Shown piece by piece: positions 1-64,000 of a stretch of 64,000 nucleotides of DNA (within the stretch, counting starts at the first letter, position 1; each line of letters begins with the position of its first letter). The DNA is from Micavibrio aeruginosavorus. GTDB taxonomy: Bacteria; Pseudomonadota; Alphaproteobacteria; Micavibrionales; Micavibrionaceae. The DNA lies in the NCBI GenBank assembly GCA_016432265.1, contig CP066681.1, positions 2,072,342 through 2,136,341 of the forward strand, in the 5' to 3' direction. The notes beneath the pieces are model-generated. The model did not search any database and was not told where the DNA came from. It saw nothing but the letters and a program-made list of their open reading frames with translations. A program made the position numbers and the translations under genes.

Positions 1-306
1 CATCAAACCCAGCAACGGCAGGGTCAGCAACCCCAGTATCTTCCAGAACGAAGCCCCCAGCGTTTCACGAAACCCGCCCGGCACCTGCGGCAGGTCGTGC
101 GCATGCTCGATAAAACCGCGCATATAGACCATCATGTCAGTCATCAGCGATCCGGAAAGCGTGCCGATGAGCAGCGTCGCCATCAGCAGCATCAACCATG
201 TGTTCATTTCACGGCTAAGCGCGATTTGCCCCTTCTTGCGAGCTTCTTCCAGCCGCTTCGGTGTAGGATCTTCGGTTTTCTGGGAATCGTCGTTCTCATC
301 CGACAT
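1..306 (-). CDS. flhB: FlhB, flagellar type III export switch protein (N-terminal 102 residues, cut by window edge)
   Basis: Inner-membrane component of the flagellar export gate; in the family its cytoplasmic C-domain switches export from rod/hook to filament substrates. Visible here is the typical start, with the KTEDPTPKRLEEARKKGQ signature at about residues 10-27, followed by a hydrophobic segment at about 34-57 and the beginning of a second. ATG at 306 follows a GGAGG sequence that lies inside the end of fliR, so the two genes are translationally close. The C-terminal NPTH cleavage domain is beyond the window. Last visible gene of the flgB-flgC-fliE-fliQ-fliR-flhB operon. Confidence 0.95.
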   Translation of the reverse strand, partial: MSDENDDSQKTEDPTPKRLEEARKKGQIALSREMNTWLMLLMATLLIGTLSGSLMTDMMVYMRGFIEHAHDLPQVPGGFRETLGASFWKILGLLTLPLLGLM

Positions 307-309
307 TGA

Positions 310-1083
310 TCATCCTCCACCGAAGAAGAACATCATGCCTTCATCGAATTTGGTCAACCAGAACAGCATGGCTGCCGAAAAGCTCAGCATCAGGGTCAAA
401 AGGGATAGGGTAATCTGCAGGGGCAACGAAAGCATGAAAACCTGCACCTGAGGCATCAGGCGCGACAAGACCCCCATCCCGATATACAGCATCATCGAAA
501 GGACGATAAACGGCGCCGCGATCTGTATCCCGACCATAAAGCTGCCGGCGACAGCCTTACTGATCAACTCCGCCATGCTTCCGGTGTCAGGTATCTGACC
601 AACAGGGAATACTTCATAACTGCCGATCAGGCCATAAATCAGCAGATGGTGCATATTCGTCACAAAGATCAGCACGACACCCGTCACCGACAGCAACGCC
701 CCGACCAACGACCCCTGCGTAGCCATGGACGGATTGAACACCTGCGCATTACCAAGCCCTGACTGCATCGAGATGATCATCCCGGCGGTATCGAGCGCCG
801 ACATCAATATCCGCGCCACCGTACCAATAAAAATACCGACGATAAATTCAGAGGCGATCAGCACCAGCAGCATGACAGTCGACGGCACAGGGTTCGGCAA
901 GAACGGCATCACCAGTGGCATCAGGACAAACGACAAGGATACGGCAAAATAGAGCCTTATATTCTGCGGGACGAAAGAGTCGCCGATCCCCGGCATAATC
1001 GTGGCGGCGGCCCCAATCCTGACAAAAGTTATCATGAAGGCGAAAACACCCTGCGTGATGAATGTCTGGAGAGTCTGTTCCAT
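310..1083 (-). CDS. fliR: FliR, flagellar export gate membrane protein
   Basis: 257 residues, the normal FliR length. The protein is hydrophobic, with about five to six membrane segments, and has the FliR-type N-terminus (QTFITQGVFAFMITFVRIGA) and a central FNPSMATQGS segment. FliR joins FliP and FliQ in the export gate at the centre of the MS ring. It sits 3 bases after fliQ and 3 bases before flhB, the usual fliQ-fliR-flhB order, and is clearly co-transcribed. Start ATG at 1083. No anomalies. Confidence 0.96.
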   Translation of the reverse strand: MEQTLQTFITQGVFAFMITFVRIGAAATIMPGIGDSFVPQNIRLYFAVSLSFVLMPLVMPFLPNPVPSTVMLLVLIASEFIVGIFIGTVARILMSALDTAGMIISMQSGLGNAQVFNPSMATQGSLVGALLSVTGVVLIFVTNMHHLLIYGLIGSYEVFPVGQIPDTGSMAELISKAVAGSFMVGIQIAAPFIVLSMMLYIGMGVLSRLMPQVQVFMLSLPLQITLSLLTLMLSFSAAMLFWLTKFDEGMMFFFGGG

Positions 1084-1086
1084 TCG

Positions 1087-1353
1087 TTAGTTCAGCGCAA
1101 TCATGCGATCCGCAAGGGCCTGGGTAAAAGCGATTAGCGTGGCAACAAATCCTGGAAAGAGGACGAAAACAGCCAGCATCATCGCCACGATCTTGGGCAC
1201 GAACACCAGCGTGATTTCCTGAATCTGGGTCAGCGCCTGCAACAAGGCGATCGCCAGCCCCACCACCAGCCCGATCATCATCACCGGGGTGCCCAGTTGG
1301 ATCGAGATGAGGATCGCCTCACGGACGACTTCAATGATTTCGGTCTGATTCAT
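1087..1353 (-). CDS. fliQ: FliQ, flagellar export gate membrane protein
   Basis: 88 residues with two long hydrophobic hairpin segments (about 15-40 and 52-76) and the family pattern GTPVMMIGLVVGLAIALLQA. Length and order (before fliR) fit FliQ, which packs with FliP and FliR in the export gate. A 71-base gap separates it from fliE upstream, the widest gap in this operon, but no terminator is visible there. Confidence 0.95.
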   Translation of the reverse strand: MNQTEIIEVVREAILISIQLGTPVMMIGLVVGLAIALLQALTQIQEITLVFVPKIVAMMLAVFVLFPGFVATLIAFTQALADRMIALN

Positions 1354-1424
1354 GAAAACCAGCCTAGCAGATCATTTTGCGATCAAAAACACAGTTTAGG
1401 AAACTGCCCCCAAAGGGTCTGCCC

Positions 1425-1736
1425 CTAGATGGGCATTCTCATAATTTCCTGGTAGGCATTCAGCATGCGGTCACGCACAGCTTGAACGGTTTGCAGCGTC
1501 AATTCCGCCTGCGTCATCGCCTCGACCACATCGGTCAGGTCGGCCTTGCCGATCACGGCGTCCGCCGTCGCCTTCTCGCCAGCACGAACCGTTTCTATGG
1601 CATCCTGCGTAGCCTGCTTGATCAACTGGCCGAACGAGCCCCCATCAGCCCCGGCAACACCCGCCCCTTGCCCAACTTTGGCGGTCTGAGCATAAAGCCC
1701 GGCGGCAGCGGCAGGATTGATATTATTCACGGGCAT
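1425..1736 (-). CDS. fliE: FliE, MS-ring/rod junction protein
   Basis: 103 residues, with a short low-complexity Ala/Gly-rich N-terminus and a helical C-terminal half (LTDVVEAMTQAELTLQTVQ and AVRDRMLNAYQEIMRMPI), the hallmark of FliE. FliE links the MS ring and export gate to the proximal rod and is itself exported. It follows flgC in the flgB-flgC-fliE order conserved in many bacteria. Start ATG at 1736. Confidence 0.96.
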   Translation of the reverse strand: MPVNNINPAAAAGLYAQTAKVGQGAGVAGADGGSFGQLIKQATQDAIETVRAGEKATADAVIGKADLTDVVEAMTQAELTLQTVQAVRDRMLNAYQEIMRMPI

Positions 1737-1779
1737 AAGGAAAACCTCTTAACGTTTTATATTATAACATAAATTTAGT

Positions 1780-2196
1780 TTACTGGCGCAACAGGTCAAT
1801 CGTCCGGTTCACCATATTGCGGCTTTGATCCAGAACCCCGAGGTTGGCCTCATAAGAACGCTGAGCTTCCCGCATATCCATCATTTCAACGATCGCACTC
1901 ACATTGGGCATTTTCACATAACCGTTTTCATCGGCTCCCGGGTGATCAGGCATATATTTCACAGGATAAGGTCGCTTGGTATCATCGGCAATCTTGGAGA
2001 CCTCCACTGTATTAGCCCCGATCGTACGATCCATCACATTCTTGAACGTAATGGTTTTGCGTGTATAAGGATTCTCACCCGGCTGCGCTGCCGCCGTATC
2101 GGAGTTTGCCAGATTCTCGGAAATCACACGGATGCGGGTGCTCTGGGCTTTCATGCCGTGCGTTGAAAGAGTAATCGCATTATATAGCTCTGACAT
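1780..2196 (-). CDS. flgC: FlgC, proximal rod protein
   Basis: 138 residues. The N-terminal rod/hook-family motif appears as ISENLANSDTAAAQ (about residues 25-38) and the C-terminal rod motif as ANLGVLDQSRNMVNRTIDLL. The central MPDHPGADENGYVKMPNV segment is diagnostic for FlgC. It forms part of the proximal rod with FlgB and FlgF. It lies 35 bases after flgB. Confidence 0.97.
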   Translation of the reverse strand: MSELYNAITLSTHGMKAQSTRIRVISENLANSDTAAAQPGENPYTRKTITFKNVMDRTIGANTVEVSKIADDTKRPYPVKYMPDHPGADENGYVKMPNVSAIVEMMDMREAQRSYEANLGVLDQSRNMVNRTIDLLRQ

Positions 2197-2231
2197 GGGT
2201 TTATCCCCTATCTTTCATCTTTGAGTTTGAA

Positions 2232-2642
2232 TTAACGGCCCGTGCCTATGGCCGTACGCAGCAGATTGACGTTCTTCTGGTACAGCGTGGTCATCAGGTT
2301 ATAATCCATTGTATTTTGTGATGTTTTTATCATTTGCTCTTCAAGACTGACCTCATTGCCAACGGGCGCCACCTCGTAAACCAGTTTGGCCGCACGGTTC
2401 TTGGGATCTTCTACCTGATTGGGCGACGGCATATGCATAGGGCTCGTCGTATCGACCAGAACCCGGTTTTCCCTGGTAACATTTTGCAGAACCCTGCCGA
2501 AATCCACCTTGGTCAGGTCTTTGGGCACGTAACCCGGGGTGTCGGCATTCGCCACATTTTGCGCCAATACCTTCTGACGCATGTCGAGATATTGCATTTT
2601 TGCGTTCAGGGCTTTGAACAAGCCGATATTTTGTGTAGTCAT
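2232..2642 (-). CDS. flgB: FlgB, proximal rod protein
   Basis: 136 residues from the ATG at 2642; a TTG at 2651 in frame would add three residues but is less likely. The rod-protein signature is LAQNVANADTPGYVPKDL (about residues 25-42), and the C-terminus (TSQNTMDYNLMTTLYQKNVNLL) is typical of FlgB. It is the first gene of the rod/export operon. A near-perfect sigma-54 promoter lies about 40-56 bases upstream and supports the ATG at 2642, leaving a leader of about 30 bases. Confidence 0.96.
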   Translation of the reverse strand: MTTQNIGLFKALNAKMQYLDMRQKVLAQNVANADTPGYVPKDLTKVDFGRVLQNVTRENRVLVDTTSPMHMPSPNQVEDPKNRAAKLVYEVAPVGNEVSLEEQMIKTSQNTMDYNLMTTLYQKNVNLLRTAIGTGR

Positions 2643-2682
2643 GGTTCCCAATACCTTATTTAGTTCCCACCGCTTTCAGCTT

Positions 2683-2698
2683 TGCAGGAACCGTGCCA
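2683..2698 (-). promoter_or_regulatory. sigma-54 (-24/-12) promoter of the flgB operon
   Basis: Read on the minus strand the site is TGGCACGGTTCCTGCA: TGGCACG at -24 and TGCA at -12, with the required GG-to-GC spacing. It matches the sigma-54 consensus at essentially every defined position. Predicted transcription start is near 2672, about 30 bases before flgB. It directly abuts the likely ATG (2699) of the divergent FlhB-like gene. Confidence 0.85.
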
Positions 2699-3097
2699 AT
2701 GGTGGATCGCTACGACAACGACCCGGACAAGGTTATTAAAAACAGCCTTATCCCATTGAATAAAAAAGAAAAATCATCAAGGCAAGTCGCTGTAGCGCTG
2801 CAGGACGCTCCTACCTCTGAGGATGTAGCCCGGATCACCGCCGCCGGGCGCGGTAAAATTGCCGAGCAGATTTTACAGATTGCCTTTGAGAATGGGGTCA
2901 ATGTGCGCGAGGACGGCGCTCTGGCGGAAATGCTGGCCACCATAGAGCTCGATAGTCCAATTCCTTCCGAAGCCTTTATGGCGGTTGCCGAAATTTTATC
3001 TTACGTCTATCAGGCAAATGGCCAACCCAACCCCTTTGACAGTGTGCTGGACGATGCTATGCAGGAAGGCTGCAACAAGGACGATAAAAATGAATGA
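2699..3097 (+). CDS. FlhB C-terminal-domain-like protein (FhlB/FlhX type)
   Basis: 132 residues from ATG 2699 (a GTG at 2693 in frame is an alternative). The core (about residues 22-115) follows the cytoplasmic FlhB/EscU fold: AVALQDAPTSEDVARITAAG, then GKIAEQILQIAFENGVNVRE, then LDSPIPSEAFMAVAEILSYVY. The autocleavage NPTH motif of true FlhB is absent. Stand-alone FlhB-C homologues are known in many flagellated bacteria and can affect export specificity. It precedes a small gene, fliO and fliP, supporting an export role. Its start abuts the divergent flgB sigma-54 promoter. Confidence 0.85.
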   Translation: MVDRYDNDPDKVIKNSLIPLNKKEKSSRQVAVALQDAPTSEDVARITAAGRGKIAEQILQIAFENGVNVREDGALAEMLATIELDSPIPSEAFMAVAEILSYVYQANGQPNPFDSVLDDAMQEGCNKDDKNE

Positions 3098-3347
3098 TTC
3101 CCTGCCCGCACGCATAGACACCCTGATCGGCAATATCGAGGAGGCCATCCGCCAGGTCGAAAACGGCGACCTGATTGATCTTGGCGACCTGGATGACGAA
3201 GTCGCCGCCGTCTGTGAAGCCGCACATGAACCGGCCCCCGAAGAAACCGAAGAAGTCGATGAAAAGATGGATTTAATGATCAAGCGCCTTGAAGAACTTT
3301 CGTCGGCTCTTGAAAATTTTGAACACACGGACGATGAGGATCAGTAG
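3090..3347 (+). CDS. Small acidic protein of unknown function in the fliO-fliP operon
   Basis: 85 residues from ATG 3090, overlapping the end of the previous gene by 8 bases and ending 2 bases before fliO. It is strongly acidic and predicted helical, with heptad-like stretches at the start (RIDTLIGNIEEAIRQVENGD) and end (MDLMIKRLEELSSALENF). That shape resembles small export chaperones of the FlgN or FliT kind, but no diagnostic motif is visible, so this is only a suggestion. Tight coupling to export genes implies a flagellar role. Confidence 0.7.
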   Translation: MNDSLPARIDTLIGNIEEAIRQVENGDLIDLGDLDDEVAAVCEAAHEPAPEETEEVDEKMDLMIKRLEELSSALENFEHTDDEDQ

Positions 3348-3349
3348 TT

Positions 3350-3661
3350 ATGGAACTTCTGGATACGCACCAGCTTATGAAATTCATCGCCGCCCTGTTG
3401 TTCGTTCTCTCGCTGATGGGGCTGCTGGCGCTGGCCATGCGCCGGATCAATAACGGTGGAACCGTCATGCCTCTGGCGCGGCGGCGGCTTAAAGTGGTGG
3501 AAACCCTGCCTCTCGACCCTCGCCGCAAGCTGGCGATTGTCCGCTGCGACAACCGGGAGCACCTGCTGATTCTGGGGACGAATACCGAAACGGTGATTGA
3601 AAGCGGCCTGAAAGCCCCGCAAGATAGCGGGAATATCATCAAGATCGAAAAGTCGGCATGA
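3350..3661 (+). CDS. fliO: FliO, export gate assembly protein
   Basis: 103 residues. One membrane segment (about 10-29) is followed by a basic linker (MRRINN, LARRRLKVVETLPLDPRRKL) and the FliO-type beta segment LAIVRCDNREHLLILG. FliO assists assembly of the FliP ring. It overlaps fliP by 4 bases (ATGA), the usual fliO-fliP arrangement. Confidence 0.9.
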   Translation: MELLDTHQLMKFIAALLFVLSLMGLLALAMRRINNGGTVMPLARRRLKVVETLPLDPRRKLAIVRCDNREHLLILGTNTETVIESGLKAPQDSGNIIKIEKSA

Positions 3662-4434
3662 AACGTCTGCACATTCTTTTGGCTCTTTTGCCCCTGCTGA
3701 TCGGCATTTGCCTTCTGGCGGCGCCCGCCGCCCATGCGCAGGGAATCACGATTGATCTCGGCGCAGACGCGGAAAACGGCACCATGACCGGACGCATCGT
3801 CCAACTGATGGCCTTGCTGACGGTATTATCGCTGGCACCCTCGATCCTGATCATGATGACGTCATTCACCCGGATCGTGGTCGTGCTGTCGTTCCTGCGC
3901 ACAGCGATCGGTATCCAGCAAACACCACCTAATACCGTGATGATCTCGCTCGCGCTCTTTCTGACGCTGTTTATCATGACCCCCACTTTTCAAGCAGCGT
4001 ATGATGGCGGTATCGTACCCCTGATCAACGAGGAAATCGACGAACCCGTCGCCTTTGAACGCGCGGTCGAACCGTTCCGCCAGTTCATGTTCAAGCATGT
4101 ACGCGCCGAAGATTTGCAGATGTTCACAGACCTAAGCAAACTGGGCCCCTTTGAGGGCGAGAAAGCTGTGCCGCTTCGTGTCCTCATCCCCTCGTTCATG
4201 ATTTCGGAGTTGCGGCGCGCCTTTGAAATCGGCTTTATGCTCTTCCTGCCCTTCTTGATCATCGACATGGTAACAGCCTCAATCCTGATGGCCATGGGGA
4301 TGATGATGCTTCCTCCCGTCACGATCTCCCTGCCGTTCAAAATCATCTTCTTTGTGCTGGTGGATGGCTGGCACCTGATTTCAGGATCCCTGATTCAAAG
4401 CTTTGAATCAGGCCCAGGCCCTATGCCCGGGTGA
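3658..4434 (+). CDS. fliP: FliP, export gate protein
   Basis: 258 residues with a cleavable signal peptide (about 1-27, ending AAHAQ) as in the FliP family. It contains the FliP core ILIMMTSFTRIVVVLSFLR, the QTPPNTVMISLALFLTLF segment, and the C-terminal membrane part with FLIIDMVTASILMAMGMMML. FliP forms the pore of the export gate with FliQ and FliR. It converges with the TPR gene on the other strand; only 14 bases separate the stops, with a short CCGGG/CCCGG inverted repeat (4428-4440) too small to be a clear terminator. Confidence 0.97.
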   Translation: MKRLHILLALLPLLIGICLLAAPAAHAQGITIDLGADAENGTMTGRIVQLMALLTVLSLAPSILIMMTSFTRIVVVLSFLRTAIGIQQTPPNTVMISLALFLTLFIMTPTFQAAYDGGIVPLINEEIDEPVAFERAVEPFRQFMFKHVRAEDLQMFTDLSKLGPFEGEKAVPLRVLIPSFMISELRRAFEIGFMLFLPFLIIDMVTASILMAMGMMMLPPVTISLPFKIIFFVLVDGWHLISGSLIQSFESGPGPMPG

Positions 4435-4448
4435 CCCGGATAATAAAA

Positions 4449-7448
4449 CTATTGCGACGCTGCAGGCGTCACGACTGCCGCGGGAGCCACTGTTGAGGAT
4501 TCTGAATCGCCGCTGGCACGGTAGCTTTCAAGGAAGTGGCTGAACAAATCCACTTCTGCGACAATTCCGGCGATGGTTTCTCTATCGGAAAGAGTTGAAA
4601 CCTTGCGCGGGCGCGTGATTACGTCGAACAGTTTCCCACGGGTCGTTTGATTCATTGCCGCCTCATAAGTCGTACGCATATTGGCAACCTCAACGCGATT
4701 ACCCGATAAATTCAAAGCCACGGCAAGATTCAAGATAAGGTCGGCCTGTTTCAATGTTAGCGGTCGGCTGACATCAATCGACTCATCCATAATCAAGTCA
4801 TGCAATGCCTCGGCAGCATCGTCCCATAAACCGGCTTGCCAGGCAATATCGGCGCGCAGCGCATTCACATCAGGATCAGGATCGAAACCATTCAGAAGCA
4901 TGATGGCTTCTTCCGTGCGATTAATCTTCGACAAGGCGCGCGCCCGCAGCAAGCCTATTTCACGCGTGTATTCCTTTTTTTGCACATCGCTTAGACCTGC
5001 ATCGGCAGAATAAATACCCTGCGCCGTATCCAGCGCCGTCATAGCAGGGCGCGGATTTTTATCGAGCAAATAAATGCCCGCAAGGCGCTTGGCCACACGC
5101 GCTTTTTCCAAGCCTTGTAAACGGTAATCGACCTGATGCTGTAACAAAGAGGCTGCCCGACCCAAGAGATCGGCCTCAACCAAACGTTCAGCCAGCCTTT
5201 GAATGACGACATTACCTGACTCACCCGGCGGCGTCAGTTCTTTGAACTCTTCATAAATGGTGGCCGCATCCAGGGGCGAAAGATCTTTATCCTGTACGAT
5301 CAGATCCTGATACGCCGCCCCCATAAAACCGGTAATCTCCTTGCCGATATTAGAATCCGGTAAAGCCATAGTCGCCGCATCGCGCAAGATTGAAAACCCT
5401 TTCACATAGCGATCCTGCTCCAGATACAGCTTACCCAGCATATAGTTGATCTGCGCCTCCAGTTCGTCGCCTCGCCACGCATAACGCAGCCCCTCAAGCC
5501 GATCTATCGCCTTGTCGCGATCGATTGTTCCCGCCTGCAACTCCAGCAACGTCAAGGCCAGTCCCGCCCGCGCACGGTAAAGGCGGTCTTTATTTTCCAA
5601 CAGGGGTTCCCAAAGTTTATGCGCACCTTCAATATCCTGCGCCTGCCTCCTTTGCTCCCCATGCAAATAGTCAAGCCCTGCCGTCGTCCACGGCTTTAAA
5701 GTCGATCTATCACGTTCCAAAAGCGTGATGATCTTGCTCGCCAGCGGGCCATCACCGCCACGCAGGGCGACCTCTGCCAGCTTCAACCCCATCTTCTCCA
5801 ACAACGGCTTGGGGTAGCTTGAAAGCATCTGTATGTCCTTAGGCATTTCCTTGTAAGCCTGATCCCAGTCTTCCAGCCACGCCAGAGTATACGCCTTCCA
5901 GTATGCCAATTCACCAAACGGCAAAAGGCCGGGGTTGGACAGATCCACCCACGACGGTTCATATTTTCCCGATAACCCATAGGCCGCGCCTCGCAGCGCC
6001 AGATATTCGAGGTTATCGATCAATTGCGGCATCTCATCTTCGGCAATCGTCAAATAACCGAGAGCCTCCTGTCCACGATCATTGGCCACGCTCATCTTCG
6101 CTAGCGTCAACAGATCCTGAATGCGGGCATCTCCTTCCTTGGTCGATAAAGTCGATTTAAGAATACGTTCATTTTCAGTGAGAGCGGTCAGGCCACCCAT
6201 CATCCAACGCTCAAAATCGAATATTTTTTTAAGCGTTCCCACAGCAGCATTTTCTGATACAGGATTGGCTTCCTGCACATCGTCACGCATCAGGCGCCGG
6301 TTCACATCCTTGTCCCGCGACAGCGCCAAACCGTCGGGGCGCGTAACATTTAACCCCTGAGCCGATGAAGTGACCTCCAGATCATCGACCTTGGGAGTAA
6401 TGACAGCGCCAACGACAGCATGCACAGTAGAGAAATCAACAAAATCCATAGCATAACCGGTGAAAGCCGTCGAAGCGTCGACAGTTACAACTTTCATCGT
6501 ATCGCCGGAAACCGGGTGCACCAGATCAATAATCTTGGTAATCCCCGACATCGGCCAGAACATGGTGCCTCCGCGGATCAACTGTCCGCTGGCGAACTGA
6601 CGGCTGGCCGCCACTTCTTTAATTTCTTTCTTACTGGTTGGAATTACGACCCGCCATTGCAATCCACCGCCTTCCGCGCGGATATCATGCGGCACACCCT
6701 GCGGAATCTTCATGTAATAGGCCGTCGCGCCATTACCCAGATCCATCCGCTCAAAGGGAGGGAAAACACCGGCTCTCGGCCCTGCCAGTTGCGGCGGCAC
6801 GGAAGCGCTGGCACGATCCGTAACGATCCACAAAACACCGTCGTCTTCAAACGCCGCCAAACCAAAAGACTCAGTCGACGAAACCGTAATCACATGCGGA
6901 TCAAAATCAGGCAAAGCCTTCTCGATCGCTGTCTTCTCCACAGAAGGCGCAGGCGCTGCCGGAACATCAGGCTCTTGCGAAGACTGCCCATGGTCGATCT
7001 TCTGTTCTGCCGTTTTCTCGACATCCGGTTTCGCAGAAACCGGCGCGTCGGCTACAGGCTTTGCGCTTTTCGGCGCATCTGACGATTGGGCGGGCGCGCC
7101 GCCTTCCCTGAAAACATCAACCACGATCTTGTTACCAACAAGGAAATGGCGGAAATCGCTTCCTTCCTTAACGGATAGGGTGACCGTCTGCCCGGCGGCG
7201 GATACGCCTTTGATGATATCGTCAGATTTGACCGCCGAGGCATCCACGGTTCCTTGGCCCGGCAACGTCACCGTGATGGTTCCCGGTGCTGTCTGCTGAA
7301 CCTGATAACCTGCAGGGGCAGCTCCTTCAAAGACAATCCGCGTGTGCGTTTCATGCTGGCCGGAGCGAACCGACACCGCCGGCTGGGCCAATGCGGATGT
7401 CCCCATAAGAGATATTAAAGCGGTTGTCAGAAACAGCGAACGGATCAT
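4449..7448 (-). CDS. Large secreted AMIN-like/TPR-repeat protein at the end of the stator operon
   Basis: 999 residues with a signal peptide (about 1-21, ending SALAQ). Residues about 24-115 form alternating beta strands (HETHTRIVFEGAAPAGYQVQ onward) resembling an AMIN-type domain, a fold that binds cell-wall or secretin partners. A proline/alanine/lysine-rich linker (about 116-175) and another beta-rich part follow. From about residue 400 the protein is helical and repetitive like TPR/SPOR-scaffold proteins (for example DARIQDLLTLAKMSVANDRG). It should therefore be periplasmic. It lies 32 bases behind a MotB-like gene, so a role in stator or motor anchoring is likely but inferred. No named family is recognised. 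Confidence 0.8.
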   Translation of the reverse strand: MIRSLFLTTALISLMGTSALAQPAVSVRSGQHETHTRIVFEGAAPAGYQVQQTAPGTITVTLPGQGTVDASAVKSDDIIKGVSAAGQTVTLSVKEGSDFRHFLVGNKIVVDVFREGGAPAQSSDAPKSAKPVADAPVSAKPDVEKTAEQKIDHGQSSQEPDVPAAPAPSVEKTAIEKALPDFDPHVITVSSTESFGLAAFEDDGVLWIVTDRASASVPPQLAGPRAGVFPPFERMDLGNGATAYYMKIPQGVPHDIRAEGGGLQWRVVIPTSKKEIKEVAASRQFASGQLIRGGTMFWPMSGITKIIDLVHPVSGDTMKVVTVDASTAFTGYAMDFVDFSTVHAVVGAVITPKVDDLEVTSSAQGLNVTRPDGLALSRDKDVNRRLMRDDVQEANPVSENAAVGTLKKIFDFERWMMGGLTALTENERILKSTLSTKEGDARIQDLLTLAKMSVANDRGQEALGYLTIAEDEMPQLIDNLEYLALRGAAYGLSGKYEPSWVDLSNPGLLPFGELAYWKAYTLAWLEDWDQAYKEMPKDIQMLSSYPKPLLEKMGLKLAEVALRGGDGPLASKIITLLERDRSTLKPWTTAGLDYLHGEQRRQAQDIEGAHKLWEPLLENKDRLYRARAGLALTLLELQAGTIDRDKAIDRLEGLRYAWRGDELEAQINYMLGKLYLEQDRYVKGFSILRDAATMALPDSNIGKEITGFMGAAYQDLIVQDKDLSPLDAATIYEEFKELTPPGESGNVVIQRLAERLVEADLLGRAASLLQHQVDYRLQGLEKARVAKRLAGIYLLDKNPRPAMTALDTAQGIYSADAGLSDVQKKEYTREIGLLRARALSKINRTEEAIMLLNGFDPDPDVNALRADIAWQAGLWDDAAEALHDLIMDESIDVSRPLTLKQADLILNLAVALNLSGNRVEVANMRTTYEAAMNQTTRGKLFDVITRPRKVSTLSDRETIAGIVAEVDLFSHFLESYRASGDSESSTVAPAAVVTPAASQ

Positions 7449-7480
7449 ATCTGGATTATACTATCGCTTTACGGGCATGG

Positions 7481-8338
7481 CTACGGCGCTCCCGGCTTGA
7501 TAGACGGCGAGATACTTATTTTCTGACTGCGCCCGGCATAGTTCATGATGACGATATCGACACGCCGCGCAAGATCCTGCCGCTGGGTTTCATCCTTGAT
7601 CGCAGCCATATCCTGATAACGGCCGCTGCTGTAGCCGGAAACGGCGATATCCTGCTCATAGCCAACATTTTCCAGAATTGAGGACACTTGCGCCGCTCGC
7701 GCCAGGGACAGCTCCCAGTTATTATCAAAGGCGCTGCTGCCGCCTTCAATCGGACGAGGATCGGCATGACCGGCAATTTCAATCCGGTTTTGCATGCGCG
7801 CCAAAGCTCCTCCCAACGTATATAAGGCCTTACGACCTTGATCCTTGACCACGGCCTGCCCGGGATCAAACAGCAGTTCCTGCGGCAAGGACACAACAAC
7901 AGCGCCAGGCTGATTAATCAAAGCCACGTTGCCCAGCGTCGGATTCTCTTCGATGATTGTTCGCATCAATTCCTCAAGATAGCGAACATCGAGCGCACGC
8001 TGAAAGTTAATTTTGCTGAGATCAATGTTTTCCTCGGTGCCTTGCGCATACTGCATGCCGTACACTTTCCCGATCTGGGATTGCAAAGCCACTGAAACGT
8101 CGGCCCATTCCTCTGGTTCCGGCTCGGTCATGGCAAACAACATGACGAAGAACGTCAGCATCAACCCCATAATATCGGTGAACGTTACCAGCCACACATA
8201 GTTAGGCTGCGGCGTATCACCCAGCCGCCTGCGGCTCATCTGCGTTTCCACAGGCTGATTGATATTATCTACAGCTTCCTGCGCTGTGTGAATTTCACCC
8301 ATACTATGCTTTTTACGGTTCTTATCGGAAGGATTCAC
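7481..8338 (-). CDS. MotB-family stator protein with OmpA peptidoglycan-binding domain
   Basis: 285 residues. The single membrane segment (about 48-70) carries the proton/ion-binding aspartate in WLVTFTDIMGLMLTFFVM (Asp about 55), as in MotB/PomB. The OmpA-type domain (about 145-272) has GHADPRP and NNWELSLARAAQV, the peptidoglycan-binding motifs. Start is a GTG overlapping the upstream gene's stop (GTGA); an ATG at codon 13 is possible. MotA, its expected partner, lies at 35983. This is the only one of the two MotB-like genes here able to conduct ions by sequence. Confidence 0.9.
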   Translation of the reverse strand: MNPSDKNRKKHSMGEIHTAQEAVDNINQPVETQMSRRRLGDTPQPNYVWLVTFTDIMGLMLTFFVMLFAMTEPEPEEWADVSVALQSQIGKVYGMQYAQGTEENIDLSKINFQRALDVRYLEELMRTIIEENPTLGNVALINQPGAVVVSLPQELLFDPGQAVVKDQGRKALYTLGGALARMQNRIEIAGHADPRPIEGGSSAFDNNWELSLARAAQVSSILENVGYEQDIAVSGYSSGRYQDMAAIKDETQRQDLARRVDIVIMNYAGRSQKISISPSIKPGAP

Positions 8339-9039
8339 GGCGCATCCCTCCTTGCATCGCCTAAAGGATTGTAGGGAACATGAGGTCGGAAAAGAAGTTC
8401 GATCATACCGTCATCGCCCTTTTCCAAGCCGATCGTCATAAGTTTTTGCGGCAACCCCGCAGCCTCAAGCGCCTGCGCGACCTCCCCCAGTTGCTTAATC
8501 GCTTCAGCCATCTTCTGCGGCTGCTGGTTTTGCATGCTCGGCGGGTTTTGCGCAACTTGAACAAATGCATCCATGCGATAGGTATGCCCTGACATCTCCG
8601 CCCGCAGCAATGATACCAGGGTTCTCAAAAACTCCTGTGACCTCCTGTCATCCCCGCCCAGATTGTGAACAGCGCTGGAAAAATCGCCATACTTCATACG
8701 CAACAACAAAGTGCCTGAATTGTCATCTTTCTTGACATCCAGCCCCGCTATGCGCGAGGAAAACATTGCTTCCAACTTGTCAATCGTACGCCCCTCATGC
8801 ACCTGCAAGTCGTCAGAGGGGTTGGAAGACGGTTGCCAAACAACATCTTCGCTTACCTGAGTAGAGAAGGCCATTTCAACGCTCCGCATCAAAGGGCGGG
8901 CGCGGTCTTCCTTGATTACGGATATGGAATTCAAAACAATGAAAAAGGCCAGCAGGATAACAAACATCGAAAGGCCCGGAATCTGGCTGCCCAGGGAACG
9001 GCTTTCATCTTGCTGGATTTTACGACGGCGGCCGCTCAT
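8335..9039 (-). CDS. MotB-like single-pass membrane protein lacking the ion-binding aspartate and OmpA domain
   Basis: 234 residues with a basic N-terminus and one membrane segment (about 22-41, PGLSMFVILLAFFIVLNSIS), laid out like MotB but without the critical aspartate. The periplasmic part (about 42-234) has no OmpA NxxLSxxRA motif; it has predicted helices and a beta segment (TLLLRMKYGDFSSAVHNLGG) recalling the plug and linker zone of MotB. It sits between the MotE-like gene and the true MotB-like gene and overlaps the latter by 4 bases. Possibly a structural partner of the stator. Family assignment is tentative. Confidence 0.75.
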   Translation of the reverse strand: MSGRRRKIQQDESRSLGSQIPGLSMFVILLAFFIVLNSISVIKEDRARPLMRSVEMAFSTQVSEDVVWQPSSNPSDDLQVHEGRTIDKLEAMFSSRIAGLDVKKDDNSGTLLLRMKYGDFSSAVHNLGGDDRRSQEFLRTLVSLLRAEMSGHTYRMDAFVQVAQNPPSMQNQQPQKMAEAIKQLGEVAQALEAAGLPQKLMTIGLEKGDDGMIELLFRPHVPYNPLGDARRDAP

Positions 9040-9060
9040 GACGGGTCTCTGTTACGGTTT

Positions 9061-9858
9061 CTATTGGGGCGGCAAAGCCGGCAGTTGCTGCTGTTGCGCC
9101 ATCAGAATTGTAATCGTACGCGCCCGCTCCGGATCCATTTCCGCAAGAATCGGCGACGATTTTCGCTCCGACATTTTGGTCAGCACCTGCAGCAGAACAT
9201 CGGTATCCAGCGTATTGAAAATGCGGGCAGCATCCTTGGCCTTCATCCCCTCGTAGATACGAACCAGACTTTGTGTACGTGCGATTTCCTCTTCGGATTG
9301 TTTGACCAGCAATCCTTCAATTTCACCCCGAAGCGCCGTCAGTTCACGCACTTTCTGATCCAATTCACGTTCGGCCGCCTCAAGCAAAGCCTGGCGCGTC
9401 GCCAAGGCTTTTTCACGTTTCTCCAGATCCTCCCGGCGTTGAGTCAAATCCTTGTAAAGGCTTTCCTGCACCCCTGAATAATTGAAATCTTCCTCGCCGG
9501 CGTCACGCCATTCGGCCTTTTCGCTTTCCGGGGTCACACTGTCTTTGGCAATCGTGGGCAAAGTGACATCTCCCGGGACGTTTTCTCCTGCCTTATCCGC
9601 CGGTTCTTCGCCATGAATCTTGTCGTGCGCTTGACCAGCCTGAGCCTCGTCGGCGTGACCTTCATCTCCGGCCTCGACGTGCCCCGGCAACGGCGGAGGA
9701 GCGGAAGCTTCGCCCTCTTTTATCTCCTGCTGAGCGAAAGCGGAACCCACACTGCTCAGACCTGTAACAAATTCCCCCAGGCGCACGGCAAAACACAAGC
9801 TGGCGACGATAACCAGCAACGGCATCAAGCGCAGGCGATCCGATAATTTAACCGGCAT
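9061..9858 (-). CDS. MotE-like periplasmic protein (MgtE-N-like C-terminus)
   Basis: 265 residues. A hydrophobic N-terminal segment (about 10-43) acts as signal or anchor, followed by an acidic Pro/Ala/Gly linker (about 45-120), a coiled coil (about 130-195, rich in Glu/Arg/Leu), and a C-terminal helical domain (IYEGMKAKDAARIFNTLD, then LLQVLTKMSERKSSPILAEM) matching the MgtE N-terminal-like fold found in MotE. In rhizobia MotE is a periplasmic chaperone for the motility protein MotC. Here it sits 2 bases from the DUF6468 gene and just before the MotB-like pair, consistent with stator assembly. Confidence 0.8.
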   Translation of the reverse strand: MPVKLSDRLRLMPLLVIVASLCFAVRLGEFVTGLSSVGSAFAQQEIKEGEASAPPPLPGHVEAGDEGHADEAQAGQAHDKIHGEEPADKAGENVPGDVTLPTIAKDSVTPESEKAEWRDAGEEDFNYSGVQESLYKDLTQRREDLEKREKALATRQALLEAAERELDQKVRELTALRGEIEGLLVKQSEEEIARTQSLVRIYEGMKAKDAARIFNTLDTDVLLQVLTKMSERKSSPILAEMDPERARTITILMAQQQQLPALPPQ

Positions 9859-9860
9859 AG

Positions 9861-10373
9861 TCAGCGCCCCTTTCGTGATTGCAGTGCTTCCAGCAACTCG
9901 CGCTCGGCCAAGCTTCCGCCTGCATCGGCAGACTCATCTTGTTCCTGATGCGAAAGATCGGGATCACGGATGGCAAATCCAGGAAATTCGTCGCGCTCAT
10001 TCTTAGATTTGCGGGCAGGAACAGGTATTTCTATATTTGTATTACGGTTGCGGTCTGCCGCCCGATCCAGACGATCGGCGATATTGTTGGCCCCACGTGT
10101 CATAATCTCCAGATCATTGCCGACCGCCTTGGCCTCATCAAGGTGCTGCTGCAATTCGCGCGATATATCCCGCGCAGAGCTTTTCAGAGTTTCGATTGAT
10201 TTCTCGGCCTTGCCGATCTGCATCGTCAAGTCATTGATCAGTTTCTCAAGATCCTGACGACTTTCCCGAAAAAGACGCAAATGCACGGACAGGCGCACAG
10301 AAAAGAAAATCGTCGCCCCCAGAAACAAAAGAACCAAACCATCCAGCACCATCCCCAAAAGTGCTTCGCTCAT
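9861..10373 (-). CDS. DUF6468-like single-pass membrane coiled-coil protein
   Basis: 170 residues. One N-terminal membrane segment (about 5-27) is followed by a long coiled coil (about 35-105: SRQDLEKLINDLTMQIGKAE onward) and a polar tail. This matches the small alphaproteobacterial flagellar proteins annotated DUF6468 found next to fliM. It overlaps fliM by 4 bases (ATGA) and the MotE-like gene follows after 2 bases. No biochemical role is known to me; position suggests a link between the C ring and the stator. Confidence 0.75.
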   Translation of the reverse strand: MSEALLGMVLDGLVLLFLGATIFFSVRLSVHLRLFRESRQDLEKLINDLTMQIGKAEKSIETLKSSARDISRELQQHLDEAKAVGNDLEIMTRGANNIADRLDRAADRNRNTNIEIPVPARKSKNERDEFPGFAIRDPDLSHQEQDESADAGGSLAERELLEALQSRKGR

Positions 10374-11491
10374 ATTTCATCCTCTTTCTCTGGCGGGATA
10401 TAGCGTTCGATCTGAACGGCAATATAACCCTGCTTCTGACCAACCGGCCCGCGAAACATCGGGAAGTTACCGCAGCGCAATTCAAGCTCATCCTCGGTCG
10501 TAGTGTTGAACATAACACGCGAACCGACCTTCCAGCTTAAAACCTCCTGCAAGCTGGCGGTCTTTTCTCCAAGAACTGCCTGCAATTGCACATCGGTTTT
10601 ATAAAGCTCCTGAGTGAGGTGGTTTTCCCAAATCGAGTCGCGCCCGAATTTCTCGCCCATGAACATCTGCAGCAGCAGTTCACGAATCGGTTCCAGTGTG
10701 GCGTAAGGGATCAGGATTTCCACGCGACCGCCACGATCCCCCATGTCCACACGCAGGCGCGCCAGCACGCAGGCATTGCCGGATTGCGTAATCGTCGCAA
10801 AGCGCGGATTGGTTTCCATGCGATCAAGCGAGAAGCTGACCGGAGAGAGCGGATCGAAAGCGGAAGAGAGATCGCTCAGCGACACGCCAATCATCCGTTC
10901 AACCAGTTTAGTCTCGATCGTCGTATAAGGGCGCCCTTCGACACGGATTGCCGGGGTGCCTTTACGCCCCCCCAGCAACACATCGACAACGGAATAAATC
11001 AGCGCCGAGTCAACCACCAGCAAGCCGTTGTTATCCCACTCTTCTGCCTTGAATACAGACAGCATCGCCGGCAGGGGGATCGAATTCATGTAATCGCCAA
11101 AGCGCACCGTTGAAACCTGATCCAAAGACACCTCGACGTTATCCGACGTCAGGTTTCGCAAAGAAGTCGACATCAAGCGCACCAGACGATCAAAGACGAT
11201 ATCGAGCATCGGCAGACGCTCGTAGTTCACCATCGCCGAGTTGATCAGCGCCATCACGCCCGAGGTTTGCTCGCTGCCTCCAGCATCGTCGTCAAAGCCC
11301 AGAAGACTGTCGATTTCTTCCTGGTTGAGAATACGGGCGCCACCATCATCCCCCAGATCAGCATCAAAGCCGGGAGTGGCATCACCACCGTCCCAGCTAT
11401 CATCAGACGATCCCGCAGCCTGCTCCATCGCCGCCAGAGCGGCGCGCTCTTCTTCGCTCATCTGCGCCAGTTCGTCGGCGTCAATATCCAT
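10370..11491 (-). CDS. fliM: FliM, flagellar C-ring switch protein
   Basis: 373 residues. The CheY-binding motif appears as ILNQEEIDSLLGF at about 54-66, unusually far from the N-terminus because of a 50-residue acidic extension. The CheC-like middle domain (about 85-280) and the C-terminal SpoA domain (about 295-370, ending ERYIPP) are intact. FliM couples torque generation and switching to FliG and FliN. It lies 66 bases after fliL, first two genes of the large minus-strand operon. Confidence 0.95.
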   Translation of the reverse strand: MDIDADELAQMSEEERAALAAMEQAAGSSDDSWDGGDATPGFDADLGDDGGARILNQEEIDSLLGFDDDAGGSEQTSGVMALINSAMVNYERLPMLDIVFDRLVRLMSTSLRNLTSDNVEVSLDQVSTVRFGDYMNSIPLPAMLSVFKAEEWDNNGLLVVDSALIYSVVDVLLGGRKGTPAIRVEGRPYTTIETKLVERMIGVSLSDLSSAFDPLSPVSFSLDRMETNPRFATITQSGNACVLARLRVDMGDRGGRVEILIPYATLEPIRELLLQMFMGEKFGRDSIWENHLTQELYKTDVQLQAVLGEKTASLQEVLSWKVGSRVMFNTTTEDELELRCGNFPMFRGPVGQKQGYIAVQIERYIPPEKEDEI

Positions 11492-11557
11492 AAGTAAAAC
11501 CTCGTCTATAATCCCGGATATTATCTATTCAAGGATCATACCACTTACTCTAAGTCG

Positions 11558-12178
11558 TTATTGTATCAGGATTTCCTGAAAGAGCACATCTTTGACCTCA
11601 ACCGGGTAGGCTGCGGCGTTCACCCTGTTCAGCAGCTCAATTTGCAATCTGTAAATTCCCGCAGAACCCCGCAAGTCTTTCACCCTCAATTCCCGCAAAT
11701 AGGTTTGAAACTGGTCAACCACACGCGGCATCACTGCCTCAATGGCAGCCTTGTCCGCCGGGTCTTCCAGTTCAAGTTGCACGCTCAGGCGCAGATAACG
11801 CGGCTGCCCTTCCGAAGTCAGGTTGACCAGCATGTTAGGGATCTGGACAAAAGCCCCCGAATCCCCGGCGGCACCGCCATGTCCACCCTTCTCTTTTTCC
11901 TTGGATTTCTTCTTGTCTGCTTTTTCACCATGCCCGTCTTCTGCAGCAGCGTGTTCCTCCCCTTCAGCGGCGTCCTCTCCGCCTTTACCAATAAATTTAT
12001 CCAGCATCCCTGAGAAATAAAGCCCTGCGCCGCCGCCGCCCAGCAATAAAAGCGGCACAACGACAAACAAAATGATTTTCTTTGCATCAAGTTTTTTCTT
12101 TCCGCCCTCAGCAGCCCCCTCTGCAGTTCCCTCTTCCGCAGTCTTGTTCTCATCTTCCGGCAAAGGTTTGATCGCCAT
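11558..12178 (-). CDS. fliL: FliL, stator-associated membrane protein
   Basis: 206 residues: a charged cytoplasmic N-terminus, one membrane segment (about 33-52, IILFVVVPLLLLGGGGAGLY), a Lys/Glu/Gly-rich periplasmic linker, and the FliL domain (about 108-206, FVQIPNMLVNLTSEGQPRYL and YPVEVKDVLFQEILIQ). FliL surrounds and stabilises stator units, which fits its leading place in an operon with MotB-like and MotE-like genes. Confidence 0.95.
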   Translation of the reverse strand: MAIKPLPEDENKTAEEGTAEGAAEGGKKKLDAKKIILFVVVPLLLLGGGGAGLYFSGMLDKFIGKGGEDAAEGEEHAAAEDGHGEKADKKKSKEKEKGGHGGAAGDSGAFVQIPNMLVNLTSEGQPRYLRLSVQLELEDPADKAAIEAVMPRVVDQFQTYLRELRVKDLRGSAGIYRLQIELLNRVNAAAYPVEVKDVLFQEILIQ

Positions 12179-12235
12179 GAATTACTCCTTGAAGAGGGTT
12201 GGGCGCCGTGCACATCAGAATCAGGCAACACTTTC

Positions 12236-12241
12236 ATTATA
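12236..12241 (-). promoter_or_regulatory. Possible -10 box of the fliL operon
   Basis: The minus strand reads GAGTATAATG about 60 bases before the fliL start. There is no good -35 hexamer at the right distance, so this may be an activator-dependent promoter or a chance match. Confidence 0.3.
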
Positions 12242-12414
12242 CTCAAAAAAACATGGCAATCGCCTGACATTTATCAGACCTTGAACCAAAGCGTCTGCGC
12301 TGGATGGAAATTTTTGCCCTCAACGAGGTTTTTCCGGAACTCATACCCTAGCTCGCACACGCCTTCACTCCCGGATATCTACATAACCAATTGAAATAAA
12401 ACGAAATATATATT

Positions 12415-12430
12415 TGGCACAGCCCCTGCA
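12415..12430 (+). promoter_or_regulatory. sigma-54 promoter of flgF-flgG-flgA-flgH
   Basis: TGGCACAGCCCCTGCA: exact TGGCAC at -24 and TGCA at -12 with correct spacing. Predicted start near 12441, leaving a leader of about 50 bases before the flgF ATG at 12492. Confidence 0.85.
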
Positions 12431-12491
12431 TAGACTTCAGCATAGGAATGGGTCTTGCGACCCGCCTCAAGAAAATACGGGTAAGGTTGCC

Positions 12492-13226
12492 ATGGAAAAC
12501 AGTCTTTATATCGGTTTGTCGCGGCAGATCGCGTTGCAAGAGCAAATGGATATCGTATCCAACAATATTGCCAACATCAGCACGCCGGGCTACCGCGCCC
12601 ACAACATGGTGTTTCTGGAATATCTTTCCAAACAGCGCAACGCCGAAAAGGCCGGCAACGATTCCATCTCTATGGTTCATGACTACGGCCATTTTATGAA
12701 TACGGAGAACGGCCCGCTTCGTAATACGGGAAATCCTCTGGATCTCGCGCTCGAAGGGCCAGGCTTCTTCGGCGTGCAAACCCCCGACGGTGTAATGTAT
12801 ACCCGCGCCGGCAATTTTCAGATCAACGGAGCGGGTGAGCTGGTGACCGGATCGGGACAACCCGTAGCCGCCGCGGGCGGCGGCACGATCGCCATCCCGG
12901 CCGAAGCCACAGAAATAAAAATCGCGCGCGACGGCACCATCTCCACCGATCAAGGCGAAGTCGCCCAGTTGATGGTGGTCGAATTTGAAAATCCGCAATC
13001 ACTCGAAGCCACCGGCAACGGTCTCTACAAGACCGAAGAAACCGGCAACCAGTCGCAAAATACCCGCGTGATGCAAGGCATGATCGAAGGATCGAACGTC
13101 AACTCCATCTTTGAGATGACCCGGCTGATCGACGTATCGCGCGCCTATCAATCTACGCAGCGCATGCTGCAAAACGAACACGACCGCCAGCGCAGCATGA
13201 TCCAGACGCTGACACGCGGCAACTAA
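12492..13226 (+). CDS. flgF: FlgF, proximal rod protein
   Basis: 244 residues from ATG 12492. Longer upstream frames are not used, since the family begins with MENSLYIGLSRQIALQEQMD and the sigma-54 promoter lies between. The rod motif is VSNNIANISTPGYRAHN, and the C-terminus has the FlgE/FlgG-type segment GSNVNSIFEMTRLIDVSRAY. FlgF completes the proximal rod. It is the first gene of the flgF-flgG-flgA-flgH operon. Confidence 0.96.
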   Translation: MENSLYIGLSRQIALQEQMDIVSNNIANISTPGYRAHNMVFLEYLSKQRNAEKAGNDSISMVHDYGHFMNTENGPLRNTGNPLDLALEGPGFFGVQTPDGVMYTRAGNFQINGAGELVTGSGQPVAAAGGGTIAIPAEATEIKIARDGTISTDQGEVAQLMVVEFENPQSLEATGNGLYKTEETGNQSQNTRVMQGMIEGSNVNSIFEMTRLIDVSRAYQSTQRMLQNEHDRQRSMIQTLTRGN

Positions 13227-13252
13227 TTGAAGGATAATAAAGGAGATTTGAA

Positions 13253-14038
13253 ATGCGTTCGCTAGATATCGGTGCCACCGGAATGCACGCCCAGCAGACT
13301 AACGTGGATGTCATTTCCAACAACATCGCGAATATGACCACCAGCGGCCATAAGCGCCAACGTGTGGATTTCAAAGATTTGATTTATCAAAACATCGAAC
13401 GTCCCGGCGCACAATCATCCGATGTCGGCACGATGCTGCCATCCGGTTTACAACTTGGCCTCGGTGTTCGCGTCAACGCGGTTTACCGAATCCACGAGCA
13501 GGGCCCCATACAAATGACAGAAAACCCGCTTGATCTGGCTTTGCTGGGAGATGGTTTCTTCCAGATCCAACGTCCGGACGGGGAGATCGCCTATACCCGC
13601 TCCGGCGTGTTTCAGGTCAGCGCGAACGGTGAAATCGTCACCTCGCAGGGATACCTGTTGGAGCCCAATATCGTGGTGCCTGATGATGCCATTTCAATCG
13701 AAATCAATCTGAATGGCGAAGTTTTCGCGCAAATCGACGGTCAGACCGCCTTGGTCAACCTGGGGCAAATCCAGACCGCCAACTTCGTGAACCCGGCCGG
13801 GCTTGAAGCCGTAGGCGACAACCTGTTCCTTGAAACCGAAGCCTCCGGCGCGCCCCAGATCGGCATTCCCGACACCGAGAACTTTGGCGCCATCCGTCAG
13901 GGCGCTCTTGAAAATTCCAACGTCAACGTGGTTGAGGAAATCACTCAATTGATCACAGCGCAGCGTGCTTATGAAATGAATTCCAAGGTGATTCAGGCCA
14001 GCGATGAAATGCTGCAAACCGTAACGCAACTGCGGTAA
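13253..14038 (+). CDS. flgG: FlgG, distal rod protein
   Basis: 261 residues, the standard FlgG length. It has the N-terminal SLDIGATGMHAQQTNVDVIS segment with NNIANMTTSGHKRQR, and the C-terminus ALENSNVNVVEEITQLITAQ followed by RAYEMNSKVI. FlgG builds the distal rod that crosses the periplasm. It has an AGGAG ribosome site 6-10 bases before the ATG and lies 26 bases after flgF. Confidence 0.97.
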   Translation: MRSLDIGATGMHAQQTNVDVISNNIANMTTSGHKRQRVDFKDLIYQNIERPGAQSSDVGTMLPSGLQLGLGVRVNAVYRIHEQGPIQMTENPLDLALLGDGFFQIQRPDGEIAYTRSGVFQVSANGEIVTSQGYLLEPNIVVPDDAISIEINLNGEVFAQIDGQTALVNLGQIQTANFVNPAGLEAVGDNLFLETEASGAPQIGIPDTENFGAIRQGALENSNVNVVEEITQLITAQRAYEMNSKVIQASDEMLQTVTQLR

Positions 14039-14062
14039 CTCATAACAGGTAGGATATAAATC

Positions 14063-15037
14063 ATGCTAAAAGATGCTTTGATATATGTCGATTTTGGATT
14101 TCGCGTTCTGGTTCTGATTGCCTGTCTGACGTTCGGCATGATCTTTCTCTTTGCCGGGGCTCGCGCCGCTCTGGCGTCATCCTTACGCCCGGTCAGCGTT
14201 ATCAGCGATAATGTTCTTCGCGTCGGCGATATATTCGAAGGCCTGAGCGAGGAAAAAGCGAATACGGTTCTGGGGCCTGCTCCTCAGCCGGGAAAAGAGA
14301 TGATACTAAACGCCACAACCCTGATCAGGATTGCTTCTGCGCTTGATTTGTCATGGCGCCCTGAAACAACGGCCGACCAGATAGTCATCCGCCGCGAAGC
14401 CACCATCATTGGTCAGGATATCGTCAAAAGCCTGATTTCGGAGAAACTGTTTGAAGCAGGGCTGAGCGACCGATACCGCCTGAACATGCCAGCCGGCATC
14501 GGTGATATCGTGCTACCCGCCGACATGCCCGCGCAAGCCGAAGTGATCAAATTCGACTTCAATCCCGAGAAAGACACATTCGAAACCGTGATCGCAGCCC
14601 CCTCCGCCAGCAATCCGCTGCGTGAGATCAGCGTCAATGGAACGATAGAACGCCTGGTCGATATCCCTGTTCTTAAAAACGGACTTAAGAACGGAGATAT
14701 TATCGGCGAAACCGACATTGACTATATTCAGGTTCTGCAAAAGGACGTACAGCGCGACTACGTTATCGACTCAGCAAAAATGCTGGGCATGACACCGCGC
14801 CGGATGGTCGCCGCCGGAAAGCCCGTGCGCGATCTGGAGCTGGAAAATCCGCAGATCATCGCCCGCGGCGCCGCCATCACCCTGATTTATAAAGACGGCC
14901 CCCTGACATTAAGCGCCCGCGGTAAATCAATGCAAAACGGCGCCCGCGGCGATGTGATCCGGGTCGTGAACATGGCTTCCAATCGTTCGCTCGAAGGGCT
15001 GGTCACCGCTGAAAATGAAGTTATCGTATCCCCCTGA
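14063..15037 (+). CDS. flgA: FlgA, P-ring assembly chaperone
   Basis: 324 residues. A hydrophobic segment near the N-terminus (about 13-38) is the signal or anchor and is preceded by about 12 residues. Beta-rich domains follow, with the C-terminal SAF/FlgA region recognisable from KNGDIIGETDIDYIQVLQKD through MTPRRMVAAGKPVRDLELEN to the end (MASNRSLEGLVTAENEVIV). FlgA helps FlgI polymerise into the P ring in the periplasm. The preceding sequence carries AGGTAGGA. Confidence 0.93.
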   Translation: MLKDALIYVDFGFRVLVLIACLTFGMIFLFAGARAALASSLRPVSVISDNVLRVGDIFEGLSEEKANTVLGPAPQPGKEMILNATTLIRIASALDLSWRPETTADQIVIRREATIIGQDIVKSLISEKLFEAGLSDRYRLNMPAGIGDIVLPADMPAQAEVIKFDFNPEKDTFETVIAAPSASNPLREISVNGTIERLVDIPVLKNGLKNGDIIGETDIDYIQVLQKDVQRDYVIDSAKMLGMTPRRMVAAGKPVRDLELENPQIIARGAAITLIYKDGPLTLSARGKSMQNGARGDVIRVVNMASNRSLEGLVTAENEVIVSP

Positions 15038-15078
15038 AAGCCAATGCCCATATAAAAAAGTAACAAGGAGTAGGTAAC

Positions 15079-15837
15079 ATGAAAAAAGCAAACAGAATAA
15101 GCGGGCTGGCGCTGATGCTGGCGACTTCGACTCTACTGACAGCCTGTGGCTCCACCATGGATCGCCTGGCGCAGGTCGGGCAGCCGCCAGAAATGACCCA
15201 GATCGTCAACCCCCACCTACAAAACGGCTACCAACCCGTCAGCATGCCGATGCCCGCGCCGAAGATGGTTTCCAAACAACCCAATTCCTTGTGGCAATCC
15301 GATAGCAAGACCTTCTTTAAAGACCAGCGCGCCACGCAGGTAGGCGACATCCTGACGGTTCTGGTCGATATCGAAGACGAAGCCGACATAGAGAACAAAA
15401 CCCAACGCAGCCGAAACAGCAAAGAAGGGGTTGGCATCGACAATATGCTTGGTTTTGAAACAGCCCTGGATCAAGTTCTTCCCACCGACGTCGACAATGC
15501 GAATCTGGTCGGGTTCGACAGCAATACGACCACTAAAGGCGATGGCAAGATCGAGCGGGAAGAGTCGGTTAAACTGCGCCTGGCGGCTGTAGTGACCCAG
15601 CTCTTACCCAACGGCAACATGGTTATTCAGGGCAATCAGGAAGTCCGGGTCAATTTCGAAAAACGCATTCTAAATGTCACAGGCATTATCCGCCCGCAGG
15701 ATATCTCGATCGACAATACCGTCACCTATGATCAGATCGCAGAAGCCCGGATCGTTTATGGCGGCGAAGGCCACGTCACCGATCTGCAACAACCCCGTTA
15801 CGGCCAGCAGGTTTACGACATCCTGATGCCGTTCTAG
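15079..15837 (+). CDS. flgH: FlgH, L-ring lipoprotein
   Basis: 252 residues with a lipoprotein signal (LLTAC, lipid-attached Cys 23). Diagnostic segments are SLWQSDSKTFFKDQRATQVG, DILTVLVDIEDEADIENKT and the closing RYGQQVYDILMPF. FlgH forms the outer-membrane L ring. Strong ribosome site (AAGGAG). It is the last gene of its operon and is followed by a clear terminator. Confidence 0.97.
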   Translation: MKKANRISGLALMLATSTLLTACGSTMDRLAQVGQPPEMTQIVNPHLQNGYQPVSMPMPAPKMVSKQPNSLWQSDSKTFFKDQRATQVGDILTVLVDIEDEADIENKTQRSRNSKEGVGIDNMLGFETALDQVLPTDVDNANLVGFDSNTTTKGDGKIEREESVKLRLAAVVTQLLPNGNMVIQGNQEVRVNFEKRILNVTGIIRPQDISIDNTVTYDQIAEARIVYGGEGHVTDLQQPRYGQQVYDILMPF

Positions 15838-15910
15838 TTTCCCCGTGGCTGTCCTGCCGTGCCCAAAAGCGGGAAAGCCATTTGACCAACCCACCTACCC
15901 CTAACCACCT

Positions 15911-15936
15911 GGCCCGTCGCAAGACGGGCCTTTTCT
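15911..15936 (+). terminator. Intrinsic terminator of the flgF-flgG-flgA-flgH operon
   Basis: An 8-base-pair GC-rich stem, GGCCCGTC/GACGGGCC, with a GCAA tetraloop is followed by TTTTCTT. It lies 74 bases after the flgH stop. Confidence 0.85.
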
Positions 15937-15942
15937 TGCCCA

Positions 15943-15973
15943 TAAAAAAATGGCCCTCGCGGAGGGCCATTTC
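15943..15973 (-). terminator. Intrinsic terminator of dksA
   Basis: On the minus strand the hairpin GGCCCTC/GAGGGCC, flanked by A-T pairs, is followed by a run of T residues (complement of the A-run at 15943-15950). It sits 26 bases past the dksA stop and back to back with the flgH terminator. It may also act weakly on the plus strand. Confidence 0.85.
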
Positions 15974-15998
15974 CCTTTTAAAATCACAGGGCAAAATC

Positions 15999-16433
15999 CT
16001 ATTCATCGCGGTGAACACGTTCCATGCGCTCGTGCCGCTCCTGAGCCTCAAGACTTAAGGTCGCAATCGGACGCGCATCAAGGCGGGCCACGGAAATCGG
16101 CTCGCCTGTCTCTTCACAGTAACCATAGCTGTCATCATCAATACGCATGATGGCCTCATTGATTTTTGATATCAGCTTGCGCTCGCGGTCGCGGGTACGC
16201 AACTCCAGCGCATGATCGGTCTCGGCCGAAGCGCGATCCGCCAGATCGGGTTTTTGCAATTCAGTACCCTGCAAGGTGTCGTGGATCGTTTCCAAAGATT
16301 CACGCAGCAACTCCTCGCGCCAGCCAATCAGTTTCTGGCGGAAATATTCCTTCATCACCGGGTTCATGAATTTGCCTTTGTCCTTTTTCGGATCATAATC
16401 CTGCGGGACAATCGTGCTGTTTGGTGCTGACAT
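15999..16433 (-). CDS. dksA: DksA-type RNA polymerase-binding protein with a reduced zinc site
   Basis: 144 residues. The N-terminal part and coiled coil (about 25-105, with ADRASAETDHALELRTRDRE) match DksA, and the C-terminal globular part reads YGYCEETGEPI then RLDARPIATLSLEAQERHE. Only the first of the four zinc cysteines of E. coli DksA is kept; the others are Thr, Ser and Ala. Such one-cysteine forms are known in alphaproteobacteria. DksA acts with ppGpp in the stringent response. It is not a flagellar gene but sits inside the cluster. Confidence 0.92.
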   Translation of the reverse strand: MSAPNSTIVPQDYDPKKDKGKFMNPVMKEYFRQKLIGWREELLRESLETIHDTLQGTELQKPDLADRASAETDHALELRTRDRERKLISKINEAIMRIDDDSYGYCEETGEPISVARLDARPIATLSLEAQERHERMERVHRDE

Positions 16434-16524
16434 GGTTTTACAACCCCTTCACATAAAACAGAAAAGTCAAAAACTCCGGAAATATAGGGGGTTCGCCGTG
16501 AAGCTACAAGCGAGAATCCGCCAC

Positions 16525-16962
16525 CTATTGCGGGTTATCCAGCGCCTTGCATAGCTTGGCAATCTCAATTTGCGCCCGCAAATCAATCTCATCCAGAACC
16601 GCATGAAGCCGCGGATCCATGATTTTCTCACGGTGGGAGGCAGCGACATCAGCGATATCGATAATATGCCCCACCGTCAGCGTGCCCGTCAGTAGCGCTA
16701 TCCTCAAATTATCTAATTCATTCAGTATGTTATCAGCCCTCTCCTGCATCCGTTTGCGGGCTGCCCGTTCCGTTGGATCTTCAACCGCCTGCGCCGCCAG
16801 CAAAGCATCAATCGAGGCAATCGAATGCGTGGCCGCCGCACTGCGGCTTTCTTGTGCGCCCCCTGTAATCAAACTGCCAAAAGAACCATCGGCAGATGAA
16901 ACACTTGCCTTTCCTTTGGTCGTCGATGTCGCGCCGGTACGACTGGGGCCTTCGATTTTCAT
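16525..16962 (-). CDS. fliX: FliX, flagellar assembly checkpoint regulator
   Basis: 145 residues. It has the FliX N-terminus (MKIEGPSRTG, then GSFGSLI) and the helical C-terminal half with NILNELDNLRIALLTGTL, LTVGHIIDIADVAASHREK and AVLDEIDLRAQIEIAKL. In Caulobacter FliX binds FlbD and couples sigma-54-dependent late gene expression to completion of the basal body. flbD is at 37809 in this window, so the pair is present. Divergent from flgI. Confidence 0.9.
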   Translation of the reverse strand: MKIEGPSRTGATSTTKGKASVSSADGSFGSLITGGAQESRSAAATHSIASIDALLAAQAVEDPTERAARKRMQERADNILNELDNLRIALLTGTLTVGHIIDIADVAASHREKIMDPRLHAVLDEIDLRAQIEIAKLCKALDNPQ

Positions 16963-17136
16963 GAGGATATTTTCCAGAAATAGAACACTGACACTTAGCT
17001 TACATTATAGCGCAAATTTCAATTTATGCAGGCTGGAAAAATTTACCGGGTACGGCAGCAGGATAGCCATCGCTCCCGGCATTCCCAATAATTGAATAAC
17101 ATACTGATATTTATCATAAAAATATAATTCACCTTC

Positions 17137-17152
17137 TGGCATGACTTTCGCA
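17137..17152 (+). promoter_or_regulatory. sigma-54 promoter of the flgI operon
   Basis: TGGCATGACTTTCGCA has TGGCA and G at -24 and CGCA at -12 with correct spacing (two departures from TGGCACG-N4-TTGCA). Predicted start near 17163, 46 bases before the flgI ATG at 17209. Confidence 0.75.
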
Positions 17153-17208
17153 AGTTCCCTCTCAGGACAACTGATTCACGGTTGTCTGCTTTATGGGAAT
17201 TTATAGTC

Positions 17209-18339
17209 ATGCGACTGACATGTATTAAGACAACAATCTTCTTTCTCGTCGCCTGCCTGTCTCTGGGCAGCGTTGTCGCGCCGGCACTGGCCAACACAAC
17301 GCGCATCAAGGACATTATCGAGATTGAAGGCGTCAGGGACAACCAACTGGTCGGTTATGGTCTGGTTGTCGGTCTGAACGGCAGCGGCGACAGCCTGAAA
17401 AATTCCCCGTTCACCCAGCAAAGCATGATAGCGATGCTTGAGCGTCTGGGCGTCAACATTAAAGGTAAAAACCTGAACGCCGGCAACGTTGCCGCCGTCA
17501 TGGTCACGGCAACTCTGCCCCCGTTCCAGAATCAGGGCTCGCGCATCGATGTCAGCGTATCCTCGCTGGGAGATGCAACCAGCCTGCAAGGCGGCACGTT
17601 GCTGGTAACCCCGTTGCTGGGCGCCGACGGCGAAGTTTATGCCGTCGCTCAAGGGCCTCTCACCATCTCCGGATATTCGGTAGAAGGCGATGCCGCCACT
17701 TTTGTCCGCAACATACCGACATCGGGCCGCATTCCCGGCGGCGCGATCATCGAGCGCGAAATCCCGTTTGTGCTAGCCAACCACAATGACCTGCGCCTGA
17801 CGTTGAAAAACCCGGACTTCACAACAGCTCGTCGCGTCGCACGCGCCATCAACGGCTTCATGTCCTCTCCCGTGGCGACAGCAGAAAACTCAACCAGCAT
17901 CAAACTGGTCAAACCAGCCAGCTACAAAGGATCGATTGTCGACCTCATCACCGACATCGAGCAACTGCCCGTCCAGCCCGATCAGATCGCCCGTGTCGTC
18001 ATCGATGAACGCAGCGGCGTGATCGTCATGGGTTCGGAAGTACGTATCAGCACAGTCGCGATCGCCCAGGGCAACCTGACCATCAAGATCACGGAAACAC
18101 CGCAGGTTTCGCAACCCAACCCCTTTGCCGAGCAAGGCCAAACCGTTGTAGTGCCGCGCACAGACATCGATGTGAATTCCGGCAGCGACGTCAAGCTGGG
18201 CGTTCTCGAAGGCGGCGTCACCTTGCAGGATCTGGTCACGGGCCTGAACAAGCTGGGCGTATCCCCGCGCGATACCATCACCATCCTGCAGGCCATCAAG
18301 ACCGCCGGCGCGCTGCAGGCAGAAATTACCACGATGTGA
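17209..18339 (+). CDS. flgI: FlgI, P-ring protein
   Basis: 376 residues from ATG 17209; an upstream TTG in frame would spoil the signal peptide. Signal peptide about 1-29 (ending APALA), then the FlgI start TTRIKDIIEIEGVRDNQLVG and the conserved GLVVGLNGSGDSLKNSPFT. It ends with LVTGLNKLGVSPRDTITILQ and AIKTAGALQAEI. FlgI forms the periplasmic P ring around the rod, chaperoned by FlgA. First gene of a long operon running through the hook genes. Confidence 0.97.
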   Translation: MRLTCIKTTIFFLVACLSLGSVVAPALANTTRIKDIIEIEGVRDNQLVGYGLVVGLNGSGDSLKNSPFTQQSMIAMLERLGVNIKGKNLNAGNVAAVMVTATLPPFQNQGSRIDVSVSSLGDATSLQGGTLLVTPLLGADGEVYAVAQGPLTISGYSVEGDAATFVRNIPTSGRIPGGAIIEREIPFVLANHNDLRLTLKNPDFTTARRVARAINGFMSSPVATAENSTSIKLVKPASYKGSIVDLITDIEQLPVQPDQIARVVIDERSGVIVMGSEVRISTVAIAQGNLTIKITETPQVSQPNPFAEQGQTVVVPRTDIDVNSGSDVKLGVLEGGVTLQDLVTGLNKLGVSPRDTITILQAIKTAGALQAEITTM

Positions 18340-18347
18340 GAAATGGA

Positions 18348-18734
18348 ATGAACGACTTATCAATCATGACATCGACCCCGCATCTCGAGATCAAGACCTC
18401 GAATGCCGGCCTGTTCAGGAAACTGCAAGAACCCCGCACCACACGCGTTCCTCCGCAGGACTACAGTGGCCTCGACATCAAAAATCTTGAACAGATCGAA
18501 GCCAAAGCTCGTGATTTCGAAGCCGTCTATCTCGCCGAAATGATGAAACCGCTCTTTGAGAGCGTCGAAGTCGACCCGCTGTTCGGCGGCGGCAAAGCCG
18601 AAGAAATCTACCGCGGCATGATGGTGCAGGAGTATGGCAAGAAAATTGCAGAGACCAATAGCATCGGCCTGGCCGATTTCGTCAAAGGCGAACTGATCCG
18701 CATCCAGCAAGAGGCTCAAGATGGCAAACAATAA
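18348..18734 (+). CDS. FlgJ-like rod-binding protein (rod-cap domain only)
   Basis: 128 residues from ATG 18348. It has the Rod-binding (FlgJ N-terminal) motif: KARDFEAVYLAEMMKPLFES, then FGGGKAEEIYRGMMVQEYGK and IGLADFVKGEL. The peptidoglycan-hydrolase domain of enterobacterial FlgJ is missing, as in most alphaproteobacteria, where a separate lytic enzyme opens the wall. Follows flgI directly, the usual place. Confidence 0.9.
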   Translation: MNDLSIMTSTPHLEIKTSNAGLFRKLQEPRTTRVPPQDYSGLDIKNLEQIEAKARDFEAVYLAEMMKPLFESVEVDPLFGGGKAEEIYRGMMVQEYGKKIAETNSIGLADFVKGELIRIQQEAQDGKQ

Positions 18735-19215
18735 TATGACTGACAGCGTTAACTCAACACCTCATCCCGCCATATTGCTGGACAAAGACCCAAACAAGGC
18801 CATTCAACAGATGATGGATGCCCTGGATGCTTTGCGCGCCGTCTATGACGAAGAAAACAAGGCGCTGCAATCTGCCGACACACGCCGTTTCATGGATTTG
18901 CAAGAGCGCAAAATAGACGCTGCCCAGCGTTATCACGACACAGCGGCGCAAATTATCGAGAATCGCGAAAAATTCAGCAAGGCCGATCCGGTGCTGCGCC
19001 AGAAGCTGCAAGCGATGCATAGCGATTTCAGCAAGATGACCGAAGTCAACCTCACGGCGCTTGAGCGCCTGAACAAAGGCGTGAAGCGTCTGGGCGAACG
19101 CATTGTCAAGAGCGCCCGCGACGCCGCCCTGCGCGACGCTACCAACTACCGCCGTAACGGAACCCTGCATCGTCAGGATCGCCCGGTGTCAATGGGTATC
19201 AACGAATCAGCCTGA
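18721..19215 (+). CDS. FlgN-like export chaperone
   Basis: 164 residues, mostly long helices. The segment MMDALDALRAVYDEENKALQ, with ADTRRFMDLQERKIDAAQRY, is typical of FlgN-family proteins that hold hook-junction proteins before export. It overlaps the FlgJ-like gene by 14 bases; GAGG at 18711-18714 supports ATG 18721. Its expected clients FlgK and FlgL are not in the window. Confidence 0.75.
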   Translation: MANNNMTDSVNSTPHPAILLDKDPNKAIQQMMDALDALRAVYDEENKALQSADTRRFMDLQERKIDAAQRYHDTAAQIIENREKFSKADPVLRQKLQAMHSDFSKMTEVNLTALERLNKGVKRLGERIVKSARDAALRDATNYRRNGTLHRQDRPVSMGINESA

Positions 19216-19246
19216 GCCATCGCTTCAACCACAAAGGATCGCCGAT

Positions 19247-21019
19247 ATGAACGCCAATGCCCTGCTGATCACACAAATTGCCGCTTCCCCCCTTGCCACA
19301 GGCAAAAGCGCTCTTACAGGTGCCAACGGGATACCGCAAGGATTTGACGGTTTCAGCGGCCTGAACTTCATCGACCTTATCTTCGCACAAACAAAACCGG
19401 CGGTGATTGCCCCGGAATCCTCCACACCGGGCACATCAATTGTCCTGACGCAAAGACCGGCGATTTCTTCAGAAACGGAAAGCGACGTTCTGGCGTCCCT
19501 CCTCTTGCAACTCGATACTGACACCAGCGACATTTTGAATGCCGGAGTCATCAGCGCGCCGCGCCCCTCTCCCCTGGAATCGCCTGAAATCATAGACCCG
19601 AAGGAATCTGCACTCACGCAAAACGGCAAGCCCGCATCTGAATCTCCCGCTGGCCATAATAACCCCTTCCCGTTTGCAGGCCTGGGCAGCCTGAGAAGCT
19701 ATCTTGACAGCCTGCTGCAAGGGCTGCCGCAAGAACAGAAGATCGGCCAGACGGTTTCCGGCTCCGCTGAAATTAAAGCCGGATCCAAGCAATTCATGGA
19801 CTCGTTCCGTGACAATCTGGTGATCACAGACAAAACCGAGGGAGACGCCACCCTGATTGCCACCGGGCTTTCCCCGGAAGACATTTCAGTGCTGGTTGAG
19901 TCAATCGATGCGACAGCCGCGGACAAAAGCCTGCCTGCGGTAACACTGGTGACGCCCCCCTCAACCGCGGAGCAACTAGCCACCCTGTTGCCGCGCACCC
20001 TGATCGCAATACAAGAACTGTCGCAAAAAACAAAAGAGGCGCCGATCACGGAACCGGAAGTAACAGCAGAGTCCGAAACCGCCGCCGCACTGAATGCCTT
20101 GGTGGTAGGTGAAGTTTCAACGCTACATAACAAAAAGGCGCCTGACGCCGTTCCTTCAACGCCGTCAGCGCAAACCCCTGCCGGCAGTGCGCCTGCCTAC
20201 AATCAGGCTCTCATCGATACCACATCGCAGCTGCCAGGCGGCGTTAGCGCCGATCACGAGCATGCTATGGGCAAAGGCCTTGAGAATGCGCTGGAACACA
20301 TTGATGAAAATATGGAAAAAATCGACAGCGATGGGAAAAAAATGCCTGCCGGTCTGCAAAACACCGCAGACAAACTGCAACAGAAGATTGGCGCCGGGCT
20401 AAGCACCATCACACAACCCGCCGGTGGCAGCATCGAGACAGCAGCGGATTGGCACGATGTATTCCCCGAAGGCATGGATCCATCCAACCCCTATGGCACC
20501 CCTCTGAAAACAGGAACCGTAGCATCCACAACCACCTTAACCAGTTTGGTCAATCATGCGCCACACGCCTCCAACCCGCATCCGGCAACACAATCCGTAG
20601 CAGCGACGATCAGCAAACTGGCCAGCAACGGCGACGACAAAGCCTTCACCATCAAGCTCGACCCTCCGGAGTTGGGCCGTGTCGAAATCAAGATGATGAT
20701 CGACAAAAACAATGCGGTCAAAGCTCACCTGATTATCGAAAAACCAGAGACTTACATGATGCTGCAACGCGACGCCCAAATTCTGGAACGATCCTTGCAA
20801 GGGATTGGACTGGATGCAGGCGATGGCGGCCTCAGCTTCGAACTCGCGCAGGACGGCAACATGTTCCGTAACGAAGGCGAAGGTGGCGGCGAACGTTATC
20901 AATCCGGCGCGAACGCCGGATCTGAAAGCGAAGACAGCGCCGGGGCCGTGATGGAAACGACCATGACATGGCACGTCGATCCGGACACAGGCATGCAACG
21001 CTACGACATATTGGTTTAA
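19247..21019 (+). CDS. fliK: FliK, hook-length control protein
   Basis: 590 residues from ATG 19247, preceded by AAGGA. The first about 400 residues are low-complexity Pro/Ala/Thr/Ser-rich, as expected for the ruler. The Flg_hook domain (about 460-545) contains TIKLDPPELGRVEIKMMIDK and RDAQILERSLQGIGLD. FliK measures the hook and triggers the FlhB switch. Directly ahead of flgD and flgE. A second FliK-like gene lies at 48141. Confidence 0.92.
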   Translation: MNANALLITQIAASPLATGKSALTGANGIPQGFDGFSGLNFIDLIFAQTKPAVIAPESSTPGTSIVLTQRPAISSETESDVLASLLLQLDTDTSDILNAGVISAPRPSPLESPEIIDPKESALTQNGKPASESPAGHNNPFPFAGLGSLRSYLDSLLQGLPQEQKIGQTVSGSAEIKAGSKQFMDSFRDNLVITDKTEGDATLIATGLSPEDISVLVESIDATAADKSLPAVTLVTPPSTAEQLATLLPRTLIAIQELSQKTKEAPITEPEVTAESETAAALNALVVGEVSTLHNKKAPDAVPSTPSAQTPAGSAPAYNQALIDTTSQLPGGVSADHEHAMGKGLENALEHIDENMEKIDSDGKKMPAGLQNTADKLQQKIGAGLSTITQPAGGSIETAADWHDVFPEGMDPSNPYGTPLKTGTVASTTTLTSLVNHAPHASNPHPATQSVAATISKLASNGDDKAFTIKLDPPELGRVEIKMMIDKNNAVKAHLIIEKPETYMMLQRDAQILERSLQGIGLDAGDGGLSFELAQDGNMFRNEGEGGGERYQSGANAGSESEDSAGAVMETTMTWHVDPDTGMQRYDILV

Positions 21020-21051
21020 CGGGCGGGAATTAAGAGGTTTAGGAGTTTAAA

Positions 21052-21747
21052 ATGACATCGGATGTCACATTGAGCGGAACAATCAACAAGGCGCAGAATA
21101 CGGCGCAGCAGTCAGTCAAGCTGGCGGAAGATTTTACCCAGTTCCTGACCCTGCTGACCACCCAGCTACAGAATCAGGATCCGTTGAACCCGATGGACTC
21201 GACAGAATTCACCAATCAACTGGTGCAATTCAGCCAGGTCGAGCAAGCCATCAACACCAACCAGAAACTGGATGATCTGTTGTCGTTGCAACTGGCCAGC
21301 ATTTCCAGCGTGGCGCTAGGATATGTAGGCCTCGATGTCACCTATACCAGCGCAGAAATGAACTGGGACGGCACGCAACCAGTGGACATCAACTATGGTC
21401 TCTCCGAGCAAGCCTCAGTCGCCAAAGTCAACGTCTATAACGAAGACGGCACATTGGTGCGCTCCATGGACGCGCCCAAGACCGTAGGCGCCCAGAAGGT
21501 AGTCTGGGACGGCAAGGATAACGGTGGCAACCTCGTGGAAGCCGGCACCTACAGCGTCAAAGTTGAAGCCGCCGACAAGGACAGCAAACCTATGACCGTT
21601 ACCACCGCCGTTTCCGGCAACGTACGCGGCATCGAATCCCAGAACGGCGTGATTTATTTGCTCGTGGGCGAGCGTGCCATTGCCCTGAGCTCCGTGATTA
21701 ATGCGAGCGTACCGCCGGAAACAGAAACATCCGCAACAGAGAGTTAA
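21052..21747 (+). CDS. flgD: FlgD, hook-capping protein
   Basis: 231 residues. The N-terminal export/cap segment FTQFLTLLTTQLQNQDPLNP with MDSTEFTNQLVQFSQVEQ is diagnostic. The C-terminal half is an FLIG/Ig-like fold (VWDGKDNGGNLVEAGTYSVK). FlgD caps the growing hook and is discarded. It has a GGAG ribosome site and sits 32 bases after fliK. Confidence 0.96.
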   Translation: MTSDVTLSGTINKAQNTAQQSVKLAEDFTQFLTLLTTQLQNQDPLNPMDSTEFTNQLVQFSQVEQAINTNQKLDDLLSLQLASISSVALGYVGLDVTYTSAEMNWDGTQPVDINYGLSEQASVAKVNVYNEDGTLVRSMDAPKTVGAQKVVWDGKDNGGNLVEAGTYSVKVEAADKDSKPMTVTTAVSGNVRGIESQNGVIYLLVGERAIALSSVINASVPPETETSATES

Positions 21748-21795
21748 CAACAGAGATTATCGACCCTTGGTCAACAATTTCATAGGAGGCGTAAA

Positions 21796-23823
21796 ATGAG
21801 TCTATTCGGATCACTCTTCACAGGCGTATCAGGCTTGGGCGCTCAATCCCAATCCACCGCGATGATCGCCAACAACATCGCCAACGTCAACACGATTGGC
21901 TTCAAGCGTTCGGAGGCCGCTTTCTACAGTCTGGTGACTTCCGAAGGCCGCTCCTCCCGCTATTCACCGGGCACGGTAGCGGTGAATCGCATTCAACGCG
22001 TCAATCAGCAAGGCCCGATTCAGCAAACCGGATCAACCACCGACGCCGCAATCTCCGGCAACGGGATGTTTGCCGTGAAACGTTCCGTCTCCGGCGACCA
22101 GGAATTCCTCTATACCCGCAGCGGATCGTTCAGCGAAGACGCTCAGGGATTGCTCCGCAACACCGCCGGCTTTGTGCTTTACGGCTGGCCTCTCGATTCA
22201 AACGGCGACCTGCCATCGAATCAGGGCGATCTGACCTCGCTGGTTCCCGCCGATGTTGCCTTCCTCGGCGGTTTGACGCGCCCGACATCGTCCGGTGAGA
22301 TTTCCTTGAACCTGAACGCCGACGAGGTTGACAACGTCCTGGGGGCAGTTGCATCCTCCCCGGCAGACTTTACCCGTGGCCTAACCGTGTATGACAGTCT
22401 CGGTTCAGCCCAAGTTCTGACTTTCGAATATACCAAAACTTACGGCCCGCAAGGCACAGCCGCCGGCTCAGTCGGCGACCTGTCGGCCACCGACAACCTG
22501 GTCAACGATCTCGGCATGACTGTCGGCAACAGTTTTTCAATCGCAGTTGACGGCGGCGCGCCTGTGACCTTCACAATTACGGCAGCTTCAACGATCAATG
22601 ATATCATTACAGCGATTAACGCCGTAACCGGCGCAGAAGCTTTCCTTGGCAACGACGGAGAACTGGTTTTCCAGCGCACAGAATTTGAAGGTGGCGCCGC
22701 ACAGGAAATCACGATCGCCAACGTTGTAGGCACGCCGCTGATAGGTCTCGGCATGACAGCGGGCACTTACGCCTCGAACGACCTCTCAACATCGACCGTT
22801 CAAGCCACCGGCACCACCAGCGGTCTTGCTGGCGCCACCCTTCTGGCCGCTCTGGGGCTTGTTCCCGGCGATACACTGACGATCGACCTTGATGGCGCCG
22901 GTACGCCGTCAACCTTCACGGTTGGCGCCGGTGATGACGTCAACGACATCCTGACATTCATCGACGGCGTTACTGGCGTCCCCGGCTCTGCTGTCCTCGA
23001 CGGTTCAGGCCGCATTCAGGTGACACATAGCAATGCCTCGCCAAACGATGCCGAGATATCCTTCGGCGGCGTCAACGTCGCATCAGCCCTGGGCTTCAGC
23101 ACAACGCAAAGCTACTACTCTTTAGGGTACGCCAACGGCTCGGCCGCCGATACGCCGCCTTACAGCTCGGGCGGATACCCTTCGCCTCAAACTCTGCCAG
23201 GTGACACCGGATACAACAGCCGCGGCTGGTGGAACTTGCGGATTGTTCATCCGAATGGCACCACGCTCAGCAACGGGCTGGTCAACTTCTCGGGTGATGG
23301 CACCCTGAACGCCCTGCCCGACTCGTCCGGCAACATCGATATCAACCTGACCCAGATCGACTGGGGCAACGGCTCCGACCCGCAAAATATCGACCTCGAT
23401 ATTGAGCGTTTCAGCCAGTTTGCCGGCAACTACAACGTGATCTTCTCCGACCAGAACGGTGCCGAGCTTGGCCTGCGCACGGGGGTAGAAATCACAAGGG
23501 ATGGTTTCGTTGTCGCCCGCTTCTCCAACGGCGCTTCGGCAAACCTCTATAAAATCCCGCTGGTGACATTCGCCAACGTCAACGGCCTGACCGAAGTATC
23601 GGGCACGGCCTACACGGAAAACGAGCTCTCCGGCGAGGAAAACCTGCGTGAAGCTGGCCAAGGCGGCGCAGGTTTCCTGGAAGCATCAACGATCGAGTCC
23701 TCAAACGTCGACCTCGCCGATGAATTCGCCAAACTGATCGTAAGCCAGCGCGCTTACTCAGCGAACACCAAGGTGATCACGACCGTCGACCAGATGACCG
23801 AAGAGCTTCTGAGACTGAGATAA
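21796..23823 (+). CDS. flgE: FlgE, hook protein (long form)
   Basis: 675 residues, longer than the about 400 of enterobacteria. The ends are classical: GSLFTGVSGLGAQSQSTAMI with NNIANVNTIGFKRSE at the start, ESSNVDLADEFAKLIVSQRA with YSANTKVITTVDQMTEELL at the end. The extra length is in the middle (about 200-450), where a segment with TITAASTINDIITAINAVTG has a similar partner downstream (TVGAGDDVNDILTFIDGVTG), an internal repeat typical of surface-exposed domains. Strong AGGAGG ribosome site. Confidence 0.96.
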   Translation: MSLFGSLFTGVSGLGAQSQSTAMIANNIANVNTIGFKRSEAAFYSLVTSEGRSSRYSPGTVAVNRIQRVNQQGPIQQTGSTTDAAISGNGMFAVKRSVSGDQEFLYTRSGSFSEDAQGLLRNTAGFVLYGWPLDSNGDLPSNQGDLTSLVPADVAFLGGLTRPTSSGEISLNLNADEVDNVLGAVASSPADFTRGLTVYDSLGSAQVLTFEYTKTYGPQGTAAGSVGDLSATDNLVNDLGMTVGNSFSIAVDGGAPVTFTITAASTINDIITAINAVTGAEAFLGNDGELVFQRTEFEGGAAQEITIANVVGTPLIGLGMTAGTYASNDLSTSTVQATGTTSGLAGATLLAALGLVPGDTLTIDLDGAGTPSTFTVGAGDDVNDILTFIDGVTGVPGSAVLDGSGRIQVTHSNASPNDAEISFGGVNVASALGFSTTQSYYSLGYANGSAADTPPYSSGGYPSPQTLPGDTGYNSRGWWNLRIVHPNGTTLSNGLVNFSGDGTLNALPDSSGNIDINLTQIDWGNGSDPQNIDLDIERFSQFAGNYNVIFSDQNGAELGLRTGVEITRDGFVVARFSNGASANLYKIPLVTFANVNGLTEVSGTAYTENELSGEENLREAGQGGAGFLEASTIESSNVDLADEFAKLIVSQRAYSANTKVITTVDQMTEELLRLR

Positions 23824-23874
23824 CGGCAAATCCTGACAACTGAAGAATAAAGACCCTAGGAAAGGATAATTAAA

Positions 23875-25602
23875 ATGAGTAACGATGTAGTTTTGACCGC
23901 CGCACTGAGATCGAACCTGCTCTCTTTGCAAAACACCCAAGGCCTGATTGACACTACGCAATACCGTCTTTCGACCGGACGCAAGGTAAATTCAGCACTG
24001 GACAACCCGCAGTCTTTCTTCGCCGCACAGGCGCTGAACAACCGCGCCAGCGACCTGACCCGCCTGCTGGATGGCATCGGCCAATCCATTCAGGTGATCA
24101 AAGCCGCCGATAACGGGATTACCGCCCTCACCCGTCTGGTCGAGCAAGCCGACTCCGTCGCCAAATCGGCTCGTGACGCGCTGGCCGCCGGCCAGGCCGA
24201 AGCCAAAGTCACAGGCAGCCGGGATCTGCGAAATATCGACGACCTCACCGCCCTGCCCGGGGTTGCCAACGGCGACATCCTCACTTTCAGCCTGACCGCT
24301 GAAGACGGAACCGCCGTTAATATAGGTGCTTACGGGGGCGCAACGGCCGCCACAGCATCAGTAACCATCAATACCAACGATTCGATTGATGAATTGATTG
24401 CAGAAATCAACAACCTGAATATCGACGACGGCGCTGGCCAGGCTCTGGGCGACAAGGCTTTCGAGGCCTCCCTTGACGACAAAGGCCAACTCGTGATCAA
24501 AACCCTGAATGGCGGCGATTTCCGACTTCAGTTCGTATCGGCTGCCGCCACCGACGCCGCCGACCTGGCCTTGGCCGCCGATCTGGGCATGGGCGATGTA
24601 TCCCGCCTGATCCCCGATGGCGCTGCCAACAGCAACAACGTCGAGTTTTCATCATTGTCCGACGTAGCTTTGATATCGTTCCCGCTTTATAACAGCGGCA
24701 CGGGTGAAATCGCCCAGGCCAGCAGCACGCTGAACCTTGTCGAGAACGCATCGGGCACCCCGTTGTTCGCCAACATCGACAACGCGGCCGACCAGTTCCG
24801 CATCAGCATTGATGGAGGCGCTGTGCAGAATATCGATCTGTTCGACGGCACGAACCCAATCTCCATTCAAGCCTTTGTCGACCGCATCAATGCTAACTCG
24901 ACGCTGAACACCAAGGTCGAGGCGAGCTATGACGACACCACCGGTGAATTGCGCATCGAACCGATCGACGGCACCGTGCAGAGCATAGAAGTCGGCATCC
25001 GCGGCGACGATGCGGTTCAGGCCAATTTCGGTTTCGGGCTGACCAACCTGGTAGCCGGCGCCGGCGGTGAAGAACTGCGCGAAACCATCCGTCTGGCCGC
25101 CGCCGCCGGGCAGTTGGCGCAGTTGGAAAAAGACTTCAACAACCTGCGCGACCAGATCGACCTGCTCGTTACGGATACCGGCTATCGCGGCACCAATCTG
25201 CTGAACGGCGACGACCTGCTGACCGTCTTCAACGAAGACCGCTCCAGCAGCCTGACCACGGAAGGCGTGACTTTCACCGCCTCGGGCCTGGGCATGGACG
25301 AAGCCAACTTCTCACGTATCAGCTCGACCGAGGAAATCCTCGATCAGGTGCGCGACGCGCTGAACACGGTACGCGATTTCGGCAATACGCTCGCCAACGA
25401 CCTCTCGATCATCCAGACCCGCGAGGACTACAGCAAGAACCTGATCAACACACTGACCGAAGGTTCTGACAAGCTGACCGTGGCCGACCAGAACGAGGAA
25501 GGCGCGAAACTGCTGGCTCTGCAAACCAGGCAGCAACTGGGTGTGACCGCCCTGTCGCTGGCTTCGCAGTCGCAACAATCGATCCTGCGTCTCTTCGGCT
25601 AG
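23875..25602 (+). CDS. Flagellin 1
   Basis: 575 residues. The N-terminal D0/D1 part (about 1-110, RLSTGRKVNSALDNPQSFFA) and the C-terminal D1/D0 part (about 400-575, ending ALSLASQSQQSILRLFG) are flagellin-type. The long middle is a variable surface domain with two halves each containing an ND(S/T)xDELIAEINN-like beta/alpha repeat. It follows flgE by 51 bases and shares the leader sequence CCTAGGAAAGGA with flagellin 2. It could be transcribed from the hook operon or from its own unseen promoter. Confidence 0.95.
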   Translation: MSNDVVLTAALRSNLLSLQNTQGLIDTTQYRLSTGRKVNSALDNPQSFFAAQALNNRASDLTRLLDGIGQSIQVIKAADNGITALTRLVEQADSVAKSARDALAAGQAEAKVTGSRDLRNIDDLTALPGVANGDILTFSLTAEDGTAVNIGAYGGATAATASVTINTNDSIDELIAEINNLNIDDGAGQALGDKAFEASLDDKGQLVIKTLNGGDFRLQFVSAAATDAADLALAADLGMGDVSRLIPDGAANSNNVEFSSLSDVALISFPLYNSGTGEIAQASSTLNLVENASGTPLFANIDNAADQFRISIDGGAVQNIDLFDGTNPISIQAFVDRINANSTLNTKVEASYDDTTGELRIEPIDGTVQSIEVGIRGDDAVQANFGFGLTNLVAGAGGEELRETIRLAAAAGQLAQLEKDFNNLRDQIDLLVTDTGYRGTNLLNGDDLLTVFNEDRSSSLTTEGVTFTASGLGMDEANFSRISSTEEILDQVRDALNTVRDFGNTLANDLSIIQTREDYSKNLINTLTEGSDKLTVADQNEEGAKLLALQTRQQLGVTALSLASQSQQSILRLFG

Positions 25603-25739
25603 GAATAAGGTTACGTCCGGAGGCAGGAAGACCAGACGGACAAGGTTGAGAACTGTGGCCACCCTGATCAAGAACGGTCTGGTGTGGCGGTAGGAACCCT
25701 CGATTCGGCAGGAACCGGGCGCAGTTCAATCCACACAGA

Positions 25740-25774
25740 TGCGCCGGACAGGTGGAAAACCGCCTTCCGGCGCA
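25740..25774 (+). terminator. Long hairpin after flagellin 1
   Basis: TGCGCCGGA pairs with TCCGGCGCA, and inside it CAGGTGG pairs with CCGCCT around an AAAA loop, giving one long near-perfect stem. It lacks a proper T-run (followed by CTCTATTT), so it could end transcription or stabilise the flagellin mRNA 3' end. Confidence 0.6.
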
Positions 25775-25823
25775 CTCTATTTAGAGGTAGAATCGGGCCG
25801 CAGCCCACTTAGGAGCCTTCGTC

Positions 25824-27902
25824 ATGAACAGAAAAGACCGCCGCGCGCAGGAAAAGGCTCAGGAAAAAGCCAAGGCCAGAACCAGCCCAACCGTAAAAAT
25901 TTCAGCCGTAGCCGAAGCCCTGAAAGCGCAAGGAATGGCTCTTAAGGCCGCCGGCAAGGAGGCACAGGCCATACCCCTGTTGATCGAAGCGTTGAAAGCG
26001 GATGCGACGCTGGCCGATGTGCATTTCACGCTGGCCATGATGGCGCGTGGCAAGGCCGATTTAAAAATCGACATGGATGCCATTAATCGCGCCGTAGCGA
26101 ACAAGAAGTTGCTCTGCACATCCTATCTCGTCATCCTGAACATTCTGAAAGGCAAGAAGCAGTACCGGGAGGCCATGGTCTGTCAGGAAGAGCTTTGCCG
26201 TCTGATGCCCGACGATATGGACGAAAAGGCCAACCTTGCCTTGCTATACAATCTTGCCGGACAAAGAGAGAAAGCGCTGATCGCTCTTGCCGAGATCATA
26301 GCCGTGAAGCCGGAAGAAAAGAAATACAGGGGCGTATTCCTGAACATTCTGGGCCCTGTAACCCTGCAACAACATGAACCATTGCTGAAATTAACCCTGC
26401 AGGGCTGCTTTGACAATATTTACGAAGCCAACCTCAATAAAGCCTATGCCCTGTGGATCAAGCTTGTGATCAGCGATCCCGAATGCAGCGACTTGCAAGA
26501 AGCCGAGCGCCTCATTGAACAGGCCGATTTTGAAAACTGGATCGACAATCACCACCCCCGCGATCTCAATTTCCTGCATTGCCGGTTCTTCCTTGATGGA
26601 TTGCGCCTGATGATCCTGAACGATGTCGTACTCGAGCAGTTCCTGACGCGGTTGCGGCGCTGGATATGCCTGAACGCGGAAAAGATCGCAAACACGAGCC
26701 AGATCGAGGCACTGGAGAATTTCATTTGTGCCCTTGGCGAGCAATGTTTCTTCAATGAATATATTTTCGCGCAAACCCCTGAGGAAGAAGAAGCCGTTGA
26801 AACATTAATCCGCCTTCTGCAAAACCGTTCCGCAAGCGGCCCGAGCCGCTTGCAAACCTGCGCCATCGTATCCTGCTACAAGCCTTTGATAGATGTTTTC
26901 CCTGATAACGCCACCGAATTTTCGGAATTGGCGGCGAACCATCCGGCTTTCAAAAATCTGGTCGCGGCCCAATTCAACGCCCCGGCAGAGGAGCGCGAAA
27001 TCAAATCCCGGCTGGAAAGTTTTGGCTTTCTGGAAGATGACACATCCCGCAAGGTGCAGCAGCAATATGAAGAACACCCTTACCCGCGCTGGATATCAAT
27101 CAACAACTATCCAACGCCGAATGACGATTTGCCTTTCGCTCCTGATTTGCGATTCAAACCCTATAAAATTCTGGTTGCCGGTTGCGGCACGGGGCGTCAT
27201 GCGATCAGCACAGCCGCTTGCTACCCGAACGCCCGCGTCACTGCCATCGATTTAAGCCGCACCAGTCTTGCCTATGCCCAGCGCAAGGCGAATGAATCGG
27301 GCTTGGCCAACCGCCTCCGTTTCCTTCATGCCGACATCCTGAGCATGAAGGAATGGGACGGCCGGTTCGATATCATCGAGTCCTCAGGCGTATTGCACCA
27401 TATGCAAGACCCTTTCAAAGGCTGGCAAACCCTGAACGACCTGCTGGTTACAGGCGGATATTTCAAAGTCGGCCTGTACAGCGAGCTTGCCCGCCAGCAA
27501 ATCGTCGAAGCGCGGAATTTCGTAGCTCAAGGCGGTTACCCCGCCACAGATGCGGGCATCCGTCAATGCCGCAGCGATATTCTGTCATTGCCGCGGGACA
27601 ACCCCATGCGGCAAAAACTCATCAGTTTCACCGATTTCTTCTCAACCTCGCTGCTGCGCGACCTGATCTTCCATGTGCAGGAACATCGCATGACCCTGCC
27701 GCAGATTGATGATATGATGAAAAGACTGAACCTGACCTGCATCAGCTTGAATATGACAATTCCAGAAATTGTCAACCGCTACGATAAAATGTTCCCGCAG
27801 GATCTGGCCCGCTGCAACCTGTTGAACTGGCATGAATTTGAGCAAAAATTCCCCGATACCTTTGCCGGCATGTATCAATTCTGGTGCAAAAAAATCGCCT
27901 GA
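25824..27902 (+). CDS. TPR-containing class I SAM-dependent methyltransferase
   Basis: 692 residues. A Lys/Arg-rich start precedes TPR-like helices (about 25-150: AVAEALKAQGMALKAAGKEA and IPLLIEALKADATLADVHFT), then a helical middle. A QQQYEEHPYPRW motif (about 412-423) leads into the methyltransferase: motif I ILVAGCGTGRHAI (about 447-459), the acidic residue after strand 2 in VTAIDLSRTSLAYAQ, and motif II FDIIESSGVLHHM. TPR-methyltransferases with a YEENPYPRW-like motif occur widely without a defined substrate. It sits between two flagellin genes, so methylation of flagellin or of a flagellin glycan is a reasonable inference. No resemblance to Salmonella FliB is seen. Confidence 0.85.
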   Translation: MNRKDRRAQEKAQEKAKARTSPTVKISAVAEALKAQGMALKAAGKEAQAIPLLIEALKADATLADVHFTLAMMARGKADLKIDMDAINRAVANKKLLCTSYLVILNILKGKKQYREAMVCQEELCRLMPDDMDEKANLALLYNLAGQREKALIALAEIIAVKPEEKKYRGVFLNILGPVTLQQHEPLLKLTLQGCFDNIYEANLNKAYALWIKLVISDPECSDLQEAERLIEQADFENWIDNHHPRDLNFLHCRFFLDGLRLMILNDVVLEQFLTRLRRWICLNAEKIANTSQIEALENFICALGEQCFFNEYIFAQTPEEEEAVETLIRLLQNRSASGPSRLQTCAIVSCYKPLIDVFPDNATEFSELAANHPAFKNLVAAQFNAPAEEREIKSRLESFGFLEDDTSRKVQQQYEEHPYPRWISINNYPTPNDDLPFAPDLRFKPYKILVAGCGTGRHAISTAACYPNARVTAIDLSRTSLAYAQRKANESGLANRLRFLHADILSMKEWDGRFDIIESSGVLHHMQDPFKGWQTLNDLLVTGGYFKVGLYSELARQQIVEARNFVAQGGYPATDAGIRQCRSDILSLPRDNPMRQKLISFTDFFSTSLLRDLIFHVQEHRMTLPQIDDMMKRLNLTCISLNMTIPEIVNRYDKMFPQDLARCNLLNWHEFEQKFPDTFAGMYQFWCKKIA

Positions 27903-27957
27903 CTTTTATGGAATTCAATAAAATCAATGACTTCCCGGACAACCGGTGGTATTTTAT

Positions 27958-28021
27958 TTAAACTCTTTCTTAAGACTTGTCGTTTTAAGATAGGGGATAG
28001 GTGCCAGAAGGATATCTGGCA
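27958..28021 (+). promoter_or_regulatory. Flagellin 2 leader region with two inverted repeats
   Basis: Upstream of flagellin 2 lie three TTAA tetramers (27958, 27970, 27985), the last two forming the inverted repeat TCTTAA-N11-TTAAGA (27968-27990). A second hairpin, TGCCAGA-N6-TCTGGCA (28002-28021), lies about 40 bases before the ATG. No sigma-54 or FliA-type promoter is visible. The downstream hairpin is a candidate site for mRNA control by FlbT. Confidence 0.5.
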
Positions 28022-28060
28022 TCACATAAACTTAGGAAACCTAGGAAAGGAACCCTAACC

Positions 28061-29794
28061 ATGACATCCGATGTCGTTCTCACGGCAGCGTTGCGATCCA
28101 ACCTGCTCTCCCTGCAAGGCACCCAAAGCGCTATTGACGTTACGCAGTTCCGTCTTTCGACGGGCCGCAAGGTCAACTCCGCTCTGGACAACCCGCAATC
28201 CTTCTTCGCCGCACAGGCGCTGAACAACCGCGCCAGCGACTTGACCCGTCTGCTCGATTCCATCGGCCAGTCCATTCAGGTGATTAAAGCCGCTGATAAC
28301 GGTGTGACAGCCCTGACAAAACTGGTCGAACAGGCCGACTCGATCGCCACACAGGCTCGTGATGCTTTGGCTGGCGGTCAATCAGAAGCGAAAGCCGTTG
28401 GCGATCGTGATTTGTCTGGCGTTGATGATATCACCTCTTTGCCTGGCGTCGCCAACGGTGATATCTTGCGTTTTTCAATCACAGATGAAAACGGTGAGGC
28501 GGTCAACCTTGGTGCCTATGGCGGTGCTGCTGGTGCTACGGTTGATATTACATTAAACACAAACGACTCAGTCGATGAAATCCTGTCGGAAATCAACAAT
28601 GTCGCGCTTCAAATTGATGGTGCAGGTAACGCGATTGGTGAACAAGCGTTCGAAGCAACCCTCGATGAAGGCGGGAATATCCAGATTCGGACGCTAAATG
28701 GTGGCGATTACCGTCTACAATTTGTTTCCGCCGCCGCTACTGACGCCGCTGACTTGGCGTTGGCATCTGATTTGGGCTTCGCTGATAAAGCCAGACTTGT
28801 GGGTCAGGGCGGCGCGGCTAACAACAACAACGTTGAGTTCACAGCTCTTGCTGATGTAGCTTTGCGTTCTTTTGCCTTGTACGACTCTTCCACAACGCCC
28901 GATGAAATTGCTCAGCGCAGCGATCTTTTGAGCGTTCTGGTCGATGAAGACGGAACCACCTTGTTTGCCAACATCGACGCCGGCACTGACGATTACCAAA
29001 TTGGTATCAATGGCGGCACCTTACAAAACATTGAACTGTATAATGGTAACACTGCTGTAACCATTCAGGATTTTATTGATGATATCAACAGCAATACAAC
29101 CCTGAATCAAAGCATCGTTGCCGAATTCGATGATGAAACAGGCGTTCTCTCAATTCGCGCCATCTCGGCAGACGTTCAAAGCATCGAAGTTGGCGTTGCT
29201 GCATCTGTTGCGACAGCAAACTGGGGTTTTGGATTGAACGGTTCAACAGCCGGTTCCGCCAACACTGCATCAACAGAAAGCATCCAGCTTTCGTCTGCAG
29301 CAGGGGAATTGGCCCAGCTCGAAGAGGATTTTGATAATATCAGAAGCCAAATCAACCTGCTGGTCAATGATACCGGCTACCGCGGTACAAACCTGCTGAA
29401 CGGTGATAACCTGACAACCTACTTCAACGAAGATCGTAGCAGCTCTCTCGAAACAGAAGGCGTCACGTTTACAGCCGATGGCCTTGGAATTAGTGCAGCA
29501 AACTTCAGCCGGACATCATCTGTAGATGGTTCTTTGACTGAAGCCCGTGAAGCTCTTGAAGCCGTTCGCAGCTTCGGTTCCGCCTTGGCCAACGACTTGG
29601 CTGTGATCCAGACACGTCAAACCTTTACGACCGAGCTGATTAACACGCTGAAAGCGGGTTCGGATGCTCTGACCGTCGCCGACCAGAACGAGGAAGGCGC
29701 GAAACTGCTGGCTCTGCAAACCAGACAACAACTGGGTGTAACCGCCCTGTCGCTGGCTTCGCAGTCCCAACAGTCCATCCTGCGTTTGTTCTAA
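28061..29794 (+). CDS. Flagellin 2
   Basis: 577 residues from ATG 28061, matching the flagellin 1 start; an upstream in-frame start would add 20 residues. The N-terminal (RLSTGRKVNSALDNPQSFFA) and C-terminal parts are nearly identical to flagellin 1, including at the DNA level at the 3' end. The middle (about 110-520) is related but diverged and uses visibly more AT-rich codons than flagellin 1. An AAAGGA ribosome site precedes the ATG. Probably a second filament subunit. Confidence 0.95.
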   Translation: MTSDVVLTAALRSNLLSLQGTQSAIDVTQFRLSTGRKVNSALDNPQSFFAAQALNNRASDLTRLLDSIGQSIQVIKAADNGVTALTKLVEQADSIATQARDALAGGQSEAKAVGDRDLSGVDDITSLPGVANGDILRFSITDENGEAVNLGAYGGAAGATVDITLNTNDSVDEILSEINNVALQIDGAGNAIGEQAFEATLDEGGNIQIRTLNGGDYRLQFVSAAATDAADLALASDLGFADKARLVGQGGAANNNNVEFTALADVALRSFALYDSSTTPDEIAQRSDLLSVLVDEDGTTLFANIDAGTDDYQIGINGGTLQNIELYNGNTAVTIQDFIDDINSNTTLNQSIVAEFDDETGVLSIRAISADVQSIEVGVAASVATANWGFGLNGSTAGSANTASTESIQLSSAAGELAQLEEDFDNIRSQINLLVNDTGYRGTNLLNGDNLTTYFNEDRSSSLETEGVTFTADGLGISAANFSRTSSVDGSLTEAREALEAVRSFGSALANDLAVIQTRQTFTTELINTLKAGSDALTVADQNEEGAKLLALQTRQQLGVTALSLASQSQQSILRLF

Positions 29795-29837
29795 GAATAG
29801 AACGCCCACGCAGGCGACCCTTAAATTTCAAGACCAG

Positions 29838-29869
29838 AACCGGCGGAAGAAGTCCGCCGGTTTTGTTTT
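29838..29869 (+). terminator. Intrinsic terminator of flagellin 2
   Basis: The stem ACCGGCGGA/TCCGCCGGT with an AGAAG loop is followed by TTTGTTTT. It lies 45 bases past the stop. Confidence 0.88.
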
Positions 29870-29892
29870 GCCGGTTCCACAAGCCTTCGGGT

Positions 29893-29908
29893 TGGCATTG
29901 AATTTGCA
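29893..29908 (+). promoter_or_regulatory. sigma-54 promoter of flbT-flaF
   Basis: TGGCATTGAATTTGCA has TGGCA at -24 and TTTGCA at -12 with correct spacing. Predicted start near 29919, giving a leader of about 140 bases that contains the small hairpin at 30025-30039. Confidence 0.8.
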
Positions 29909-30024
29909 TTGACCAAAAAGAGGATCAAATTCTGCGTAAGGATCAATTACGGAATATGCCGCCTTTACCATCCGCCCGCATTTACCGTCCGTTGGTGTTT
30001 TTGTGCGAGAATGGTAATATAGGT

Positions 30025-30039
30025 ACGGAAGAAGTCCGT
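30025..30039 (+). repeat. Small hairpin in the flbT leader sharing a 13-mer with the flagellin 2 terminator
   Basis: ACGGA-AGAAG-TCCGT forms a 5-bp stem shortly before the flbT ribosome site. Its core CGGAAGAAGTCCG is identical to the top of the flagellin 2 terminator at 29844-29856. Confidence 0.5.
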
Positions 30040-30061
30040 TTGTAAAGGAAGGAAGAAATCC

Positions 30062-30463
30062 ATGGCCCTGATTATCGATCTCAAACCCGGCGAAAAAATC
30101 CTGATAGGCACGGCTGTGATTACCAACGACAGCCAGCGCACGCGCTTGCATATTTCCGGCGATGCCGCGATTTTGCGTGAAAAAGACGTGATGAAAGAGG
30201 AAGAGGCCACCTCGCCCGCCCGCAAGATTTACTTTCTGGTTCAGTGTATGTATCTGGCGTCCGACCCGAAAATTTACTTCGATAAATATTTCGGACTGAT
30301 CCGCGAAATGCAAAACGCGGCCCCGACGACGTCTCTCTTCTTTATGAAGATCAACGATATGATTTTGGAAGGCTCGTACTACAAGGCGATGAAAGAGGCG
30401 CGTGAGCTGATTAAACATGAAGAAGAGCTGATCGAGAATGTCAAAAGGCAATCCGCCGAATAA
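30062..30463 (+). CDS. flbT: FlbT, flagellin post-transcriptional regulator
   Basis: 133 residues. The FlbT pattern is clear: LIIDLKPGEKILIGTAVITN, then ILREKDVMKEEEATSPARKI and YFLVQCMYLASDP. In Caulobacter FlbT binds the 5' leader of flagellin mRNA and destabilises it until the hook is finished; in other species it can act positively. An AAGGAAGGA stretch precedes the ATG. Overlaps flaF by 26 bases, ensuring coupled translation. Confidence 0.95.
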   Translation: MALIIDLKPGEKILIGTAVITNDSQRTRLHISGDAAILREKDVMKEEEATSPARKIYFLVQCMYLASDPKIYFDKYFGLIREMQNAAPTTSLFFMKINDMILEGSYYKAMKEARELIKHEEELIENVKRQSAE

Positions 30464-30920
30464 CCCGTATGCCAGCGCCTCGCGGCACTATGATACGCAT
30501 GCGAAGAACACCACCGGCGACCCGCGTGAACTGGAGGCGCGCGTACTGATCAAATCCGCCAAACAACTGCAGGATATCCAGGCGCGCTGGGATAGCGGCA
30601 TGACCGGTGAGGAATTGAATGAAGTTCTGCTTTATAACCGGCAAATATGGATGATCTTCGTCGATACCGCGCTTGAGAACACTGGCGAGGGCCACACGAT
30701 CGAGCTGCGTAACAATATCGCCAATCTGGGCACATTCATCTTCAAGCAAACCATCGACATTCTGGCGGCGCCTAAGAAAGAAAAACTGAATATCCTGATC
30801 GAAATCAACCGTGAGATCGCAGGCGGCCTTATGCAGCAGATACCCAAGACCGCCGAAGGGGCAGGCACGCCATCCCCCGCACAACCCGCAAGCGGGAGCC
30901 GCACCAGCGAAACGGCCTGA
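30438..30920 (+). CDS. flaF: FlaF, flagellin synthesis regulator/chaperone
   Basis: 160 residues. The FlaF motifs are visible: RELEARVLIKSAKQLQDIQA, LLYNRQIWMIFVDTALENTG and LRNNIANLGTFIFKQTIDIL. In Caulobacter FlaF is needed for flagellin translation and export and works with FlbT. An N-terminal extension of about 20 residues and a Pro/Ala/Ser tail exceed the family core. Confidence 0.95.
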   Translation: MSKGNPPNNPYASASRHYDTHAKNTTGDPRELEARVLIKSAKQLQDIQARWDSGMTGEELNEVLLYNRQIWMIFVDTALENTGEGHTIELRNNIANLGTFIFKQTIDILAAPKKEKLNILIEINREIAGGLMQQIPKTAEGAGTPSPAQPASGSRTSETA

Positions 30921-30957
30921 ATATCAATCCATACCCTAAAAAATCCCAAGGCGATAA

Positions 30958-30978
30958 AAAAGGCCCGCGCGGGCCTTG
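30958..30978 (-). terminator. Bidirectional terminator between flaF and the FlaG-like gene
   Basis: The palindrome AAGGCCCG-CG-CGGGCCTT has an A-run on its left side that reads as a T-run on the minus strand. It therefore best terminates the minus-strand FlaG-like gene, and may also stop flaF transcripts. Confidence 0.8.
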
Positions 30979-31003
30979 ATCCTTTCATCTCCACCAAAAA
31001 AAA

Positions 31004-31492
31004 TCAGGCCAAAACGCTGACCCCGGCATTAGTGCCGCTGCTGCCGGCGCGGGCAGCATTGGTGAAGGCGGCGATTTGCTGATGTGTCGGCGCAGACGGC
31101 ACGCGCGGAGCAGGTGCCTCCTCGGCTGGAACGGGCGCCGATTGTACTTCGATCTCAGGAGATGTCGCCTGAGCCGTCACACTCACGGGCTGCTCGGATT
31201 TAGGCTGGCTGGCCTGGCGCTGCAATTCGGCTCGACGAGCTTCATCGCGGGCGCGATTCTCCAGCAACGTTTCCGAGGGAATCTGGTCGATCACATCGCG
31301 GGTTTCGCCATTACGGAACTGCAAAACAGCCGTATCGTAATTGACGTCGACGAATACGCTCATATACGGCGCCCGCCCCACCTTCTGGATGCGAGCGGGA
31401 TTGGCGGCAAAAGACTCAGCCGCACTCATCTGCCCGGCGCTGGCGCGCAGCAGAGACGCATTCTGCAGAGTCGAATTGACGGCTTCAATCAT
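31004..31492 (-). CDS. FlaG-like protein of unknown function
   Basis: 162 residues. The central part APYMSVFVDVNYDTAVLQFR, then NGETRDVIDQIPSETLLENR, follows the FlaG pattern (a beta strand with conserved Val/Asp, then D/ETGEVIRQIPxE). The N-terminus (TLQNASLLRASAGQMSAAES) and the Pro/Ala-rich C-terminus are not conserved with FlaG. FlaG proteins influence filament length in other bacteria. It lies beside flaF on the opposite strand. Confidence 0.6.
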   Translation of the reverse strand: MIEAVNSTLQNASLLRASAGQMSAAESFAANPARIQKVGRAPYMSVFVDVNYDTAVLQFRNGETRDVIDQIPSETLLENRARDEARRAELQRQASQPKSEQPVSVTAQATSPEIEVQSAPVPAEEAPAPRVPSAPTHQQIAAFTNAARAGSSGTNAGVSVLA

Positions 31493-32132
31493 ATCCCTAA
31501 CCGTATGTTATCAACGCGGCCATTTTACAATGCTTCAAGCCAAAACCCCTTTTGTCCTGAAAACGGCACATTACCCTATTCTCATGGTAACTTGTCCGCC
31601 GTCAAATGTCAAGAAAATCACCTGTAAATCACATACGTATGATAAGTCTTCCCCCAATATTCACAGCGAGTACTTGATAAAAAATTGACTATACGCATCA
31701 AATATTACAAAGAATTACTCCTTATTATTACTTATTTATCACGATTACTTTTAAATTTACTACAGAATACACTGGAGGCTGCATAATCAAACCGGACGAT
31801 ATCCTTAGCTATATCTCTGTTTTTACTTAGTAAGTTAATGTTTTTAGGTCAATATTAAGACTATCGGCTTCATAATATTCATATACAAACATAAATGCAG
31901 GCCGGAACGGAGAAAACCGGCCCCCACGCAGAACCAGAAAACAGTCATCCACGCCGCGCCTTCATGCCGCGTGAGTCTGCGGTTACGGGAAAAGTTGGCG
32001 TTTGCCACATCCGCCAAACTCCTGTAACCTTGGAGAATATGGGCTTTTCGGCTCATAGCGTCTTGATTCCTTCCGCTTCTGCACTTGCCTTCCGGCAGGC
32101 CTGCATACACTTTGATAACAGGGTTAGTACTC
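31493..32132 (+). other. 640-base intergenic region upstream of fliF, with an AT-rich core
   Basis: No credible gene on either strand. From about 31,610 to 31,890 the sequence is strikingly AT-rich (several TTTTTA and ATATTA stretches), after which base composition returns to that of the genome. GAGTC (near 31973) and GATTC (near 32065) occur close to fliF. It probably holds the fliF operon promoter and an upstream regulator site, but no sigma-54 or TTAA-N7-TTAA site was found. Confidence 0.6.
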
Positions 32133-33776
32133 GTGAATAGCTTTATGGAGACCCTCAAGCAACTCGGCCCCGCCCGTCTGGCCATTATGGGCAGCGTGGT
32201 GCTGGGCTTGTTGCTGTTCTTCATCTTCGTATCCATGCGCGTTTCAACGCCGGACATGAAGCTGCTTTACGATGACCTGTCATCAGTCGACTCCGGCGCC
32301 ATCGTCGCCAAGCTCGAAGAAAACGAAATTCTCTATAAAGTCTCGGAAGACGGGGCCCGCGTCAGCGTTCCCGAAGATTCTGTCGGCCGCGCGCGCATGC
32401 TGCTGGCACAAGCAGGCCTGCCGAATGGCGGCTCGATGGGTTATGAAATCTTCGATAAACAGTCCGGTTTCGGCACCACCAATTTCGTGCAGAACATCAA
32501 TCAGGTTCGTGCGCTCGAAGGAGAGCTGGCCCGCACCATCAGTTCACTCGATCAAATCCGGAGCGCCCGCGTCCATCTGGTGCTGCCACAACGCGAATTG
32601 TTCAGCCGTGAAAGCCGCACGGCAACGGGCAGTGTCTTCTTGTCTTTGCGTCCTGGCGCACAACTCTCGCAGGAGCAAATACTGGCGATCCAGTCGCTGG
32701 TTTCCTCCGCCGTCCCCGATATGAAACCCGAAACCGTTTCTGTCGTCGACAGCAACGGCCAACTGCTGGCCCGCGGCGGCGAGAATGCCGACAATATGAT
32801 GCCGATGAAGGCCGAAGAAATGCGCCGCAACTATGAATCGCGCATGACCCAATCGATCGAGGATATTCTGGGCCGCATCGTGGGATATGGCCGCGTACGC
32901 GCCAACGTCACGGCGGAACTGAACTTCGACCGTATCACCACCAACGAGGAACTGTTCGATCCTGAAAGCGCCGTGGTTCGCTCTTCACAGGTAGTGGAAG
33001 AAAACAACCTTGAAAGGACTCCGCCTTCGGGCGACGTTTCCGTCCAGAACAATCTGCCAGGCATCGCTTCCGACCTGCTGGTCGACCCCAAGCCTTCTCT
33101 GGAAGGGAATAAAATCGAGGAAGTGACGAACTTCGAGATCAGCAAAACCATCCGCAACACCGTGCGTGAAACCGGCGAGGTCAAGCGCCTGTCAGTTGCG
33201 GTTCTGGTTGATGGAACATACACCACGGACGCCGAAGGCAATAAAACCTATCAGCCGCGCGCGCAGGAGGAGCTTGACCGCATCGCCGCGCTGGTGCGTT
33301 CAGCCATTGGCTATGACGAAAGCCGGGGCGACACGCTCGAAGTCGTCAATCTGCAATTCGCCGACATCGAAACCGACGATGGTTCCACCGAAGCCAATCT
33401 GCTGTTCGGCTTCGAGCGTAGCGATCTGCTGCAAGCCGTTGAAATCATTACCGTCGCCGTCATGATAATTTTGGTGATCCTGCTGGTCATCCAGCCGATG
33501 GTCGGGCGCTTGCTCGCCACTGAGGGCCCCAAACTGGACGAAGGCACCGAAGCCGACCTGCTGGCTGCCCGCCCGATGAATCCTCAATTGACCGGGCCGG
33601 ATGGCGAATCGTTCTCGCCTGAGCAACTCGAGGAAGAGGATGATACATTGATCGACATGCGTAGCGTTGAAGGCAAGGTCAAGGCATCATCGGTCAAGAA
33701 GGTTGAAGATATTGTTGACTCCTATCCGTCGGAAACCGTATCCGTCATCCGCAGCTGGATGACGCAGGAAAGCTGA
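32133..33776 (+). CDS. fliF: FliF, MS-ring protein
   Basis: 547 residues from GTG 32133, chosen because AGGG lies 9 bases upstream; ATG 32145 is the alternative. Membrane segments are at about 19-38 and near 450. The YscJ-like ring-building domain contains SMGYEIFDKQSGFGTTNFVQ and ALEGELARTISSLDQIRSAR. The C-terminal tail (MRSVEGKVKASSVKKVEDIV) is the FliG-binding segment. First gene of the fliF-fliG-fliH-fliN-motA operon. Confidence 0.96.
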   Translation: MNSFMETLKQLGPARLAIMGSVVLGLLLFFIFVSMRVSTPDMKLLYDDLSSVDSGAIVAKLEENEILYKVSEDGARVSVPEDSVGRARMLLAQAGLPNGGSMGYEIFDKQSGFGTTNFVQNINQVRALEGELARTISSLDQIRSARVHLVLPQRELFSRESRTATGSVFLSLRPGAQLSQEQILAIQSLVSSAVPDMKPETVSVVDSNGQLLARGGENADNMMPMKAEEMRRNYESRMTQSIEDILGRIVGYGRVRANVTAELNFDRITTNEELFDPESAVVRSSQVVEENNLERTPPSGDVSVQNNLPGIASDLLVDPKPSLEGNKIEEVTNFEISKTIRNTVRETGEVKRLSVAVLVDGTYTTDAEGNKTYQPRAQEELDRIAALVRSAIGYDESRGDTLEVVNLQFADIETDDGSTEANLLFGFERSDLLQAVEIITVAVMIILVILLVIQPMVGRLLATEGPKLDEGTEADLLAARPMNPQLTGPDGESFSPEQLEEEDDTLIDMRSVEGKVKASSVKKVEDIVDSYPSETVSVIRSWMTQES

Positions 33777-33803
33777 TGGGTATAGTACGGGGAAGTACGA
33801 GCT

Positions 33804-34820
33804 ATGCGCGTTCGTGAGGATTATCGCACACTGACAGGGCCGGAAAAGGCATCCATATTCCTGCTCGCGCTGGGAGAGGACTACACCGCCAAGATATTCG
33901 AGCACATGGACGACGAGGAGATCATGGAGATCTCTCAGACCATGGCCAATCTCGGAAAAGTCAGCGCGAATGTCGTCGAACGCCTCTTTATCGATTTTGC
34001 CGAGCAAATGAGTTCGACCAATGCCCTTGTCGGCACACTCGATTCCACTGAACGTTTGCTGGCCAAGGTTCTTGGCAAGGATAAAGTCGGCCAGATCATG
34101 GAAGAAATCCGTGGCCCGGCGGGGCGCACGATGTGGGAGAAGCTTGGCAACGTCAACGAAGAAATTCTGGCCAATTTCCTGCAAAAAGAATACCCGCAAA
34201 CCGTCGCGGTCGTGATGTCAAAGGTCAGCACAGACCACGCCGCCCGCGTTTTGGCGCTGCTGCCCGAGAATTTCGCCCTTGAAGTCATCCACCGGATGTT
34301 ACGGATGGAAGCCGTGCAGAAAGAAGTGCTGGAAGACGTTGAAAAGACCCTCCGCACGGAATTCATGGCCAATCTCTCGCGCACCCAGCGCCGCGACAGC
34401 CATGAACTGATGGCCGAGATATTCAACAGCCTTGAACGTTCGGTCGAGTCCAAATTCATGGGGGAACTGGAAAAAACCGTTCCGGAGTCTGCAGAAAAGA
34501 TCCGCAGCCTTATGTTCACATTCGAAGATCTGCTCAAGCTCGATCCCGCCTCCATCCAAACGCTCATCCGCGCCGTCGACAAGGACAAGCTGCCCACAGC
34601 GCTCAAGGGCGCTACCGAAACGCTGCGCGATTTGTTCTTCTCCAACATGTCGGAACGCGCGGCCAAAATCATGAAAGAAGACATGGCTGCCATGGGCCCG
34701 GTGCGGCTGAAAGAAGTCGAAGAGGCGCAGCAATATATCGTCAACATCACCAAAGACCTCGAAAGCCGCGGCGAAATTGTCATTGCCTCGGGTAACGAGG
34801 AAGATGAACTGATCTACTAG
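33804..34820 (+). CDS. fliG: FliG, motor switch protein
   Basis: 338 residues. It has the armadillo-like N-domain ([20 protein letters not shown]), the EHPQTxA-type motif as [20 protein letters not shown], and the charged torque helix region [20 protein letters not shown]. FliG transmits stator force to the C ring. It starts 27 bases after fliF. Confidence 0.97.
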
Positions 34821-34822
34821 CG

Positions 34823-35608
34823 ATGGTCAAAAACAAACCTGATCCGCTTCTGACAAAGCCGGCAAAGAAATTCCTGTTTGACGTCAACGATTTCGACGAT
34901 CGGCGCAAAGAGGAAGAGCCGGAAGAGCCCCCCCCGCCTCCGCCGCCCGTCTTTTCCGAAGAGGAAATGGAGCGCGCCCGCCGCGAAGCCCATCAACAAG
35001 GACGCCGAGAAGCTGGCGCCGAGGCCGAAGCCAGCCGCGAAAAAAAAATCGCCGATCTGCTGCAAGTCATATCACGTGAGTTCTCTACGCTATTCGCTAC
35101 AGAAGATTTACGGAACGCCCAGTATGAAGCCGAATCAGTACGGTTGACGCTGGCCGCGATTCAGAAATTATTCCCTGCAATGACGCAGAAATTCGGTCTG
35201 GGAGAAATCCAGCGCACAATTGTCGAAGTTCTGGAAAATCAAAGAGAGCAACCTGTGATCAAGATCGAGGTTGGCCTCGATTATGTCGAATCGATACAGG
35301 ATTACGTCCAGCGCCTGATGAAACAGGGAAATATGCCGGGCGCTTGTCAGGTTAGCGGAAATCCGTCTCTGGGTTCAGGAGACTGCCGCCTGTCATGGGA
35401 GCAAGGGGGCGCTCTGCGCGATTCCCAAGGAATTGCTGAGGATATTGAACGACATATGCAGGTGATACTTGCTGAGAGGCCGCGCCTGCGGGATAATAGA
35501 AAGAATGAACCTGTTATAGCCCCGCAGCCCGCTTTGCCGCCAGACGCCCAGACAAGAACACCGACACCGGCCCCCGCAGCCGGGCCGCAAGGAGACAAGA
35601 ATGAGTGA
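34823..35608 (+). CDS. fliH: FliH, export ATPase regulator
   Basis: 261 residues. An acidic, Pro-rich region (EEPEEPPPPPPPVF) precedes a helix (about 50-80) and the C-terminal FliH/VATPase-E-like domain (YEAESVRLTLAAIQKLFPAM and SIQDYVQRLMKQGNM, then GDCRLSWEQGGALRDSQGIA). The last motif (G-D-C/A-R-x-x-W) is characteristic. FliH holds FliI near FliN. It sits between fliG and fliN and overlaps fliN by 8 bases. Confidence 0.88.
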   Translation: MVKNKPDPLLTKPAKKFLFDVNDFDDRRKEEEPEEPPPPPPPVFSEEEMERARREAHQQGRREAGAEAEASREKKIADLLQVISREFSTLFATEDLRNAQYEAESVRLTLAAIQKLFPAMTQKFGLGEIQRTIVEVLENQREQPVIKIEVGLDYVESIQDYVQRLMKQGNMPGACQVSGNPSLGSGDCRLSWEQGGALRDSQGIAEDIERHMQVILAERPRLRDNRKNEPVIAPQPALPPDAQTRTPTPAPAAGPQGDKNE

Positions 35609-35951
35609 CGAAAACAAACCCGCCGGCGACATGAGTTATCAGGAAATCAGCAGCAAGCTGCCTGAAAACAAGGATGAGCGCGAATACTCATACGGCGAGC
35701 CTATGGCCAGCGATGTCACTGCTATCTACGACATCCCCGTGCAGGTTTCGGCCGTACTGGGCCGCGCCAATATGCAAGTCAGCCAATTGCTGAAGCTGGG
35801 CCGCGGCGCCGTGGTCGAGCTTGACCGCAAAGTCGGCGAGGCCATTGATATCTACGTGAACAACCGTCTGGTTGCCCGCGGCGAAGTCGTCGTCGTAGAG
35901 GACAAGCTGGGCGTGACCATGACCGAAATCGTCAAGTCGGATCGCGCCTGA
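35601..35951 (+). CDS. fliN: FliN, C-ring protein
   Basis: 116 residues. The SpoA/FliN domain (about 45-115) reads IYDIPVQVSAVLGRANMQVS, then LLKLGRGAVVELDRKVGEAI and NNRLVARGEVVVVEDKLGVT. FliN completes the C ring with FliM and docks FliH/FliI. Normal length with a polar 40-residue N-terminus. Confidence 0.97.
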   Translation: MSDENKPAGDMSYQEISSKLPENKDEREYSYGEPMASDVTAIYDIPVQVSAVLGRANMQVSQLLKLGRGAVVELDRKVGEAIDIYVNNRLVARGEVVVVEDKLGVTMTEIVKSDRA

Positions 35952-35982
35952 TCTCTCGCCTTATTATAAGCAGGACAGATGA

Positions 35983-36831
35983 ATGACAACGGACAGCGCC
36001 CAGTCAGCCGCCAGCGGCAGCAGCAGTGACATAACCGTCCGCATACGCCCGCCTTCGGTCAAACCGGATATGTTCACAATCTTCGGGATTCTGTGCGCCA
36101 TCGGGCTGATCGTGGGTGCGATCGCCTATGGCCAGAGTAATGCCAGCTTCCTGGATATACCATCCATCATGATTGTGGTGCTGGGTACGATAGCCGCCAC
36201 CTGCATTTCCTACACCGGCGAAGAAATCGGCCATGTATGGGGCATTTTAGGCAGCGCCATGGTTCGCCGCATCCGCAAGCCTTCCGTAGTAGCGCGCCAG
36301 CTGATGGACATAGCCGCCCTTTGCCGCAAGAAAGGCACGCTGATCCTCTCGAGTCTCGATGCGGAACTGCGCCGCGACATGCTGATCCATCGCGCCATGC
36401 AACTGGTAGTCGACGGCTACAGCGGCGACGATGTCGACCGGGTGTTAGGGCAAGAAGTCGACTCGCTCGTCGAACGCCACCGCCGTTCTGCATCAATCCT
36501 GCGCCGCGCCTCGGAAATTGCCCCGGCTATGGGCCTTATAGGCACGCTAGTGGGGCTGGTGCAAATGCTGGCCGCTCTTGACGACCCCAACTCCATCGGC
36601 CCTGCTATGGCGCTTGCGCTGCTGACGACCTTCTACGGCGCGATCATGGGCCTCGTCCTGCTGGCGCCTTTGGCCGGCAAGCTCGAACGCAATTCGAACG
36701 ATGAAGCGATGATCCGTATCATGATCATGAACGCAGCCATTTCCATCGCCCGTCAGGAAAACCCCCGTCGTCTGGAGATGATCCTGAACAGCGATCTGCC
36801 GCCTGACGAACGGATCAAGTATTTCGATTGA
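35983..36831 (+). CDS. motA: MotA/PomA-type stator protein
   Basis: 282 residues with four membrane segments (about 33-52, 57-77, about 180-205, about 212-235). The conserved parts are the cytoplasmic loop SSLDAELRRDMLIHRAMQLV and the channel helices APAMGLIGTLVGLVQMLAAL and ALALLTTFYGAIMGLVLLAP. MotA and MotB form the torque-generating channel. The matching MotB-like gene is at 7481-8338, not adjacent. Last gene of the fliF operon. Confidence 0.95.
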   Translation: MTTDSAQSAASGSSSDITVRIRPPSVKPDMFTIFGILCAIGLIVGAIAYGQSNASFLDIPSIMIVVLGTIAATCISYTGEEIGHVWGILGSAMVRRIRKPSVVARQLMDIAALCRKKGTLILSSLDAELRRDMLIHRAMQLVVDGYSGDDVDRVLGQEVDSLVERHRRSASILRRASEIAPAMGLIGTLVGLVQMLAALDDPNSIGPAMALALLTTFYGAIMGLVLLAPLAGKLERNSNDEAMIRIMIMNAAISIARQENPRRLEMILNSDLPPDERIKYFD

Positions 36832-37263
36832 TTATTTCTGGTCTTCGAACCAGATGTCGCAGTTATAGTTCCAGCACAGCTCTTCGCCCTTGCGGATATC
36901 ACGCAGCGCCGTCACGGACATGATGTAATTCTCGAAATCCTGATCCATCATGATATTCGGGGTTTGGCTATGGTTGTAAAGCATGACATACCCTAGCGGC
37001 ATGCAATATTCCTCATCCTCATACAGGCCTTCCCATTCCAGCAAATAGCCATCCGGCGCCTCGCCGTTGTCGATGACGTTACGCTTCGAAACAGGAATCA
37101 CAGGCGCGCGTTCAAGCACTTCGCCTTGCTTGAAATCGCGCAGCGCAAATACACCCCGCCCTTTTTCTGTGCCTGTTTCCTGCCAGGCAATATCTGCCCC
37201 TATGATGGTCTCAACAGGTTGCTCAGACTCGACGACTTTCAGGCACACACCGCTATTTTTCAT
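36832..37263 (-). CDS. SET-domain protein (putative lysine methyltransferase)
   Basis: 143 residues from ATG 37263 (an upstream in-frame start would add 26). It has the small bacterial SET architecture: GTEKGRGVFALRDFKQGEVL near the start, the pseudoknot motif YNHSQTPNIM (about residues 95-104) and KGEELCWNYNCD near the end. In SET enzymes NHS and the Y in ELxxxY bind SAM and catalyse lysine methylation. Its stop abuts the motA stop. A flagellar target is possible but not shown. Confidence 0.8.
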   Translation of the reverse strand: MKNSGVCLKVVESEQPVETIIGADIAWQETGTEKGRGVFALRDFKQGEVLERAPVIPVSKRNVIDNGEAPDGYLLEWEGLYEDEEYCMPLGYVMLYNHSQTPNIMMDQDFENYIMSVTALRDIRKGEELCWNYNCDIWFEDQK

Positions 37264-37808
37264 GAATGAGCGCTCACTTCCGGAAGTAAGTTTACAAAAT
37301 CTGCACGCCGGGGATTTTCCGCCTGTTCGTGAGGGGCGCAATCTATCAATCGCTGGCTAAAATCGCAAGAAAATCGGAGAACCGCCTCATCTTAATAACC
37401 GGCGCACAGCATTCGCATCATACACAATCCATATCCACCGCCATTCCGCATCCGTGAGAAGGCTGAACAACAAAACCACCGGCTCTATATTATTTCAGGA
37501 TCGCCCTGCGAAATCTGCTCAAGGCGTCCCCTGATGGCCTGGCTGCATTCAAAGACCTGTTCGCAGCATGATGGCGCTGGATAATGCTACCTCGCCACCC
37601 TCCTGAGATACCCACCTGCAGCAAGAGCGGATAGCTCTCGGGAATATTGCAGACAGTGCCCCTGCCCTTAAGGCTCCGAAAAATAAGGCTGGCACCTCCT
37701 CTCCCCCCTTGCAAATATTATGTCAATAACAAGGGTGATCGGGCCGGATTCCCATTGGATTTCAGGGGTTTTAACCTTATGATTAATGAATCAAAGGGGT
37801 TTTGGCTT
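37264..37808 (+). other. 545-base intergenic region upstream of flbD
   Basis: No credible gene; the short open frames on both strands show no recognisable product. It ends in an imperfect tandem repeat of a ribosome-site/start-codon module (AGGGGTTTT...CTTATG, 37764-37781 and 37795-37811). No sigma-54 site with correct spacing was found; two near matches are off by one base. Confidence 0.6.
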
Positions 37809-37811
37809 ATG
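37764..37811 (+). repeat. Tandem copy of the flbD ribosome-binding/start-codon module
   Basis: Two units of about 30 bases, each AGGGGTTTT followed by CTTATG and then TTAATG. Both ATGs (37779 and 37809) are in frame with flbD. The second matches the normal N-terminus of the family. Confidence 0.65.
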
Positions 37812-39197
37812 CGTTTAATGATCGTTGGACAGCTTGAGGGATACATCAGCGCAGCAGGGAAAATCGCCCTGCAACGCGGCGCCAAGGTTATGCATTGCGA
37901 GGATATAGAGCAGGCCTTAGGCGCCTTGCGCAACGGCAAGGGCGCTGACGTTGCCATGGTCGACATCAAACAGAAAATCGGCGTTTTCGTTGACAGCCTG
38001 AAAAACGAACGTATCCACCTGCCGGTCGTAGCATGCGGGGTTGGCACCGATGCGCGCTCTGCGGTGAAGGCCATTCAGGAAGGAGCCAAGGAATATGTGC
38101 CGCTGCCGCCCGATGCCGAACTGATCGCCGCCGTTCTGTCCGCCGTCACGCAGGAAGACAACACCATGATCGCAAACGACGCGGTCATGCAAAACGTCAT
38201 CAAGATGGCGGATAAAATCGCCCCTTCCGAAGCCACCGTCCTGATTACGGGGGAATCCGGCACCGGTAAAGAAGTGATGTCACGCTATATCCACAATCAC
38301 TCCAAACGGAAGAATGCCAATTTCATTGCGCTGAATTGCGCCGCTATACCGGAGAATCTGCTCGAATCGGAATTATTTGGTCATGAAAAGGGATCGTTCA
38401 CCGGAGCCACATCGCGCCGCCTTGGCAAGTTCGAAGAAGCCAGCGGCGGCACACTGCTGCTGGACGAGGTCTCCGAAATGCACCCGCAATTGCAGGCCAA
38501 GCTTTTGCGCGCCATTCAGGAAAAAGAAATCACCCGTATCGGCAGCAATGACGCCGTGCGCGTCGATGTCCGTATCATCGCCACATCGAACCGAAATCTT
38601 GAGGACAGCGTCAAGAAAGGCGAATTCCGCGAAGATCTGTATTTCCGCCTGAACGTCGTGAATATACGCCTGCCCTCCTTGCGCGAGCGCCCGAACGACA
38701 TCGCGCCCTTAAGCCAGTTCTTCGCCGACAAATATGCAGAAGCCAATGGCGTGGCAAAGAAACTATTGTCGGAAGACATCATAGAGAAACTGAAATCCTA
38801 TTCATGGCGCGGCAATATCCGCGAACTTGAAAACACCATGCACCGCGCCATCCTGATGTCTATGGAAGACAGGATAGAACCGGAGGCCGTCATCCTGCCC
38901 GAAAGCCACACATGGTCAGGCAGCGCCCCTGTCGTCGCCAACCGCGCCCCCAACCTTGCCGGAGTTTCAAGTGCCGGAGCGCACAACGTCAAAAATCCAG
39001 GCGCCGTAGAGAATATGATCGGCCGCACCATCGCCGATGTCGAGCGCGAAATGATTATCAGCACCCTTGACCATTGCCTCGGCAACCGTACCCAGGCAGC
39101 CAATATTCTAGGGATATCCATTCGCACCCTGCGCAACAAACTGAATGAATATAAGGAATCTGGCATCGAAGTCCCGGCGGCGGTCGCTGAACGCTGA
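37809..39197 (+). CDS. flbD: FlbD, sigma-54-dependent flagellar activator
   Basis: 462 residues from ATG 37809; ATG 37779 would add 10. The N-terminus (MRLMIVGQLEGYISAAGKIA, ADVAMVD) is a receiver-like domain missing the usual acidic pair, as in Caulobacter FlbD, which works without phosphorylation. The AAA+ domain has Walker A GESGTGKE (about 147), the sigma-54 loop GSFTGA (usually GAFTGA, about 195) and Walker B GGTLLLDE. The C-terminal helix-turn-helix is NRTQAANILGISIRTLRNKL. FlbD should drive the sigma-54 sites found here, with FliX as partner. Confidence 0.93.
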   Translation: MRLMIVGQLEGYISAAGKIALQRGAKVMHCEDIEQALGALRNGKGADVAMVDIKQKIGVFVDSLKNERIHLPVVACGVGTDARSAVKAIQEGAKEYVPLPPDAELIAAVLSAVTQEDNTMIANDAVMQNVIKMADKIAPSEATVLITGESGTGKEVMSRYIHNHSKRKNANFIALNCAAIPENLLESELFGHEKGSFTGATSRRLGKFEEASGGTLLLDEVSEMHPQLQAKLLRAIQEKEITRIGSNDAVRVDVRIIATSNRNLEDSVKKGEFREDLYFRLNVVNIRLPSLRERPNDIAPLSQFFADKYAEANGVAKKLLSEDIIEKLKSYSWRGNIRELENTMHRAILMSMEDRIEPEAVILPESHTWSGSAPVVANRAPNLAGVSSAGAHNVKNPGAVENMIGRTIADVEREMIISTLDHCLGNRTQAANILGISIRTLRNKLNEYKESGIEVPAAVAER

Positions 39198-39379
39198 TAT
39201 TTTCAACCGCCTTGCAATTAGATTTTATATTACGTAAATAAAAGAGCCTAACTTCATGCCTGTGAAATTTGCTGTTGAAATCCTCTGGATGACAGAACAA
39301 TCTTGCCATAATTTCACCACATGCATGGTAAAAGGTTTCAACCTTCGCGCACATCGTATTTATTCAGGAGATCAAAGAC

Positions 39380-39733
39380 ATGCGTAAGAATATCCTTCTG
39401 CTCGCCGGCGTTGCCGTTCTGGCCCTCGGTGCTTGCAAAAAAGAAGCGACTGCACCGGAACAAACATCCGCTGCCGATGCTCCGGCCGCGGCCGCAATGG
39501 AAGCCGCTGGCGCCGCAGTTGATAATGCCGCCCAGGCTGTAGACGCCGCTACCGAAGCCGCCGCCGCTGCCACCGAGGCCGCAGGCGAAGCCGTAGACGC
39601 CGCCGCTCAGGCTGTAGACGCCGCTACCGAAGCTGCCGAAGCTGCCACGGAAACTGCTGTTGAAGGTACCGCCCCTGCGGAAGCCGCTCCGGCTACAGAC
39701 GCACCGCCTGTTATCACACCGGCAAACCAATAA
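39380..39733 (+). CDS. Small alanine-rich lipoprotein with internal repeats
   Basis: 117 residues. The lipoprotein signal ends LALGAC (Cys 19). The rest is almost only Ala, Glu, Asp, Thr and Val in a helix-forming pattern, with a 25-residue unit (QAVDAATEAA core) repeated as a 75-base DNA duplication (near 39533 and 39608). It may be a trimeric coiled-coil spacer between outer membrane and wall, recalling Lpp-like proteins, but no family is recognised. It has its own upstream region and AGGAGA ribosome site. Confidence 0.75.
   Translation: MRKNILLLAGVAVLALGACKKEATAPEQTSAADAPAAAAMEAAGAAVDNAAQAVDAATEAAAAATEAAGEAVDAAAQAVDAATEAAEAATETAVEGTAPAEAAPATDAPPVITPANQ
39533..39634 (+). repeat. 75-base tandem duplication inside the alanine-rich lipoprotein gene
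   Basis: CAGGCTGTAGACGCCGCTAC begins at 39533 and again at 39608, each followed by CGAAGC. The 75-base spacing equals 25 codons and keeps frame. Confidence 0.75.
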
Positions 39734-39740
39734 TCGTCTG

Positions 39741-40445
39741 GTGAGCACGGCACAAAGCAAGACCGTAACCGGCAGGCAGCGCCAATCGGCCTGTTTGATC
39801 CTGTTGGCAGCCTTGCTAATAATGCCGGGATGCAAGAAAGACGCTGAACATGCCAAAGCCGGGGAGGTTCTTTCCCCGGCTTTATCATCAAACACAACGC
39901 CTGCCGAGATACCGGAAACGGAAGCCCTGCAACGCCAGCCATCGGCAGAGGAATCCACGAAACTGTTGTCTGTTCATACCATTCCCGCCTACCCGCAAGA
40001 CATACTACCGGATATGGTTGCCGTCACAGGCATGGATATGACGGTACGCCTCTCTGCGCGCATGAAAAACGACCCTTCCTGGGTTAGCTCGTTTCCATCG
40101 CTTTTTAAAGCTGCCTCAGATTGCATGGCGCACGTAGAAGATGGAGTATCCTATATTGCGGGCATACCGGATCATACCCCACCTGAAATCCGCATCATTA
40201 TGGTCGGGGTTGATGGGTACTGGCATGAATGCCTTATCAATCAGGATGGCGGCCCTGTCATTGCCCTAAAAGAGATTGAATCTTACAGCGAATCCGGCCC
40301 TTCTTTCTTCCCTGCAATCGAGGGGCGCCCTAAAATCAATAACCCGCAATGCGTGGCGTTGGAGCCTGTGGTCACCCGTCCTCAAGGATTAGTCGGGTGG
40401 CTGGGCTTCAACATACCCGATTGCAAATTGCCCGTGCCCGACTAA
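39741..40445 (+). CDS. Putative lipoprotein of unknown function
   Basis: 234 residues from GTG 39741, the start that gives a lipoprotein signal (LLAALLIMPGC, Cys 31) 7 bases after the previous stop. The mature part has a polar spacer, then a compact domain (about 100-234) with two to four Cys/Trp-containing segments (SWVSSFPSLFKAASDCMAHV, MVGVDGYWHECLINQDGGPV, PVVTRPQGLVGWLGFNIPDC). No family recognised. Its stop overlaps by 4 bases with the convergent OmpA-like gene. Confidence 0.65.
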   Translation: MSTAQSKTVTGRQRQSACLILLAALLIMPGCKKDAEHAKAGEVLSPALSSNTTPAEIPETEALQRQPSAEESTKLLSVHTIPAYPQDILPDMVAVTGMDMTVRLSARMKNDPSWVSSFPSLFKAASDCMAHVEDGVSYIAGIPDHTPPEIRIIMVGVDGYWHECLINQDGGPVIALKEIESYSESGPSFFPAIEGRPKINNPQCVALEPVVTRPQGLVGWLGFNIPDCKLPVPD

Positions 40446-41302
40446 CTGCTGGCGCCGCCATAGCGCACTTCGATATCGACATCCAGAGCACTGCCGCCAG
40501 GTTCAAAGCGCGGCTCAACGGCATCAGGATCGACACCGTTTTGATAAAGCGCGTTCCTGACAGCGATAATGCGCCTGACAGCATTATTGCTGGTATCTTC
40601 TATCGAAGCCTTGCTTTTTGAGTGCCCGGTCAAAACGACGATCGCGCCTTCTTTCGCCAACGCCATTATCGCCACTTGTTCGATCACGCTTTGCGCTTGC
40701 GGATCCAACGTAATGGTTTCATCACGGAAACGGATCGTCCGGCTGCCCGATGCCGCCACCGCAGGAGAGGATAATGAGATGCTCTTCTTGGTGAAATCAA
40801 CATTGGCCATCGCCTGACGGAACGCCTCGCGGCAACCGATATAGCTCTGTGCCGATTTCTGATAGGGTTGGAACGCCAGCCAGCAGTCGAATTTCACCTG
40901 CGCCATCGCCAGCATCCGCGCGTTCTCAGGCACATTGACCGTATCAAGAGCTTCAACCAAAAACTGCCTTGCCTTCATCAGGTCATGAACGGCAAAAGCC
41001 GGAATGTGGTACTCCGCAAGAGTATCGGGCGTAACAGAAGTGCCACCCCTCGCCGCACGCGCCTTGTCATAAAATCGCACCGGTAAAAGCTGACCTTGCG
41101 GCTGACTTTCGATAAAATCTCCCAGAACCTGATATTCGCTGGCTAGATCAGCAAGAAATTGCTCGTCTTCTTGTAGCGGGGGGGGCAGAGTCCGATCCCG
41201 CACAAAAGAATAATCCTTACAGCCTGTAGCCACAACGATCACGGCGGCAAGAGCCGTCACCATCAATCCGGATCGAAAGCGGTCTGTATCTGCAGAAAAC
41301 AT
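40442..41302 (-). CDS. OmpA-like-domain lipoprotein
   Basis: 286 residues from ATG 41302, the start that yields a lipoprotein signal (VVATGC, Cys 28). The middle is helical (YHIPAFAVHDLMKARQFLVE and LAFQPYQKSAQSYIGCREAF). The C-terminal part (about 185-282) has OmpA-like spacing: ITLDPQAQSVIEQVAIMALA, VVLTGHSKSKAS, then NNAVRRIIAVRNALYQNGVD. It resembles outer-membrane lipoproteins that bind peptidoglycan, but the OmpA motif is loose. Role unknown. Confidence 0.75.
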   Translation of the reverse strand: MFSADTDRFRSGLMVTALAAVIVVATGCKDYSFVRDRTLPPPLQEDEQFLADLASEYQVLGDFIESQPQGQLLPVRFYDKARAARGGTSVTPDTLAEYHIPAFAVHDLMKARQFLVEALDTVNVPENARMLAMAQVKFDCWLAFQPYQKSAQSYIGCREAFRQAMANVDFTKKSISLSSPAVAASGSRTIRFRDETITLDPQAQSVIEQVAIMALAKEGAIVVLTGHSKSKASIEDTSNNAVRRIIAVRNALYQNGVDPDAVEPRFEPGGSALDVDIEVRYGGASS

Positions 41303-41379
41303 GGCTGAAATCCTAGAGTAATCCCATAAAATGGCAAGCATTCTCGTGCCGGCAGGATAACCATGCAACCTGCTATCGT

Positions 41380-41408
41380 TTGCATGTAAAGGGATAAAAC
41401 CTTAAAAT
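41380..41408 (+). promoter_or_regulatory. Candidate sigma-70-type promoter of flhA
   Basis: TTGCAT and TAAAAT are separated by 17 bases, about 75 bases before the flhA ATG. No sigma-54 site was found here, consistent with flhA being an early gene. Confidence 0.4.
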
Positions 41409-41480
41409 AAAAAGGCGGGATTCACTTTATTCCGTAAATACCCGTTACGCCCCCTACACCGTCAGTTAACCACCACGACT

Positions 41481-43592
41481 ATGTCCGACACATCCGCACC
41501 CAAGCTGCCTTCAACATCCCTGGCCAGTGCCAAGGGGGCGCTGCGCAATGTCTTCCGCGGCGACATTGCTTTTGCATTCGGCATCATCCTCATCCTGATG
41601 TTCATGCTGATCCCGATGCCGACATGGCTGGTGGATGCGGGGCTGTCTGTTTCAATCACGTTTTCAATCCTGATCTTGATGACGGTGCTGTTCATCAAGG
41701 GGCCGCTCGAATTTTCGACATTCCCGACTATCCTGCTGGTCTCAACCGCTCTGCGTCTGGGCCTGAACATCGCCTCTACCCGGCTTATCCTTGAAAACGG
41801 CCACACCGGCACAGACGCCGCCGGCCACGTGATCGAGGCGTTTGGCAGTTTCATCATCCGTGAAAACTACATCATCGGCGGCATCGTCTTTGCCATTCTG
41901 GTCATTGTGAACTTCGTTGTTATTACCAAAGGCTCGGGACGTATCGCCGAAGTGGCTGCGCGTTTCACCCTCGACGCCATGCCGGGTAAACAAATGGCGA
42001 TCGATGCCGATCTTTCAGCAGGGCTGATCGACGAAAATCAGGCGAAAGAACGCCGTTCCAAACTGGAGCAGGAGAGCAGCTTCTTCGGTGCCATGGACGG
42101 CGCCGCCAAGTTCGTACGCGGCGACGCCATCGCCGGTCTGCTGATCGTTTTCATCAACGTTGTGGCCGGGATCGTCATCGGCGCGGCGATGCACGACCTG
42201 ACGCTGGCCGAAGCAGCGACAAACTACACTACGCTGACAATAGGCGATGGCCTGGTGACGCAAATACCGGCCCTGATCATCTCCGTAGCCGCCGGTTTGC
42301 TGGTATCTAAAGCAGGCGTTGAAGGCGCTGCTGAAACCGTCGTTTTCGAACAATTCAGCCGCCATCCCAAGGCTCTGTATATGAGTTCGGCCGCAATGTT
42401 CGCGATCGGCCTTCTGCCCGCGATCCCTGCGGCCCCGTTTTTCCTGTTGGGGGCACTGACCGCCGGGGCCGGATGGACTATCAGCAAGCGTCAAAAACTC
42501 GCCGCCGATCAGAAAATGGAAACCGAGAAGAAGGCCACAAAAGCAGCCGCCGTCGCGGAAGAGCCTATTTCCAAAGCGCTTGCCATGGATACGATCCGTC
42601 TTGAGTTGGGCTACGGTCTGCTGCCGCTGGTGCAAGGCGAAGGCGGCAACAAGTTGACCGACCAGATCAAAGGTCTGCGCCGCCAGTTGGCTGAAGATAT
42701 GGGGTATATCCTTCCGGCTGTGCGGATTCAGGATAACCTGCAGCTTCCAGCCAGCAGCTATGTCGTGCGCATCAAGGAAATCGAAGCCGGACGCGGCGAT
42801 GTGCGTCCCGGCATGATGATGTGCATGGATCCGAACGGTGACGCGATCACCCTGCCCGGTGAAAACACCGTGGAGCCAACATTCGGTCTGCCCGCGATGT
42901 GGATCGACGAGCAATACCGCGAGGAAGCCCATTTCCGCGGCTATACCGTGGTCGACGCCCCGACCGTCATAACCACGCACATCACCGAGATTATCAAGGA
43001 CAATATGTCCGATCTACTATCCTATACCGAAACCCAGCGCCTGCTCGACGAATTGCCGTCTGCCTACCAAAAACTGGTGGCCGACGTCATCCCGTCAAAA
43101 ATATCCGTTACAGGGTTGCAACGCATCCTGCAAAATCTGGTTTCCGAGCGCGTCTCGATCCGCGACCTGCCCTCAATTCTGGAAGGCGTGTCCGAAGCCA
43201 TCGTTTATACCAAGCACCCGCTCTACGTGACTGAGCATGTTCGCTCCCGGCTGGCCCGCCAGCTTTGCGACGCTCATGTCGGCCCTGGCGGTTTCGTGCC
43301 ACTGGCCACCCTCTCCCCCGACTGGGAACAGGCCTTTGCCGATGCGCTAATCGGCGATGGCGAGGAAAAACAGTTGGCGATGCCCCCGAGCCAATTGCAG
43401 GGGTTCATTACCGCAGTGCGCGATGCCTTCGACAAATTCGGGCAGATGGGCGAAGCCCCGGTCATGCTGACCTCCCCCGGGATCAGACCGTATGTGCGCT
43501 CGGTTATCGAGCGATTCCGCCCGCAAACCATTGTCATGTCGCAAAATGAAATCCATCCAAAAGCCAAAATCAGAACGCTGGGGCAGATATAA
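41481..43592 (+). CDS. flhA: FlhA, export gate protein
   Basis: 703 residues. The N-terminal half has about eight membrane segments and the FHIPEP-family signature region (STALRLGLNIASTRLILENG) and the proton-channel loop ITKGSGRIAEVAARFTLDAM. The C-terminal cytoplasmic domain binds chaperones (about 365-703). FlhA is the main gate of the export system. First gene of a four-gene operon with coupled stops and starts. Confidence 0.98.
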   Translation: MSDTSAPKLPSTSLASAKGALRNVFRGDIAFAFGIILILMFMLIPMPTWLVDAGLSVSITFSILILMTVLFIKGPLEFSTFPTILLVSTALRLGLNIASTRLILENGHTGTDAAGHVIEAFGSFIIRENYIIGGIVFAILVIVNFVVITKGSGRIAEVAARFTLDAMPGKQMAIDADLSAGLIDENQAKERRSKLEQESSFFGAMDGAAKFVRGDAIAGLLIVFINVVAGIVIGAAMHDLTLAEAATNYTTLTIGDGLVTQIPALIISVAAGLLVSKAGVEGAAETVVFEQFSRHPKALYMSSAAMFAIGLLPAIPAAPFFLLGALTAGAGWTISKRQKLAADQKMETEKKATKAAAVAEEPISKALAMDTIRLELGYGLLPLVQGEGGNKLTDQIKGLRRQLAEDMGYILPAVRIQDNLQLPASSYVVRIKEIEAGRGDVRPGMMMCMDPNGDAITLPGENTVEPTFGLPAMWIDEQYREEAHFRGYTVVDAPTVITTHITEIIKDNMSDLLSYTETQRLLDELPSAYQKLVADVIPSKISVTGLQRILQNLVSERVSIRDLPSILEGVSEAIVYTKHPLYVTEHVRSRLARQLCDAHVGPGGFVPLATLSPDWEQAFADALIGDGEEKQLAMPPSQLQGFITAVRDAFDKFGQMGEAPVMLTSPGIRPYVRSVIERFRPQTIVMSQNEIHPKAKIRTLGQI

Positions 43593-44059
43593 TGAGAAAG
43601 ATTTCCCTACCATTGCTCGCCTGCCTGATATGCTCCAGCGCCTATGCTGAGGAAGCTCTGCAACAGCCTGTTACATATAAAGAATTCTATGAATTTGCGA
43701 ATCAAGTTGACGATAAGGCCCATACGCTGACGGTCGCGCAGTTTAAAGAAATGATGTCTGATCCTGAGGTTATTATTGCAGATCTACGCAGTAAAGAAGC
43801 TTACGATCAGGAACACATTAAAGGTGCCGTTCATCTCGGCCCCGATATCACCCTTGAGAAACTGCAATCAATCGCGCCTTCGAGCGATAAAAAGATCATC
43901 ATGTATTGCGCCAATTCCTTGTTCCAGACGCGTATGGTGTCTTTGACTGATGTGGCGCTGCCGCAAGCTTTATACCTTGGATACAAGAATACCTATATTC
44001 TTGAACGATATTCGGGTCAGGGAGAAAAAATCGATCTTCCATTTGAAGGCCAGCCATGA
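43592..44059 (+). CDS. Secreted rhodanese-like protein
   Basis: 155 residues with a signal peptide (about 1-19, ending SSAYA). The rhodanese fold is seen as VIIADLRSKEAYDQEHIKGA then VHLG, and the active-site loop YCANSLFQTRM with Cys about 106. It should act on thiols or sulfane sulfur in the periplasm. It overlaps the flhA stop by 1 base (TAATG) and the next gene by 4, so it is tied to flhA expression; the reason is unclear. Confidence 0.8.
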   Translation: MRKISLPLLACLICSSAYAEEALQQPVTYKEFYEFANQVDDKAHTLTVAQFKEMMSDPEVIIADLRSKEAYDQEHIKGAVHLGPDITLEKLQSIAPSSDKKIIMYCANSLFQTRMVSLTDVALPQALYLGYKNTYILERYSGQGEKIDLPFEGQP

Positions 44060-44955
44060 CCTCAAACCTGCCGCCTCGCATCATTCATGATATTCTGCTG
44101 GATATGCAGAAACTGGCCCCCGCTCTTGAAAAAAAGCGCCGGGCCTACAATCTGAGTCTGCTGATCGGGGTTTTTGTCATCGTTGGCGCCCTTTATGCCC
44201 TGCTTTCCTACCTCACCGACCCTCGCCTGGGCAGTCAGATTGCGATGATCGGGGTTGCCTTCCTGCCCAGCTATATTCTCTACAGAGTCCTGAACCACCT
44301 ATACGGCAAAGCCGTCCATAGAGCCTTTATCAAAGCCGTATGCAAACAAGGAGTGCTCTCCTACTCTGAACTCGGTTTCTTCGAGTCTCGCGAGATCGAA
44401 CATCATAAAATCCTGCCCCACGCCCTGAAAAGCGTTTCAGGAGAAGGCATTAAAGGGACGTACCAAAGCATTACCTTTGTTCTTCAGGAAATATCGCTGC
44501 GAAACAAGGGGGATACCGCGTTCTGGGGGATAGCCGCCCGCATTTACCTCTCGCACGCCTTCGAGGGCCACACCGTCATGATCCCTCACGGTCGACATAT
44601 GGCCGACTTTCTCCTGCGTTTTCCAAACTGGAAAAAAATCAACACCATGTCCGCAAAATATGCACCTTACTATGAAGGCCTGACGAGCGATCCCGTAGAA
44701 GCCCGCGCCGTATTGCCTCCGCACTTCATGGAAAGACTGATGGATGCCGGACAATTGCCGCGCGGCAAGATGATGAGCCTCAGCCTGACCGGACGCGAAA
44801 TATTGCTGGCCTACCCGCGCTTTCGACCGCTCTTTGTGGTTCCCGCCCTGTGGCAGCCGGTATCTCTGGCCGCGATGCAACGTTGTATATGGGAAATAGA
44901 ATCTATTTTCAGGGTAATCGATGTCATCAAAAGCAATCGCCAGATTCGCACATGA
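44056..44955 (+). CDS. DUF3137-type membrane protein A
   Basis: 299 residues with two membrane segments (about 30-51 and 62-82) and a large soluble domain. The pattern SYSELGFFESREIEHHKILP, then VSGEGIKGTYQSITFVLQEI and FEGHTVMIPHG resembles DUF3137 proteins. Such proteins lack a known function. It overlaps the next gene, a paralogue, by 4 bases (ATGA). Downstream of flhA in the same transcription unit. Confidence 0.7.
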   Translation: MTSNLPPRIIHDILLDMQKLAPALEKKRRAYNLSLLIGVFVIVGALYALLSYLTDPRLGSQIAMIGVAFLPSYILYRVLNHLYGKAVHRAFIKAVCKQGVLSYSELGFFESREIEHHKILPHALKSVSGEGIKGTYQSITFVLQEISLRNKGDTAFWGIAARIYLSHAFEGHTVMIPHGRHMADFLLRFPNWKKINTMSAKYAPYYEGLTSDPVEARAVLPPHFMERLMDAGQLPRGKMMSLSLTGREILLAYPRFRPLFVVPALWQPVSLAAMQRCIWEIESIFRVIDVIKSNRQIRT

Positions 44956-45971
44956 AACCGATTGACGCCCCCATGCTCGACATGTTCCCCACAGCCGAGG
45001 CCATCTTCAAAGATAATTACGATGTCATCAGGCTGCTGGAAAACAGACGGCGCAACATGATCTTCGTTTTCATCATCACTAGCTTGGTTATTGGTCTGTT
45101 TTCATTTTTTGCCACGCCATTTATCTTGCCTCTCCGATCGGGGCCGAGTCCTGACATGCGATTTTCGCTGCAACTGCTCTATGCTATTATCGCCGCTTTA
45201 TGCTTTATACCCGTCCAATACAGCTTTATTGACGGGTTGTACCGTCAGCTTGCAAAACGCAAATGCCTGGATATTATCGCCGGCAGCCTGAAAATGACCT
45301 ACCGTCGCGGCGGGTATTTTTACCTCACAGATATATACGACCACCACATACTCCCGCCCTATACGAAACGTAGGGTCGAAGAGGGTTTTTCAGGAAAATT
45401 CAAAGGGTTCAAGATCGAATTTCAGGATTTTTTTATCAGCTCCGCAAGACGCTGCCTCGAAGGCGCGAGCTTCCGTTCCCTGCCTTTGCTCGGGCGCTAT
45501 TACGGTCTGGCCATGAAAGTGGAGCTGAATAAACGCTTCGCCTATCATACTGTTTTACTGCCCGCAAAAGAGCAAAAGCGTTTTCTGGCCTCACTGCCGA
45601 ACGCAAACCTCTTCCTGCACGAGGATGTCAACCTCGTGTATCACAATTTCACCCGCCACTATGTCTGTCTCTCTACCCATCAGGTCGAAGCTCGTTACAT
45701 TCTGGATCCTGCCGTCATGGAGCGTTTCGCCCGTCTGGCCGAATCATTTGATACGGATCTCATATCCGCCAGCTTTATGGGCAATGAAATGGTCGTCGTG
45801 ATGCGCCCTCTGCTGAACCTGTTCGAAGTCGGCAGCCTGCGCGATCCCGTCACAGTCCTGACCATCGAACGCACATTGATGCAAATCCATACCCTGCGGC
45901 AGATGGCCGAGATTTTTGAGCTGAACGACAAGGTCGGGCTAGGCGCGGCCGTCACGGGACGGATCGACTGA
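44952..45971 (+). CDS. DUF3137-type membrane protein B (paralogue)
   Basis: 339 residues from ATG 44952. Same layout as its neighbour: two membrane segments (about 38-58 and 70-92) and a soluble domain with YLTDIYDHHILPPYTKRRVE, then FKGFKIEFQDFFISSARRCL and VLLPAKEQ. The two genes arose by tandem duplication long ago, since similarity is only visible in the domain order and short motifs. Function unknown. Confidence 0.7.
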   Translation: MKPIDAPMLDMFPTAEAIFKDNYDVIRLLENRRRNMIFVFIITSLVIGLFSFFATPFILPLRSGPSPDMRFSLQLLYAIIAALCFIPVQYSFIDGLYRQLAKRKCLDIIAGSLKMTYRRGGYFYLTDIYDHHILPPYTKRRVEEGFSGKFKGFKIEFQDFFISSARRCLEGASFRSLPLLGRYYGLAMKVELNKRFAYHTVLLPAKEQKRFLASLPNANLFLHEDVNLVYHNFTRHYVCLSTHQVEARYILDPAVMERFARLAESFDTDLISASFMGNEMVVVMRPLLNLFEVGSLRDPVTVLTIERTLMQIHTLRQMAEIFELNDKVGLGAAVTGRID

Positions 45972-46020
45972 CGGGATTTATCCCAAATGCTGCCTTTTAA
46001 TCGGGAATTCTTTAACTTTT

Positions 46021-46085
46021 GACTCTAGAATAGAGATTCTAGAAAACATATACTCATAATCAATAGATTCGGTTTCTTCCGATTC
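46021..46085 (+). promoter_or_regulatory. GANTC cluster with a perfect palindrome upstream of flhF
   Basis: Four GANTC sites, the target of the alphaproteobacterial cell-cycle methyltransferase CcrM, lie within 65 bases: 46021, 46035, 46066, 46081. Two overlap the perfect palindrome TCTAGAATAGAGATTCTAGA (46024-46043, 8-base arms, 4-base spacer). The region ends 15 bases before the flhF ATG. Confidence 0.6.
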
Positions 46086-46100
46086 GTCAAAAGTTCTGCC

Positions 46101-47234
46101 ATGCGGCTAAAATCTTTTTATGCAAAAACAATGACCGAGGCGATGCAAATGGTGCGCCAGACTCTCGGAGATGACGCAGTGATCGTGGCTACCCGTGAGG
46201 AGCACGGCGGGAAAGCCGTGCGCGTAACGGCCGCGATAGAGCAAACCGACAGCGGCGACTATGATGATTTCGAAAAAGACTTTCGCGCCTTTCGTGAGAA
46301 TTACCGCTCCCGCCGCGCGGCACCTGCCAGCAGCAGCCCGAACTTCGAGATCGACACCGTGGATGCGCCGCAGCTTTCGGCCCGCGAATGGCTGCAATAC
46401 GACAGCGAAGACGAGGAAGGCGCCGTCATCGAACAACTGACCGACGCCATGCTGCGTCATGGCGTGCCGGATGAAATCACCGACCAAGTCATTTCCTGCG
46501 CCACAGTCATCGGTGCTGACGATGCCGGGACATCCCTGACCGCTGCCCTTGAGCATCTGTATTCCTTCCGCCCGTTGCCGCAAAAATCAACCTCGACCGC
46601 CCTGATGGTCGTCGGCCCGCCCGGGGCCGGGAAAACGCTGGCCGTGGCCAAGCTCGCCGCCCGCGGCGTCATGAACGGCTTGCGCGTGGCGGTTATCACG
46701 ACCGATGTGATCCGTGCCGGCGGCGTCGAACAACTGGCAGCCTTTACCAAAATCCTGCGCATCGACCTGCAAAAAGCCTCATCGGCGCAATCATTGCGGC
46801 TAGCTATCGAGAATGCCCGAACCGCCGACCAGATTTTAATCGATACCGCTGGTTACAACCCGTTTGCACCCGATGAAATGCGTGACCTCGCACGCCTGAT
46901 CACCGCCGGGGATATTGAACCTGTCATGGTCATGCCTGCGGGCGCGGATGCCGACGAATGCGGTGAAATGGCGCGTGTTTACGCTACGCTGGGCGTGCGC
47001 TCCATGCTGCCCACCCGCCTCGACATCGCCCGCCGCCTGGGAGGCCTTCTGGCCGCCGCTCATCACGGCGGTCTGATTTTCGCCGATGCCAGCAACACCC
47101 CCAAAGTCGCCGACGGCCTGATCGGGCTGTCGCCCCGCCGCCTAGCCCATCTTCTCATGCCGGAACTGGCGCGCAGCCAGCCTTCCTCTTCGGCCCCTTC
47201 CGTAAACACTCAACGCCATAAACAGAACGCTTAA
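46101..47234 (+). CDS. flhF: FlhF, SRP-type GTPase for flagellar placement
   Basis: 377 residues. The N-terminal MRLKSFYAKTMTEAMQMVRQ with TLGDDAVIVATREE is the FlhF start. The GTPase has G1 GPPGAGKT (about 172), the SRP-type insertion and G3 DTAG (about 248, here DTAGYNP). The G4 motif is not a clear TKxD (TRLD instead). FlhF sets the place of new flagella, usually a pole, and is countered by FlhG just downstream. Confidence 0.94.
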   Translation: MRLKSFYAKTMTEAMQMVRQTLGDDAVIVATREEHGGKAVRVTAAIEQTDSGDYDDFEKDFRAFRENYRSRRAAPASSSPNFEIDTVDAPQLSAREWLQYDSEDEEGAVIEQLTDAMLRHGVPDEITDQVISCATVIGADDAGTSLTAALEHLYSFRPLPQKSTSTALMVVGPPGAGKTLAVAKLAARGVMNGLRVAVITTDVIRAGGVEQLAAFTKILRIDLQKASSAQSLRLAIENARTADQILIDTAGYNPFAPDEMRDLARLITAGDIEPVMVMPAGADADECGEMARVYATLGVRSMLPTRLDIARRLGGLLAAAHHGGLIFADASNTPKVADGLIGLSPRRLAHLLMPELARSQPSSSAPSVNTQRHKQNA

Positions 47235-47249
47235 AGATACCACGTCAGG

Positions 47250-48098
47250 ATGACCACCATGAATGACATCGTCACCGCCAAGCTGCCCCCCGCCGATCTG
47301 CCCGCCACACCCAGTTTCCGGCGCGGCAAGAACATCATCGCCGTGGCAAGCGGTAAAGGCGGCGTCGGCAAAACATGGTTCTCGATAACGCTCTCGCACG
47401 CGCTGGCCAAGGAAGGCAAACGCGTACTGCTGTTTGATGGCGACCTGGGTCTGGCCAACGTCGACGTGCAATTGGGCCTTATGCCCAAGCGCGACCTGAA
47501 TGACGTGATCCGCGGGCGTTTGAGCCTCGATAAGGTTATCCAGCCCTTCGAAGAGGGCGGTTTTGACATCGTCGCCGGGCGTTCCGGGCAAGCCTCGCTC
47601 TCGTCATTGCCCAGTCAGCGTCTGATGTTCCTGCGCGACCAGTTGCTGGAAGTCGCCGAGAAATACGATGTTGTCGTCATCGATCTGGGCGCCGGCGTGG
47701 ATCGCACCGTTCGCATGATGTCGGCCTCGGCCACACGAACTCTGCTGATCACAACGGACGAACCGACATCGCTTACCGACGCCTATGCCTTTATCAAGCT
47801 CGGTAACGCCGCCGGTATGTCGAAGCATATCAGCATCGTCTCCAACATGGCGCAAAGCGCGCTTGAGGGAGAGAAAACCTACCGCACCCTGCTGAAGGCC
47901 TGCGAAAACTTCCTGCGCCTGTCTCCGCCGCTGGCAGGCATCGTCCGTCACGACCCGCGCGTCAAGGATACTATCCGCCACCAGACCCCCATTCTGGTGC
48001 GTTCCCCCAATACCGACGCCGCCGAGGACGTCACCAAAATTGCCCGGGCACTTATGTATCAACTGGCTGATACGCAGCGCATGACCGCCGGTTTCTAG
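47250..48098 (+). CDS. flhG: FlhG (MinD-like ATPase), flagellar number regulator
   Basis: 282 residues. Deviant Walker A AVASGKGGVGKTWFSITLSH (about 31-50), then LLFDGDLGLANVDVQLGL, IDLGAGVDRTVRMM and TTDEPTSLTDAYAFIKL. Such MinD-like proteins stimulate FlhF GTPase and limit flagellar number. ATG 47250 is used; ATG 47259 is an alternative. Confidence 0.93.
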   Translation: MTTMNDIVTAKLPPADLPATPSFRRGKNIIAVASGKGGVGKTWFSITLSHALAKEGKRVLLFDGDLGLANVDVQLGLMPKRDLNDVIRGRLSLDKVIQPFEEGGFDIVAGRSGQASLSSLPSQRLMFLRDQLLEVAEKYDVVVIDLGAGVDRTVRMMSASATRTLLITTDEPTSLTDAYAFIKLGNAAGMSKHISIVSNMAQSALEGEKTYRTLLKACENFLRLSPPLAGIVRHDPRVKDTIRHQTPILVRSPNTDAAEDVTKIARALMYQLADTQRMTAGF

Positions 48099-48140
48099 TC
48101 TGTAATCCGCGATTTAATCATTTTCTGCTATCCTGCCTGA

Positions 48141-50315
48141 ATGAGCGATTCAGGCTTTTCACAGTTCCCGACCAAACCCCCGCCGCAAGCCGGGCAAAAC
48201 CTGCTTTCTCTCAAGGCGGGGCTAAAAGCGCAGGTGCTGGAAATATCCGGAAAAATTGCCCGGCTGGACGCGCCCCAAACCGTGAGCGGCGAAGTAGCCA
48301 AGGTCAACCGCGACGGCACGGTGCAGGTTAAAACCGAACAAGGTGAACTGACGATCAAGCCGCGCGAACGCATCATCCCTGCGGAGGGACAAAAGCTGCA
48401 AATCGACTTACCGGCAGGAGCGCCGCCGAAACAGGTGACCCTGCGCCCGGCGCCGCCCGCTATGCCATCGCTCCCTCAGATCCCAAGCCCGAACGCACCG
48501 CCACCGCTCCCCCGACCCGAAAACGCAGCGTCCGCACCTGCGTCCATTCAAACGCCGCCGGCAGGAACATTTCCGGCACGACCCGCTCTTGACCCACACG
48601 TGCAAGCGCATCTTAACCAGCATCTGGCAACGCGCCCCACCCCCGCGGCGACAGCGCCTGCCCTTGTTTCAACGCCCCCGATTTTGTCTGAGGGCGCATT
48701 GATACGTTTGACACCGCTGTCTCCTCCGCAGGTGAAGGAATTTCTGACACAAGCCGTTCCGGCTGTCATACATCCATTGTCAACGCGACTGGCAGCGCAG
48801 GCCACGCCGCAAACCGACGCCCTGTTTCAAGAGCTGCCGCAAGAATCGATAAGAACTCTAACCACAACGCCAAAAGAAACTCTGCAATCAATTGCCCGGC
48901 ACCTGAACGAGGTCATCCGCACAGGGGGATTTCCCATTACAACGCTCCCGGAGATTCAGATAGCTTTCCCGAGCGCTGCACAAATGCCAGAACTCATATT
49001 GCGCACATTCAGTCCTGCTGGCATATCACAGTCGCCGCCCGGACAGGCTGTCGCCCGACCTTTGCCTTTCATGGATATGTCTCCGGTAATGACCGGGAAA
49101 TTATTACCCGGGGAGACCATACCGCTTATCCGCATCTCACTGCAGCCGCCCTTGCTGACGACCCCAACGGCAGATTCCGGCGTCTTCATTATGTTCAAAA
49201 CAAGTCCCCCGCTGACGACGCAACCTCTGACAGGCGGCATATCGCCTGTGTCAACACGCCTGCCCCAATCGCTTGATATGCGGGTACAAACCATCCACCC
49301 TCCCGTGACGGCGCTGATCACGCCGCTTCCAGCGCCCGAGTCCTTGAAAATCTCGAACCTCGGTCTGACAGCAACGCCTGTTGCCACACTTCCGCAAATG
49401 GAATTGATTACCCGGCCTGCCGCAGCCACGCAGACGACAGTCCAGATCATCGGCATGACAGCGCGGCAAATCCCCGTCATCATGATGCCGTTGCCGCAAA
49501 CCGGCGATGTTCAGTTCTTTACAATCCCGGTCATGGCCAGCAACCTAAACCCGGGCACCATTTTAACCTTGACGCCACAACCGGGGGCTTCTCTGGCGAT
49601 ATCCCAGTCCATATCCAGCGACCCACCCGGCGTTTTCGAATTGATGAGCGGGTTTCGCTGGCCGGTATTTGACGAACTGGCAGAGATTCAGAATCTGCAA
49701 ATTCAGGCAACAACAGTGCATTCGCTGGCGCAAATCCTGCCGTCGCCCGCGCAACCGGCCAAATTACCCGCGGCAGCGCTGCTTTTCATCGCTGCCGTGC
49801 GGGCGGGCGATATACAGGCATGGCTCGGCGACAAAACCGTCGACCAATTGCGCCGTGGCGGCAAGGCGGAATGGGTCGCGCGCATGAGCCGTGAATTCTC
49901 AGGCCTGAACAAGCTGGCGTCCGAACCCGTAAACGCGGAATGGCGCGGGATGAGCATTCCTTTATATGCCCAAGGGCAAATCGACAAAATCCATCTCTAT
50001 TACCGCTCCAGTGACCACGGATCTGACCGCGATCAGGAGCAAAAAAACAAGGGCGGTTCCACCCGCTTCATCTTTGACCTGAACTTAAGCGCCATAGGCC
50101 CGGTGCAGCTTGACGGTTACGTGCGGAATAAAACTCTCGATCTTGCAGTGCGCACCGAACAACCTTTCAGCGCCGCAATGCGCCATAACATGACCCGTCG
50201 CTATATCCATGTGCTGGAAGCTGCCGGGCTTGAAGGCACCCTGATCTTCCAATCCCATCCCGATAAGTGGGTGCACATCACCCCGCGCACCGATCTTCTC
50301 AGCACTTCAATCTAG
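48141..50315 (+). CDS. Second FliK-like protein with a long Pro-rich region
   Basis: 724 residues. About the first 500 are rich in Pro, Thr and Ala (PAMPSLPQIPSPNAPPPLPR style), with repeated short beta stretches. The C-terminal part (about 560-715) is compact and conserved-looking: KLPAAALLFIAAVRAGDIQA, then RFIFDLNLSAIGPVQLDGYV and RNKTLDLAVRTEQPFSAAMR. That tail resembles the C-terminal domain of FliK/hook-length-type proteins. True fliK is at 19247. No signal peptide. Follows flhG by 42 bases. Confidence 0.7.
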   Translation: MSDSGFSQFPTKPPPQAGQNLLSLKAGLKAQVLEISGKIARLDAPQTVSGEVAKVNRDGTVQVKTEQGELTIKPRERIIPAEGQKLQIDLPAGAPPKQVTLRPAPPAMPSLPQIPSPNAPPPLPRPENAASAPASIQTPPAGTFPARPALDPHVQAHLNQHLATRPTPAATAPALVSTPPILSEGALIRLTPLSPPQVKEFLTQAVPAVIHPLSTRLAAQATPQTDALFQELPQESIRTLTTTPKETLQSIARHLNEVIRTGGFPITTLPEIQIAFPSAAQMPELILRTFSPAGISQSPPGQAVARPLPFMDMSPVMTGKLLPGETIPLIRISLQPPLLTTPTADSGVFIMFKTSPPLTTQPLTGGISPVSTRLPQSLDMRVQTIHPPVTALITPLPAPESLKISNLGLTATPVATLPQMELITRPAAATQTTVQIIGMTARQIPVIMMPLPQTGDVQFFTIPVMASNLNPGTILTLTPQPGASLAISQSISSDPPGVFELMSGFRWPVFDELAEIQNLQIQATTVHSLAQILPSPAQPAKLPAAALLFIAAVRAGDIQAWLGDKTVDQLRRGGKAEWVARMSREFSGLNKLASEPVNAEWRGMSIPLYAQGQIDKIHLYYRSSDHGSDRDQEQKNKGGSTRFIFDLNLSAIGPVQLDGYVRNKTLDLAVRTEQPFSAAMRHNMTRRYIHVLEAAGLEGTLIFQSHPDKWVHITPRTDLLSTSI

Positions 50316-50391
50316 CATTAACACTCTGAAACACCTTATTTTTTCATAAAATTAACGCTTTATGGGTAAATTGCCCTTATGATGGGCTGAC

Positions 50392-52353
50392 ATGAGCAGC
50401 GAACTGAAGCGTGATATCGTCGAATCCCTACGCCCCTTGCCCTACGCACGGGAAGTGCAGGCATGGCTGGTCGACTTCATCGCTGCCGCCACAATCAAGA
50501 AAAAGCCGCCGGAAGATTATATCCGCAATCTGGAGCGCCCCAGTGCAACCTTCGTCGATTCACGGGATATCAACGAAGCCGTTGATATCATACACACTAT
50601 CTACGCCCGTAAAGGGTATCTCCCCCCTTGGGAGTTGGAAGACGAACTGATCCGGGCCTATAACCCTGATATCCCCGAAACGGCGTTGCAGAAAACACTC
50701 GAATTCAGCGCTACGGAAAAGGCCCGCGACCCTCTGACGGGTTACTATCAGAAACCGCAAGTCCCCCTCGTGATGGGATTGGCCGCCCTTTATAAAGAAG
50801 CGCAACAACAACCGGTCAGCGTCATAGAGATCGATTTCAGCAATATGCGCGGCACCAATGAGCACAACGAAAAGATCCTGCACACCGCCGATCCCGGTAA
50901 ACCTGAATCCGACATTCGCGACGAGGCCATGGCATTGACCGACCGTTATGCGCTTCTGGTCGCAGCCAGCATTATGAAAGCCGCGCAGGATCGTGTGCTC
51001 GATAGCCGGGAGCCCGCTGTTCAACTTATGCCGCTGCGCACCGGAGGCGATGAAATCAGGGTCGTCGTCGTCAACCTCGATCCTGCGGAGGCGTCCCGGC
51101 TAATGCCGGCCATCCATGACAGCATCGAGGCCGTAACCGCTACATTGGGTCTGCACGACCACCCGCATGCCAAACGGCCGCTGGATAACTTCTCTAACGG
51201 CTTTGGCGCAGCGGGCACTGTCTTCCCGCTGCGGGCCGATGGCCGCTTTGATGAAACGATTGCCGAAGCCGATAAGGCGATCGGAGATTTCAAGGTTGAA
51301 CTGGGCCGCATCCGCGCTGAAAACTCCCCTTTCGCCGCGCTGAAGCCGGATCAATTCAATCTTGATGAGATTTACCGCGATCAGGGCGTCGCACAGAGAT
51401 TCTTGCAAGAACTCAATCGCCGCCTTGAAGAGGAAACGGGCAAGCTCAACCTGCAGGCAGTAACGCCTCCGGCATTCCCGACCATTGAAGAGATTGTGCA
51501 CAAAAACAGGCCGGATCATATTCCCGACAGGCCTGAGCTACAGACGATGATCCTGAACGAATTCCGCTGCCGCCTCGACGAGGCAGGCATCCAGCTCACA
51601 CCCGCACAGGAAAAAATACTGCGGATCAAGGTATTGAAATTTCCGCAAAGCGACCCTTCATCAGGCGCACTGATCGGGCGCGATTTCCCGGCCATGGCCG
51701 GCATGGCGATGCAGGTTGTCGCCGATATCAATCAAAGAACCGGTCAGCAAGCCGCCCTGTGGACGATCGGCACCAGCTTCCACAATCTGGCGGGACTCAA
51801 TGAAACTCTGGGCCACGGCCACAGCAATCTGGTCTTGCGCTATCAAGCGCAGGACATCATTAAAGAAAGTCTGCATAAAATTGGCGTCGATCGCCGCCAT
51901 TTCCAGATCGCGCATATGGGGAACGGCGATTTTTATACAATCGTTCAACCAGTTATTCTTGATGACGCCGGAAAGGTACGCACGGTCACAGCCAAGGATA
52001 TCGACAAGGCCTGCCTGGAAATTGAGCAGCGCCTTGAAAAATTCAACAAAACCAGCATCAAGTCTTTCCTGACACGCTATGGCATTCAGGGCGCCGATGA
52101 CCTGCCCCCTTCATTCTCGCTGATGGCTAATCCGCGCGACGCCCGGATGCCGGGTTTGCGTGTTTCTCTTTCGGCAAAGTCCTATATCGCCGACCCCAGC
52201 ATCGACACCCACCATAATCGCCAAGGCGGCGCCGTCATGAGATTCATCACCGAACATCTGTCAGACATGGCAAGCACCAACAAAGCGCGCTGGGCCAAGG
52301 AAGCCGCGCAAGTGTTCGATCCCCACCCGCAAATCCCGTTTGCTAGAGGCTGA
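50392..52353 (+). CDS. Cytoplasmic protein with two degenerate GGDEF-like domains
   Basis: 653 residues with no membrane segment. Domain 1 (about 105-290) has the GGDEF layout: DPLTGYYQ, IEIDFSNMRGTNEHNEKIL, then RTGGDEIRVVVVNLDPAEA, where GGDE is kept but F is I. Domain 2 (about 425-535) has NLAGLNETLGHGHSNLVLR and then HMGNGDFYTIVQP, where GGDEF has become GNGDF. Enzymatic synthesis of c-di-GMP is unlikely, at least for domain 2; nucleotide sensing is possible. It follows the FliK-like gene by 76 bases. Confidence 0.7.
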   Translation: MSSELKRDIVESLRPLPYAREVQAWLVDFIAAATIKKKPPEDYIRNLERPSATFVDSRDINEAVDIIHTIYARKGYLPPWELEDELIRAYNPDIPETALQKTLEFSATEKARDPLTGYYQKPQVPLVMGLAALYKEAQQQPVSVIEIDFSNMRGTNEHNEKILHTADPGKPESDIRDEAMALTDRYALLVAASIMKAAQDRVLDSREPAVQLMPLRTGGDEIRVVVVNLDPAEASRLMPAIHDSIEAVTATLGLHDHPHAKRPLDNFSNGFGAAGTVFPLRADGRFDETIAEADKAIGDFKVELGRIRAENSPFAALKPDQFNLDEIYRDQGVAQRFLQELNRRLEEETGKLNLQAVTPPAFPTIEEIVHKNRPDHIPDRPELQTMILNEFRCRLDEAGIQLTPAQEKILRIKVLKFPQSDPSSGALIGRDFPAMAGMAMQVVADINQRTGQQAALWTIGTSFHNLAGLNETLGHGHSNLVLRYQAQDIIKESLHKIGVDRRHFQIAHMGNGDFYTIVQPVILDDAGKVRTVTAKDIDKACLEIEQRLEKFNKTSIKSFLTRYGIQGADDLPPSFSLMANPRDARMPGLRVSLSAKSYIADPSIDTHHNRQGGAVMRFITEHLSDMASTNKARWAKEAAQVFDPHPQIPFARG

Positions 52354-52425
52354 AGAAGCGCCTCCATTTGACATATTTCCATAAAACGGGTATAACACTC
52401 GTAAAATAATATAGAGGAGAGCGTC

Positions 52426-52665
52426 ATGAGCAACGATTTCGGCCCAGGTGAAGAGCTGGAACTGGGCAACAATTTCAAGGTCGCCGTTGGCCAGCATGTC
52501 CATGTCGGAACATTAAAGGCCGCTGTCGCTGCCTGCACAACAAAATCTGTGCGGCTTTTTACCCCTGACAACCCTTATCAAGCAGGTACAGGCAGCTTCA
52601 ACCCGATGCGCACCAACATCCATGTCGACGTCAACCGAAGGGTTTCACGCATTCATTTCGGCTGA
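52426..52665 (+). CDS. Small I78-inhibitor-like protein
   Basis: 79 residues without a signal peptide. The C-terminal segment NPMRTNIHVDVNRRVSRIHF recalls the I78 peptidase-inhibitor core (RPxRLNVxVDxxGxVxRVxCG), though the Cys is Phe. It also contains an HVHVGTLKAAVAACTTKSVR stretch with two adjacent Cys-like positions. A good GGAGAG ribosome site precedes ATG 52426. Function in the cytoplasm is not clear. Confidence 0.6.
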   Translation: MSNDFGPGEELELGNNFKVAVGQHVHVGTLKAAVAACTTKSVRLFTPDNPYQAGTGSFNPMRTNIHVDVNRRVSRIHFG

Positions 52666-52676
52666 CAATATCCCAT

Positions 52677-52705
52677 AAAAAGCGGAGAGACAGTTTCCGC
52701 TTTTT
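52677..52705. terminator. Bidirectional terminator between the I78-like gene and fliJ
   Basis: AAAAAGCGGA pairs with TCCGCTTTTT around a 9-base loop. Its A- and T-flanks make it work on both strands; it abuts the fliJ stop codon. Confidence 0.88.
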
Positions 52706-53140
52706 CTATTTCTCATCGTCCAGCACCTTGCGCCGATATTGTTCGAGCGCGACTTCATCCAGCAGATCATCCTCTTTCTTCTGCCGTTTTTTCTCCTCGC
52801 GCTTCTCGCGATTGGTTTGCGTAATCTGGATTTTCTTCATGTCCGCAAAAGCCGCCCGCATATCCTCCTGCGCGGCCTCAATCCTCATCTCGACTTTCTT
52901 AATCGTCGATTGCAATGCGGCGATTTTCTTGCGCGCCCCTTCGGCATAACGCCCGTAATAAGTGATCGCCTCGGGTCGGTTCATGTCTTCGGCCAGCTTC
53001 TTCTCATGCGCCATTTGCTCCTGCACGATCTGCTTTTGTTTCTCAAGATTCTCAATCTCCCTGTATAGCTGCGCAACCACGCGCTGCTTTTCCTCAACCG
53101 CATGCTTCTTCAAGCGAATAAGAGGATCGAGATCGGCCAT
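52706..53140 (-). CDS. fliJ: FliJ, export chaperone/ATPase stalk protein
   Basis: 144 residues, nearly all coiled coil (LDPLIRLKKHAVEEKQRVVA, then EIENLEKQKQIVQEQMAHEK and a Lys/Arg/Glu-rich tail), fitting FliJ. FliJ lies in the centre of the FliI hexamer. It starts 6 bases after fliI. C-terminal KREEKKRQKKEDDLLDE is longer than usual. Confidence 0.9.
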   Translation of the reverse strand: MADLDPLIRLKKHAVEEKQRVVAQLYREIENLEKQKQIVQEQMAHEKKLAEDMNRPEAITYYGRYAEGARKKIAALQSTIKKVEMRIEAAQEDMRAAFADMKKIQITQTNREKREEKKRQKKEDDLLDEVALEQYRRKVLDDEK

Positions 53141-53146
53141 AACGGG

Positions 53147-54478
53147 TTATCCCTTCACCCCGACGATCTGGCCCAGGCGGGCAAACCCATCGGCAATCGA
53201 CGTATTTTCTTCCTTGCGCTGGGTCAGGAATTCCTCGATCTGCGGATATAGCTTGATCGCTTCATCGACCTTGGGATCGCTACCCTTGCGATAAGCACCA
53301 AGGCGGATCAACTCGGCCATATCTTCATAAGTGGTAATCAATTGTTTGGCGCGTTTGATGATCGCGCCCCGCTCGTCGCTCACAGCCTTAGGCATCGACC
53401 GCGATACCGACTTCAGGATATTGATGGCAGGATAGCGGCCGCGGTCGGCAATTTCGCGTTCCATGACGATGTGGCCATCGACAATACCGCGCACAGCATC
53501 TGAAATCGGTTCGTTCTGGTCGTCGCCCTCCACCAGCACGGCGAACAATCCGGTAATTGACCCCTGCCCCGGCGCACCCGGCCCGGCCCGCTCCAACAAC
53601 CGCGCCAATTCACCGAATGTCGTCGGCGGATAACCTTTGGAAGTCGGCGGCTCGCCCGCGCTTAATCCAATCTCGCGCTGCGCCATGGCAAAACGCGTCA
53701 GCGAGTCGATCAGACACAAAACCTGCTTGCCTTGATTGCGGAAATATTCGGCGGTCGCCAGCGTGACATAAGCGGCCTGCCGCCGCATCAGCGCCGGCTC
53801 GTCCCCCGTGGCAACGATCACGACAGATCGTTTCAGCCCTTCCGGCCCCAGATCGTCCTGAATAAACTCCTGCACCTCGCGACCGCGTTCACCGACCAGG
53901 CCGATCACGCTGACATCGGCGGCGGTATATCGCGCCATCATCGACAGCAGTACCGATTTGCCGACACCGGAGCCCGAAAAGATGCCCATACGCTGGCCGC
54001 GGCATGTGGCAAGGAAAGTATTCACCGCCCGCACCCCGAGGTCGAGTTGCTGCCCCATGCGCTGACGGCTGTGCGGCGCAGGCGGCTTGTTCCTTAAAGG
54101 AATCGGATGCCCGCCCTGTGGCAACGGCCCCAACCCGTCGATCGGTTCACCCATGCCATTGATCACGCGGCCGAGCCAGCGCTCGTCTGGGGTAACCACC
54201 GGCTGATTACGCTGGATCATAGCAGGGCATCCGAGCGTCACCCCCTCAAGCGAGCCAAACGGCATCAGCAAGGCGTGGTTGTCGCGAAAACCTACAACCT
54301 CGCAAGGAATGACCAGATCGCGACGGGGCTTGAGATGAACATGCGCGCCGATCGATAATCCCTGCCCGAACCCGGCCATCTCCACCAGCAACCCCAGTAC
54401 CTTCGTCACCCGACCATAAATTTCATAGTCGGGAACGATTGAGACGGCAGCTTCGGCTTGTTCTGAAAGACGATCCAT
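53147..54478 (-). CDS. fliI: FliI, flagellar export ATPase
   Basis: 443 residues. Walker [15 protein letters not shown] (about 165-178), Walker [21 protein letters not shown] and the F1-like [20 protein letters not shown]. The C-terminal helical domain ends [20 protein letters not shown]. FliI, with FliH and FliJ, prepares substrates for export. Together with fliJ it forms a two-gene minus-strand unit. Confidence 0.97.
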
Positions 54479-54568
54479 GGCGGTATAAGGGTTATTGACA
54501 CTGACAGTCTACAGCAATCCCGCCCTCTTGGGAACCTTCGGCCCGCACTGGTTAATCGTTAAAAACGC

Positions 54569-55099
54569 TCAGGGCGAAAGCTTGATCCATAGATTTTTAC
54601 ACCCCTGTTTCAACCCGTAAAGGATGCCTATATATCCGTCATCCCATCCCTTCCCGCAGGATTCGGCGCTGGCAAGGCCGTGTTTTGAAGGGGGCCCGTA
54701 AAGCAGCAGCCCACCGGCAGGCTTCACGGCGGAGTCGGGCTTGAAAGTCCAGTCCTTGCGCACAATGAAGCGCTTGCAACGATCCACCATTTCCTCGGGC
54801 AAGCCATGCTGGGCGTTGACCTGATAGGGCATGCCATACACTGCCGCTGCAATATTCCTTTCACGCATTTCATCAAGGCCGAGAAATATCGGCTTTTGGG
54901 CTGTGAAGTGGTTATCCTTGATCTCCCGCCAATATTGGCCGTTCTGTATAAAATCGCCATGCGCCAGCGCGCCGTTCGCTTGCTCAAATCCGCAAAAAAA
55001 TCGCCCTTGCTCATCACAGATGGCATACCCCAGTCCATGCTCCGCATTTCTTTGCAGCTCTGCTGCCGCAATCGCAAACGCCACTCTTGGAAACATCAT
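54569..55099 (-). CDS. Hypothetical protein
   Basis: 176 residues with no signal peptide or membrane segment. The start has a good GGGAGG ribosome site. Visible features are an N-terminal helix with RNAEHGLGYAICDEQGRFFC, several Cys and Trp residues, and a Gly-rich C-terminal part (PAGGLLLYGPPSKHGLASAE, CGKGWDDGYIGILYGLKQGC). No family recognised. It faces away from ctrA and is followed by fliI on the same strand, 90 bases apart. Confidence 0.65.
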   Translation of the reverse strand: MMFPRVAFAIAAAELQRNAEHGLGYAICDEQGRFFCGFEQANGALAHGDFIQNGQYWREIKDNHFTAQKPIFLGLDEMRERNIAAAVYGMPYQVNAQHGLPEEMVDRCKRFIVRKDWTFKPDSAVKPAGGLLLYGPPSKHGLASAESCGKGWDDGYIGILYGLKQGCKNLWIKLSP

Positions 55100-55204
55100 T
55101 CCCTCCCGGTTTCAAATGTGACAAGACCTAACATAGCCGGCGCCGATCATGCAACATATCCGCAGCGCAAGAGTCGTTAAAAAACCGGCGGGCAAACTGC
55201 CGCC

Positions 55205-55948
55205 TTAAGTCATGACGCATGGCACCAGAAAAGCCGCATGATATCTATAACCGGGTAGAACCGCATCGTTGAAAGGATCAACGATTTCAGCGCCGCCATA
55301 GTCGAGGTTCGTAACATAGCCATGGCCATTTTTATGAGACACACCGCCATGGCGGTCAATCCGCAGAAAGTGGTAATCGCACTGTTTCCCCCCTTGTTGC
55401 GGACGTTCATGCAGCGCCGCCAGATAGAAGGTTTCGGGGATTTTGTCGTTCAAGGGATCACCATCAAACAGCCGCAGGCCATCCCTTATTGCTCCTTCAA
55501 CCACTTGGTCGATATCGCCCTCCCACGGAACTACAGGGTTTGTATGTCTTTGCGCCAACTGTCCCGGGAACAGCTTTGACCCAGGCGGATGTCCATCCCT
55601 GATGTTCAATGTATAGGCGTAACAGTTGGTCGAATACATGGTCGAACGCAAGAATGACATCACGTCCCCACGTATCTGACTGACGAAATCGACAGGGACT
55701 CCCGTCTTACTCGCTATATCGACAGTGTCAAACCGGTTGAATAACTGACTTAACCCTACTGTGCCTTCACGCAAATCAAACAGCTTGAGTGTCCGCTTCA
55801 AAAAGTAAAAATGCCGGTCGATCAGGCTGGCAAAGGCGCCCTCGGAACGATCATTCCACAAATCCGGCTCGTATCTGGGCGCCCACGGATTCGCGCGCAT
55901 CGCAAACAATGCAGAAAGATCACCGGATCTGTCGATATTAATTTTCAT
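55205..55948 (-). CDS. Hypothetical protein with a papain/NlpC-like Cys-His pattern
   Basis: 247 residues from ATG 55948 (a TTG at 55984 is an alternative). The second half has STNCYAYTLNIRDG (Cys about 132 from this start), then CDYHFLRIDRHGGVSHKNGH and GYVTNLDYGGAEIVDP. A Cys in NCYAY and a His in DYHxxR, followed by a His in SHK, is a layout I associate with NlpC/P60- or papain-like folds, but this is only pattern memory. No export signal, so action on peptidoglycan is not supported. Confidence 0.6.
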   Translation of the reverse strand: MKINIDRSGDLSALFAMRANPWAPRYEPDLWNDRSEGAFASLIDRHFYFLKRTLKLFDLREGTVGLSQLFNRFDTVDIASKTGVPVDFVSQIRGDVMSFLRSTMYSTNCYAYTLNIRDGHPPGSKLFPGQLAQRHTNPVVPWEGDIDQVVEGAIRDGLRLFDGDPLNDKIPETFYLAALHERPQQGGKQCDYHFLRIDRHGGVSHKNGHGYVTNLDYGGAEIVDPFNDAVLPGYRYHAAFLVPCVMT

Positions 55949-56011
55949 AATATGCTTATAGGGGCGCAAATTATCTTCTGTCAAACAAATATTTGAAAAA
56001 ACTAGGTAATT

Positions 56012-56073
56012 TTAAAAGAATTTGTCGCCGTGTTCAGGATTTGTTAAGATTAATATTAATAAAGTTTAATTAA
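56012..56073 (+). promoter_or_regulatory. AT-rich ctrA upstream region with repeated TTAA
   Basis: Just upstream of ctrA are six TTAA tetramers, five of them packed in 56044-56073 (starts 56044, 56050, 56056, 56066, 56070). TTAA is the half-site of CtrA, but no pair has the standard 7-base spacing. No GANTC site is visible here. Confidence 0.45.
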
Positions 56074-56149
56074 GAAAATACGAACACAGGGACACCCCTC
56101 TTAGTGCGTACCTACTCAAATTAAACCCAACCTCAGCGAGGAAACAATC

Positions 56150-56863
56150 ATGCGGGTTCTGCTTGTCGAAGACGATACCTCTACCGCCAAAAGCATCGAA
56201 CTGATGCTTAAATCCGAAGGCTACATCGTGGATATCACCGATCTGGGTGAAGACGGCCTCGAGATCGGCAAAATCTACGATTACGATATTATCATCCTCG
56301 ACCTGATGCTGCCTGACATGGACGGTTACGAAGTCTTGAAGCGCCTGCGCGCGGCCAAGGTGGAAACACCGATCCTGATCCTCTCCGGCCTCTCCGAGAT
56401 GGACAACAAAATCAAAGGCCTCGGCTTCGGCGCCGACGATTACCTGACCAAACCCTTCGACAAGCGCGAATTGATCGCTCGCATCCAGGCCATCGTGCGC
56501 CGTTCGCAAGGCCATAGCCAAAGCGTGATTCAGACTGGCAAGGTTCGCGTCAATCTCGACACCCGCACCGTGGAAGTCGACGGCAAGCCGTTGCACCTCA
56601 CCGGCAAGGAATACGGGATTATTGAACTCTTGTCCCTGCGTAAAGGCACGACGCTGACCAAGGAAATGTTCCTGAACCATCTTTATGGCGGCATGGACGA
56701 ACCCGAGGTTAAAATCATCGACGTATTTATCTGCAAGCTGCGCAAGAAGCTGCAAAACGCCGCAGGCGGCGACAACTACATTGAAACCGTCTGGGGCCGC
56801 GGCTATGTGCTGCGCGATCCCGAAGAGGAAAAGCGCAAAACAGCGAAAGCAGTCAACGCCTAA
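56150..56863 (+). CDS. ctrA: CtrA, master cell-cycle response regulator
   Basis: 237 residues. The receiver has the acidic pair in [11 protein letters not shown] and phospho-Asp 51 in [15 protein letters not shown]. The winged-helix domain carries the CtrA-specific stretch [20 protein letters not shown] and [20 protein letters not shown]. CtrA is the top regulator of flagellar genes in many alphaproteobacteria. Neither its kinase relay nor chpT was seen in the window. A hairpin terminator follows. Confidence 0.96.
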
Positions 56864-56888
56864 GCTTCACAGCCAGAAATTTGAAAAT

Positions 56889-56912
56889 ACCCGCCACAGA
56901 GCGGGTGTTTTT
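56889..56912 (+). terminator. ctrA terminator
   Basis: ACCCGC-CACAGA-GCGGGT followed by GTTTTT, 25 bases past the ctrA stop. The next gene's ATG begins immediately after it. Confidence 0.8.
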
Positions 56913-57902
56913 ATGGAAGAAAATTTGGACGGTAATCTGAAGAAAACTCTCCGTGACACAGCCGAAGGACTGGCCAACATCCTCTCCGCCATCCTGCTGC
57001 TCGCGGTTGGATTATCGTTTCTGGCGCGCGTTCACTGGCTTGCCGATATATTCAGCCATTTCCTGATCCAGTACATCATCGGAGCCGTCGTGCTCGGCAG
57101 TTTTTACGCCATGATCCGGACATGGCCGATGGCAGGGCTGATGGCCCTCATACTCTTCGTGAGCCTTCACGAAATCAGGCGTCCCGTGACGCCTTCATCC
57201 AACGTCGTCCCTGCAATCTCTGTCATGCAGTACAATCGCCTGATTGCGCAAACCAACCACGATGTGCTGATTGAATTCATCACCAAGACTCATCCTGCCG
57301 ACATCATTGTCATACAGGAAGCAGGAGCGGAAATGGGCAAAGTCATCGATCACGTCAAGGACATATATCCCTACTATATCAATGAAACACGCAGCCATGC
57401 GTTTGGCATGGTCATTTTAACCCGCTACCCCATCACAGATCGGAAATTTATTCCGCTTCCCGGGCCTATTCTGGACAACTTCCTGTTGCGCGCCAGCATC
57501 GACATCCCCGGCAGCGAAGAAAACCTCGTGCTCTATGCGCTACATGCCGTACCACCGACGGACAATATCCCATGGGCACAAAGAAATTCAGAATTGCAAC
57601 GCGCCAGCACCTATGTCGCGCAAGATAACAGCCCGTATATCATCATGGCAGGAGACTGGAATATCACGCCCTACTCGCCGTTTTTTCAGGATTTCTTGAC
57701 GGCCACCAGACTGAACTATCAAGAAACACAACTTTACCCGCCCGTCACGTGGCCCTCCACGTTCCGCCTGCCTGTCTTTCAGGTTGGCATCGACCATATA
57801 CTGTCCAGCGACTCGTTAAAGTTAATAAGAAAAGAAACAGGCTCCCCAATGAGTTCCGACCATTATCCTCTGATCGCAACATTTGGTCTGGCCAGCCCCT
57901 AG
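56913..57902 (+). CDS. Membrane-anchored endonuclease/exonuclease/phosphatase-family protein
   Basis: 329 residues from ATG 56913, directly after the ctrA terminator. Three membrane segments (about 22-45, 50-70, 73-92) precede a catalytic domain with IIVIQEAG (metal-binding Glu), ILTRYPI, ALHAVPP, GDWNITPYSP and SSDHYPLIATF, the full set of the Mg-dependent EEP superfamily. Substrate could be nucleic acid, inositol phosphate or a lipid. The start has no clear ribosome site, and the terminator hairpin would sit over it. Confidence 0.85.
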   Translation: MEENLDGNLKKTLRDTAEGLANILSAILLLAVGLSFLARVHWLADIFSHFLIQYIIGAVVLGSFYAMIRTWPMAGLMALILFVSLHEIRRPVTPSSNVVPAISVMQYNRLIAQTNHDVLIEFITKTHPADIIVIQEAGAEMGKVIDHVKDIYPYYINETRSHAFGMVILTRYPITDRKFIPLPGPILDNFLLRASIDIPGSEENLVLYALHAVPPTDNIPWAQRNSELQRASTYVAQDNSPYIIMAGDWNITPYSPFFQDFLTATRLNYQETQLYPPVTWPSTFRLPVFQVGIDHILSSDSLKLIRKETGSPMSSDHYPLIATFGLASP

Positions 57903-57931
57903 AAACCCTATTTTTACGAATTTCCTTTATA

Positions 57932-58528
57932 ATGGCGAGCATGAGTTTAAAGAGAGTTTTCGACATCAGCGCCGCCGCTATAGGCCTGGCAGTTCTGAGC
58001 CCCGTATTCGCCATTTTGGCTGCGGGCGGGGCTCTGCATTTCCGGGGCAACCCCTTCCATCTGGCCCACCGCGTGGGAAAAGACGGCGAATCTTTCCAGA
58101 TGATCAAGTTCAAAAGCATGCGCGACGGTACGGAGAACGATGGCAGTCGAACAACAGGCTATGGCCGCTTTCTGCGCTCGACGGCGATGGACGAATTGCC
58201 GCAGCTATTCAATATACTCAACGGCGATATGAGTTTTGTCGGGCCACGCCCCCGTGAACAGATCGAGCACGGCGATGACCGCATCCCCCCAAGCCACAGG
58301 GATATCCTGTCCGTCAGACCCGGTCTGACCGGCCCCTGGCAGGTGGCAGCGATTGGTTTGAAAGCCCCGATGCCGTCTGAAAAACGGCTGGATCTGGACG
58401 CGGCTTACGCCCGTGACACCCCAAGCCTGGGCAAGGATATCAAACTAATCCTGAAAACCATTCCGGCTTTTATCAAAGGTCATGACGGCGAATATCTGGG
58501 AAAACCCAAAGACCCCATGACTCCCTGA
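57932..58528 (+). CDS. Polyprenyl-phosphate sugar-1-phosphate transferase (PglC/WcaJ-like)
   Basis: 198 residues from ATG 57932; ATG 57941 also possible. One N-terminal membrane/reentrant helix (about 8-32) is followed by the family motifs MIKFKSMRDGTENDGSRTTG, DELPQLFNILNGDMSFVGPR and RPGLTGPWQV. These enzymes put the first sugar phosphate on undecaprenyl phosphate for capsule, O-antigen or glycoprotein synthesis. No glycosyltransferases stand beside it, so the polymer is unknown. Confidence 0.9.
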   Translation: MASMSLKRVFDISAAAIGLAVLSPVFAILAAGGALHFRGNPFHLAHRVGKDGESFQMIKFKSMRDGTENDGSRTTGYGRFLRSTAMDELPQLFNILNGDMSFVGPRPREQIEHGDDRIPPSHRDILSVRPGLTGPWQVAAIGLKAPMPSEKRLDLDAAYARDTPSLGKDIKLILKTIPAFIKGHDGEYLGKPKDPMTP

Positions 58529-58609
58529 TCGAAAATCCCTTTATTTACATAGGGATAACTCCATTTTGTGCGTTTGCCCCCGACGCCGCAAACTGCTATA
58601 AACATCCTC

Positions 58610-59191
58610 ATGAGCGCCATACCCCTGAATATTCCCAATATCCTGACCATCGGGCGGATATTGATGCTGGTTCCCATGATGATCCTGTTTTTCCTGCCGT
58701 TCGCCTGGGCGGCATGGACGGTGCTGTTTCTATATACGCTTGGCGCCGTCACAGACTGGCTGGATGGGTGGATCGCCCGCAAGTTTGATCAAGGCTCGGA
58801 ATTCGGCCGTTTCCTCGATCCGATCTCGGACAAGATTTTCGTGGTGACGATCCTTTTGATGCTGGTGGCGGTCGACCGCATCAGCGGCATTCTTGTTGTC
58901 GGGGTCGCCATTATCATCGTTCGTGAATTCATCGTTTCCGGTTTGCGCGAGTTCCTGGGCCCCAAGGATGTAAAAATGCCGGTCACCGTTCTGGCGAAAT
59001 GGAAAACCACCATCCAGATGGTCGCCACAGGCATCCTGATCGTCGGCCCTTATATCGGGCCTGCGAAATTCTTCGGCGATATCGGGCTTGCGGGCGCTGC
59101 CGCCATCACGGCCTATACCGGCTGGCTGTATCTGAAATCAGCTCTGCCACACATGAAAGAAGAGGGCAAAGGGGAGGATCATGCTATTTGA
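58610..59191 (+). CDS. pgsA: PgsA, CDP-diacylglycerol-glycerol-3-phosphate phosphatidyltransferase
   Basis: 193 residues with about four to five membrane segments. The CDP-alcohol phosphotransferase motif is complete: DWLDGWIARKFDQGSEFG followed by RFLDPISDK (D-x2-DG-x2-AR-x8-G-x3-D-x3-D). It makes phosphatidylglycerol phosphate for phosphatidylglycerol and cardiolipin. Start ATG 58610, upstream starts would add only a polar tail. Overlaps pyrD by 11 bases. Confidence 0.94.
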   Translation: MSAIPLNIPNILTIGRILMLVPMMILFFLPFAWAAWTVLFLYTLGAVTDWLDGWIARKFDQGSEFGRFLDPISDKIFVVTILLMLVAVDRISGILVVGVAIIIVREFIVSGLREFLGPKDVKMPVTVLAKWKTTIQMVATGILIVGPYIGPAKFFGDIGLAGAAAITAYTGWLYLKSALPHMKEEGKGEDHAI

Positions 59192-60272
59192 ACTGGCGCG
59201 CCCGCTGTTGCACAGGCTTGATCCCGAAACGGCCCACCACCTCACCCTGAAAGGCCTCAAGGCGCTGCCCGCCTGCAAACCGCGGCGCGATGACGCTGCA
59301 CTGTCCGTCACATTGTGGAACCGCAGTTTTCCAAACCCCGTGGGTCTGGCCGCCGGGTTTGATAAAAACGCTGAAGTCATGGCGCCGATGCTGGGCTTCG
59401 GCTTTGGTTTCGTCGAGGCTGGAACCGTGACCCCCAGGGCGCAGGAGGGAAACCCCCGCCCGCGCGTTTTTCGCTCCGCCCGCGACCAGGCTGTCATCAA
59501 CCGCATGGGCTTTCCCAATCAAGGGGTCGACGCTTTTCGCCGTAACCTTGAAAGCTTCCTGAGCGTCAAGCCGCGCCCGCGCGGGATCATTGGTATCAAT
59601 ATCGGCATGAACAAGGATCAAACGGATCCCGCCCGCGATTACTGCGCGCTGGTACGCCAACTGGGGCCGCTGGCCGACTACCTGACTGTCAATATTTCCT
59701 CGCCCAACACACCGGGCCTGCGGGATCTGCAAAACAAAGCAAATCTGCTTGCTCTGTTGGCGCAAATTCTTGAAGAACGCGCACGGGCATGCCCGCAGGA
59801 TACCCCGCCGCTGCTGGTCAAGCTGGCGCCCGATTTGACCGAAGAACAGATGAGTGATATCGCCGCTGCCGCCCTGCAATCCGGGATCGATGGCCTGATC
59901 CTGACCAACACCACGCTGGCCCGCCCCGGGAGCCTTGCCCAACCCTTCGGTGCCGAACGCGGTGGCCTGAGCGGCCTGCCGCTGCGCAAGAATGCGCTTG
60001 GCGTTTTACGACGCTTTTACGAACTGACGGAAGGAAAAATTCCATTGATCGGCGTTGGCGGCATTACGGACGGCAACGACGCTTATGACAGGATTCGCGC
60101 AGGGGCCTCGCTGGTGCAACTATATAGCGCTCTGGTCTTTCAAGGCCCCGACATGATAAAAGACATCAAACAGACATTGATCGAACGCCTCAAAACCGAT
60201 GGCTTTAACCGCATCGAAGACGCCATCGGTGCCGACCACCATAAAACTGCGATGAAACGACATGCTTCCTGA
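59181..60272 (+). CDS. pyrD: PyrD, dihydroorotate dehydrogenase (quinone, class 2)
   Basis: 363 residues. The class 2 membrane-binding N-terminus (LARPLLHRLDPETAHHLTLK) is present, and the core has NPVGLAAGFDKNAEVMAPML, GFVEAGTVTPRAQEGNPRPR and the catalytic-Ser motif VNISSPNTPGLRDLQ. FMN-binding segments end with LIGVGGITDGNDAYDRIRAG. It oxidises dihydroorotate in pyrimidine synthesis using membrane quinone. Overlaps the next gene by 11 bases. Confidence 0.97.
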   Translation: MLFELARPLLHRLDPETAHHLTLKGLKALPACKPRRDDAALSVTLWNRSFPNPVGLAAGFDKNAEVMAPMLGFGFGFVEAGTVTPRAQEGNPRPRVFRSARDQAVINRMGFPNQGVDAFRRNLESFLSVKPRPRGIIGINIGMNKDQTDPARDYCALVRQLGPLADYLTVNISSPNTPGLRDLQNKANLLALLAQILEERARACPQDTPPLLVKLAPDLTEEQMSDIAAAALQSGIDGLILTNTTLARPGSLAQPFGAERGGLSGLPLRKNALGVLRRFYELTEGKIPLIGVGGITDGNDAYDRIRAGASLVQLYSALVFQGPDMIKDIKQTLIERLKTDGFNRIEDAIGADHHKTAMKRHAS

Positions 60273-61662
60273 ATTTCTTACCACGCCGGAAGACAAACCG
60301 GAAAACAATCCCGACGTGCTGTTCCGTTTCGCCCGTTTCGGCCGTACCGATGAGTTCAGCCGTCTGCGCCGCCGTCTGTTCGTAGGATCTGTAGCCGCCG
60401 CTGTTTGCGGCACGGCTCTGCTTTATGCCATAGGGCAATACGCCACGCCCGATTTCCTGATACTGGTGGCAGCGCTGATCCTGCTGGGCGGCCTTGTCAT
60501 CTATGATATTTTCAGCCGCCGCCTGTGGGAGAACGCCGTCTCCGTGCAAATCCAGACTCTGATCCGCAACCACGACCGCCTTGTGCGTGAAGTGGCGCGC
60601 AACCGCACGGAAATCTCCGTTCTCAAGGAGGGGCTGTTTGATACCGCGCACGCCGTCGAAGAAGAAGGGCGCCATCAATCGCCATCATCCTCGATCGAGG
60701 CAAAGATGATCGGCACGATCGTTTCGCGTCTGGCGGCTCTCGGGCGCAAGGCTATTCCCGGCGAACCGCTGCCGCCCGAGCAGCCCCCCCCCCGCAAGGA
60801 CACCGCCGTTATGGCGTTGCAAATCGCGCCGCCCGCGCCAAAGGCGCCACCAATGAGCGAACTGGATATGGCGATGGATCCGAAATTCACCCATTACAGC
60901 GATGCCATGATTCAAGGACTGCTGGAACAGGCCGTGCAGGAAGACCGTGTCGATGTATTCGTCCAGCCGGTCGTCAGCCTGCCGCAGCGCAAGCCCCGCA
61001 TGTATGAGGTTTTCGGCCGCATCCGCGCCATGCAGGGAACATATCTCCCGGCTACGCATTACATGGCCATGGCGCAAAAAGAACAATTGATGCCCGCGAT
61101 CGAAAACCTGTTGCTGCTGCGCTGCCTGCAAATCCTGCGCGACAGTCACGATCGCGACAGTCAAACGCCCTACATTCTCAATATCTCGACAGAAACGCTG
61201 AACGATACCGGATTCATGGGCGATCTTGTCACCTTCCTTTCGCAAAACCGCGCCATGGCGAACCGTCTGATTTTTGAATTGCCGCAGGCCCAGATCGACA
61301 GCATGCCCGCCCAGCAATCATCGATCCTCGACGGTCTCTCGCGGCTTGGGGTGCGTTTTTCGATGGATCGGGTGAGTAGCGGAAAATTCGACGTGCCCTT
61401 GCTCAAAAGTCGCCATATCCGCTTCATCAAGCTGGACGCCGCATGGCTCACCCGCGAAAACGCCAGCGACGGCGGGCATACGCGCATCAGCCGCCTTAAG
61501 ACCCAACTGGACGGGGCCGGGATCGACCTGATCATGGAAAAGGTTGAGAATGAGAAAACGCTACGCGAATTGCTGGATTTCGGCATCGATTACGGACAAG
61601 GTTGGCATTTCGGCAAGCCCGATCTCTACGGCGCGCGCAAAACCAGCCGTAAAGTCGCCTGA
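60262..61662 (+). CDS. TipF-like protein: two membrane segments, coiled coil and degenerate EAL domain
   Basis: 466 residues. Two N-terminal membrane helices (about 38-58 and 63-83) are followed by a coiled coil (about 95-140), a Pro-rich linker (170-205) and an EAL-type domain (about 212-455). The EAL motif is EVF (about 249-251), DDFG is replaced by MDRVSSG, but LDAAWL and YGQGWHFGKP remain. Catalysis is unlikely. Length and layout match Caulobacter TipF, a c-di-GMP-responsive flagellar placement factor. A link to flagellar assembly fits the cluster. Confidence 0.8.
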   Translation: MLPEFLTTPEDKPENNPDVLFRFARFGRTDEFSRLRRRLFVGSVAAAVCGTALLYAIGQYATPDFLILVAALILLGGLVIYDIFSRRLWENAVSVQIQTLIRNHDRLVREVARNRTEISVLKEGLFDTAHAVEEEGRHQSPSSSIEAKMIGTIVSRLAALGRKAIPGEPLPPEQPPPRKDTAVMALQIAPPAPKAPPMSELDMAMDPKFTHYSDAMIQGLLEQAVQEDRVDVFVQPVVSLPQRKPRMYEVFGRIRAMQGTYLPATHYMAMAQKEQLMPAIENLLLLRCLQILRDSHDRDSQTPYILNISTETLNDTGFMGDLVTFLSQNRAMANRLIFELPQAQIDSMPAQQSSILDGLSRLGVRFSMDRVSSGKFDVPLLKSRHIRFIKLDAAWLTRENASDGGHTRISRLKTQLDGAGIDLIMEKVENEKTLRELLDFGIDYGQGWHFGKPDLYGARKTSRKVA

Positions 61663-61705
61663 ATTCTTCCTCACCATGAACTGCGGAAACAAGGATATCT
61701 TCATC

Positions 61706-63544
61706 ATGATCGGCAAGCTTCTTCTGACAGCCTCTCTGGCTCTCTTACTGACCGCCCCGGCGATAGCGCAGGAAACGTCGTCACCGGCAATCCATACTGT
61801 GCCTGCCGCAAACGCGGCATCGATTGCCCCCGTTCACGGCATGGCCCTGCACGGGGCGCCGAAATACGCCGCCGATTTCAGGCATCTCGACTACGTCAAC
61901 CCGGATGCCCCCAAAGGCGGCACGCTGCGCATGAGCGCCGTCGGCACCTTCGACAGCCTGAACGGTTATATCATCAAGGGCTCTCCCGCTTCGGGCCTGG
62001 GCATGATTCACGAAACTCTGTTGCAACAAACCGAAGACGAGCCCTTCAGCGCCTATGGCCTGCTGGCCGAAAGCATCGAAGTCCCCGCAGACCGCAGTTG
62101 GATCATCTTCAACCTGCGCCCAGAGGCGAAATGGCATGACGGCCAACCGGTCACCGCCGACGACGTGGTCTGGAGTTTCAACACACTGACCACGGAAGGC
62201 GCGCCGTTCTACAAAGGCTATTACAACAACGTAAAAACAGTCGAAGCGCTCTCCCCCGCTCGCGTCAAATTCACATTCGACATGGCGGGTAATCTTGAAT
62301 TGCCGCTGATCGTCGGGCAAATGCCCGTTCTGCCAAAGCATTTTTATACAAACGGCATCAATGCATTCGAGGAAAGTACCCTCACGCCACCGCTTGGCAG
62401 CGGCGCCTATAAAATCGGCAAGGTGACGCCGGGGCGTTCGATTGAATACGACCGCGTGAACGACTGGTGGGGAAAAGACCTGCCGATTAACAGAGGAAAG
62501 TACAACTTCGATAAAGTTACATACGAATATTTCAGGGATTCGAACGTGCTGCTCGAAGCTTTCTTTGCCGATCAGTTCGACTTCCGTCAGGAAAACACCG
62601 CCAAGCTGTGGGCCACCGCTTATGACGCTCCGGCGGTCAAGGATGGCCGCATCATCAAGAAAACCATAGACCATAAGCTGCCTCAAGGTTTTCAGGGCTT
62701 CATCTACAACACTCGCAGGCCTTTATTTCAGGATCGCGCCGTGCGCGAAGCCATCGGTTATGCGTTCGACTACGAATGGTCAAACAAATCGCTGGCTTAC
62801 GATAGCTATAAGCGCACCCGCAGCTTTTTCTCGAACTCCGAAATGGAGGCTTCCGGCCTGCCGGCAGGCAGAGAATTGGAAATCCTTGAACCTTTCCGCG
62901 ACAAACTCCCGCCGGAAGTCTTCACCACGGAATTCAATCCGCCTAAGACCGACGGTTCCGGCAACAACCGCGCCAACCTGAAAAAGGCCGCCGATATCCT
63001 TGATGCCGCCGGATGGAAAGTTGGATCCGATGGCATAAGAACAAAAGATGGCCGGCGTCTGGAGTTCGAATTCATCGACGACAATCCTATGTTCGAGCGC
63101 TGGGTGATGCCGTTCACAAAAAATCTTGAAAAGATCGGCGTCAAGGCCAACTACCGCGCCATTGATCCGGCGCAATACCAGAACCGGTTAAACAATTACG
63201 ATTTCGATATGACCGTAGGCCTGTTCGGACAATCCAATTCCCCCGGCAACGAGCAGCGCGAATTCTGGGGTTCGGCCGTGGCGGACGTGCCGGGTGGCCG
63301 CAATATCATCGGCGTTCGCGACCCTGTCGTCGACGAGTTGATCAAACTGATTGTAAGCGCCCCCAGCCGCGAGGAGCTGGTCGTACGCTGCCGTGCACTC
63401 GACCGCGTCCTGCAATGGGGTTTCTATGGCATTCCCAACTGGCACATGCCCGCATGGCGCATCGCTTACTGGGATCGTTTCGGCGCTCCCGCAAGAAATC
63501 CGGAATTCGGCCTGCCCGTCGCGGAAACATGGTGGACGAAGTAA
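61706..63544 (+). CDS. Family 5 extracellular solute-binding protein (oligopeptide/YejA-like)
   Basis: 612 residues from ATG 61706, with AAGGA upstream. Signal peptide about 1-22 (ending AIAQ). The family features are seen in YVNPDAPKGGTLRMSAVGTF, SWIIFNLRPEAKWHDGQPVT, ADDVVWSFNTLTT and LPLIVGQMPVLPKHFYTNGI. It resembles the YejA type of peptide/microcin C binding protein. No permease or ATPase gene is next to it in the window; kdsB follows directly. Confidence 0.93.
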   Translation: MIGKLLLTASLALLLTAPAIAQETSSPAIHTVPAANAASIAPVHGMALHGAPKYAADFRHLDYVNPDAPKGGTLRMSAVGTFDSLNGYIIKGSPASGLGMIHETLLQQTEDEPFSAYGLLAESIEVPADRSWIIFNLRPEAKWHDGQPVTADDVVWSFNTLTTEGAPFYKGYYNNVKTVEALSPARVKFTFDMAGNLELPLIVGQMPVLPKHFYTNGINAFEESTLTPPLGSGAYKIGKVTPGRSIEYDRVNDWWGKDLPINRGKYNFDKVTYEYFRDSNVLLEAFFADQFDFRQENTAKLWATAYDAPAVKDGRIIKKTIDHKLPQGFQGFIYNTRRPLFQDRAVREAIGYAFDYEWSNKSLAYDSYKRTRSFFSNSEMEASGLPAGRELEILEPFRDKLPPEVFTTEFNPPKTDGSGNNRANLKKAADILDAAGWKVGSDGIRTKDGRRLEFEFIDDNPMFERWVMPFTKNLEKIGVKANYRAIDPAQYQNRLNNYDFDMTVGLFGQSNSPGNEQREFWGSAVADVPGGRNIIGVRDPVVDELIKLIVSAPSREELVVRCRALDRVLQWGFYGIPNWHMPAWRIAYWDRFGAPARNPEFGLPVAETWWTK

Positions 63545-63548
63545 CCCG

Positions 63549-64000
63549 ATGAAAACCGCAATCATCATCCCTGCCCGTTACGGTTCGACGAGATTCCCCG
63601 GCAAGCCATTGGCGTTGATCGACGGGCGCAGCATGCTCTCGCGCGTCTACGCCAAGGGCATGCAGGCGGCCATTCACGGTAGAAACATCGCCGTGATGAT
63701 CGCCACCGACGACGACCGTATCGCCGCTCATGCCCGTGAAATCGGCGCGCGCTGCGTCATGACGGATTCCCGCTGCGCGACCGGTTCCGATCGTGTCCTG
63801 CAAGCCGCTGACAACAGCGGCGAGGTTTTTGATTTCCTGATCGGCCTGCAAGGCGATGCGCCCTTCACACCGGTCGGCATCCTCAAGGCTTTGATTGACA
63901 CAATTGCTGAAAATCCTGAGTTTGATGTCGTAACGCCGGTTCACCGCCTGAGCTGGCGGGATCTCGACTCTCTCCGTGCCGCCAAACAAACCACGCCGTT
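63549..64000 (+). CDS. kdsB: KdsB, CMP-KDO synthetase (3-deoxy-manno-octulosonate cytidylyltransferase), cut by window edge
   Basis: First 150 residues. The nucleotide-binding start IIIPARYGSTRFPGKPLALI is diagnostic, followed by VMIATDDDRIAAHAREIGAR, ATGSDRVLQAA and FDFLIGLQGDAPF (LQGDxPF). It activates KDO for lipopolysaccharide core synthesis in the cytoplasm. It starts 4 bases after the solute-binding protein. Confidence 0.95.
   Translation, partial: MKTAIIIPARYGSTRFPGKPLALIDGRSMLSRVYAKGMQAAIHGRNIAVMIATDDDRIAAHAREIGARCVMTDSRCATGSDRVLQAADNSGEVFDFLIGLQGDAPFTPVGILKALIDTIAENPEFDVVTPVHRLSWRDLDSLRAAKQTTP

Follow-up and report, generated by a model that had tools for sequence, protein, structure and literature searches.

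The window, a stretch of 64,000 nucleotides from Micavibrio aeruginosavorus, contains a run of flagellar genes. Here, flhF, flhG, and a fliK-like gene are followed by an open reading frame of 653 amino acids that starts with ATG and encodes a tandem GGDEF protein (Table 1). The gene order is the one given in the original prediction, which had also called the protein soluble; no obvious membrane segment is seen in it. The FliK-like reading frame has no Pfam or NCBIfam match, and an AT-rich gap of 76 bases lies between it and the target gene. Further upstream, between flhA and flhF, the window holds two adjacent DUF3137 proteins (44056-45971), and similar genes are found there in several related genomes.

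Table 1. Features of the locus, with positions counted from the first nucleotide of the window.
Feature	Position	Strand	Basis and remarks
FlhF, flagellar GTPase	46101..47234	+	TIGR03499, E=5e-46, slightly below cut-off; same direction as target
FlhG/MinD-type ATPase	47250..48098	+	Profile match; kept in 69 of 71 genomes of the taxonomic family
FliK-like protein, fast-evolving	48141..50315	+	Positional conservation only
Tandem GGDEF protein (target)	50392..52353	+	653 aa; reading frame, AlphaFold2 model, Foldseek
Domain 1, residues 105-312	50704..51327	+	GGDEF with all catalytic and GTP-binding residues; LHDHxHxK loop
Domain 2, residues 414-642	51631..52317	+	Pseudo-GGDEF; metal ligands replaced by S462 and G512
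fliJ-like gene	52706-53140	-	Conserved block; named by eye and position; convergent with target
fliI-like gene	53147-54478	-	Conserved block; named by eye and position; convergent with target
TipF-like degenerate EAL protein	60262..61662	+	TipF model (NF051880), 188.8 bits against a cut-off of 600

Profile searches recognize this protein faintly. With the single sequence, the Pfam GGDEF model (PF00990) matches residues 215-254 with E=7e-4 (19.8 bits, against a cut-off of 23.8) and TIGR00254 matches with E=1.3e-4; a PleD model matches residues 446-554, in the second domain, with E=0.0096. The full-length target stays below the curated cut-off in each case, while several homologues surpass that of Pfam GGDEF (24.1-26.2 bits). 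A search of PDB sequences with the target, both as a single sequence and as a profile, returned nothing useful.

An AlphaFold2 model of the whole protein, built with 24 homologues, is confident (mean pLDDT 87.5, pTM 0.81) and has two domains. Foldseek finds WspR as its best match (E=1.9e-6), together with PleD and other cyclases, and the target TM reaches 0.72 against isolated GGDEF domains. Folded alone, domain 2 has a pLDDT of 91.3 and a pTM of 0.89, and gives a target TM of 0.58-0.73 against isolated GGDEF domains in the top rows of the structure search; among the matches listed, GGDEF domains are found throughout, including that of FimX. For domain 1, the assignment rests on the full model, on the order of strands and helices, and on an hhalign alignment over 153 columns. 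In these models, both domains of the protein are GGDEF folds. This bears out the two GGDEF-type domains of the original prediction, whose four quoted motifs are all present, and the checks proposed with it, a profile search and structure prediction of both regions, gave weak profile matches and GGDEF folds. Because the direct similarity between domain 1 and domain 2 is weak (hhalign E 0.08), the view that they arose by internal duplication rests on the shared fold and the order of motifs.

The assignment of roles to residues in PleD is, of course, established knowledge about diguanylate cyclases. When domain 1 is aligned by hhalign with diguanylate cyclases from the same genome, D148 falls on the first metal-binding Asp, N156 and D184 fall on guanine-binding residues, residues 218-221 fall on GG(D/E)E, and K301 falls on the phosphate-binding Lys. 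Across 24 aligned homologues, whose identity to the target is mostly only 24-27%, D148, N156, the GGDE at 218-221, K301, and R308 are invariant, and D184 is kept in 23. Eight of the nine positions equivalent to active-site positions are invariant, against 27 invariant columns in 202 (hypergeometric P=3e-7). The sole departure of domain 1 from the active signature is the fifth letter of GGDEF, which is I, L, or V in the family (GGDEI in the target). R308 sits at K+7 on a longer helix, where K+4 is canonical, and helix periodicity suggests that it would be the equivalent of the second phosphate-binding residue. Domain 1 has the residues and the fold of a diguanylate cyclase, and is presumably catalytic. 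Inspection of the sequence finds no Arg and Asp at the spacing expected for an RxxD I-site ahead of GGDE in domain 1, which makes sensing of c-di-GMP by that usual site appear unlikely.

Domain 1 also carries a motif specific to this family. L-x-D-H-x-H-x-K occupies residues 254-261, with H257, H259, and K261 present in 24 of 24 sequences; the DHxHxK part is only partly kept in the two most distant members, which come from other orders. This loop immediately precedes strand 4, the counterpart of the "SIGIA" strand. Given the ferredoxin-like strand order, it should adjoin the metal site.

In domain 2, the first metal-ligand position is S, A, or G and the second is G or A in all 24 sequences. 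N470, G474-H475, H508, and G510 are invariant; the guanine-binding Asn (N470) is thus among the residues kept despite the loss of both metal ligands. The contrast between the domains is repeated in two members from other alphaproteobacterial orders (SGGDE or AGGDE in domain 1, GGGK in domain 2). The original prediction held that both domains depart from the active signature; this is so for domain 2 but, fifth letter aside, not for domain 1. A comparison of two congeners gives a dN/dS of roughly 0.04 in domain 2 and roughly 0.07 in domain 1, with dS near saturation. These values point to purifying selection on both domains, strong on domain 2, and since the ratio for domain 2 is below that for domain 1, domain 2 is evidently not decaying.

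Of 58 related genomes covered by a first search, 8 have homologues. In the order Micavibrionales, 22 of 142 genomes carry the family (a count that leaves out two weak matches near E=1e-4, the tally of the alignment search being 24), and members also occur in two other alphaproteobacterial orders. A scan of a public genome collection gave 16 loci, each under the title Alphaproteobacteria, Micavibrio, or Rhodospirillaceae. Among 299 sampled genomes of the phylum, no relatives were found beyond the window's own genome; none were found in viral contigs, phages, or plasmids, and the target has no PADLOC or PHROGs match. The family appears almost only in Micavibrionales-type Alphaproteobacteria. The window's own genome encodes, outside the window, a paralog of 1533 residues (P0006; L027:6933-11534, approximately C1:2400932-2405533). 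Here, an N-terminal HD/PDEase_I-like domain is followed by the tandem GGDEF pair and then by a glycine-zipper C-terminal region that matches phage tail-lysin and tape-measure profiles. Genome G001 carries a 1559-residue copy of this paralog.

A block in which flhF-flhG-fliK faces fliJ-fliI is common in the taxonomic family. Two genera, represented by G000 and G001 in the one and by G023, G078, G080, and G081 in the other, have the target as an additional gene between fliK and fliJ. The other genomes examined lack the family gene at this site; in them, fliJ comes directly after fliK or the block has been rearranged. In the tree, the six members at this site make up a single clade with full support and a long branch, a pattern that fits one recruitment. 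A second clade, from a different genus (G094 and G098; L080:8296-10575 and L081:8277-10571), is co-oriented and downstream of flgF-flgG-flgA-flgH, and its members also adjoin dksA. For 16 of the 24 family genes, no homologue of the window's flagellar genes is nearby; neighbours sampled at non-flagellar loci include glycogen debranching enzymes and M48 peptidases. Genes for the latter (L024:12688-13896, L084:6739-7929, and L086:10499-12901) adjoin the family gene in three genomes, two from one genus and one from another taxonomic family. With only two clades placed near flagellar genes and those 16 placed elsewhere, the flagellar link seems to be clade-specific and suggestive, not a family-wide trait. 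This weakens the proposal, made with the original prediction, of a general control system for flagellar placement, as does the lack of the gene at the other flhF-flhG-fliK loci examined.

A diguanylate cyclase is normally built from two identical halves, as a homodimer. The best explanation for the target, and one that we hold to be somewhat probable, is that a GTP-using cyclase or nucleotidyltransferase has been combined with a pseudo-GGDEF partner in one chain and recruited to a flagellar operon. Domain 1 would be the competent, metal-dependent, GTP-using catalytic half. Domain 2, which does not hold metal, probably either retains guanine-nucleotide binding or docks against domain 1; this, in turn, is why it may act in cis as the built-in partner and regulator of domain 1. 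A homodimer formed through domain 1 could make ordinary c-di-GMP, with domain 2 regulating. Alternatively, chemistry with one metal site across the interface between domain 1 and domain 2 might deliver a linear, cyclic, or unusual dinucleotide. In the window's lineage, the gene would have been captured behind fliK, as the last gene of the flhF-flhG-fliK operon, and is presumably transcribed with it. Because of this capture, the product or the GTP-bound state might be expected to influence how flagella are assembled or how they function at the pole.

The enzyme reading is supported by the conservation of the domain-1 active site (P=3e-7), by the loss in domain 2, by the pTM of 0.81, and by selection on both domains. 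It is also supported by the own-genome paralog, which fuses an HD phosphodiesterase-like domain to the same tandem. Counting against it are the position of R308 at K+7 and the replacement of the canonical GGDEF Phe by I, L, or V. Against a pair in cis, more specifically, counts the single metal-bearing half, whereas a standard diguanylate cyclase requires two. That the metal-bearing half acts across the interface with the metal-free pseudo-half, giving a linear dinucleotide or a non-standard cyclic product locally at the Micavibrio-type flagellum, is improbable. Such an active half with a pseudo-half does have logical parallels in mammalian adenylyl cyclase and in Cas10.

Conservation of an active site need not, of course, mean that dinucleotides are made. 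GTP cyclohydrolase III likewise has palm-type domains in tandem, one half being degenerate, and a GTP-consuming enzyme that is not a cyclase, for example one that hydrolyses GTP to GMP or resembles a cyclohydrolase, might be enabled by the DHxHxK loop. Its H257, H259, and K261 are invariant and lie just before strand 4, probably beside the metal site. Hydrolysis is a real alternative because GGDEF domains that are isolated, blocked in dimerization, or conformationally trapped do convert GTP to GMP (PMC7825114). The profile searches, however, found no match to a cyclohydrolase family, and the guanine-pocket and phosphate-binding residues match those of cyclases; we judge this route quite doubtful. 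Nor need GTP be consumed at all. GGDEF domains are known to serve as conformational switches that depend on GTP (PMC7825114; PMC9061725), and both domains here may bind nucleotide and switch conformation as a non-catalytic sensor of GTP or c-di-GMP that regulates FlhF, FlhG, or the export apparatus. The Asn retained in domain 2 after the metal site was lost would fit such a sensor. The metal ligands D148 and D220, together with E221, K301, and R308, are nevertheless invariant in distant homologues, which suggests catalysis, although binding of metal-GTP alone could also conserve them. If c-di-GMP were the ligand, the I-site not seen upstream of GGDE in domain 1 would count against it. A sensor of this kind seems unlikely.

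All of these biochemical readings are compatible with the gene being a lineage-specific passenger that happened to insert where the fliK operon ends and has no flagellar role. This would explain why 16 of 24 family genes are found away from flagellar clusters, why many genomes having the flhF-flhG-fliK block lack the gene, and why a 76-base AT-rich gap follows fliK. It would not so easily explain why two separate clades are co-oriented at the ends of different flagellar runs (fliK; flgFGAH), or why the position is kept in six genomes of two genera although identity between the genera is 38-45%. Chance insertion is a serious possibility, if a rather unlikely one.

The target shares its fold with the GGDEF diguanylate cyclases PleD, WspR, and DgcB (PF00990), and domain 1 has the full set of their catalytic and GTP-binding residues. 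The target differs from them in having two GGDEF domains per chain, the second without metal ligands, in having GGDE[ILV]R for GGDEF, in the added DHxHxK loop, in having no I-site, and in scoring below the Pfam and NCBIfam cut-offs. PelD, FimX, and LapD are degenerate GGDEF receptors and switches. Like domain 2, they have the GGDEF fold without the catalytic motif; in the target, however, the degenerate domain follows a competent GGDEF domain, not an EAL domain, and EAL is absent from the protein. Cas10/Csm1 also has two palm-type domains per chain, one of them degenerate, and its N-terminal HD domain has a counterpart in the own-genome paralog. The order of its palm domains is the opposite, the active half coming first in the target. 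Foldseek aligns the target with Cas10 over about 690 columns with a significant E-value, but with a TM of 0.24-0.26 and an rmsd of about 15, and no Cas10 profile matches the target. These TM values and the missing Cas10 motifs speak against membership in Cas10; the likeness is at most an analogy.

In the open literature searched, no description of an active/pseudo GGDEF tandem was found. If the preferred reading is true, a natural family that joins a competent half to a conserved pseudo-half within one chain would illustrate how asymmetry evolves in the GGDEF fold. The family would also be a ready single-chain system for asking whether one metal site suffices for dinucleotide synthesis. Its placement beside flhF-flhG-fliK is a lead on local flagellar nucleotide signalling in a poorly studied order.

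In genome G000, seven GGDEF and six EAL matches exceed the cut-off, which makes c-di-GMP signalling likely in the source organism; no PilZ match was found in this genome. The original prediction paired the target with the TipF-like protein encoded downstream in the window, a weak match to the model (NF051880) of the Caulobacter flagellar EAL protein TipF and unrelated to the target. Across the order, TipF occurs in 99 of 142 genomes, most of which lack the target family: 18 genomes have both, 4 have the family without TipF, 81 have TipF only, and 39 have neither (Fisher p=0.21). With the two distributions independent and proximity in the window as its sole support, a dedicated pair was rejected. 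The TipF-like protein does deserve the label "degenerate EAL" that it had been given. By eye, most of its catalytic residues are kept, and its DDFG loop is changed to FSMDRVSSG.
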